From Candidatus Omnitrophota bacterium (GTDB taxonomy: Bacteria > Omnitrophota > Omnitrophia > Omnitrophales > Danuiimicrobiaceae), in assembly GCA_023247075.1 (NCBI GenBank), contig JAHFHD010000004.1, positions 1-39,822 on the forward strand: 39,822 nucleotides of DNA. The letters run 5' to 3'. The position numbers and the translations under genes are program-made. Positions 1 to 39,822 of the stretch are shown here, in pieces. Position 1 is the first letter of the stretch. Every line of letters begins with the position of its first letter. Under the pieces are notes generated by a model. The model saw nothing but the letters and a program-made list of their open reading frames with translations. It did not search any database and had not been told where the DNA came from.

Positions 1-201
1 CCTCGATAAATAAAAAGAAACTAGTTGTTTGCAGCATCGGAGACAATAGTCAACATTGTCCCGATGCAGTACTTGCGCAACGGCGCAAGACGCCCGTTTA
101 ATTTGAAAATTAAGATTCAATATTTTAATTTACTGTCGCCCGCCCCACATAAAGCGTGGGACTGGCGCAAACCTCGATAAATAAAAAGAAATTAGTTGTT
201 T

Positions 202-275
202 GCGCCCGTAGTTCAATTGGATAGAACGTCTGACTACGGATCAGAAGGTTAGAGGTTCAAGTCCTCTCGGGCGCA
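202..275 (+). tRNA. tRNA-Arg (anticodon ACG)
   Basis: Cloverleaf read by eye: acceptor GCGCCCG (202-208) pairs with CGGGCGC (268-274); anticodon arm TCTGA-CTACGGA-TCAGA gives ACG; T-arm AGAGG-TTCAAGT-CCTCT. Confidence 0.95.
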
Positions 276-375
276 AATAACTAATTTGGTGCTGCGCTGG
301 CGGCGGCCATAGATGCTGCCGTCCGTGCCGCACATCGTCTTTAATTGTTTCACCCCAATGTAATCCCCCGAAAAA

Positions 376-429
376 TTTACACCGTCTTTACACGGTCGTC
401 ACACAAACATAAAGTGACGCCGCTACTAT
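376..429 (+). promoter_or_regulatory. Candidate Pho box (PhoB/PhoP-type hexamer repeats) plus -10 element
   Basis: TTTACA-N5-TTTACA-N5-GTCACA-N5-ATAAAG at exact 11-bp period (376, 387, 398, 409), then TACTAT 9 nt later (424-429), upstream of the porin-pst-phoU genes. Confidence 0.6.
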
Positions 430-532
430 TTGTTCGTTGCAAGCGGACTACTTACAGACTCATTTCTACTTAATTAAAAATCAATCAGTTCACCCGAAAC
501 GAAACAAAAAAATAAAGAGGAGCTTGAGAATA

Positions 533-1999
533 ATGCGCGACAAAATCATAAAATGGGCAGGCGGCAGTATGTTGTTTGCATTTATTTCCAGCAATTTTGC
601 ATTTGCTGATGAAACAGTGGACACGCTTTCACTGGTGCGCGAACTTCAGGAACAGATGAAGCACATGCAGCAAACCATCAGTCAGCAGCAAGATGAAATC
701 CAAGCCTTAAAACAAGCGCGCGTTTCAATTGCGCCACAAAAAAGCGAAGCTGTTGTTGCGGCTCCTGCTCCTGCCGCGACGGCCATGACAGACGCTGATT
801 TTACCTCCATGCTTGACAACACAACCGGCGGCGCTACCAAATGGCTGAAGGACTTGAAATTTTCAGGAGACCTGAGAATGCGCTACGAAGGTTTACATTA
901 CCACAGCGGAAGTGCAAACGAAACCGACGACCGGAATCGTTTCCGTTACCGTTTGCGTTACGGCTTTGAAAAGAAAATGAATAGTGACATGAAAATTGGA
1001 TTTTCAATGGCTTCAGGCGAACAGTCCAGCGGCGCTAATAGCGACCCAAATTCCACCAACACCACATTTGACAATAATTTCAACTTCAAACCCATTTTTA
1101 TTGAAAGGGCCTACGCAACTTACACACCCAGATACCTAAGTAATCTCGGCCCATTAACCAAAACCGAAATCACCGGCGGAAAAATGACAAATGCTTTTGA
1201 GAAAGGGTCTTCTGACCTTGTTTGGGACCGGGACGTAAAGCCGGAAGGTGTTTATGAAAAAGCCGACTTTACTTTGATCGACACCCCAGACTTTGGTTTG
1301 AATGTGCATGCTACCTTGGGGCAATTTATTTTGGATGAAGACGCAACAGTTGGCGGAGACGCTAATTTATTTGCGTACCAAATCGGCGTTACCCCCTCGT
1401 TTCAATTAATGGACATGCCAGTTTCGTGGCTGCATGCTATTTCTTTCTATGATTTTGACCACTACGCAATCAACAATAATTTTACCGCTCCTGTTAGTTT
1501 GGCGCGTACGAACCCGGACGTTGACGGCATATCCACGGCGCTTGATGCTGGTTCGTTTAAGGTCATCGAGTATTACTCAGAACTTGGCTTCACCATTCTG
1601 AATAGTTTGCCGGCCGGGCTTTATTTGGATCTTGCCGGCAATCCAGCCGACAGAGCGAATGGTTCTAGCGGCACAACGCTTGACGCCAAATTCGGTAATG
1701 ATTTCGCGTGGGCGCTTGGCGCAAAGCTTGGCGGGGTTAAGAAAAAAGGCGATTGGGAAATCGGGTATCAATACAAATATATTGGCGCCGATGCCGTTCC
1801 CGCAGCTTTTAATGACAACGAATTTGGCGACGGATTTACCGGAAAGCGCGGAAGCGTTTTTAAACTTGGTTATGGTCTTACAGACACCATTATTTTTAAT
1901 GGAGCAGCCTTCTTTGTGGAAAATCTGAACCCAGGAACGGCATCAATCATCGATCAACAACAGCGCCGCTTCCAAGTCGATCTCGTTTGGAAGTTTTAA
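533..1999 (+). CDS. Putative outer-membrane porin (beta-barrel, Porin_5-like) at the head of the phosphate operon
   Basis: Signal peptide MRDKIIKWAGGSMLFAFISSNFAFADE, coiled-coil QEQMKHMQQTISQQQDEIQALK, SGDLRMRYEG...RNRFRYRLRYG pattern, C-terminal aromatic residue (VDLVWKF). ATG at 533 follows aaagaggagc; the listed 437 start is less likely. Confidence 0.75.
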   Translation: MRDKIIKWAGGSMLFAFISSNFAFADETVDTLSLVRELQEQMKHMQQTISQQQDEIQALKQARVSIAPQKSEAVVAAPAPAATAMTDADFTSMLDNTTGGATKWLKDLKFSGDLRMRYEGLHYHSGSANETDDRNRFRYRLRYGFEKKMNSDMKIGFSMASGEQSSGANSDPNSTNTTFDNNFNFKPIFIERAYATYTPRYLSNLGPLTKTEITGGKMTNAFEKGSSDLVWDRDVKPEGVYEKADFTLIDTPDFGLNVHATLGQFILDEDATVGGDANLFAYQIGVTPSFQLMDMPVSWLHAISFYDFDHYAINNNFTAPVSLARTNPDVDGISTALDAGSFKVIEYYSELGFTILNSLPAGLYLDLAGNPADRANGSSGTTLDAKFGNDFAWALGAKLGGVKKKGDWEIGYQYKYIGADAVPAAFNDNEFGDGFTGKRGSVFKLGYGLTDTIIFNGAAFFVENLNPGTASIIDQQQRRFQVDLVWKF

Positions 2000-2037
2000 T
2001 GCCTCGTTCATTAAGTTCGTGTAAAGTTTGAGAGTCT

Positions 2038-2165
2038 GTCATCCCCGAAATCTTTTGTCGGGGATCCAGATTCTGGATTCCCGCCACTTTCGGAGAAGAA
2101 CGTCGAGTTCTTCCCGAAAAGTGCTTCGCGCATAGGCGCGAGTGTAGAAGCGTGCGGGAAGGACA
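2038..2165. repeat. Palindromic intergenic repeat (GTCATCCCCG/GGATCCAGATTCTGGATTCCCG type)
   Basis: GTCATCCCCG...CGGGGATCCAGATTCTGGATTCCCG with further inverted segments, between the porin gene and pstS. Confidence 0.7.
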
Positions 2166-2233
2166 AACCACCAATGAATTTATAGAACAGCGTACTTATT
2201 ATTAATGAAAAGCATAAAAAGGAGAAAAGCGAG

Positions 2234-3280
2234 ATGCAAAAAACCTTACTAAAATTAACAGCAGTGAGCGCGCTTCTGCTCAGTCTTGCGAGCCCGCAGG
2301 CTTTTGCAGAAGGGAAAAGAATTCTCATTAACGGAGCGGGGGCAACTTTCCCGTACCCAATTTACTCGAAATGGTTTTCAGAGTATTCCAAAGTGGTCAG
2401 ACCAGGCGTTGAATTTAATTACCAATCCATCGGTTCGGGCGGAGGAATTAAACAAATCAGCGCAAGGACTGTTGATTTTGGCGCGTCTGACGCAGCGCTT
2501 ACAAATGAACAATTGCGCTCCGCACCTGGAAAACTTCTGCATATTCCCATGGTCGGCGGCGCTGTTGGAGTCACGTACAATCTTGATGGCGTGACAGGGA
2601 GACTCAATATTTCACCTGAAGTTTTAGCCGGTATTTTCCTGGGTCAGATCAAGCGATGGAATGATCCGCTGCTTATGGCTGATAATGCCAATGCAAATTT
2701 GCCGTCCGCTGAAATTATTGTCGTGCATCGTTCAGATGGCAGCGGAACCTCCAACATTTTTACAGATTACCTTTCTTCAGTTTCTCCCGAATGGAAGCAA
2801 AAAGTTGGAAAAGGCACATCGGTTAGCTGGCCAGCCGGCTTGGGCGGAAAGGGAAATGAAGGCGTTGCCGGAACCATCAAACAAACTCCAGATTCTTTGG
2901 GCTATGTGGAGCTTGCCTACGGCGAAAAAAACAATCTTCCCTTCTTTGCGATTAAAAATAAAGCAGGCAAATTTATCGTACCAAGTTTAGAAGCCACAAC
3001 AGCGGCTATTGAAGGCAAGGCGAATGACATGCCTGCTGATTTCCGGGTTTCACTCGTGAATCCCGATGGAGAAACGGCATACCCAATTGCGGGACTTACC
3101 TGGATTCTGCTCTATCAAAAGCAGTTGGACGGGGCAAAGGGTCAAGAGATGGTTCAGTTTTTGCGCTGGGCAGTTCACGATGGACAAAAATACACCAAGG
3201 ATTTACTCTATGCCCCGTTGCCCCAGCAAATTGTGGCGGCAATTGATCAGCGTCTTTCAGAAATTCAAATTAAGTCTTGA
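2234..3280 (+). CDS. pstS: Phosphate ABC transporter substrate-binding protein PstS
   Basis: Signal peptide, then INGAGATFPYPIYSKWFSEY...YQSIGSGGGIKQI...HRSDGSGTSNIFTDYLS; preceded by aaaggag. Confidence 0.95.
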   Translation: MQKTLLKLTAVSALLLSLASPQAFAEGKRILINGAGATFPYPIYSKWFSEYSKVVRPGVEFNYQSIGSGGGIKQISARTVDFGASDAALTNEQLRSAPGKLLHIPMVGGAVGVTYNLDGVTGRLNISPEVLAGIFLGQIKRWNDPLLMADNANANLPSAEIIVVHRSDGSGTSNIFTDYLSSVSPEWKQKVGKGTSVSWPAGLGGKGNEGVAGTIKQTPDSLGYVELAYGEKNNLPFFAIKNKAGKFIVPSLEATTAAIEGKANDMPADFRVSLVNPDGETAYPIAGLTWILLYQKQLDGAKGQEMVQFLRWAVHDGQKYTKDLLYAPLPQQIVAAIDQRLSEIQIKS

Positions 3281-3290
3281 GTTCTTAACT

Positions 3291-3382
3291 GTCATCCTGA
3301 GCGCCACATCTTGCGAGTGCGCAAAAGCGCGAGCGAAGGATCTAGCGAACGCGAGACTCTTCGGCTTCGCCTCAGAATGACA
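3291..3382. repeat. Palindromic repeat (GTCATCCTGAG...CTCAGAATGAC type)
   Basis: GTCATCCTGAGCGCC...GAAGGATCTAGCGAAC...CTTCGGCTTCGCCTCAGAATGAC between pstS and pstC. Confidence 0.8.
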
Positions 3383-3493
3383 GTTGTATAAAACAGGTTT
3401 TTACTTGAGCAACAACTGGCCATCCGGCAAAAAATTTGGCTTTCCCTCTCTTTAGCCAGGTTTTAAAACCGGCCGCCAGTATTATTGTGACAT

Positions 3494-4438
3494 GTGACAA
3501 ACGAAATTCCTTTTAAAAAAATTTGGTGGGAAGACCCGCTGTTTAAAAGCAGCACTGCTTTTCTGGCCTGGTTTGTCTTTGGGCTCAGCGTCCTGCTTGT
3601 CTTCATCCTTGGCAAATTTTCTCTGCCCTCCATCGCACAATTTGGATTGCATTTTTTTTCATCAACCGAATGGAATCCGGTCACCGAAAACTTTGGCGCG
3701 CTCCCTTTTATTTATGGAACCATTGTTTCATCGCTGATTGCAATTTTAATCGCAGTTCCGCTTTCGCTTGGAGTCGCTCTTTACCTTTCAGAGCTTGGCC
3801 CCATGTGGATTCGAAATCCACTTAACTTTTTAATCGAGCTTCTTGCCGCAATTCCCAGCGTGATTTATGGATTGTGGGGGATTTTTGTTCTGGTTCCATT
3901 TGTCCGCAAATATGTAGAACCATTTTTGTCAGCCTGTTTTGGGTTCCATCCGCTTTTTCAAGGGCCGATGTATGGAATAGGCATGCTTTCTGCGGGAATC
4001 ATCTTAAGCATTATGATTATTCCAACCATTTCGTCCATTTCGCGGGAAGTTTTTTCCCTTGTGCCGGCAAGCTTAAAGGAAGGCGCTTTTGCAATCGGAG
4101 CAACTCGATGGGAAATGATTCGCCTTGTGATGCTTCCTTATGGACGCTCAGGAGTATTGGGCGCTGTTATTTTGGGACTTGGCCGCGCGCTCGGAGAAAC
4201 CATGGCAGTCACCATGGTCATTGGAAACCGGCCTGACATTGCCATTTCTCTTTTTGCTCCGGCGCACACTATGTCTTCAGTGATTGCAAATGAATTTAGT
4301 GAAGCAACCACCTCTCTTTACGCCGCGTCTTTGATGGAAATTGGGCTTGCACTTCTTGTCTTAACACTGGCTTTAAATATTCTTGCCAGAATGTTGGTGT
4401 GGTCATTTTATGGGAAAGCAAAAGGTACCCGCGCATGA
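3494..4438 (+). CDS. pstC: Phosphate ABC transporter permease PstC
   Basis: Six-TM permease with LKEGAFAIGATRWEMIRLVMLPYGRSGVLGAVILGLGRALGETMAV; GTG start at 3494; follows pstS. Confidence 0.93.
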   Translation: MTNEIPFKKIWWEDPLFKSSTAFLAWFVFGLSVLLVFILGKFSLPSIAQFGLHFFSSTEWNPVTENFGALPFIYGTIVSSLIAILIAVPLSLGVALYLSELGPMWIRNPLNFLIELLAAIPSVIYGLWGIFVLVPFVRKYVEPFLSACFGFHPLFQGPMYGIGMLSAGIILSIMIIPTISSISREVFSLVPASLKEGAFAIGATRWEMIRLVMLPYGRSGVLGAVILGLGRALGETMAVTMVIGNRPDIAISLFAPAHTMSSVIANEFSEATTSLYAASLMEIGLALLVLTLALNILARMLVWSFYGKAKGTRA

Positions 4439-5277
4439 AATCACATTTAAGAAGACGGGCTGAAAATAAAATCATGACAGGCCTCATGTTTTTGTTTGCC
4501 ATTCTGACCATTATTCCCCTCATTAGTATTTTTGCTTTTGTGATTACAAAAGGAGTTACGAGCATCAATCTCGATTTTTTTACCCATCTTCCAAAACCTG
4601 TGGGAGAGCCGGGCGGCGGCATGGCAAATGCAATTGTGGGAACTCTCTTGCTTGTTTCGCTTGCTTGTCTGTGGGCAATTCCGGTTGGAATTTTGGCCGG
4701 CGTCTACATGGTGGAATTTGCAGGCCCCCGCATTGCTTCCACAATTCGCTTTACAGCAGATGTGTTGAGTGGAATTCCTTCCATTGTGATTGGAGTGTTT
4801 GCTTACAGTTTGATGGTGCTGCCAATGCGCAGCTTCTCGACCATTAGCGGCGCCTTTGCTTTGGGATTTATGTTGATTCCAACTGTGCTGAGAACAACCG
4901 AAGAAATGATCAAACTTGTTCCTCAAACTCTTCGCGAAGGAGCGCTTGCGCTTGGCATCAGCCGATTTAAAACCACCATTCACATCGTGTTGTCTACAAC
5001 ACTTCCGGGAATTATTACCGGAACCCTGCTTGGAGTTGCAAGAATTGCCGGAGAAACCGCACCGCTTCTTTTTACAGCGTTTGGAAATCGCGTTTGGAGT
5101 ACCAATTTGTTTGAGCCCATCGCAGCACTCCCGTTACAAATTTTTGTTTATGCGATTTCACCTTTTGAGGATTGGCAAAGGCAGGCCTGGGCCGGCGCAC
5201 TAGTTTTAATTATGATGGTTTTTGTGTTGTCGGTTGTCAGCCGCAGCGCCACCAAAAGAAAATACAGCTTTTCATAG
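4435..5277 (+). CDS. pstA: Phosphate ABC transporter permease PstA
   Basis: LREGALALGISRFKTTIHIVLSTTLPGIITGTLLGVARIAGETAPLLFTAF; ATG at 4435 overlaps the pstC stop (ATGA). Confidence 0.93.
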   Translation: MKSHLRRRAENKIMTGLMFLFAILTIIPLISIFAFVITKGVTSINLDFFTHLPKPVGEPGGGMANAIVGTLLLVSLACLWAIPVGILAGVYMVEFAGPRIASTIRFTADVLSGIPSIVIGVFAYSLMVLPMRSFSTISGAFALGFMLIPTVLRTTEEMIKLVPQTLREGALALGISRFKTTIHIVLSTTLPGIITGTLLGVARIAGETAPLLFTAFGNRVWSTNLFEPIAALPLQIFVYAISPFEDWQRQAWAGALVLIMMVFVLSVVSRSATKRKYSFS

Positions 5278-5298
5278 ACATAGAGGTTAGATGAGACA

Positions 5299-6126
5299 AT
5301 GGAAAATGATACAATCGAAACAGAAATGACAGCCGAGCAAACAATGACTCCTTCCCTAGAAGAAACACGAAAAGTTAAAATGTTTACCGAAGACCTAAAA
5401 GCTTACTTCGGCACTTTTCGGGCTTTGCATGGAATTGACATGCGGATTTTTTCAAACCGCGCAACCGCCATCATCGGACCTTCAGGATGCGGAAAATCCA
5501 CTTTTATTCGGTGCCTGAACCGGATGCATGAATTTGTGCCCGGAGCGCGCACAGAGGGCAAAGTTTTTTTGGATGAGAAAGACCTTTTTAAAAAAGACAT
5601 AGATTTAATTGAAATCAGGCGGAGCATCGGCATGGTTTTTCAGCGTCCCAATCCATTTCCCACCCTTTCGATTTATGACAATGTGTGCGCAGGCTTGAAA
5701 TTGAGCGGCATTAAAAATAAAAGCTTTCTCAATCAGGCGGTGGAAGAATCTCTTCTTAAAGCAGCTTTGTGGGAAGAGGTGAAGGACAAATTAAATCATT
5801 CTGGCATGAGCCTTTCGGGAGGGCAGCAGCAGAGGCTTTGCATTGCCCGCGCGCTCGCCGTCAAACCCGAAGTTATTTTGTTTGATGAACCTTGCTCCGC
5901 GCTTGACCCAATCTCAACGGGAAAAGTTGAGGAGCTGATTCACTCTTTAAAGGAAAACTACACGATTGTGATTGTAACCCACAACATGCAACAAGCTGCG
6001 CGCATCAGTGATTACACGGGTTACTTTTACCTGGGCACATTGGTTGAATTCGGCGCGACGAAAAAAATATTTACCAACCCAGACAAGCAAGAAACGGAAG
6101 ATTACATTACCGGAAGATTTGGTTAA
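5299..6126 (+). CDS. pstB: Phosphate ABC transporter ATP-binding protein PstB
   Basis: Walker [10 protein letters not shown], signature [16 protein letters not shown], Walker [14 protein letters not shown]; follows pstCA. Confidence 0.96.
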
Positions 6127-6136
6127 GAAAACCCTC

Positions 6137-6808
6137 ATGCGACATTTTCACGAAGAATTGCAGGAGCTAAAGCAGAAACTTTTAAAGATGAGTCTTGTGG
6201 TCGAAGAAGTGGTGCGTAAATCAACGGACGCATTGTTTAAACGCGACCTGGATTTGGCCGAGGAAGTTTTTGAAGATGAGAAATTAATCAATCGATTTGA
6301 AATTGAAATTGACGATGACGGTCACGGCCTGCTTGCTTTAGATCAACCGATGGCTGTTGATTTAAGACTCATCACCGCTATTTTAAAAATCAACACTGAT
6401 TTGGAAAGAATGGGCGACCACGCCATCAACATTGCCGAAAGAGCGCTGCTTTTGCTTGGGGCGCCGCCGATTGAAAAAATTGTGGATTTACCCGAGATGG
6501 CCACAACCGTTCGGAAAATGCTTCGGAATGCGCTGGGCTCTTTCGTGAATGATGATCTTGTTTTGGCTGAAAATGTTTTGAAGAGCGATGACCAGGTCGA
6601 TGCGTTTAATGACGGCTTAAATGAGCAACTCCAAAAAATAATGGAGAAAGATTCTTCTGTGATTAAAATCGGGATGATTCTTATTCGTGTGGGACATGAT
6701 TTGGAACGAATCGCTGACCTTGCCAATAATATTGCCGAAGGCGTCATTTACCTCAAACAAGGCAAAGAAGTCCGCCACCATCTCAGGGACGATTGCCCAC
6801 ATTCTTAG
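6137..6808 (+). CDS. phoU: Phosphate signaling complex protein PhoU
   Basis: MRHFHEELQELKQKLLKMSLVVEEVVRKSTDALFKRD...LERMGDHAINIAE...HDLERIADLANNIAEGVIYL; ATG at 6137 rather than the listed 6008. Confidence 0.93.
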   Translation: MRHFHEELQELKQKLLKMSLVVEEVVRKSTDALFKRDLDLAEEVFEDEKLINRFEIEIDDDGHGLLALDQPMAVDLRLITAILKINTDLERMGDHAINIAERALLLLGAPPIEKIVDLPEMATTVRKMLRNALGSFVNDDLVLAENVLKSDDQVDAFNDGLNEQLQKIMEKDSSVIKIGMILIRVGHDLERIADLANNIAEGVIYLKQGKEVRHHLRDDCPHS

Positions 6809-6843
6809 AAGAAAATTTAATACCCCAGGGTGCAATCCATTTT

Positions 6844-7335
6844 ATGTCCATTCAAGTTCCGCATGAGTTGTTTATGAAGGAAGCGCTTAAGGAAGCCAAG
6901 AAAGCATTCGGCCGGGGCGAAGTTCCTGTCGGAGCGGTGATTGTGTCGAAGAATAAAATGATTGCGCGCGCTCACAATCAAATGGAAACTTTGCATGACC
7001 CCACCGCTCATGCCGAAATGATTGCAATCACTCAAGCGGCGGATGCATTTCACACAGAAGGCGGAGAGGCGCATCGGGGCTCGCTTGAAAAAGCCACGAT
7101 TTATGTCACGATGGAGCCTTGTCCGATGTGCGCGGGCGCGCTTGTGATGTCGCGTTGTGACGAACTTGTATTCGCCGCGCGCGACCCAAAGGCAGGCGCA
7201 TGTGGAAGTCTTTACAACATTGCTCAAGACGACCGGCTCAATCACCAGCTCAAAGTAACCAGCGGCATCCTAGAAACGGAATCGAAGCTGTTGCTTCAAG
7301 AATTTTTTCGTTTGTTAAGAAAAGAGCGGCGGTAA
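6844..7335 (+). CDS. tadA: tRNA-specific adenosine deaminase TadA
   Basis: HAEMIAI...TMEPCPMCAGALVMSRCDELVFAARDPKAGACGSLYNI; ATG at 6844 gives MSIQVPHELFMKEALKEAKKAF. Confidence 0.92.
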   Translation: MSIQVPHELFMKEALKEAKKAFGRGEVPVGAVIVSKNKMIARAHNQMETLHDPTAHAEMIAITQAADAFHTEGGEAHRGSLEKATIYVTMEPCPMCAGALVMSRCDELVFAARDPKAGACGSLYNIAQDDRLNHQLKVTSGILETESKLLLQEFFRLLRKERR

Positions 7336-7469
7336 TTGAGCAGCAATCGTTACGCTTGACTGGAACAGCTCATGGAGAGGTCGCATAGTCCCGCACAAAA
7401 TGCGGGACTGCTTGTGGGAGGCCTCAAGTAGCTAATCAGATTCATACGAACAGAAGTTATCAACAAAAT

Positions 7470-7558
7470 GGAGAGGTCGCATAGCCCGGCCTAGTGCGCT
7501 CGCTTGGAAAGCGAGTAGACCTGAAAGGGTCTCGCGAGTTCAAATCTCGCCCTCTCCG
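7470..7558 (+). tRNA. tRNA-Ser (anticodon GGA)
   Basis: Acceptor GGAGAGG (7470-7476) / CCTCTCC (7551-7557); anticodon arm CTCGC-TTGGAAA-GCGAG gives GGA; long variable arm; T-arm GCGAG-TTCAAAT-CTCGC. Confidence 0.95.
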
Positions 7559-7663
7559 AAGTTCTTCAAAACAGTTTGAGGAACTTCTTCGAGGGCTGCG
7601 CAACAGTTGCGACTGCCCTCTCCGAAGTTGACGGACTCGCTTCGCTCACTTACCGCAAGAACC

Positions 7664-7812
7664 TCACGGCAAGTTTTGAGCGAAGCGAAGGATCTAAGTT
7701 CGCTAGATTCTTCCGCCAAACTAATGGCGGACAAGTCGGCTCCGCCTCATCCGCCAGAGGACGGATTCGTCCTTTTGGCGAAGAATGACACACTGAATGA
7801 AGTGGGATGCGC
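7664..7812. repeat. Palindromic repeat (TCATTCT/GGATC family), inverted relative to the 18181 copy
   Basis: GAGCGAAGCGAAGGATCTAAGTTCGCTAGATTCTTC...GGCGAAGAATGACACACTGAATGAAGTGGGATGCGCAC; the right part is the reverse complement of 18181-18210 with one mismatch over ~27 bp. Confidence 0.7.
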
Positions 7813-7882
7813 ACCCGCCAATTTTGACGCCATTGACTTTGGCTTTTCCCATGGTAAAATTACCGTTCTTTGCTAGGACTGT

Positions 7883-8434
7883 ATGATGACGATAACAGGA
7901 TTAAAACCAGATTTTGAAGCTACCTTATTAATTGTGAAGCCTGACGGCATTGCCAAGTCACTGACTGGCAATATCCTCACGCGACTTTCTGAAGCAAAAC
8001 TTGAAATTGCGGCGGCAAAATGTTTGCGCGTAAGCCGTGAGCTTGCCTTTGAGCATTACAAACATTTAAAACACAAACCATTTTTTGACGAGATCATTGA
8101 CTATTTGATGGGGCATTACCACCCGGACAGAAAAAAAGTACTTGCGCTCGTGTACGCAGGCGCAAATGCAATTTCAAAAGTCCGTGAACTTGCGGGCGCC
8201 ACGAATCCAGAGGAAGCTGATTCTTGCACCATCCGCGGCCAATTCGGCCGCATTACCACAAAAGGTGTTTATGAAAATGTGATTCATGCTTCTTCAGACC
8301 GCAATGAGGCAGAGCGGGAAATCAAGCTTTGGTTTGAACCAGATGAAATTATTTTTGACCTCTTTCCAACCGTCACCGAAAAAGTGACCACTCAAAAAAA
8401 GGTATGGGCGTCTGTCGCCAGCAAGGCAAATTAA
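7883..8434 (+). CDS. ndk: Nucleoside diphosphate kinase family protein
   Basis: ATLLIVKPDGIAKSLTGNILTRL...KPFFDEIIDYLM...AISKVRELAGATNPEEADSCTIRGQFG...YENVIHASSDRNEAEREI with the NVIHAS active-site region. Confidence 0.85.
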   Translation: MMTITGLKPDFEATLLIVKPDGIAKSLTGNILTRLSEAKLEIAAAKCLRVSRELAFEHYKHLKHKPFFDEIIDYLMGHYHPDRKKVLALVYAGANAISKVRELAGATNPEEADSCTIRGQFGRITTKGVYENVIHASSDRNEAEREIKLWFEPDEIIFDLFPTVTEKVTTQKKVWASVASKAN

Positions 8435-8455
8435 ATTCCGGTCCATACAACCCAG

Positions 8456-9769
8456 ATGAAATTTAAAAAATTACCAATTCTTACTCTTCTCTCATTTTTG
8501 ATTGTCATTACTGGCTGCAGTAAAAAAACAGAATCCGGGATTACTACTGGACAGCCCAAAGTCATTAGCGTTGCGTTTTGGGGTTCGCCAGAGGAAATCA
8601 GCATTGTCACCAAATCAACAGAGGTATGGCAGAAGGCAAATCCCCAAATCCAAATTCGTTTTGAACACACTCCCTATTCTGGTTACGATTCAAAAATTTT
8701 GACACGCATTGCAGGCGGCGCAGCGCCCGATGTAATTGCCGCCGAGGTCAATTATTTTGTGACTTTTGCAACGCACAATGTGTTTTACGACCTCGCCCCT
8801 TTTATCAAAGCCGACACGGATTTTTCTTTAGATGATTTTTTCCCTTCCATTGTCAACCGTTTTAAGGTGGGGGACGCGGTTTATGCCATTCCAAGAGATG
8901 TGGCGCCTTTCGCCTGTGTTTTTTACAACGAGGATTTGTTTGACCAGGCAGGGCTCGCATACCCAAAAGACGATTGGACTTGGAACGATTTACTTTCAAT
9001 GGCAAAGGCACTTACAAAACGCGACAACACCGGACGCGTTACCCAGTATGGTTTCTACGGCTGGGCCTGGCAGGACTTTGTTTATGGCAATGGCGGCAGC
9101 CTTGTGGATGATGTGGCACATCCAACCAAAACTTTAATTGATGATCCAAAATCAATCGAAGGGCTCCAATTTTTTAGCGACTTGATTAACAAGCACCAAG
9201 TAATGCCCGCTCCAGTAGCGCTTGCCAATATGGGAATGGGCATCGACAACATGTTTGCAGGCGGAAGACTCGCCATGTTTCTCTCCGGAGTTTGGGAAAC
9301 ACCTGCGCTGCGCGAAAAATATTCTTTTCGCTGGAACGTAGCGATGTTTCCAAAGAATCAAAACGGCGTGCGCCGTTTTGGAAGCGGCGGTACAGGTTAT
9401 GGTGTTCTTAAATCAACCCGACATCCAAAAGAAGCGTGGGAAGTAGTGAAGCTGCTCACAAGCGCTCAAGTCCAAGCTGAAAGCGCAAGACGCGGACTTG
9501 CCCAGCCTTCGCGCCGCGCCGTTGCTTTGGGTAAAGATTGGGCAGAGAATAATCTTCCACCTCAAAATAAGCAGATGCTGAATGAAGCGGTTGATTATAT
9601 TGTGTTTGACCCCTTCCATCCAAAGTGGAGGGAGATTGAAGCAAAGCTGATTATTCCAGAACTTGATTTGTTAAAGTCCGGAAAGAAAACAGCCGTGGAG
9701 GCAGCGCATGACATCGCTCCAAAAATCAATCAATTGCTTGTCTCAATTAATAATCATTCAACGTCCTGA
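8456..9769 (+). CDS. Extracellular solute-binding lipoprotein (ABC sugar-binding protein, family 1)
   Basis: Lipobox LIVITGCSKK; ISVAFWGSPEEISIVTKSTEVWQKANPQIQIRFEHTPYSGYDSKILTRIAGGAAPDVI; DLINKHQVMPAPVALANMGMGIDNMFAGGRLAMFLSGVWE. Confidence 0.9.
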   Translation: MKFKKLPILTLLSFLIVITGCSKKTESGITTGQPKVISVAFWGSPEEISIVTKSTEVWQKANPQIQIRFEHTPYSGYDSKILTRIAGGAAPDVIAAEVNYFVTFATHNVFYDLAPFIKADTDFSLDDFFPSIVNRFKVGDAVYAIPRDVAPFACVFYNEDLFDQAGLAYPKDDWTWNDLLSMAKALTKRDNTGRVTQYGFYGWAWQDFVYGNGGSLVDDVAHPTKTLIDDPKSIEGLQFFSDLINKHQVMPAPVALANMGMGIDNMFAGGRLAMFLSGVWETPALREKYSFRWNVAMFPKNQNGVRRFGSGGTGYGVLKSTRHPKEAWEVVKLLTSAQVQAESARRGLAQPSRRAVALGKDWAENNLPPQNKQMLNEAVDYIVFDPFHPKWREIEAKLIIPELDLLKSGKKTAVEAAHDIAPKINQLLVSINNHSTS

Positions 9770-9804
9770 AATTGGATTAAACATCAGGGCGCAACTTAAA
9801 CTAA

Positions 9805-9880
9805 TGCCGCGTTAAGCCCATTTTGATGGGTGCGCGGCACTGCGCAGATTGAAATGGCGTTTTGGCCGTTTCAATTTTGA
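9805..9880 (+). promoter_or_regulatory. Two consecutive hairpins between the solute-binding protein and GH94 genes
   Basis: TGCCGCG (9805-9811) / CGCGGCA (9833-9839) with inner CCCAT/ATGGG; then ATTGAAA (9848-9854) / TTTCAAT (9869-9875) followed by T-rich sequence. Confidence 0.55.
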
Positions 9881-9906
9881 CAGAGCACTAGGGAGTAAAA
9901 CGAAAG

Positions 9907-12366
9907 ATGAGCGAAACCATGGTGGCAACTAAAAAAAATTCAAGCAGCAAAGATGAATCCCCAAAAGCAGAAGCAAAAGCTTTTGAATCTAAATACGGGC
10001 ATTTCACAAAAGATGGCCGTGAGTATGTCATTACACGGCCGGACACGCCGCGTCCATGGGTCAATGTGCTTTCAAATGGTGATTATGGCGCGATTGAATC
10101 ACAAACCGGTTCCGGATTTTCGTGGCGCGACAATTCCAATCTTTCAAGAATCACGCGCTGGGAACAGGATTTAATTCGGGACAACTACGGCAAATACTTG
10201 TACCTTCGAGACCGAGACTCAGGTAATTACTGGTCTGCAACCTTTAAACCTTGCATGCCCAACTTCGATTTTTTTGAAGCGAGATACGGATTTGGCTACC
10301 TAATCTTAACCAGTGTTTTAAATGAAATCCGCGCAGAGAAAACGGTATTTGTGCTTCAAAATGAACCAGCCGAAGTTTGGCGTCTTGTGCTTACTAATGA
10401 ATCCGACCGGACACGCAATTTGAGCGTGTTCAGTTATTTTGAATGGTGCCTTGGAAACGCAGCCGACACGCATCGGGAATTTCAAAAAACATTTATCGAA
10501 ACCTGGTTTGACGCAAAACTCGGAGCGTTGTGGGGAATGAAACGCGCAGCACTTGTGCCGGGTTTTATTTCAACCGGTTTGTCAGAAAATCCGCTCACGG
10601 CTTTTCTGGCGCTTGCCAACGTCAAACCTGCCGGATTCGAGGGGGCAAAGGAAAACTTTTTAGGTCGCTACGGCGAAATGCATTCTCCCGAAAGTGTTCG
10701 GCTTGGAAAATTAACAAACACAACCGGAAAACATTATGACCCAATGGCGGGCCTTCAGGCCGATGTTTCTCTTGAGCCCGGAGAAAGCAAAACGCTCATC
10801 TTTGTACTGGGCGGAACGAGCGACCAAGCGCAAGCTGCACGAATTGTGAAGCAGGTTGCCAGTGAAGCAAAAGCAGAAACTGCATTAAATGAGGTCAAAC
10901 TATTTTGGCGGGAACTTTTCGACCAAACGATGATTGACACGCCTGACGAAGCGATGAATTTTATGACCAACGGTTGGCTCAAATATCAAGCAATTGCCGG
11001 CCGAATTTGGGCGAAATGCGGTTATTACCAATCAAGCGGCGGTTATGGATTCCGCGACCAACTTCAAGACAGCCACATTTTTCTTCCGCTCAAACCTGAG
11101 TGGACGAAGAAACAAATTTTGGTGCATGCCGAACAGCAATTTGCAGATGGAACGGTGCATCACTGGTGGCATCCGGGAACTAAAATTGCGGCGGTGACTC
11201 ACATGACCGATGATCTTCTGTGGCTCGCGTTTCTCACGCTCCATTATTTGGAAGAGACCGGGGACATGGCGATTTTAAACACCAAGGTTAATTTTTTGCC
11301 GGACCCAAAAACAAAAAAAGTGACAAGCGCCACGCTTTACGACCATTGCGCAAGAGCAATTGATTGCGTGCTTGGCCGGTGGTCAAAGCGCGGACTTCCA
11401 TTAATTGGTGAAGGGGACTGGAATGATGGGTTGAGCCACGTGGGCCTGAAATGGAAGGGCGAATCGATTTGGCTTGGACAATTTCTGTACGGAATTCTTC
11501 AGAAATTTGTACCTCTTTGCGAGCTCAAGAAAGAACGCGCTCGTGCGGCCAAATATTTGAAACGTGCGGAAGCCCTTAAAACAGCCATCAATAAACACGG
11601 CTGGGAAGGCGACCGTTACATTGGCGCAACCCGAGACGATGGCCGTCCACTCGGAAGCAAAACTCAAAAAGAAGGGAAAATTTTCTTAAACACCCAGACA
11701 TGGGCGGTCATTCAAAATGCAGCGACGCCAGAACGGGCAAAAATTTGTATGGAGACAGCAGAGAAACTTCTATTTAAAAAATATGGTCCGCTTCTTCTAA
11801 CGCCTGCCTACACGGTAACGGATCCAACCATCGGTTACCTTTCCCGGTATGCGCCTGCTGTTCGGGAAAACGGCGGCCTTTACACGCATGCCGGCACATG
11901 GGCAATTCAGGCGCTTGCGATGATGGGTAGTGGTGATAAAGCGCATGAGGTGTATCAAAGTTTTTCGCCGATCTTGAGGAGTTCTGACCCAGATCTTTAT
12001 TTCGTGGAGCCTTATGTGTTGCCTGGAAATGTGGATGGACCTGAATCACCACACTTTGGCCGCGGCGGCTGGACTTGGTACACGGGCGCCGCCGGTTGGT
12101 ATTTTAGAGTCGTACTGGATTATGTGCTTGGAATCCACGCCACTTTAGATGGACTTCAAATCAATCCCAGCATTCCAAAAAAATGGGATGGATTTAAAGT
12201 GAAACGTCTCTTTAGGGGCGCCACCTATGAAATCGCGGTTCGGAATCCGAACCACGTTTCATCCGGGGTCAAGAAAATAACAGTTAATGGCGAGCCCATC
12301 GAAGGAAATGTTTTAAAACCACTTAGTGAAAAGGGTCCACACAAGGTAAGCGTAACACTTGGGTAA
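9907..12366 (+). CDS. GH94 family protein (glycosyltransferase 36 / oligosaccharide phosphorylase-like)
   Basis: RPWVNVLSNGDYGAIESQTGSGFSW, QSSGGYGFRDQLQDS, HHWWHPGTK...TDDLLWLAF, GEGDWNDGLSHVG, and a C-terminal GAAGWYFRVVLDYVLGIHATLDGLQINPSIPKKWDGFKVKR region. Confidence 0.88.
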   Translation: MSETMVATKKNSSSKDESPKAEAKAFESKYGHFTKDGREYVITRPDTPRPWVNVLSNGDYGAIESQTGSGFSWRDNSNLSRITRWEQDLIRDNYGKYLYLRDRDSGNYWSATFKPCMPNFDFFEARYGFGYLILTSVLNEIRAEKTVFVLQNEPAEVWRLVLTNESDRTRNLSVFSYFEWCLGNAADTHREFQKTFIETWFDAKLGALWGMKRAALVPGFISTGLSENPLTAFLALANVKPAGFEGAKENFLGRYGEMHSPESVRLGKLTNTTGKHYDPMAGLQADVSLEPGESKTLIFVLGGTSDQAQAARIVKQVASEAKAETALNEVKLFWRELFDQTMIDTPDEAMNFMTNGWLKYQAIAGRIWAKCGYYQSSGGYGFRDQLQDSHIFLPLKPEWTKKQILVHAEQQFADGTVHHWWHPGTKIAAVTHMTDDLLWLAFLTLHYLEETGDMAILNTKVNFLPDPKTKKVTSATLYDHCARAIDCVLGRWSKRGLPLIGEGDWNDGLSHVGLKWKGESIWLGQFLYGILQKFVPLCELKKERARAAKYLKRAEALKTAINKHGWEGDRYIGATRDDGRPLGSKTQKEGKIFLNTQTWAVIQNAATPERAKICMETAEKLLFKKYGPLLLTPAYTVTDPTIGYLSRYAPAVRENGGLYTHAGTWAIQALAMMGSGDKAHEVYQSFSPILRSSDPDLYFVEPYVLPGNVDGPESPHFGRGGWTWYTGAAGWYFRVVLDYVLGIHATLDGLQINPSIPKKWDGFKVKRLFRGATYEIAVRNPNHVSSGVKKITVNGEPIEGNVLKPLSEKGPHKVSVTLG

Positions 12367-12396
12367 TTTTTCAAAGCTTTAATGCTAAGGTATTAA

Positions 12397-12425
12397 TTGA
12401 CTAGGTTTTCAAGCAGCACTATAAT
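12397..12425 (+). promoter_or_regulatory. Sigma70-type promoter
   Basis: TTGACT (12397-12402), 17-nt spacer, TATAAT (12420-12425), upstream of the glucoamylase-like CDS. Confidence 0.65.
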
Positions 12426-12488
12426 CAACACACTTTTTTAAAGCTTTTAATTCTTCTCAAAAGAAGTTAATTTACACTCATCAATTTA

Positions 12489-14492
12489 ATGGCTCTGGAA
12501 TTATTTTCCAATTTAAAAGTCAGGGCCGCATTCTTGCTCTTTCTCAGTATGGCAAGCTGTCCAAGTCTAATTTTGGGCGCTCCATTTGATGAAATCTCAC
12601 CACATAAAAATTTTGCCTCAAACAGTAAGTTTCAGGTGATTGATGACTTTGATTCTGGCATTTCTCAAAGTCATGTACAGACAAAATGGGAAATGCGCGG
12701 GTCTGGGGGTTCTGAGATTTCAGCAACCTCCATATCCGAAGATGGTTTTAAAAAATGGGGAAGAGCTGCACAATTAAATTACACCATCTCAAAACACAGC
12801 AGCGTAGAATTTTTCGTGCCGCTTGAGGGGCTTGACGTAAGCCGAGCAAAAGGGCTTATGCTTCTTGTTAAAACAGAAGAACTGAATACACTAGGCAACA
12901 TTACAGTGTCGCTTTCTGACATGGCTGGACATCAAAGAGCAGCAGATTTGAAGCAATTTGTGATGACGCCTACTCCAAAAACAGTTCAATCTGGGTGGAG
13001 TGTAGTTGATGTCCCAATTCAGAAATTCCAATTGCTGGACTTAAGCCGCCTTGAGCGGCTTACTTTCTTGATTGAAAGCGAAAATGCGAGCCATGGGCAA
13101 ATTACTTTTGATGAGCTTGCGTTCTTTGGCACGGGCGACCTTGTATTTGATTCTCATCGGGACAATTTGATTGCATTCCCCAAACAAACTGTCCAGTCAA
13201 AGAGACGCGAGGCGCTTTTGCGTCCCCAAGCCGACGCAACATTTTTTATGGAAATTGCCAAAGATACGTGGGGATATTTTAGAGACGAGACAGACCGCGA
13301 CACAGGGCTTTTGGTTGATCACATCCGGCTTGGGAAACAAAAAAGCATCGGAAGTTATATCAGCCCCACCAACATTGCTTTTTACTGGCTTGCGTGCGTG
13401 GCTGCAAGCGAATTGGAGATTATTTCAAAGCAGGAAGCCATAAAACTTGTTCGAAAAAGCTTTGAGTCTTTTAAAAAGCTGGAACGCTGGGAAAATGGAT
13501 TCCTTTTTAATTTTTATCAAACCAGGAGCTCAATTCCCACACGGCGCTATGTTTCTACGGTTGACAATGGCTGGCTTGCAGCCGCACTTGTTGTTTTAAG
13601 GCAGGCATTTCCAAATGAGTTTGGCGCGGAAGCAACTGCTTACCTTGATGAACTCGATTTTTCAAAATTTTATGACTCAAAAAACGGCCAGCTTCGAATC
13701 GGTTATGACGCTGACAAACATGCATATGCGCCTTATCACTACGGCCTTTTGGTCACTGAAGCGCGCATTGCAAGTTACGTTGCAATTGGAAAAGGAGACA
13801 TTGGCCGCGAGCATTGGGCGAAAATGTACCGAACCCTTCCCGGCTCTTGGGAGTGGCAAAAGCAAGCGCCCGGGGGAGCCGAGAAAACTCTTTTTGGCGT
13901 ACCTGTTTTTGAGGGTCATTACACTCATGCCGAACACTCATTTGTTCCAAGCTGGGGTGGTTCGCTCTTTGAATTTCTAGCACCAACTTTAGTGGTTGAT
14001 GAGCAGGCGTTTGCGCCAAAAAGTTTGGGAAAGAACAATCGATTGGCAGCCCAACTTCATGTAGAATATGCGCTGCATGAAAAAGGCTACCCAGTTTGGG
14101 GGCTTGCGCCATGCGCCATTCAAAACGGAAACGGATGGAGTTACCGAGAATACGGCGCGCCAGAGCTTGGCGCAAAAGGGTATTCGGATCTCGGGATTGT
14201 TGCCCCTTACGCATCTTTGTTAGCAATTGAAATTGATTCTGACGCGGTCAGTCGGAATGCGCGTGAATTTCTGAGCCGTTACAAAACCATTTATGGGCCT
14301 TACGGGTTTTATGATTCAGTTCAGGTTTCAAATAGCGGGATCAATCCCCAGTATCTTGCGCTTGACCAGGGGATGATTTTTATTGCCATTGCAAACTATT
14401 TAAAACACGGCACGATTCGGAACTACTTTCACCAAGATCCGGTTGGAAAAGTAGTTCAGGAGTTGATTCAAGAAGAAGAGTTCTTGCTGTGA
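12489..14492 (+). CDS. Secreted CBM-like domain plus glucoamylase-like (PF10091 / GH144-type) protein
   Basis: Signal peptide; N-terminal beta-sandwich FQVIDDFDSG...ITFDELAFFG; ATFFMEIAKDTWGYFRDETDRDTGLLVDHIR, TVDNGWLAAALVVLRQAF, HAEHSFVPSWGGSLFEFLAPTLVV, YPVWGLAPCAIQNGNGWSYREYGAPELGAKGY, NPQYLALDQGMIFIAIANYL. Confidence 0.85.
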   Translation: MALELFSNLKVRAAFLLFLSMASCPSLILGAPFDEISPHKNFASNSKFQVIDDFDSGISQSHVQTKWEMRGSGGSEISATSISEDGFKKWGRAAQLNYTISKHSSVEFFVPLEGLDVSRAKGLMLLVKTEELNTLGNITVSLSDMAGHQRAADLKQFVMTPTPKTVQSGWSVVDVPIQKFQLLDLSRLERLTFLIESENASHGQITFDELAFFGTGDLVFDSHRDNLIAFPKQTVQSKRREALLRPQADATFFMEIAKDTWGYFRDETDRDTGLLVDHIRLGKQKSIGSYISPTNIAFYWLACVAASELEIISKQEAIKLVRKSFESFKKLERWENGFLFNFYQTRSSIPTRRYVSTVDNGWLAAALVVLRQAFPNEFGAEATAYLDELDFSKFYDSKNGQLRIGYDADKHAYAPYHYGLLVTEARIASYVAIGKGDIGREHWAKMYRTLPGSWEWQKQAPGGAEKTLFGVPVFEGHYTHAEHSFVPSWGGSLFEFLAPTLVVDEQAFAPKSLGKNNRLAAQLHVEYALHEKGYPVWGLAPCAIQNGNGWSYREYGAPELGAKGYSDLGIVAPYASLLAIEIDSDAVSRNAREFLSRYKTIYGPYGFYDSVQVSNSGINPQYLALDQGMIFIAIANYLKHGTIRNYFHQDPVGKVVQELIQEEEFLL

Positions 14493-14596
14493 AGGTGCAA
14501 AATCAGAACTCAAATCAGAAATTAGTTTTTAATCGTTAATACACAAAATTATTTAACAAGCAAATAAAAATCAAATGTTCGAAAGGAGAAACAAAA

Positions 14597-15223
14597 ATGA
14601 TGAAACCATATGCAATTGCGCTTTTAGTGATTGCGCTTGTTTGGTCAACACCAGTGCTGGCAGAAGAAGCTCAGGAATTTCCAGGCGTTTCCAGCGGAAC
14701 AGTTGGCGCAGAACTTGTCATCGCCGATTTTAATTCAGGGGACAAACCGAATAATGTTGGAGGGGATTTTGGTTCTTGGGACAAAGACCCCAATGATGAA
14801 AGCCAGGGCGCCAAGATTAATTTTGAGTCAGGAGACGCTCTTGGCGACGACACAGGTTACTCGCTTCGTATTGACTATGACGTCGACTCTTCAAATCCCG
14901 CGTACAATGGTTTGTGGATGAAACTCCAGAATCTGGACGCCACCAAGTACAATACTCTTTCATTTTATGTTCGCGGAGACGTGCAGCGCGGTTTTACCAA
15001 GCGGGTAAAAATTGAATTGAAAGATAATTCCGGTCAATCATCTCAATTCATCATCACAGGCATTACCGAGCAATGGCAGAAATTTTCAATTCCTTTTGAA
15101 AAATTTCGCCGAATCAAATCTTGGGACGCACTTACTGAGTTTGTATTGGTGTTTGATGACATCAACACAAATCCAAAAACCGGTTCTATTTACGTAGATC
15201 AAATTGCGCTTTCCTCTGAGTAA
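14597..15223 (+). CDS. Secreted CBM11-like / galactose-binding-fold carbohydrate-binding protein
   Basis: Signal peptide MMKPYAIALLVIALVWSTPVLAEE; ELVIADFNSGDKPNNVGGDFGSWDKDP...YDVDSSNPAYNGLWMKLQNLDATKYNTLSFYVRGD...FVLVFDDINTNPKTGSIYVDQIAL. Confidence 0.7.
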   Translation: MMKPYAIALLVIALVWSTPVLAEEAQEFPGVSSGTVGAELVIADFNSGDKPNNVGGDFGSWDKDPNDESQGAKINFESGDALGDDTGYSLRIDYDVDSSNPAYNGLWMKLQNLDATKYNTLSFYVRGDVQRGFTKRVKIELKDNSGQSSQFIITGITEQWQKFSIPFEKFRRIKSWDALTEFVLVFDDINTNPKTGSIYVDQIALSSE

Positions 15224-15275
15224 TAGCGATGAGAAAAGCACAAGAATATTTAAGTCTTAAGAAAGGAGGGCAATC

Positions 15276-16493
15276 GTGATTAAACAAATGCTTTTGAAGG
15301 ACAGAATTCTCACTGACAGGGAACGGAAAAATCTTGCCATTCTTGAGGTGGTTCGTAAAAACGGGCCTATTTCAAGAACGGATATTTCAAAAATCACCGA
15401 GCTCAACATTGTGACCGTTTCCAATTACGTGGCGCATTACATCAAACAGGGGTTGATTATCGAAGGAGAATTGGATGAATCAACAGGCGGCCGCAAGCCG
15501 GTTTTGGTGGAGCTTAACCCAAAGGCGGGTTACATCGTGGGCGTGGGTCTCAACATGCTCAACATGGTGGGCGTGCTTGTGGATCTTGAAATCAACGTGA
15601 TTACAGAAATCAAGCGGGAACGCATCCCTGAAAACTCTGAAGCAGTCGTCAATCAAATGGTGGACCTGGTTGCAGAGTTAATTGACAAGTCTGACGTAGA
15701 CAAAACTAAAATCGTAGGTGCAGGTGCAGGCATCCCGGGAATCATTGACGAACGCGGGCGAACTGTCCGGTGGCCGCAGAGTTTGGGCGAAAAAGATATT
15801 TCCGTCTGCCTTTCAATCAAGGACACATTTGAACGGCGGCTTAAAATTCCAACCTTCGTTGAAAACGATGCAAACGCGGCCGTTTTGGGCGAGAAATGGC
15901 TTGGGCTTGACCGGGACGTCAAACATCTTTTGTACATGTTTTCAGGCGTCGGTGTCGGCATTATTGTGAACGGGGAAATTTACCGCGGGGTAAGCGGTGC
16001 GGCCGGAGAGCTTGGCATTTCCAGTCCAAAGATTGATGCGAGTGAAGTGCTTGCTTTAGCACCCCAACTCGGGCGATGGGAAATGGATCTTGGCATGACC
16101 CGAAGAGCCCGTGAATTGGTCAAAAAGGGAAACACCTCTGTTTTAAAAGATTTGGCAAGCGGCGACGCAGACAAAATTAGCTTGAAAGATTTTGTGAAAG
16201 CGGTAAAACAAAAAGACCCGCTTGCGCTTCGAGTGGTCGAAGAGGGCGGTTACGCACTTGGCAAAAAGATTGCATTCCTCGTGAATCTTTTGAATCCGGA
16301 AATTGTCGTGATTGGTGGAGGCATTGAAGATTGCGGCGCGCCGCTTTTAGATGCGATTAAGAATGCGGTGAAAGAGTGGGCAATTGAAGAAGCTGCTTCG
16401 CGCGCGAAAATTATTCCGTCTGCTTTTGGAGAAAATGCAGTTGCTTTAGGCGTTGTTGGTATTGTGGCCCGAGAAGTGTTTGCGCAGGCTTAA
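15276..16493 (+). CDS. ROK family transcriptional regulator (NagC/XylR-like)
   Basis: N-terminal wHTH (RKNGPISRTDISKITELNIVTVSNYVAHYIKQGLI) plus ROK domain (VENDANAAVLGEKWLG, GVGVGIIVNGEIYRGVSGAAGELG, EIVVIGGGIED); GTG start after aaaggaggg. Confidence 0.9.
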   Translation: MIKQMLLKDRILTDRERKNLAILEVVRKNGPISRTDISKITELNIVTVSNYVAHYIKQGLIIEGELDESTGGRKPVLVELNPKAGYIVGVGLNMLNMVGVLVDLEINVITEIKRERIPENSEAVVNQMVDLVAELIDKSDVDKTKIVGAGAGIPGIIDERGRTVRWPQSLGEKDISVCLSIKDTFERRLKIPTFVENDANAAVLGEKWLGLDRDVKHLLYMFSGVGVGIIVNGEIYRGVSGAAGELGISSPKIDASEVLALAPQLGRWEMDLGMTRRARELVKKGNTSVLKDLASGDADKISLKDFVKAVKQKDPLALRVVEEGGYALGKKIAFLVNLLNPEIVVIGGGIEDCGAPLLDAIKNAVKEWAIEEAASRAKIIPSAFGENAVALGVVGIVAREVFAQA

Positions 16494-16529
16494 AAGCCCT
16501 TCGTAAAACAAGCCACTGCTCGGATCAAA

Positions 16530-16598
16530 CACCCGCTTTTACGTACAGATGATGTGCCAGCGCCAATGCGTCGTATGTAAAAGCGGGTGCATCTTTTT
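16530..16598 (+). terminator. Rho-independent terminator-like hairpin
   Basis: CACCCGCTTTTACGTAC (16530-16546) pairs with GTATGTAAAAGCGGGTG (16573-16589), followed by a T run (16594-16598). Confidence 0.75.
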
Positions 16599-16684
16599 CA
16601 ATCCCATCAGAAATTTTTTGTAATCCAAATATCATAGAAAAACACAGAATCAATTTTCAATTTATTTCACACAGGAGGACACAA

Positions 16685-17227
16685 ATGTCAACAGGAGTCA
16701 CTGTTTGGTTTACAGGCTTGTCCGGAGCGGGAAAGTCTACTATCGCCAGAATTTTAGAAAAGCGATTGAAAGACATGGGCCGCAAAGTTGAAATTTTGGA
16801 TGGAGACGTTGTTAGAACCAACTTAAGCAAAGGCCTTGGATTTTCAAAAGAAGACCGGGACACCAACATTAAACGGATTGGATTTGTCTGCCATTTGCTT
16901 ACCCGAAATGATGTAATTGCAATTTCCGCAGCCATATCCCCATACCGGGCTGTGCGGGATTATAATCGGAGCTTAATCGGAAATTTTGTAGAGGTGTTCA
17001 CAAAATGTTCCATCGACGAATGTGAGAAGCGCGACGTCAAGGGTCTTTATAAAAAAGCAAGAGCCGGAGAAATCAAAGGCTTCACTGGAGTCGATGACCC
17101 TTACGAGGAGCCGCTTCATGCCGAGGTGGTATGTGAAACAGACAAACAAACACCCGAAGAGTCAGCAGAACAAATTTTAAAAAAACTCGAAGAGCTTGGG
17201 TATATTCACCAAGCGTGCAAAGCATAG
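16685..17227 (+). CDS. cysC: Adenylylsulfate kinase
   Basis: [83 protein letters not shown] aggagg. Confidence 0.95.
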
Positions 17228-17272
17228 ATTTCTTTGTCTAAAGTTAGTAATACTCAAAAGGTTAATTGAGAC

Positions 17273-18133
17273 ATGAAGCGCTGTGACCTCCATATGCATT
17301 CAACACATTCAGATGGTACTGTGCCACCAAGAGAATTGGTTCAGCTTGCCAAGGAGGCAGGACTTGCCTGCATTGCGCTCACAGACCACGACACATTGGA
17401 TGGCGTTAGGGAGGCCCAGGAAGAAGGTCGGCGGCTTGGGGTTGAGGTAATTCCCGGCGTTGAAATCAGCGTTAAGTTTGAGCCGGGCACGCTGCATATT
17501 TTGGGGTATTTCGTAGACCTAAACTCTAAAGAACTCGCCGCAGGACTTGAGAAAGTTCAACAAGCCAGAAAAGAAAGAAACCCAAAAATCATTGAGCTTT
17601 TGAGAACAAGTGGTGTTGAAATTACGCTTGAAGAAGTAGAGCGGGAATCAAATGGCGGTCAAATTGGAAGGCCTCATTTTGCGCGCGTGCTGATTCGAAA
17701 GGGATATGCTAAAGATTCAAAAGAAGCGTTTCAAAAATATCTTTCCAAAGGCGCGTCTGCTTATGTTGACAAACGAAATTTAACCAGTCAGGAAGCGCTT
17801 GACTTAATTAATCGCTCCGGTGGAGTGGCTTCAATTGCGCACCCCAAGCAAATGAAATTAGATGAAACACCCTCACAGCTTGAGGCGGAAGTAAAGCGCC
17901 TCAAAACAGAAGGAATGCTTGGGATTGAAGCTTATTCAAGCTGTCAGTCACGCGAAGAAGCAAGCGTTTACCGAGCGCTTGCCGAGCGGCTTGGTTTGCT
18001 TGTGACGGGTGGAAGCGATTTTCATGGGTCGAACAAGCCAAACATCCGGCTTGGTCAAATGGGACAAGGAGCAGCCATTCCCTATGAAACCGTAGATCAA
18101 ATGAGAAAAATAATTTTAGACCGAAAACTTTAA
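17273..18133 (+). CDS. PHP domain phosphoesterase (YciV/RNase AM-like)
   Basis: CDLHMHSTHSDGTVPPRELVQLAKEAGLACIALTDHDTLDGVREA, VEVIPGVEIS, GRPHFARVLI, ASIAHPKQ, TGGSDFHGSNKPNIRLG. Confidence 0.9.
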   Translation: MKRCDLHMHSTHSDGTVPPRELVQLAKEAGLACIALTDHDTLDGVREAQEEGRRLGVEVIPGVEISVKFEPGTLHILGYFVDLNSKELAAGLEKVQQARKERNPKIIELLRTSGVEITLEEVERESNGGQIGRPHFARVLIRKGYAKDSKEAFQKYLSKGASAYVDKRNLTSQEALDLINRSGGVASIAHPKQMKLDETPSQLEAEVKRLKTEGMLGIEAYSSCQSREEASVYRALAERLGLLVTGGSDFHGSNKPNIRLGQMGQGAAIPYETVDQMRKIILDRKL

Positions 18134-18180
18134 ATAATACTTTCTGACATTTAATTGTATGGGCAGAAGGTATTGTGCGA

Positions 18181-18267
18181 GTGCATCCCACTTCATCCAG
18201 TGTGTCATTCTGAGGCGAAGCCGAAGAATCTAGCGAACTTAGATCCTTCGCTTCACTCAGGATGACA
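18181..18267. repeat. Palindromic repeat (GTCATTCTGAG...CTCAGGATGACA type) with conserved left flank
   Basis: GTGCATCCCACTTCATCCAGTGTGTCATTCTGAGGCGAAGCCGAAGAATCTAGCGAACTTAGATCCTTCGCTTCACTCAGGATGACA. Confidence 0.8.
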
Positions 18268-18323
18268 TGAAAAACAATTGCATCAAGTGGTATACGCCCG
18301 CATGCCTTTAACTCATACATCGA

Positions 18324-18523
18324 ATACTGGCGCACATAATCGTAGGCAACTTTGGACGTTGCCTACGATTAGTGCTGGTGCATTGGCACCTGCATCAGGC
18401 GCCGGCACATCATCGTAGACGGACATCAAGTCCGTCACAATGAGTACTGGCGCATTAGCGCCGGCACATCATCGTAGACGGACATCAAGTCCGTCACAAT
18501 GAGTACTGGCGCATTAGCGCCGG
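18324..18523. repeat. Tandem array of hairpin units (two identical 59-bp units plus one diverged unit)
   Basis: GCCGGCACATCATCGTAGACGGACATCAAGTCCGTCACAATGAGTACTGGCGCATTAGC at 18401 and again at 18460; partial third start at 18519; diverged upstream unit with TCGTAGGCAAC-tttggac-GTTGCCTACGA. Confidence 0.85.
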
Positions 18524-18548
18524 AAAAATAAAATGAAACTCGGCACTA

Positions 18549-19322
18549 ATGATTCTGATGAAATCAAGAAACATTGATTTAGAAACTGTCAATGCGCGTT
18601 TTGAAAAAGCACAGCCGGAATTGATTCTTAAATGGGCTATTCAAGAATTCGAGCCGCGCATCGCGCTCACCTCGTCTTTTCAAACCGAGAGCATTGTGCT
18701 TCTTCACATGGTTTCGCAACTGAACCCGGCGATAGAAGTTCTTTTTCTAAACACAGGCTGGCATTTTGAGGAGACGCTTAAATTTAAAAACGAAGTAATC
18801 ACCTCGCTTGGACTTACCAATGTGATGGATCTTGAGGCGCTTCCAGGAAAGCGGGAAAAATCCATCAGCAGTTCGGATGGAAAGCCTTACTTTAAAGACC
18901 CTGACCACTGCTGCTACATTAATAAGGTAGAGCCGCTTGAGCTTGCGCTCAAAGAAGTAGATGCGTGGATTTCTGGGCTGCGCCGCTCACAATCAAAAAC
19001 CAGAAAAGATATTCAAATTGTTGAGGAATATCAAAAAGGTCTTTTTAAAATCAATCCGCTTGCCAATGTCACCTCCGGAGATATTTGGTGGTACATGAAA
19101 GAACACAAGCTGCCGGTGCACCCGCTTTTTGAGAAAGGTTATTTGAGCATTGGCTGCTGGCCATGCACCAAACCGGTTCAGCCCGGGGATGACGAACGTT
19201 CCGGCCGCTGGGCGGGAACCGAGAAAACAGAGTGCGGCATTCACACGTTTTTAAGACCCAAAAAAATAAGCGAGGGAATTTTAGAACAGAAAGAATCTAA
19301 GGAAGAAGGTGGTGGAATATGA
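18549..19322 (+). CDS. cysH: Phospho-/adenylylsulfate reductase (iron-sulfur APS reductase type)
   Basis: IALTSSFQTESIVLLHMVSQ, LFLNTGWHFEETLKFK, WISGLRRSQSKTR, CC (DPDHCCYINKVEPL) and CxxC (GCWPCTKPVQPGDDERSGRWAGTEKTECGIH). Confidence 0.92.
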   Translation: MILMKSRNIDLETVNARFEKAQPELILKWAIQEFEPRIALTSSFQTESIVLLHMVSQLNPAIEVLFLNTGWHFEETLKFKNEVITSLGLTNVMDLEALPGKREKSISSSDGKPYFKDPDHCCYINKVEPLELALKEVDAWISGLRRSQSKTRKDIQIVEEYQKGLFKINPLANVTSGDIWWYMKEHKLPVHPLFEKGYLSIGCWPCTKPVQPGDDERSGRWAGTEKTECGIHTFLRPKKISEGILEQKESKEEGGGI

Positions 19323-20503
19323 AACAAATTGAACCTCATGGAGGAGTGCTCGTATGTCGTGAAGTGACGGGCGCCGCGCGAGCTGAAACAAGTGAAAAAG
19401 CAAAGAAATTAAAATCCATCGTTTTGACTGAGCGCGAAGTCTGCGATTTGGAAATGATTGCAACAGGTGCTATGAGCCCGCTTCAGGGATTTATGATTGA
19501 AAGAGATTACAAAGCTTGTCTTGAATACAAAAGACTTGCAGATGGACTTCCGTGGACAATCCCAATTGTAAAGTCACTCAGCAGGGATGAGAAAGAAATA
19601 GTTGCCAAGGAAAAAGAAATTACCCTTCAAGACTCTAGCGGCCGAGCGCTTGCGATTTTGCAGGTTGAGAGTTTATTTGTTCATGACAAAGCCGAACACG
19701 CGCAGAAGATTTATGGCACGACGGATGAAGCGCATCCAGGAGTCAAGCAAATCAATCAAATGGGAGATTTTTTCCTGGGCGGCCGAATCACACTCTTTGC
19801 CCGCCCCGCCCACCAGGATTATTTAGATCACCGGTTTGACCCTGAGAAAACCCGCGCTTACTTTCGTGAAAAAGGATGGAAGCGCATCGTGGCTTTTCAG
19901 ACACGAAATCCGATTCACCGGGCGCACGAGTATTTGACCAAATGCGCTTTGGAAACTGTTGACGGACTTTTGATTCACCCACTTATGGGTGAAACCAAAA
20001 GCGACGATGTTCCGGCTCGCGTGAGATGGGATTGCTACACCACTTTGGTTGACCGGTATTACCCGAAGGACAAAGTGCTGCTCGGCGTTTTTCCTGCCTC
20101 AATGAGATACGCCGGCCCAAGAGAAGCTGTGTGGCATGCCATTTGCCGGAAAAATTATGGGTGCACGCACTTTATTGTGGGGCGGGACCACGCCGGCTGC
20201 AATCGGCCCGACGGCAAATCCTATTATGGCTCCTATGACGCGCAGCTGATTTTTGACGAGTTTTCCCCAAGTGAAATCGGCATTGAAATTTACAAGTTCG
20301 AGCATTCTTTTTACGACAGAAAATCAGGCGGAATTGTCAGTTACCGAACCGCTCCTCCAGACGCCGACCCATTTGTCGTTTCGGGGACCAAGCTCAGAGA
20401 ACTTTTGCGCGCCGGAGAAATTCCGCCGCCTGAAATCACGCGTCCTGAAGTCGCAAAAATTTTGATTGACGCAATGAGAGAAAACGAAAAAGTAAACCAA
20501 TAA
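19319..20503 (+). CDS. sat: Sulfate adenylyltransferase (ATP sulfurylase)
   Basis: EMIATGAMSPLQGFM, FQTRNPIHRAHEYLTKCALE, MRYAGPREAVWHAICRKNYGCTHFIVGRDHAG, VSGTKLRELLRAGEIPPPEITRPEVAKIL. Confidence 0.95.
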   Translation: MKQIEPHGGVLVCREVTGAARAETSEKAKKLKSIVLTEREVCDLEMIATGAMSPLQGFMIERDYKACLEYKRLADGLPWTIPIVKSLSRDEKEIVAKEKEITLQDSSGRALAILQVESLFVHDKAEHAQKIYGTTDEAHPGVKQINQMGDFFLGGRITLFARPAHQDYLDHRFDPEKTRAYFREKGWKRIVAFQTRNPIHRAHEYLTKCALETVDGLLIHPLMGETKSDDVPARVRWDCYTTLVDRYYPKDKVLLGVFPASMRYAGPREAVWHAICRKNYGCTHFIVGRDHAGCNRPDGKSYYGSYDAQLIFDEFSPSEIGIEIYKFEHSFYDRKSGGIVSYRTAPPDADPFVVSGTKLRELLRAGEIPPPEITRPEVAKILIDAMRENEKVNQ

Positions 20504-20514
20504 ACAGGCAAAAC

Positions 20515-21753
20515 ATGAGCTACGTTAAAGGGCTTAAGTGCAGAGAATGTGCGAGGACGTATCCAGCCGAAGCGATTTATGTCTGCGAATTTTGTTTTGC
20601 ATCGCTTGAGGTGGATTATGACTATGAGGCAATGCGCTCACACGTTACCCGCGCACGTATTGAGTCCGGTCCAAAAAGTTTGTGGCGCTACCGAGACCTC
20701 CTGCCAATTGACCGGGACCCTTCAGAGGGATTTCATTCAGGATTCACACCTCTTGTCCGAGCGGAACGTTTGGCGCAAGCGCTCGGCGTCAAAGAACTAT
20801 TCATTAAAGACGATTCAGTTTGCCACCCCACGCTTTCTTTTAAAGACCGAGTCGTGTCGGTTGCTCTTTCAAAAGCCAAAGAACTTGGTTTTGACACGGT
20901 TGCCTGCGCATCTACGGGAAATCTAGCGAATTCAGTTGCAGCACATGGCGCCAGAGCCGGCCTCAAGCGTTACATCTTTATTCCACATGATTTAGAAGCC
21001 GCAAAAGTTTTGGGGACGCTCATTTATGAGCCAAACCTGATTATGGTGAACGGCAATTACGATGACGTGAATCGTCTGTGTGGAGAAATTGCAGCGAAAT
21101 ACCGCTGGGCTTTTGTGAATGTCAATCTTCGCCCCTATTATGCGGAAGGGTCTAAAACATTTGGGTTTGAAGTGGCAGAACAATTAGGTTGGAAAACCCC
21201 GGCTCACGTGGTGTGCTGCGCGGCAAGCGGTTCGCTCATTACCAAAATTTGGAAAGGGTTTAAAGAATTTGAAAAACTCGACTTGCTTGAAGCGCCAGTT
21301 CAAACAAAACTTCATTGTGCGCAACCCGAAGGTTGTTCCCCCATTTCAGAACTGATTTTAAGCGGTGGCGATGCGCTCAGGCCAGTGAAACCTAAAACCA
21401 TTGCTAAGTCACTTGCCATCGGTAATCCAGCCGACGGCTATTATGCGCGTGACGCAGTACGGGAAAGCGGCGGAAGCGCTGAAGTGGCAACCGACCATGA
21501 AATCAGAGAGGGGATTCAACTACTCGCGCGCACCGAAGGTATTTTTACCGAAACTGCCGGAGGCGTTACCGTAGCCTGCGCCAAAAAATTAATTGAAACG
21601 AAAATAATTCCGAGAAATGACTCAATCGTACTTGCCATCACCGGAAACGGATTAAAGACTCAAGATGCGATTGAATCGGTCATAGAACCTGCCATCAAAA
21701 TCGAACCCCACCTTAAGTCTTTTGAAGAACAAATGCTCGCCGGCCGCAAGTAA
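20515..21753 (+). CDS. thrC: Threonine synthase (PLP fold-type II, N-terminal zinc ribbon)
   Basis: LKCRECARTYPAEAIYVCEFCFASLEVDYDYEA, HPTLSFKDRVVSVALSKAKELGFDTVACASTGNLANSVAAHGARAGL, TAGGVTVACAKKLIE. Confidence 0.88.
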   Translation: MSYVKGLKCRECARTYPAEAIYVCEFCFASLEVDYDYEAMRSHVTRARIESGPKSLWRYRDLLPIDRDPSEGFHSGFTPLVRAERLAQALGVKELFIKDDSVCHPTLSFKDRVVSVALSKAKELGFDTVACASTGNLANSVAAHGARAGLKRYIFIPHDLEAAKVLGTLIYEPNLIMVNGNYDDVNRLCGEIAAKYRWAFVNVNLRPYYAEGSKTFGFEVAEQLGWKTPAHVVCCAASGSLITKIWKGFKEFEKLDLLEAPVQTKLHCAQPEGCSPISELILSGGDALRPVKPKTIAKSLAIGNPADGYYARDAVRESGGSAEVATDHEIREGIQLLARTEGIFTETAGGVTVACAKKLIETKIIPRNDSIVLAITGNGLKTQDAIESVIEPAIKIEPHLKSFEEQMLAGRK

Positions 21754-21763
21754 CGAGACCTGT

Positions 21764-23179
21764 TTAATTTGATTTTTCGGGGCGGGAAGGCGCAGCAGTC
21801 TCTTTCGCCTCAGGGCCTTCCTCAAGGCGCTTCAGGTTTTCAAATAGTTTTTGGAAAACCCAATTTTGAATTACAAACGGAACAGAATTTCCGTGCATCA
21901 CCGCCGCATACCCATTTTTATCTTCAAGTGGGTCACCAACGTCAAGAATCTGAGGAAGTTCATTTGTCTCATAAATTTCAAGCGCGTATTTGGCAGGCGA
22001 CTTCACTTTTTTCTTTTGTTTTGAATCAAAGACAAGCGCTTTGACTTGAAAACTTTCAATGTCCTTTAGGTAAGCTGCAAGACCCTTCCAGTCCTTTGCG
22101 CCCGGGTCTACGGTGGTGGTTGCTCCATCCGAATGAATCACCAGTTTTTCGAGATGTTCTTTGGTAATCGCAAGCGCCTTTTCCTTAAAAAAGTGACTGT
22201 CATCAATCTGCAAGTTTTCAAATAAAAAAGGGAACAGGTGGAACAAAACAGGAGACCCAGAAACTTGGGCTGGGTAAGACGAGGCGTCTCCGCCTAAGCT
22301 AATTACGCGAAGGTTAATTGCAGGGCTGTTTTTAAACCCAATGTCAATTGTGATTAACGGAGATGAAAAGTCGAGCTTCGCATGTGCGGGGTCAATTGCC
22401 TCCTCAGCTTTTGAAGTTTTGAGAAGTTCTAAAAATTGAACCACCTTTTCACCATCAATTGGAAACGGAAGATCGTTTCGAACAAATTTCCAGCCTTTCT
22501 TAGACGGGTCTTTTGAGTCAGTTTCTAGAAGCGCTTGCGCAGTCACAATTTCTTGACCGTCAAAACGTCTTGCTACTCGAAGCGAAACCACTTGGTTTGT
22601 GTCGAAATCAATCATTTGAGTGGACGCCCAGTAGCCGCTTTCAAGAATTGCATCTGAAGAGTCGCGGTGAATTCCTGTCGCAAGTGGGAAATTGGTGTCG
22701 GTAAAAAATATTTGTTCAGACTCACTGCGCCGCACAAACACTTCTTCTTGTGCTTTCTTTTTTGCGCCAATGAGGAAATGAAGCAGTTCAGAACCGGTGG
22801 AATTGCTTAGCTTTACATGAAAAGCTTCTTCTGGCCCAATTCCAAAGCCAGAAAACAAAGATTTGCTTGTTCCCCGAAGCTCTCCTTTGGCCTCCAGGAT
22901 TTTTTTAAGAAAATTCTCAATTTTTTCTTGATCTGCGTGGGCGTTGGCAAGACTTTTCGCTTGCCAGTTAGCCCCCTCTTTAACGAGGAGAATTCCTTTG
23001 TCTGAACCGGCGCCCTTAAAAATTTCAATCTTTGAAACGCTTGACATGTCAAACGCGAATCCCAGAGAAGCAAATACCTCGGTGGAAAGTTCTTTTGGTT
23101 TTGCGAATTGCTTGAGCGCAACACCAATTGCGAGAAAAGAGAGAATGATTCCGAGAATCAGAAGATGACTACGCTTCAT
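21764..23179 (-). CDS. DUF4340 domain protein
   Basis: MKRSHLLILGIILSFLAIGVALKQF signal/TM; KIEIFKGAGSDKGILLVKEGANWQAKSLANAHADQEKIENFLKKILEAKGE; ATG at 23179 overlaps the upstream stop. Confidence 0.75.
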   Translation of the reverse strand: MKRSHLLILGIILSFLAIGVALKQFAKPKELSTEVFASLGFAFDMSSVSKIEIFKGAGSDKGILLVKEGANWQAKSLANAHADQEKIENFLKKILEAKGELRGTSKSLFSGFGIGPEEAFHVKLSNSTGSELLHFLIGAKKKAQEEVFVRRSESEQIFFTDTNFPLATGIHRDSSDAILESGYWASTQMIDFDTNQVVSLRVARRFDGQEIVTAQALLETDSKDPSKKGWKFVRNDLPFPIDGEKVVQFLELLKTSKAEEAIDPAHAKLDFSSPLITIDIGFKNSPAINLRVISLGGDASSYPAQVSGSPVLFHLFPFLFENLQIDDSHFFKEKALAITKEHLEKLVIHSDGATTTVDPGAKDWKGLAAYLKDIESFQVKALVFDSKQKKKVKSPAKYALEIYETNELPQILDVGDPLEDKNGYAAVMHGNSVPFVIQNWVFQKLFENLKRLEEGPEAKETAAPSRPEKSN

Positions 23180-25695
23180 GGCGTGTGAATCAAAAGGGCT
23201 TTTAGGTAATTGCGTTTTGAACGGCTGCGCATGAACATCCGCATTGCACCTGCCGCTGCAATCAAAGCAGGAATAAAAATGGTTACAAAAAAGCGCCACC
23301 ACACTTTAGTTGCGGTTGAAACATGTCCAAGCGACCGGTTAATCGGCTGCTTGGAGCGTATGGTCACCAAATCTTCGCCAAGTGTAATGGCGTTAATTGA
23401 GTTGAGGAAAAAAGGAAGATGTCCCGCACCCTGGACAAGTTCGCGGTCAAACATTCGAGCGTCTCCGACCAGAAGAAGCTGGCCGGGAGCCGCTGTGAGA
23501 TTTTCAGATTGTTCTGATTTGCTTTCTGGTTTTTTGGCTTGAGGCTCTTCTTCCGAGGTTTCGGTTTCCGGCCACGCGGGAACAACCTGGTTGTGGAATG
23601 TGTTTTCAAATTGTCCCCGCACAAGAACTGCAAGCGGGAATGGGCCATTTTCACTGCTCAAAGTTTTGTTCAGGTCTTTGGGGCGAATTGGGTCTTGGCG
23701 GAATGGAATTTTCCACGAGCGGGCACTTGAAGAAAAAAGTGTTTCGACCTTCAGTTTTTGTTCAGCTACTTTTTTTGAGTCAATTTTAAGGGCAGTGCCC
23801 CAAAGGTAAACAAGCGGAGAAAGATGCGAAGTAATGGACACATTTTGATTCATTCCGGATTGAATAATTCGAATGTGAAGCGGCAGCTTCACCGGAACCG
23901 TAAGGTCAAATGGCCCCATAGAAGAGCCGCCACTTAGATTAATAATGTCATGCTCCTCATCAAGGAGAATCGAATCATCCACTTCAAAACCCCACGGCTT
24001 GGTCAGCGCATTGACGCCCGAATCTTTCCCGCGCGGCATAATGTTAAGACGTGACCCGGCAACGGAATAATCGTACTCATGCTGCTGAACTGCGAGAAAA
24101 ACAGAACCGCCTTGGTAGAGAAATTTATTGATTTCGTAATCTTGACGGTCGCTTAGTTTTTCCGGGTCCAAAATCACAAGTGTTTTCGTACCTTGCGGGA
24201 TGGGCTCAGATTCACTAAGCCGAATTCGTTCGGCGGGAAATCCTTCGTAAGAAAGGGCAAGCCCCACAAGTTCAAACTTGTCGTCACGGTACTGAGGCGG
24301 CACACGACCGCCCCCGAGTTGAGCAAGCAAAGCCTGCATTCCTTTGGGCACCGATTTTTCTTCGTATGGAGCCATGAGCGCAACTTTGGGCTCTTCATCA
24401 AGCGTCATCCGGTAAATTTTAGAAATGACCGTGTATTCAAGCTCGTGAATCGTGTCCGGAATCACTCTGGGAATTACTTCATCAGGCTTATCTTTGTAGG
24501 AAACTGAAAGTGAAGCATAGACAAGCCGCACAGCTACTTCATCTGAAACAATAGCCCTGACTTGAAACGGCTGAATGCCCTTTTGCTGGAGCTGCTCTTC
24601 AAGTGAGCCCCCGTTTTTGCCTGATTCAGCACCCTCAACTACGTTTGCGGCTTCCATGTGGAAAATTTTGTAACGGAAATTGCCTTTTGAAGCAACCACA
24701 AATTCATCCAGCTTGTCGACCACATCCTGCTCAAGTGACTTCATGCCAGTCGGCATTTTGTCGGAAGGCGAAACATAAAACTTCACATTGACAGGAGCTT
24801 CAAGTGCGCGAAGAATTTTCTTGGTCGCTTTTGAAATGGTGTAAATTTTTCCCTGGGTCAGGTCAAAGCGGCCAATCGGAATGCCTGCAAGCAGCCAGTT
24901 TGACAAAAAGAAAATACCCACGCAAGCGGTCACCGCAGTGGTAAAAATTTTCTTCGCATTCGGCCGCATTCGGCCTTCCAGCCAAAATCCGTTCAGGACG
25001 AGAAAAATTCCGGTTCCAAGCAGGAAATAAAGAGCGTCCCGATTGTCAAGAACCCCTTTGCCAAACGATTCAAAGTGACTGGCTGAACCCACATGCGAGC
25101 GAAGTAAGGTGCCAAGACCAGGCAGCCAGCCATCAATAGAAGAAGCAATGTATTCAGTGCCGGTCAGGTGAAGCCCGTAGCAAATAATCATTGCAAGAAT
25201 AAACGCCACAATTTGGTCGCGGCAAAGGCCCGAAATAAAAATGCCGATTGCGAGAAAAAAAGAGCCAAGCAAAATTGCACCCAAATATCCACCCATAATC
25301 ATTCCGAAATCCGGACGGCCGAGCAGGCAAATCATAATGGGAAGGGGAAGCGTGCTTACAAGCGCTGAAAGATAAAACACAAGGCTTGCAAGGAATTTGC
25401 CAAGCACAAGCTCGCGCGTTTCCATTGGAAAGGTGAGCAAAAGTTCAAGCGTGTTGCCCCGCCGTTCCTCAGCCCAAAGGCGCATCGTAACGGCCGGCAG
25501 GAATATGGAAAGGACAAACGGCAGCATTTCAAAAAATGTCCGCATGTCCGCCATGCCAATGAGAAAGAACTGCGTCATAAAAAGCCCGCCGTTCAAAATG
25601 ATAAAGACGATGATGAAGATGTAGGCGATGGCAGAATTAAAATAAGCAGCCATTTCGCGGCGAAATACGGTTAAGAGTCGGGAAACATTAATCAT
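23176..25695 (-). CDS. Fused ABC-2 permease and GldG-like (ABC_transp_aux) protein
   Basis: N-terminal FRREMAAYFNSAIAYIFIIVFIILNGGLFMTQFF...MRLWAEERRGNTLELLLTFPMETRELVLGKFLASLVFY; then RFDLTQGKIYTISKATKKILRALEAPVNVKFYVSPSDKMP GldG-like domain; C-terminal TM. Confidence 0.85.
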   Translation of the reverse strand: MINVSRLLTVFRREMAAYFNSAIAYIFIIVFIILNGGLFMTQFFLIGMADMRTFFEMLPFVLSIFLPAVTMRLWAEERRGNTLELLLTFPMETRELVLGKFLASLVFYLSALVSTLPLPIMICLLGRPDFGMIMGGYLGAILLGSFFLAIGIFISGLCRDQIVAFILAMIICYGLHLTGTEYIASSIDGWLPGLGTLLRSHVGSASHFESFGKGVLDNRDALYFLLGTGIFLVLNGFWLEGRMRPNAKKIFTTAVTACVGIFFLSNWLLAGIPIGRFDLTQGKIYTISKATKKILRALEAPVNVKFYVSPSDKMPTGMKSLEQDVVDKLDEFVVASKGNFRYKIFHMEAANVVEGAESGKNGGSLEEQLQQKGIQPFQVRAIVSDEVAVRLVYASLSVSYKDKPDEVIPRVIPDTIHELEYTVISKIYRMTLDEEPKVALMAPYEEKSVPKGMQALLAQLGGGRVPPQYRDDKFELVGLALSYEGFPAERIRLSESEPIPQGTKTLVILDPEKLSDRQDYEINKFLYQGGSVFLAVQQHEYDYSVAGSRLNIMPRGKDSGVNALTKPWGFEVDDSILLDEEHDIINLSGGSSMGPFDLTVPVKLPLHIRIIQSGMNQNVSITSHLSPLVYLWGTALKIDSKKVAEQKLKVETLFSSSARSWKIPFRQDPIRPKDLNKTLSSENGPFPLAVLVRGQFENTFHNQVVPAWPETETSEEEPQAKKPESKSEQSENLTAAPGQLLLVGDARMFDRELVQGAGHLPFFLNSINAITLGEDLVTIRSKQPINRSLGHVSTATKVWWRFFVTIFIPALIAAAGAMRMFMRSRSKRNYLKALLIHTP

Positions 25696-26453
25696 ATTCC
25701 AGTTTTCCCTCCACGATTTGGCAAAAGCAGCGCAATAAAAATGTCTTCAAGACTTGGGTTTGATTTCAACTCGCTGCCGCGCAAGCGCACTTCACTTGCA
25801 AGTTCGCTTTGCGTTCCTTGAGAAACAATTTTTCCTTCATTAATAATAACAATTCGGTCAGCCGCAGCCTCTACTTCCTGGAGAATATGTGTTGAAAAAA
25901 TAATGGTTTTTTCTTTAGCTAAATTTCGAATCAATTCCCGGATTCCAATGATTTGAAGCGGGTCAAGTCCTGAGGTGGGCTCATCAAGAATAAGCACTTT
26001 CGGGTCGTGGATGAGCGCTTGGGCAAGTCCAACGCGCTGGCGAAACCCTTTTGAAAGTTCCGAGATCAAATGCTTCCAAACAGATTCAAGATTGCAGGCT
26101 TCGCGCACCCAGCGCAGCCGCTCCGTTAATTTTTGTCCTTGAAGACCACGCGCACTTCCAACAAATGTGAGATATTCCTCAGTTTGCATGTCAGGGTAAA
26201 GCGGTGCGGTTTCAGGAAGATAACCAATGCATCTGCGGACTTTTTCAGAATTTTCTAAAATGTCGAGGCCATCAATTTTGGCCGTTCCCGATGAGGGGTA
26301 CAGGTAAGTTGTGAGAATACGCATCGCAGTCGTTTTGCCCGCGCCATTTGGCCCAAGAAGCCCGAGCACTTCCCGCTCGTTTGCACGGAACGACACATTT
26401 GAAAGCGCCACATAATTTCCGTAGCGCATGGTAAGAGACCGAACATCAATCAT
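25692..26453 (-). CDS. ABC transporter ATP-binding protein (GldA-like)
   Basis: MIDVRSLTMRYGNYVALSNVSFRANEREVLGLLGPNGAGKTTAMRILTTYLYPSSG...LSKGFRQRVGLAQALIHDPKVLILDEPTSGLDP; ATG at 26453. Confidence 0.92.
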   Translation of the reverse strand: MIDVRSLTMRYGNYVALSNVSFRANEREVLGLLGPNGAGKTTAMRILTTYLYPSSGTAKIDGLDILENSEKVRRCIGYLPETAPLYPDMQTEEYLTFVGSARGLQGQKLTERLRWVREACNLESVWKHLISELSKGFRQRVGLAQALIHDPKVLILDEPTSGLDPLQIIGIRELIRNLAKEKTIIFSTHILQEVEAAADRIVIINEGKIVSQGTQSELASEVRLRGSELKSNPSLEDIFIALLLPNRGGKTGI

Positions 26454-26561
26454 AACTGCTCCAAAGTTTGAATTACATTTTACACACCCTGTCAAGAGTA
26501 CGGCCCTGACTGCGCCATTAAAATTGTGTTCTTTGCCTGTAAAGCAGCACTGCTTCACTGT

Positions 26562-26626
26562 GTCATTCCCGCGAAAGCGGGAATCCACTAATCCTGGATC
26601 CCCGCTTAAAGAGTGCGGGGATGACA
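26562..26626. repeat. Palindromic repeat (GTCATTCCCGCGAAAGCGGGAATCC...GGGGATGAC type)
   Basis: GTCATTCCCGCGAAAGCGGGAATCCACTAATCCTGGATCCCCGCTTAAAGAGTGCGGGGATGACA in the divergent intergenic region. Confidence 0.85.
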
Positions 26627-26732
26627 ATGGGGCGCGAAGTAAAGTGCGCAATTTTAGTTTCGGGATTTATGGTTTTATGCGCAAGGAATTTCTTTTGCGC
26701 GGCAGAGCTTGATCAGCTAGAATACAAATCCT

Positions 26733-27008
26733 ATGGCAATTAAAGTAAGAATTCCAACGCCTCTACAAAAACTAACGCAAGAAAAGCCTGAAGTGGAACT
26801 TCACGCAAGCTCGATCGAACACTTAATTCAGGAGCTTGAACATGCCTACCCCGGGATGAAAGCCCGCATTTGTGATGAGTCGGGGAATGTCAGGCGCTTC
26901 ATTAATATCTTCCTCAATGAAGAAGACATCCGGTTCCTGAGCCGGGAAAAAACAGCGCTTAAAGACGGGGATGAAGTCTCCATTCTGCCGGCAATTGCGG
27001 GCGGCTAA
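26733..27008 (+). CDS. MoaD/ThiS-family sulfur-carrier protein (CysO-like)
   Basis: VKVRIPTPLQKLTQ...VRRFINIFLNEEDIRFLSREKTALKDGDEVSILPAIAGG, with C-terminal Gly-Gly. Confidence 0.85.
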   Translation: MAIKVRIPTPLQKLTQEKPEVELHASSIEHLIQELEHAYPGMKARICDESGNVRRFINIFLNEEDIRFLSREKTALKDGDEVSILPAIAGG

Positions 27009-27016
27009 CTCCCTTC

Positions 27017-28003
27017 ATGGCACTGACCCTAGACCTAATTTCTGACCTCAAAGAGCGTGTGATTGAAGGTGGTGAAATCACGCGCGAAGAAGCTTGTTTG
27101 CTTATGTCTGTAGAGGGCACTGATTTATTTGAAGCACTGCTTTGCGCTGCCCATGACATCACTTTAGCGTACCACTCAAAAAGAGCAGGACTTTGCTCGC
27201 TCATTAACGCAAAAAGTTATTTGTGCGCGGAAGATTGTGGATTTTGCGCGCAATCCGTCCGCTTTGAAACTTCTGCTGCGCGGTATGAATTACTTGAGCC
27301 GGATGTGATTATTGCCGCGGCAAAAAAAGCCGAGGAAAATGGCGCCCAAAATTTTTGCATTGTGACAAGCGGTGGCGCTTTAAGCGATGACGAATTCGAA
27401 AAAATGCTTCCGATTATCCGCCGGTTGAAGAACGAGACAAAACTTGGCATTGATGGCTCACTCGGATTTTTAACCGCTGAGCGTGTCACTCAATTGAAAG
27501 CTGCAGGACTCAGGCGTTTCAACAGCAATCTTCAAACCTCCCGTGAATTTTACCCCGAAATTGTGTCCACTCATTCCTATGACAAACGCATTGAGACACT
27601 TGAACTTCTTCGCGAGGGCGAACTTGAAATGTGTTCAGGGGGAATTTTAGGAATGGGCGAAAGCGCAGAAGACCGTGTAAATATGGTTTTTGAACTCAAG
27701 CGTTTCAAGCCTGAATGTCTTCCAGTAAATATTTTAAATCCACGCCCTGGCACGCCGCTTGAACAAGTCACCAAACTTTCATCCGAAGAAATTCTTAAAA
27801 CCATAGCGGTTTACCGATTTGTTCTTCCACAATCCAACATCAAGCTTTCAGGAGGAAGGGAAGTGAATCTCTCGCAATTGGAACAAGAACAGGCGCTTCG
27901 CGGCGGCGCAAACGGACTAATTGTCGGCGGCTACCTCACGACAGGCGCAAATCCGGTGAAGCAGGATCTTGAGATGCTCAAACGCGCCGGCTACGAATTT
28001 TAG
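27017..28003 (+). CDS. bioB: Biotin synthase
   Basis: CSLINAKSYLCAEDCGFCAQSVRF (radical SAM cluster), RFNSNLQTSREFYPEIVSTHSYDKRIETLE, CSGGILGMGESAEDRVNM, NILNPRPGTPLE, ANGLIVGGYLTTGANPVKQDLEMLKRAGYE. Confidence 0.93.
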   Translation: MALTLDLISDLKERVIEGGEITREEACLLMSVEGTDLFEALLCAAHDITLAYHSKRAGLCSLINAKSYLCAEDCGFCAQSVRFETSAARYELLEPDVIIAAAKKAEENGAQNFCIVTSGGALSDDEFEKMLPIIRRLKNETKLGIDGSLGFLTAERVTQLKAAGLRRFNSNLQTSREFYPEIVSTHSYDKRIETLELLREGELEMCSGGILGMGESAEDRVNMVFELKRFKPECLPVNILNPRPGTPLEQVTKLSSEEILKTIAVYRFVLPQSNIKLSGGREVNLSQLEQEQALRGGANGLIVGGYLTTGANPVKQDLEMLKRAGYEF

Positions 28004-28016
28004 GTGCCTAGTTGTT

Positions 28017-28137
28017 GTCATTACGAAGCGGCATTCCATGCAATGCTGACTTGTCCGCCAGTAGTTTGGTGGAAGCAATCCAAAATTTAAATTGCTTCGT
28101 CCCCGCCAGAAAATCTGGCGAGTCCTCGCAATGACGA
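28017..28137. repeat. Palindromic repeat (GTCATTRCGAG...GAAGCAATCC...GATTGCTTCG-like...CTCGCAATGAC family)
   Basis: GTCATTACGAAGCGGC...GGAAGCAATCC...AATTGCTTCG...GTCCTCGCAATGACGA. Confidence 0.75.
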
Positions 28138-29348
28138 ACGTCGTAGACATAAATCAAATTGTTATTACAGGCATTGGCGCTGTCACTTCAATCGGTACAA
28201 ATGCACAAGCATTTGGGGAAGGATTGAAGCAAGGCGCAGTCGGTGTCGGCATTGTGCATGACCTTGACTGCGAAGGCCGCTTGAAACCCGAGCGTGCTTT
28301 TCGGGTACGTGATTTTAGCCCACCCAAATACGCCAAAATTCTCGACCCGTTTATTCAATACATTCTTGCCGCGACGGAAGAAGCGCTTGCCGACAGCGCG
28401 CTTGATTTGAGCCGCATTGATTCCAATCGCATTGGAATCGCAGTCAGCTCAAGCAAGGGCGGCATGATGACTTTTGAAAAATTTTTCGAGAGATTCAAAA
28501 AAAGACCAAGTGCGATTCTCGGCGCTCGAATCTACGCAAATTTTATTCCCAATATTGCCGCTCAATGGGTTGCAAGACATTGGAAAATCACGGGACCTGC
28601 CAAACCTGTTTCAGCTGCTTGTGCCACAGGGCTGTTCTCACTGCTCGAAGGAATTCGAATGATTGAAGATGGGGAAATCGATTATTGCATTGCAGGTGCC
28701 GGCGACGCGTCTGTAACGCGCCTCGTGACAGCAGGGTACCGGAACATGGGCGTCCTTTCCTCTGGCTGCATGCGTCCGTTTGACAAGCGGCGTGACGGGT
28801 TTTTAATTGGCGAAGGAGCGGGCATTGTTATTTTTGAAAGAGAGTCATCTGCCCGCGCACGCGGCGCAAAAATCTATGGCCATGTCAAGCGTTACGCTTA
28901 TGGATTTGAGTCGTCGCATCCCTATGCTTTTTCATGTGATGGTGATGGACTTTCAAGCTGCCTCAAAAAACTCATTCGTGATGCAAACATTTACCCGCGG
29001 GAAATAGACTACCTCAATCTTCACGGCACCGCCACGTCACAAGGGGACCGTTACGAGACGGCTCAAATCAAATCAGCGTTTGGAAGCGAAGCAAATAAAA
29101 TTGCGATGAGTTCCACAAAGTCGCTTGTGGGGCACATGATTGGCGCTTCGGGAGCCGTTGAAGTGATTGCATGTTTAATTGCGATGAGAGACAGCTTTGT
29201 TCCACCAACTGCAAATCTTGAAGAGCCTGACCCCGAATGTGATTTAGATTACACGCCGCTTGTGGCAAAAGAAAAAAAAGTAAATTTGAGTTGTTCTATT
29301 TCAATTGGTTTCGGCGGCCATCTCGGCGCAATTTTAATCGAGAAATAA
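28131..29348 (+). CDS. Beta-ketoacyl-ACP synthase (KAS II/FabF-like) between bioB and bioF
   Basis: Cys-His-His triad contexts SAACATG, LHGTATSQGDRYET, STKSLVGHMIGASGAVE; QIVITGIGAVTSIGTNAQAF. Start placed at ATG 28131 but uncertain. Confidence 0.88.
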   Translation: MTNVVDINQIVITGIGAVTSIGTNAQAFGEGLKQGAVGVGIVHDLDCEGRLKPERAFRVRDFSPPKYAKILDPFIQYILAATEEALADSALDLSRIDSNRIGIAVSSSKGGMMTFEKFFERFKKRPSAILGARIYANFIPNIAAQWVARHWKITGPAKPVSAACATGLFSLLEGIRMIEDGEIDYCIAGAGDASVTRLVTAGYRNMGVLSSGCMRPFDKRRDGFLIGEGAGIVIFERESSARARGAKIYGHVKRYAYGFESSHPYAFSCDGDGLSSCLKKLIRDANIYPREIDYLNLHGTATSQGDRYETAQIKSAFGSEANKIAMSSTKSLVGHMIGASGAVEVIACLIAMRDSFVPPTANLEEPDPECDLDYTPLVAKEKKVNLSCSISIGFGGHLGAILIEK

Positions 29349-30526
29349 TGAATTTTACTCAAACCCTTGAAGCGCTTAAAGAAACAAATCTGTACCGCAG
29401 CCCCCGTGTTTTAGAAAACTTAAAAGGTGTTCGCGCAAATTTTGAAGGAAGACCAGTCATTCTTTTTTGTGGCAACGACTATTTAGGTTTAAGCGAACAT
29501 CCTAAAGTAGTGAAAGCTGCGAAAATTGCGCTTGAAGTTTGCGGCGTTGGCTCAGGCAGCGCACGCCTCATTTCTGGAACAGGCACTTTCCACGATGCGC
29601 TTGAGCAAAAAATCGCAAGCTTTCTTCAAAAAGAAAGCGCGCTTCTTTTTTCTTCAGGCTACCTTGCCAATCTCGGAGTTTTGACTGCGCTTACGGACAA
29701 AGACGATTTAATTGCGCTCGACAAATTAAGTCACGCCTCACTGATTGATGCCGCGCAGGCGGCCAAAGCCGAACTTAGAATTTTCCCTCATCGAAACATG
29801 AATTACCTCAGGCGGCTTCTGAGTCGAAGCAAGGCAAAGCGCAAATGGATTGTTACAGATTCGGTATTTAGTATGGATGGCGACCTTGCGCCTATTCAAG
29901 AATTGGTTCAGCTAAAGCATGAATTTAAAGCAGTGCTTATGCTTGATGAAGCACATGGATTCGGCATTTTTGGCAAAGGCGGCCGAGGCGCGGCAGAAGC
30001 AGCGGATGCGCTTGACCAAGTAGACATTGTGATTGGAACTTGCTCAAAAGCACTTGGTTCCGTCGGTGGTTTTGTAAGTGGAACGCGCGAGACCATTGAA
30101 ATGCTTGTCAATTTCGCCCGAACTTTTATTTTTGACACCGCACTTCCTCAGGCAATTTGTGCCGCTTCGCTCGAAGCGCTTCAAATTATTGAAGCGAATC
30201 CCAAAATGAGAGAACATCTTTTTTCAAACACCAAACATTTGCGCGAAGGACTTCACTCAATCAAGGCGCCGGTAATTAAGGGGGAATCGCCCATTGTCCC
30301 GCTCCTGATTGGAGATGAGAAAAATGCGCTTCAAATGTCCACAGCCCTTCTTAAAAAAGGATTCCTCGTGCCAGCGATTCGCTACCCGGCTGTGGCTCGC
30401 GGAAGCGCCCGGCTTCGGCTAACAGTTTCCGTTTCTCACACCTCTGACCAAATCGATTCTCTTTCGATTGCAATCAGGGAATTATTTTCTGGGCGCCAAG
30501 CAAACAACCGACACCTGTCATCCTGA
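29348..30526 (+). CDS. bioF: 8-amino-7-oxononanoate synthase
   Basis: ILFCGNDYLGLSEHPKVVKAA, GSGSARLISGTGTFHDALEQKIASFLQKESALLFSSGYLANLGVL, MLDEAHGFGIFGKGGRG, GTCSKALGSVGGFVSGT. ATG 29348 overlaps the preceding stop. Confidence 0.92.
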   Translation: MNFTQTLEALKETNLYRSPRVLENLKGVRANFEGRPVILFCGNDYLGLSEHPKVVKAAKIALEVCGVGSGSARLISGTGTFHDALEQKIASFLQKESALLFSSGYLANLGVLTALTDKDDLIALDKLSHASLIDAAQAAKAELRIFPHRNMNYLRRLLSRSKAKRKWIVTDSVFSMDGDLAPIQELVQLKHEFKAVLMLDEAHGFGIFGKGGRGAAEAADALDQVDIVIGTCSKALGSVGGFVSGTRETIEMLVNFARTFIFDTALPQAICAASLEALQIIEANPKMREHLFSNTKHLREGLHSIKAPVIKGESPIVPLLIGDEKNALQMSTALLKKGFLVPAIRYPAVARGSARLRLTVSVSHTSDQIDSLSIAIRELFSGRQANNRHLSS

Positions 30527-30634
30527 AGCCAGCATTCAAGGCGAAGGCCGAAGGATCTAGAGTTCGGAGTAAACTCCACGAAAAATCGAACAAATGCTAG
30601 ATCCTTCGCTGTCCCTAAGGCGCTCAGGATGACA
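30517..30634. repeat. Palindromic repeat (GTCATCCTGAAG...AAGGATCTAG...CTAGATCCTTCGC...CTCAGGATGACA)
   Basis: Inverted terminal GTCATCCTGA / TCAGGATGAC; overlaps the bioF 3' end. Confidence 0.85.
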
Positions 30635-30689
30635 AGTGATTAGCTTAAGATAGTGTTTGTTTAGCGTTTTGAAGCACTTCACAAACTAT

Positions 30690-30829
30690 GTCATTCTGAA
30701 GGAGCCCCGTAAATTTATTCTGCGGGGCGAACTGAAGAATCTGGCGAATCTAGATCCTTCACGGAGTTTACCCTGAGCGCCAGATCCTTCACTTCGTTCA
30801 GGATGACAAACGAAGGGCTCAGGATGACA
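30690..30829. repeat. Composite palindromic repeat of the same GTCATTCTGAAG/AGGATGACA family
   Basis: GTCATTCTGAAGGAGCCCCG...CGGGGCGAACTGAAGAATCTGGCGAATCTAGATCCTTCACGG...GTTCAGGATGACA plus a second ...CTCAGGATGACA. Confidence 0.8.
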
Positions 30830-30993
30830 AGCCTGTTATGAACTTCAATGGGCTAAACAGTTACTTAAGATAAGGCGAAAAATAACCCTCGTCAGACCTT
30901 TGCCCGCTTGCTGAAAAGAAACAGATTGCGTCATTTTATTAAAAATAGTAAACTTTCTAAACTTCTTAAGAAAGAGAACTATAAAAACTAAAT

Positions 30994-33900
30994 ATGCAAG
31001 GACGTTTTTTAAAGTCTGTTTCACTCATCACCGCTGCTGTATTTTCCATCACCCAATTTTCATTTCCTGAACGTTTAAACGCTTCGGTCATTCCTTCTCC
31101 CGCATTTAATTTTGAACAGGCATCTTCGCGAGTTAGCGCTGCCGCACCTTTTCGACTCTCCATTCCCAAAGAACTTGCTGCAATTAACAACATTCATTCT
31201 GGAGTTGGGCCAAAGTTAATTCATATTCAAACTTCACACATGAGTTTTGAGGCCCAGAAAAAAATCAAAAGCATTTTGAAACACCTTGAGAAAGAAGAGG
31301 GAATCAAAACACTTTTTTTAGAAGGCACTGCTTTTAAGCTAGACCCATCACTCCTTCGCTTTTTCCCAACCCGCCCGGATTTAAACGAAAAAGCGCTTGA
31401 GCAACTCTCCCAAAAATCCTTAGTTGATGGAGCAGAACTTTTTCTTGCTGATTCTCAAAACGCAAGTGCGTACGGCATTGAAGACGCAGAAGTTTACAAA
31501 AAAGGCACCGAAATTTTTCGCGACGTTTTGCGCGCGCGCCGCGGGTCAGAGCAATTCCTTAAAGATTTTGACCAGCAAATTTCCCGCATTGCAAGCACCC
31601 GGCTAAATCCAAAGCTAAGGGATTTTTTAAAAGAGTGCAGCCGCTACACGAGCGGCACAAATAGCCCGAGCAGCCAGATTTCATTTTTAAAACAGCGCGC
31701 ACTAGAAACGCTTGAGCTTGAGTTTACCAATCCGGTGAATCAAGTTGATTGGCCCATGCTCGTGCGGCTTACAAAATTAGAAAAATGGGAAAAGGAAATT
31801 AATCAAGCCGCACTCAAAAAAGAAAAAGATTTGTTTCTTGCGGTAGTCTCAAAAAAACTTACCCCATCTCTTGCGGCTTTAATTGAAGAATTGCTTTCCT
31901 CGCCGCTTGTGTCTTCAACCAGGTCAAGCGACGGCTTCGACCTAATTTTTGAAGAGATGGCGGACAAGCTGCCTCGAGATTTTAATTACGCAGCTTACCC
32001 AAATCTAAATCGTGCCATTGGTTTTCGCCTGTTAAATAGCGAAATCGACCCCTCTTTGCTCATGAAGGAAGTCGAACAGCTGAGTCAAAAAATCGCAGAG
32101 TCACTGGCGCAAAGCCAAACCGAGAAAAAAATCCTCGACGTGCTTAACAAACATCGTTTGCTTCGAAAACTATTTGCACTTGAGCTCGGCCCAGATGATT
32201 ACGAAGAAATTCAACAGCTGTCATTGCGAGAAGCCCCGAATGGGGCGACGAAGCAATCTCAGTTCTGGATTGCTTCGTCAACACTTGGAACGCTTCCTCG
32301 CAATGACGAAACGTCAAAGCGCTTACGGGCATATTTTCAACCATCTCAGCTAATTCAAGAATTGCTCGCACTTTGCGTGTCCGAACATGTAAGCGTTGCT
32401 GCATTTGACAGTCATCTAGGAGAAATCGACCAGTTGTTTCGCCGAGCACTTGATTTTTACGCGGTGGTCAAAGAGCGTGACCAGTGCATGATTCGAAATG
32501 TGGAACGCCGATTTAAAGAAACGGGTGTGGATAAAGCAGTGGTAATTACCGGCGGTTTTCACTCACGACCGTTTCAGGAATATTTTTCAAAACACGGTTA
32601 TCGCTACGCGCTTCTTTCGCCTAATTTTACTTCTGGTTCAAAAGAAGATTCTGAAGAGGGCAAAGCGGGTTACATCCGATTCATTCTTGAAACTGACCCG
32701 CGGAAGCTCGAAACTCAAACCCACGCAGCCACTCCAATTGCGCAGGACGAAGTTAATTTCGCGCCGCTTGGTTATGATTTCAAAATTACCGCAACACTTG
32801 TCCGGGATGAGTTGAGAGCCACCTTCGGGACAACGCCTTCATCAGCCTTTAACCCAAAGGTTGCTGCCCATTGGGGGATTCAACTTCCCGCTTCCGTTAT
32901 TGATAAAGGAATTGCTCCTCGCCAGGAAGTGCGCTCCTCAGCGCATAGCTCAAAAGCGCCGGAGCCCGCTCGTCAACACCGCCAAGGGATACGCGGTTTT
33001 TACAATGAAGAAATTAGCTTTGTGGAACTTATGTTGATTACCGCTTTATTGTCCTTTCTGTCTTTAGGTTTTTTCCCATTTTTTGTTGCGCACGGCATTC
33101 AACAAAAGAATAGATTTTTAGTTATCGTAGCTGGTATCCCAAGCGCTTTAGCAGCAGTTGGATTTTTGGGAGCGCTTGCCTATTTTCTCAACTGGAGTAT
33201 CCAACGACGCTTGAAAAAGAGCAACACCACAATTGCCGGCGAAGTTCCTAGAAAAGAACTTCGCGCGAGCAAAAACCCACTGTCTTTAGGAAAGTATTTA
33301 GCAGGAACGGCGTTTAGATTAGCAGCTTCCTTCGCGCTTGCGGGAACGCTTTTTGTAACATCCGTTTTTGCTCAATCAGATTCTCAAGGACAAACCGGCC
33401 GCCCAACAACTAATTCAACTGCGCTGGTTCGACAAAGAAAATCGGACGGCGGATCGACGATTGAAATTTTTAGCCCAGACGGAGCAAAAATAAAGCTCAC
33501 AAAACTTGTTGCTCAGTCCATGAAAACGCCAGGCGGCGATTGGTCGCTAATTTATTCCGAGCCCGGCAGCCGTTTTCTTAGCGGCCGCGCTCAAGCGCGT
33601 GATTTAGAGACAAAGGAGTCGGGATGGGTTACAAGGTTTCAAGCGGAGCTGCCCGAGTTTGATTTGATATTTACCTTTACGAGTCAAAAGCCCGACCAAT
33701 TTGAAGTTACAGTTACTGGCATGAACGGCAGCCAAATTAACCCCCGTCCTGAACTGCGGAGTAAATTATCCTCATCACGCCCCAAAATCCATCCCAAACA
33801 ACCTCCTTGGAGGTTTGTTAGGAGGCTTAAGGAGATCGCCGCCAGTAAAACTGTCTCCACGAAAGGCAGCGTTCCTCCTGCACGGGTTTTTACGGGGCGA

Positions 33901-36900
33901 AGAAATTTATCGAAAACGAAGCAAGCGCCTCAACCGGCGGTTTTCCACCCGAGAAAAAAATGGGCATCTACCGTATCAGCCAAAAGACAGTTGGACAGAA
34001 ACAGAGAAAGAGAAGGGCCTGCAAAAACATATCAACAAAAGGGCCTGGGCGCGAAGGGTGGAAGCACAGGGAACGGTCACACACGACAACTCAGCGGACG
34101 CATGGGGCGGCTAAGGGCTTTTGTGGTTCAGTTTGGTTTTGGATTTCTTATGTGGTCGGCTGATTTGGTTGCTCAGGACGCACCTCAACAAGGCCAGAAC
34201 TTTTTGCGTTCGTCTGGAGAGGTTATCAATCCAAACGCAGCTACCTACGCGCACGCTGAACTGCGAAGCAGCGAAAGGCTGGTTCAATTAATTGATTCCC
34301 GAAGCGCATGGGAAGACGTTGACAGTTTTGTAAAACAATTTGAGCGTCAAGCTAAAAAGCGCATTGCGGCAAATTTAATGAGCACAAGCGGTCCATTACT
34401 TAACGAGTTTTTTGAGGGACTTGATTTTACCCATGACTGGATTCATTTCTCTAGTTCTCACAAAAATCGGCTAATCATTTTGAAATTTGGAAAAGTGGGA
34501 ACAACTAAAACAGGAGCGAGCGTTTACACAATAGAACTGGATTTCAAAAATCAAAAATCGTACGTTGCGAAAAACTCGCTGGATAATCTTTTATTTAAGC
34601 CGCTTCCCATCGAACTCAATCAATTACGCGCAATCGAATTTGATTTTAAGCGCGGCATAATCCATTTCAAATTCACTTCACCGCCCAATCTTGAATCTTT
34701 AAAAAGCGCACTCGGGCCAGATTTATTTGAGCGAGTCAAGTTTGAGATGTTTGAAGAAGTGACACACGGCAAAGTTTCTGTGCCGCAGGATTTTCAAACG
34801 TACGCTTCGCTTTTGCAAAATGAACGTCGCCACAGCGCGCGCGACTTTGCAGACTATGTGAATGCCATGTTAATTAAGTATCCAGACGGCAGAACCACTG
34901 GCGCCGACCAAAAGTTTGATGATGAAGTGACGGCTCTTCATCCAGAAATCGCAACACTTTGGTTTATGGTTTCAATCGCTAGCAAGGTGGTTGAAAATCC
35001 AGCCGCTCCACCGAACAGTTATTTTGGAAGCTTTGAGCAAGCTTATTTGCGGCGTTTCGACAAATACAAAATGTTTGAAGCAACAAGAAAACAAATACAC
35101 ACAATCCAAGTTTCCCGAAAAAGTAGAGAATTCCCCAAACTTGTTTTTCCTACTCTAAATATCTCGCTCCCATTGACTCAAACGGACACACTTCAATTTG
35201 AATTGGAAGCTGGCAATCGTCAAGAGCTTCGGAGCAATTTATTTCAATTCAGCAGAAGGGGAATTATCTTTGCATCTTTAATGGGTTTTATTGCTGTAAG
35301 CGAGCTTCTTACACCTGCAGTCGCTAGCGATGAAAGTTTGCCAGTTACTGATGAGCAAACAGTGAGCACTCAAAGCGAAAGCCCCGCTCCTTTAACAGAC
35401 CTGTATCCGTTGGTTCAAGCGCCATCTGATTTGGCACAGGCCATCCCGTATCTTGAAAAGAAACTGACTGAGTTTGAAATCGAAGGGGGCGGCGGTCTGC
35501 TCCGCTCCTATTATGTTGATGATCGAGACAAACAGTTTCTCGAATTTAAAAATATCACCTGCATTTATGATCAAGCTATTGCGATCGTCGCGATGACCGC
35601 TTTAGGCCGGCAGGAAACAGCAGAGCGTTGGATGCGGGCATTAATTCGATCTGCACATCCTGACGGGCAATTTCCATTTTTTGTTCGCTACGACAAGAAT
35701 GAGTCAGATCCCTACTACAGGACAGGCTCCCAAATGTGGGCAGCATATGCGATGGGATTTTTCTTACAAAAATTTCCAGAAAGTTCGCTAACTCCTCACA
35801 TTAAAGCGGCACTCAAAAAGCACTTGGATGCCATGATTAAAAACTATTGGCTTGAAGGAAGTGAACAAGGCACTCAGGAAGATACTTTCACCGGAGGCAA
35901 AGGCCAGTACCCAAATTACCCAAAAACGGAAGGTTTCGATCCAAAACCTAAGCAGTGGAGCAGCACGAAGCAGAATATCGATGCTTATTTTACTTTGGAG
36001 CTAGCCGGCAGGGTTTTGGGCGACTCAAAATATACCGCCATCGCTCAGCGCGTCAAAAAGGCTCTCCTCAATCGACTCTGGAACAATGAAAGCAATGAAG
36101 CGTATCAAGGGGTTACGGGCCCTGCCGGTCAAGATAAAAATCACGCTCTGGATGTCGGTTCCTGGTACAGCATCTTTGCTTCTTTGGTTGGTGAACACGA
36201 TCGCGCGAAGCTGGCTTTAAAAAGCACGGATCAGTATCTGGTTGTTGAAGAAGGCGTCCGTGGATACACACCTTATCTAAAGGAAAGAGGATATCCTGAA
36301 GCGGCGGGCGGAATTTGGGGCGAGGGAACAGCAGGCGTCCTCCTCGCAAAAAGATTGGCGCCGCGACCTGCAGAGACAGAAGTTGTAGATGATGTTGAGA
36401 ATTTATTAAAGCTGATGACAGACCATGGCCTTTTGGATCACACCCAAAATGTCGAGATTGATGATTTAAAACGTTTGCCTTCTGCGGTCTCGACAGCCTG
36501 GACTTTAATCGCTCTCCATCCGAATGGGTTTTGGAACACGGATGTGCCTCCGCTAGGTGCAAAACCCGTGGAAGCACCTGCCAGAGAAATTCGTAAGGAA
36601 CTTCGAAGCAATCCATTTCAATTCAGCAGAAGGGGAATTGTCTTTGCATCTTTAATGGGTTTTATTGCTGTAAGCGAGCTTCTTACACCTGCAGTCGCTA
36701 GCGATGAAAATTTACCAGCCGCTGATGAGCAAACAGTGAGCGCTCAAAGCGAAAGCCCCGCTCCTTTATTTGACATACCGTTGGCTGGATTTGATTCTCA
36801 AATAGGCAGGGTTGTTAATAAAAAGCTTACAGTGACGAAGGGTAGCGACGGCAAAATAACGGCTAGGATTGTTGAAGACTTTGAATTGTCAGAAACTCCA

Positions 36901-39822
36901 AAACGTGAAGCGGCCCCCGCCATATCTACTTCTCCCCAAAAAATTGTTTTGACCGGACAAACTCAGGATGAAAAAAAAGTGTCTTTCATTGGCTCGAAAG
37001 GCGAGAAAAATAACTACGCTGGAATTGTCATTTTTGAAACACAGGTTACTTCCGAGTTTTTTGACGCCCCCCTGCTTCTTAAAGAGATGTACACAGTATC
37101 AAGCGACCAGGCTTCTGAAAAGAATAGTGAATGGTATGACAATAATAAAGTCTTGGTTCAAAAAATTAATTCAGACGGTTCCATCGAACTCTTCAGTCCC
37201 AAGAAAAGTTTGACGGTGCATATTTCAAAAGAAGATGCCAACGGCCGCCAAAGTTTAACCATCCACACCCCTTCTGCTCAAGGTAATGTTGAGGGAAAAG
37301 CATGGACTGAAAAATCCTCAGGACTTGTGGAAGGTGTTAATGGAAATAGCTTCAATAACCCCGGGTGGAGCCTCTTCGTTAAAAGGCTCGAAGATGGGTC
37401 GCTCAAGGTTTTTCTTACGAACCTGTATCCATTGGTTCAAGCGCCATCTGATTTGGCGCAGGCCATCTCGGATCTTGAAGCGAAACTGATTGATTTTGAA
37501 ATCGAAGGAGGAGGCGGCCTCCTTCGTTCTTATTACGTCAATGACCGAGACGAGCAATATTTGTGGGTTAAAGACATCACCTACATTTATGATCAAGCGG
37601 CTGCAATAGTTGCGATGACTGCTTTAGGCCGGCAAGAAATAGCAGAACGTTGGATGCAGGCGCTGATTCGGTCTGCACATCCTGACGGGCAATTTCCATT
37701 TTTTGTTCGCTACGACAGGGTTAAGTCAGATCCTTACTACAGGACAGGCTCCCAAATGTGGGCAGCATATGCGATGGGATTTTTCTTACAAAAATTTCCA
37801 GAAAGTTCGCTAACTCCTCACATTAAAGCGGCACTCAAAAAGAACTTGGATGTCATGATTGAAAAGTATTGGCTTGAGGGAAGTGAACAAGGCACTCAGG
37901 AAGATACTTTCATGGGAGGCAAAGGCGTTTATCCAAATTACCCAAAAACGAAAGGCTTCAATCCAAACATTAAAAAAGAGTGGAGCAGCACAGAGCATAA
38001 TATCGATGCTTATTTTGCTTTGGAGCTAGCCGGCAGGGTTTTGGGTGATTCAAGATACGCTGCCATCGCTCAGCGCGTCAAAAAGTCTCTCCTCAATCGA
38101 CTTTGGAATAATGAAAGCAATGAAGCGTATCAAGGAACTAGCCATGAAGGTCCAGATAAAGATCATGCTCTGGACGTCGCTTCTTGGTACAGCCTTTTTG
38201 CTTCTTCGGTCGGGGAACACGACCGCGCGAAGCTGGCTTTAAAAAGTGCGGATCAATATCTGGTTGTTGAAGAAGGCATCCGTGGATACCCACCCTATCT
38301 AAGGGAAAAAGGATATTCTAAAGCGACGGGCGGAGTTTGGGGCGAGGGAACAGCAGGCGTCCTCCTCGCAAAAAGATTGGCGCTGCGACCTGCAGAGACA
38401 GAAGTTGTAGATGATGTTGAGAATTTATTAAAGCTGATGACAAACCATGGCCTTTTGTATCACACCCAAAACGCGGCTTATGATTCAAAACATTTGCCTT
38501 CTGTGGTCTCGACAGCCTGGACCTTAATCGCTATCCATCCGAATGGGTTTTGGAATACGGATGTGCCCATGTTAGGCGCAAAACCCGCGGAAGCACCTGC
38601 CAGAGAAATTCGTAAGGAACTTCGGAACAATCCGTTTAAATCCAGCAGAAAAAGAATTGTTTCCGCATCTTTAGCAGGTCTTATTGCTGTGGGCGAGTTT
38701 TTTACACCCGCACCCGTTTCACAAGCCTCTAGCGATGGAAGTTTACCAGCTACTGATGAGCAAACAGTGAGCGCTCAAAACAAAAGTCCCGCTCCTTTAT
38801 TTGAAATGCCGTTCGGCGCTGAGCTTGACTCTCAAACAGGCAAAGTTATTAATGGAAAGCTTATGGTGACGAAAAATGGCGGCGGCAAAATAACGGCTAG
38901 GATTTTTGGCGGCCCCGTTTCCGAGACACTCATTAAAGAATTTGAATTGTCAGGAATTCCAGAACGCGAAGACACTCCCACTACTCCTAACTCCCCAAGA
39001 AAGATTGTTTTGACCGGACAAACTCTGGATGGAAAGAAAGTGTCTTTCATTGGCTTGAAAGGCAAGAAAAATAGCTACGCCGGCGTTTTCATCGTTGAAA
39101 CCGAAGTCACTTCCGAGTTTTTTGACGCCCCCGTACGTCTTAAAAAGATGTACACAGTATCAGGGGGCAAGGTTTCTGAAAAGGGCAGTGAATGGTATGA
39201 CAAAAATAAAACCTTAATTCAAAAGACTAATCCAGACGGTTCCATTGAATTATTCGATTCCAAGAAAAGTTTGACGGTGCATATTTCAAAAGAAGATGCC
39301 AACGGCCGCCGGAGTGTAACCACCCTCTTTTCAGGTGAAATCCCTTCTGCTCAAGGCTATGTTGAGGGAAAAGCATGGACTGAAGAATCCTCAGGGCTTG
39401 TGGAAGGTGTTAGTGGAAATAGCTTCAACAACCCTGGGTGGCGCCTCGTCGTTAAAAGACTCGAAAATGGGTTGCTGTTTGTGTTACGGAAGTATGTGAA
39501 TACTGACGAAAGCGGCGCTCCAGACCCCCGCTCGTTGTTACCGCCTCTTCCGGCGCAAGATAAGCAAACACCTAATACTGACGAACGGCGTGAGTTGCGC
39601 AGCAGTTCCAAAATAAATTTTTCAAACGCAATACCGGACAGCCATCAGGCCGCAGAATTCCAAACCGTTTCTTTGGGGGGCAAAAATTTAATTATTGGTC
39701 CCAACGGAGCTATGACAAAAATAAAATTAGGAGAATCTTTTGACGATGCCATTGCACGTTACCTTGAAGAAAGACAGCCCGAAAGCGATTCCCTTTCCGC
39801 GCAATATGCCCGCACCGGCGGC
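30994..39822 (+). CDS. Giant modular secreted protein with repeated ELR motifs and internal signal-peptide-like segments (3' end beyond window)
   Basis: Every codon from ATG 30994 to 39822 was read in the line-start frame: no stop codon, at least 2943 codons. N-terminal signal peptide MQGRFLKSVSLITAAVFSITQFSFPERLNA; ChaN/TraB-like KLIHIQTSHMSFEAQKKIKSILKHLEKEEGIKTLFLEG...VVITGGFHSRPFQEYFSKHGYRYALLSPNF; TM pair; duplicated six-hairpin-glycosidase-like modules. Absent from the ORF track. Confidence 0.9.
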   Translation, partial: MQGRFLKSVSLITAAVFSITQFSFPERLNASVIPSPAFNFEQASSRVSAAAPFRLSIPKELAAINNIHSGVGPKLIHIQTSHMSFEAQKKIKSILKHLEKEEGIKTLFLEGTAFKLDPSLLRFFPTRPDLNEKALEQLSQKSLVDGAELFLADSQNASAYGIEDAEVYKKGTEIFRDVLRARRGSEQFLKDFDQQISRIASTRLNPKLRDFLKECSRYTSGTNSPSSQISFLKQRALETLELEFTNPVNQVDWPMLVRLTKLEKWEKEINQAALKKEKDLFLAVVSKKLTPSLAALIEELLSSPLVSSTRSSDGFDLIFEEMADKLPRDFNYAAYPNLNRAIGFRLLNSEIDPSLLMKEVEQLSQKIAESLAQSQTEKKILDVLNKHRLLRKLFALELGPDDYEEIQQLSLREAPNGATKQSQFWIASSTLGTLPRNDETSKRLRAYFQPSQLIQELLALCVSEHVSVAAFDSHLGEIDQLFRRALDFYAVVKERDQCMIRNVERRFKETGVDKAVVITGGFHSRPFQEYFSKHGYRYALLSPNFTSGSKEDSEEGKAGYIRFILETDPRKLETQTHAATPIAQDEVNFAPLGYDFKITATLVRDELRATFGTTPSSAFNPKVAAHWGIQLPASVIDKGIAPRQEVRSSAHSSKAPEPARQHRQGIRGFYNEEISFVELMLITALLSFLSLGFFPFFVAHGIQQKNRFLVIVAGIPSALAAVGFLGALAYFLNWSIQRRLKKSNTTIAGEVPRKELRASKNPLSLGKYLAGTAFRLAASFALAGTLFVTSVFAQSDSQGQTGRPTTNSTALVRQRKSDGGSTIEIFSPDGAKIKLTKLVAQSMKTPGGDWSLIYSEPGSRFLSGRAQARDLETKESGWVTRFQAELPEFDLIFTFTSQKPDQFEVTVTGMNGSQINPRPELRSKLSSSRPKIHPKQPPWRFVRRLKEIAASKTVSTKGSVPPARVFTGRRNLSKTKQAPQPAVFHPRKKWASTVSAKRQLDRNREREGPAKTYQQKGLGAKGGSTGNGHTRQLSGRMGRLRAFVVQFGFGFLMWSADLVAQDAPQQGQNFLRSSGEVINPNAATYAHAELRSSERLVQLIDSRSAWEDVDSFVKQFERQAKKRIAANLMSTSGPLLNEFFEGLDFTHDWIHFSSSHKNRLIILKFGKVGTTKTGASVYTIELDFKNQKSYVAKNSLDNLLFKPLPIELNQLRAIEFDFKRGIIHFKFTSPPNLESLKSALGPDLFERVKFEMFEEVTHGKVSVPQDFQTYASLLQNERRHSARDFADYVNAMLIKYPDGRTTGADQKFDDEVTALHPEIATLWFMVSIASKVVENPAAPPNSYFGSFEQAYLRRFDKYKMFEATRKQIHTIQVSRKSREFPKLVFPTLNISLPLTQTDTLQFELEAGNRQELRSNLFQFSRRGIIFASLMGFIAVSELLTPAVASDESLPVTDEQTVSTQSESPAPLTDLYPLVQAPSDLAQAIPYLEKKLTEFEIEGGGGLLRSYYVDDRDKQFLEFKNITCIYDQAIAIVAMTALGRQETAERWMRALIRSAHPDGQFPFFVRYDKNESDPYYRTGSQMWAAYAMGFFLQKFPESSLTPHIKAALKKHLDAMIKNYWLEGSEQGTQEDTFTGGKGQYPNYPKTEGFDPKPKQWSSTKQNIDAYFTLELAGRVLGDSKYTAIAQRVKKALLNRLWNNESNEAYQGVTGPAGQDKNHALDVGSWYSIFASLVGEHDRAKLALKSTDQYLVVEEGVRGYTPYLKERGYPEAAGGIWGEGTAGVLLAKRLAPRPAETEVVDDVENLLKLMTDHGLLDHTQNVEIDDLKRLPSAVSTAWTLIALHPNGFWNTDVPPLGAKPVEAPAREIRKELRSNPFQFSRRGIVFASLMGFIAVSELLTPAVASDENLPAADEQTVSAQSESPAPLFDIPLAGFDSQIGRVVNKKLTVTKGSDGKITARIVEDFELSETPKREAAPAISTSPQKIVLTGQTQDEKKVSFIGSKGEKNNYAGIVIFETQVTSEFFDAPLLLKEMYTVSSDQASEKNSEWYDNNKVLVQKINSDGSIELFSPKKSLTVHISKEDANGRQSLTIHTPSAQGNVEGKAWTEKSSGLVEGVNGNSFNNPGWSLFVKRLEDGSLKVFLTNLYPLVQAPSDLAQAISDLEAKLIDFEIEGGGGLLRSYYVNDRDEQYLWVKDITYIYDQAAAIVAMTALGRQEIAERWMQALIRSAHPDGQFPFFVRYDRVKSDPYYRTGSQMWAAYAMGFFLQKFPESSLTPHIKAALKKNLDVMIEKYWLEGSEQGTQEDTFMGGKGVYPNYPKTKGFNPNIKKEWSSTEHNIDAYFALELAGRVLGDSRYAAIAQRVKKSLLNRLWNNESNEAYQGTSHEGPDKDHALDVASWYSLFASSVGEHDRAKLALKSADQYLVVEEGIRGYPPYLREKGYSKATGGVWGEGTAGVLLAKRLALRPAETEVVDDVENLLKLMTNHGLLYHTQNAAYDSKHLPSVVSTAWTLIAIHPNGFWNTDVPMLGAKPAEAPAREIRKELRNNPFKSSRKRIVSASLAGLIAVGEFFTPAPVSQASSDGSLPATDEQTVSAQNKSPAPLFEMPFGAELDSQTGKVINGKLMVTKNGGGKITARIFGGPVSETLIKEFELSGIPEREDTPTTPNSPRKIVLTGQTLDGKKVSFIGLKGKKNSYAGVFIVETEVTSEFFDAPVRLKKMYTVSGGKVSEKGSEWYDKNKTLIQKTNPDGSIELFDSKKSLTVHISKEDANGRRSVTTLFSGEIPSAQGYVEGKAWTEESSGLVEGVSGNSFNNPGWRLVVKRLENGLLFVLRKYVNTDESGAPDPRSLLPPLPAQDKQTPNTDERRELRSSSKINFSNAIPDSHQAAEFQTVSLGGKNLIIGPNGAMTKIKLGESFDDAIARYLEERQPESDSLSAQYARTGG
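32221..32306. repeat. TCATTGCGAG...CTCGCAATGA palindromic repeat within the giant CDS
   Basis: TCATTGCGAGAAGCCCCGAATGGGGCGACGAAGCAATCTCAGTTCTGGATTGCTTCGTC...CTCGCAATGA; 10-bp terminal inverted repeats and inner GAAGCAATC/GATTGCTTC. Confidence 0.85.
35401..39470 (+). repeat. ~2.02-kb in-frame tandem duplication inside the giant CDS
   Basis: CTGTATCC(G/A)TTGGTTCAAGCGCCATCTGATTTGGC(A/G)CAGGCC at 35401 and 37423 (2022 bp apart); the ELR motif recurs at 36598 and 38617; B modules at ~36768-37420 and ~38790-39470 are also alignable. Confidence 0.93.

Follow-up and report, generated by a model that had tools for sequence, protein, structure and literature searches.

The window, the 39,822-nucleotide stretch of Omnitrophota DNA analyzed here, ends in a long open reading frame (ORF) that raises an unusual question: what is the role of a short, charged peptide that recurs along a single protein, in several places just ahead of a segment resembling a signal peptide? 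The sequence-only reading of this DNA had listed nine E-[LV]-R-[SAN] sites at or near module boundaries and had offered three explanations: a polyprotein, a repeated membrane-anchor module or a serial fusion of secreted-protein genes. The ORF is at least 8.8 kb long, its frame being cut by the end of the window, against the >20 kb used as the criterion for giant ORFs. The genes upstream, at positions 437–21753, are ordinary and include a porin, an ABC transporter, a solute-binding protein and a GH94 phosphorylase, together with a glucoamylase-type protein, an ROK kinase, ATP sulfurylase and a PALP enzyme.

A five-residue motif in giant ORFs

All nine sites were found in this one open frame at the positions given for them, each position marking the residue that precedes the E, and E[LV]R[SAN] was in clear excess, with nine occurrences compared with 0.36 when the protein was shuffled, a count of nine being reached by none of 2000 shuffles. 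The motif is real, but it had been drawn too short: an Arg (eight sites) or a His (one site) two residues before the E had been overlooked. The corrected motif, [RH]-x-E-[L/V]-R, fits 9/9 sites in the window (Table 1), and [RH]xE[LVIM]R occurs nine times in the ORF where 0.18 occurrences are expected, a count again reached by 0/2000 shuffles. Among 78 ELR occurrences in the long ORFs of the window genome, the residue two positions before the E was Arg in 46 and His in 12, a bias that is missing in the ordinary ORFs of the same genome.

Table 1. Features of the giant ORF, with positions in the window
Feature	Position	Strand	Remarks
Giant ORF	30994..39822	+	ATG start; at least 2943 aa; open at window end
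N-terminal Sec-type signal peptide MQGRFLKSVSLITAAVFSITQFSFPERLNA	30994..31083	+	by eye
Header domain ("GGFH" module)	31009..32760	+	without Pfam or NCBIfam family
Junction motif RDELR	32803..32817	+	
Junction motif RQEVR	32920..32934	+	
Two hydrophobic (TM-like) segments	33022..33190	+	
Junction motif RKELR	33250..33264	+	
Internal signal-peptide-like segment ASKNPLSLGKYLAGTAFRLAASFALAGTLFVTSVFA|QSD	33265..33372	+	by eye
Junction motif RPELR	33745..33759	+	
Signal-peptide-like segment MGRLRAFVVQFGFGFLMWSADLVA|QDA	34102..34173	+	by eye; ~116 aa past preceding motif
Junction motif HAELR	34252..34266	+	
Junction motif RQELR	35218..35232	+	
Internal signal-peptide-like segment SNLFQFSRRGIIFASLMGFIAVSELLTPAVA|SDE	35233..35325	+	
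Helical module, copy 1	35392..36558	+	
Junction motif RKELR	36592..36606	+	
Internal signal-peptide-like segment, copy 2	36607..36699	+	
Helical module, copy 2	37417..38595	+	83% identical to copy 1
Junction motif RKELR	38611..38625	+	
Internal signal-peptide-like segment, copy 3	38626..38727	+	
Junction motif RRELR	39586..39600	+	

The two copies of the helical module represent a recent tandem duplication that included the neighboring junction and signal-like segment. The structure model of this module (pLDDT 40) was too poor for use.

The enrichment extends to other proteins of the genome and to the clade, which had been set beforehand as a check on the sequence-only reading; for the corrected motif, the result was strong. 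In the window genome, of which 0.72 Mb of 2.28 Mb was covered by the count, ORFs of at least 1000 aa held 80 motifs against 5.7 expected, and ORFs shorter than 700 aa held 13 against 11.4. The giant ORFs of relatives reach 13,000–35,000 aa, and those of genome G008 (50,102 aa) contained 128 motifs where 0.77 were expected; in a second family, the counts were 16 against 1.95 and 14 against 1.1. One frame in G008 (G008:C37, L084–L089) was reported as open over 35,113 aa, but about 52 kb of this stretch consists of N, and it was left out of the analysis. Ordinary ORFs near standalone nadE genes, of which 84 were taken from across the order, held a single motif against 0.57 expected, showing no excess. 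A chance origin is rejected by the counts from the window ORF and from the G008 giants. The motif is confined to giant ORFs and is specific to the order, where the consensus reads R-[SA]-E-[LVAIM]-R, with [RH]-x-E-[LV]-R as the form of the window species.

Over 155 sites, information content was limited to R, [SA], E, [VL] and R, with a weak preference for small residues immediately after and nothing further out. The 15-mers around the sites were distinct in 148/155 cases, and both Arg positions used all six Arg codons; the motif is therefore not a DNA repeat, and it is conserved as protein, not as DNA. An in-frame mobile element was rejected along with a DNA-level repeat, the codons being free to vary. 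The fourth residue depends on lineage, being L in 17/17 sites in G029, V in 10/15 in G026, and A or V in 112/136 in G008, where T is also among the residues, as for a recognition site drifting with its reader. Spacings of less than 60 aa between neighboring motifs were counted in 58/244 cases, in giant ORFs of G000, G008, G029 and others. Such close doublets are frequent, as if a linker were being excised.

Domains and signals at the junctions

Not one of the 126 motifs in 17 annotated stretches fell inside a Pfam domain, against 14.9 expected (minimum of 5 in 2000 trials), and 17 lay at most 60 aa before the start of a domain, against 6.0 expected (maximum of 14 in 2000 trials). The flanks are linker-like, rich in S, Q, T, N and P and poor in C, Y, M, W and F. 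Examples from giant ORFs are HSEMR at 602, followed by ECH_2 at 621; RSEVR at 995, followed by ECH_1 at 1013; and RSELR at 3800, followed by cobalamin adenosyltransferase at 3814. The last motif usually lies 200–400 aa before the stop, which is one module length; in two ORFs, the stop comes only 4–5 aa after a motif.

Several complete functional units are present in one frame, and a recurrent peptide is found at the unit junctions, although some junctions defined by Pfam are without it, such as NadE/NadD in G008. One ORF combines two ECH domains with AMP-binding and cobalamin adenosyltransferase domains, and another, in G008, combines NAD synthetase, NadD-type nucleotidyltransferase, NUDIX, isochorismatase-type and nicotinate phosphoribosyltransferase (NAPRTase) domains. 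A near-complete set for NAD synthesis and salvage occupies one giant ORF at L098 (G008:C44), and a standalone nadE is found elsewhere in G008. The giant-ORF NadE of this genome starts 39 aa after RSEVR and could be aligned with the standalone copy over residues 11–562 of 563 at 40% identity; inspected by eye, it has the P-loop and the amidase E, K and C. The idea that the giant-ORF enzyme copies are decayed was rejected for NadE, which is complete and has intact-looking catalytic motifs. In each of the well-assembled genomes, a nadE that is standalone or near-normal was present as well.

Internal signal-peptide-like segments, to which the sequence-only reading had drawn attention, are present after sites 3, 6, 7 and 8, but the segment at 34102–34173 does not adjoin its motif. 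The association holds beyond the window protein. Signal and hydrophobic segments were called with home-made rules rather than SignalP. When 119,241 aa were scanned with a stricter signal-peptide test, 8/16 internal candidates were situated no more than 45 aa downstream of a motif, where 1.7 were expected (p = 1e-4); two of these eight are duplicate copies in the window ORF. The three copies of the FQFSRRG...PAVA type in the window are not independent, because they lie within the duplicated stretch. Both internal lipoboxes found sit after a motif, at 20 and 35 aa, and one of these segments begins with a twin arginine, PTRRRFFK (Tat/lipoprotein type). The N-side of post-motif hydrophobic segments is more positive than that of other internal ones (p = 0.01). 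However, a hydrophobic segment followed within 45 aa in only 16/244 motifs (6.6%, against 2.6% at random), leaving about 93% without one, and it was rejected as an obligate part of the motif. What the motif chiefly sets apart are soluble domains, in many cases enzymes of cytosolic type; it is thus a general junction peptide, and its combination with a signal peptide is the less common form.

Proposed cleavage at the motif and its alternatives

We infer that the giant ORFs encode a bacterial polyprotein system in which the motif is a cut site and the modules are freed by a protease, a reading to which we assign a probability of about one half. Each chain would consist of a secreted header domain and of modules on short S/Q/T/N/P-rich linkers bearing R-[SA]-E-[LVAIM]-R. 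An Arg-specific endoprotease would cut after the last Arg (P5–P1 = R-[SA]-E-φ-R), giving every module its own N-terminus. Signal peptides function at the N-terminus, and Tat signals are read from the cytosol; the scheme requires that cutting take place in the cytosol, ahead of export. Because the motif lies 10–40 residues upstream of several module starts, cleavage would place signal peptides that had been internal at an N-terminus. Modules bearing a signal would then be exported or lipidated, and those without, such as NAD synthetase, enoyl-CoA hydratases, transketolase and GDH, would remain as free cytosolic enzymes. A cytosolic cut after the last Arg is a single assumption, and it would account for the placement of the motif in linkers as well as for the enzymes and signals. 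Counting against cytosolic cutting, the chain would be exported if the signal peptide of the header were to act first.

A fuller version of this scheme is put forward more tentatively, as something that may or may not hold: in each cell, throughout the order, dozens of polyproteins encoded by the genome would be matured by a dedicated R-[SA]-E-φ-R protease; its cutting, in the cytosol, would free the enzyme sets of pathways and unmask internal signals of the Sec, Tat and lipoprotein types, and the products of one gene would thereby be sorted to different compartments. Of the explanations in the sequence-only reading, the polyprotein is supported in modified form, the proposed cut falling at the motif and being followed by the action of the signal peptides; the membrane-anchor module does not match the junctions between enzymes. 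The search for a co-occurring protease among C11, C14, C25, S1 and S8 peptidases gave no fitting order-wide candidate. C11 peptidases (clostripain) were absent, and C14 and C25 peptidases were absent or scattered, a gingipain-type C25 occurring in one genome only, outside the order. S8 peptidases were patchy, as were S1 peptidases, the three examples read being HtrA-like.

The main rival leaves the chains uncut. The motif would be a short binding peptide whose charged, extended R-x-E-x-R face docks intact giants onto a scaffold or onto each other, in a surface or periplasmic multi-enzyme complex. The conservation of five residues, the linker position and the lineage-specific residue would fit docking as well, and coat or adhesion roles have been proposed for giant Omnitrophota proteins (PMC10066038). 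However, docking leaves the signal peptides and lipoboxes just after the motif unexplained and gives no reason for complete, ATP-dependent enzymes of cytosolic type in an exported chain, and we consider it unlikely.

Alternatively, the whole chain might be exported by Sec via the header signal and be cut at the motif by a secreted Arg-specific protease outside the cytoplasm. Most headers with a recovered N-terminus do carry a clear Sec signal peptide, and Arg-specific extracellular proteases are a common theme among bacteria. Internal signals that recur with their positive side toward the N-terminus, one of them Tat-type, would nevertheless be senseless if that side were already outside, and the NAD synthetase and acyl-CoA synthetase-type modules depend on cytosolic substrates. 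In view also of the missing clostripain and the single gingipain-type C25, extracytoplasmic cutting seems improbable.

The third explanation of the sequence-only reading, serial fusion of once separate genes, is probably how the chains arose, the modules being complete enzymes related to separate genes and a tandem junction duplication being present in the window. That the motif is merely a linker copied around in this process, functionless in itself, is very improbable: a copied linker should be similar in DNA, yet there is free variation in the five codons, with the residues fixed and the flanks unconserved, and within some genomes the fourth residue is homogeneous. The conservation of the peptide is left unexplained by fusion.

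Giant Omnitrophota ORFs have already been described, for example that of a 39,678-aa protein in Velamenicoccus archaeovorus, and adhesion, coat or polysaccharide-degrading roles were proposed for the intact giants (Seymour et al. 2023, PMC10066038). The ORFs described there resemble ours in phylum, great length, hydrophobic segments and scarcity of annotated domains, whereas the accessible part of that paper mentions neither a junction peptide nor a header family nor a polyprotein interpretation, and its main text lacks "signal peptide" and has "motif" once, for RNA. Likewise, no mention of the motif was found in the accessible parts of the literature on giant Omnitrophota ORFs. A search outside subscription journals and preprints found no publication combining Omnitrophota with polyproteins, and when texts were searched for the motif as a peptide string, the matches listed were for the most part names of software and fragments of sequences.

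Viral polyproteins of the picornavirus and flavivirus type also hold complete functional units in one chain, with short recognition peptides at the junctions and internal signal peptides beside cleavage sites. In contrast, the Omnitrophota system is cellular, comprises dozens of chains per genome and contains metabolic enzymes, and no protease was found in either chain or genome. Bradyrhizobium fbcH likewise encodes a bacterial precursor with an internal signal peptide, at which signal peptidase cuts it into two proteins, cytochromes b and c1; it is, however, one gene, without a recurrent upstream motif, and a signal peptide at each junction was not found here, given the 6.6% of motifs with a hydrophobic segment at most 45 aa downstream. 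The sites of the furin/kexin-type proprotein proteases of the eukaryotic secretory pathway, R-x-[KR]-R, are short, Arg-ended linker motifs as well, but the Omnitrophota motif has E at P3, an aliphatic residue at P2 and R at P5.

We know of no cellular genome with dozens of multi-enzyme chains sharing one junction peptide, and the claim of newness rests on this whole system as read. If the motif is an uncut linker, the system falls back to a variation on known giant ORFs. As a cleavage site, the motif would account for the complete cytosolic enzymes inside giant Omnitrophota ORFs, offer an alternative to operons in matching enzyme amounts and predict a novel sequence-specific protease. Even if the chains are uncut, "giant proteins of unknown function" can be divided by a simple sequence rule, which allows each module to be annotated and folded separately.

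The header domain

Motif-bearing giants with a recovered start begin with a Sec-type signal peptide (at most of the N-termini read) and a header of about 550 aa, followed by the modules; in most of them, the first motif lies 70–370 aa downstream of the header. The header has an invariant GGFH, together with an invariant H, E and R, and no model in Pfam or NCBIfam names it; it is an undescribed family. It was found in 47/47 genomes of the order, a single genome giving as many as 48 hits, and in 141/285 sampled Omnitrophota genomes, about half. In other classes of the phylum, it likewise heads long ORFs, but R-x-E-x-R downstream of the header occurred 5 times against 4.0 expected there, and 51 times against 5.5 inside the order. 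Since the header is present without the motif in other classes, the one can occur apart from the other, and the motif is an innovation at the level of the order. For the same reason, the header is disfavored as the reader of the motif.

The structure model of the header was fair (pLDDT 80). The best-placed neighbors in a Foldseek search include ChaN and erythromycin esterase (EreC/EreA-like), none of them significant (best E 0.26), and the best match to PF04187 (ChaN/Tiki) had an E of 0.012, in one of 16 members; no significant profile or fold match places the header in the ChaN/EreA/Tiki superfamily. That the header is a Tiki/ChaN-like metalloprotease cutting the motif in cis, as its place at the head of motif-bearing giants, its invariant residues and these weak hits might suggest, is the least credible alternative, given that the same header heads motif-free giants in other classes, that the fold hits are not significant and that its own signal peptide would remove it from the cytosol. 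The header signal peptides often share F-x-x-T-Q-x where the hydrophobic core ends, for example AVFSITQ, IAFLLTQ and FFVTTQ, the examples being those of L104, L115, L117, L119 and window positions 30994–31083.
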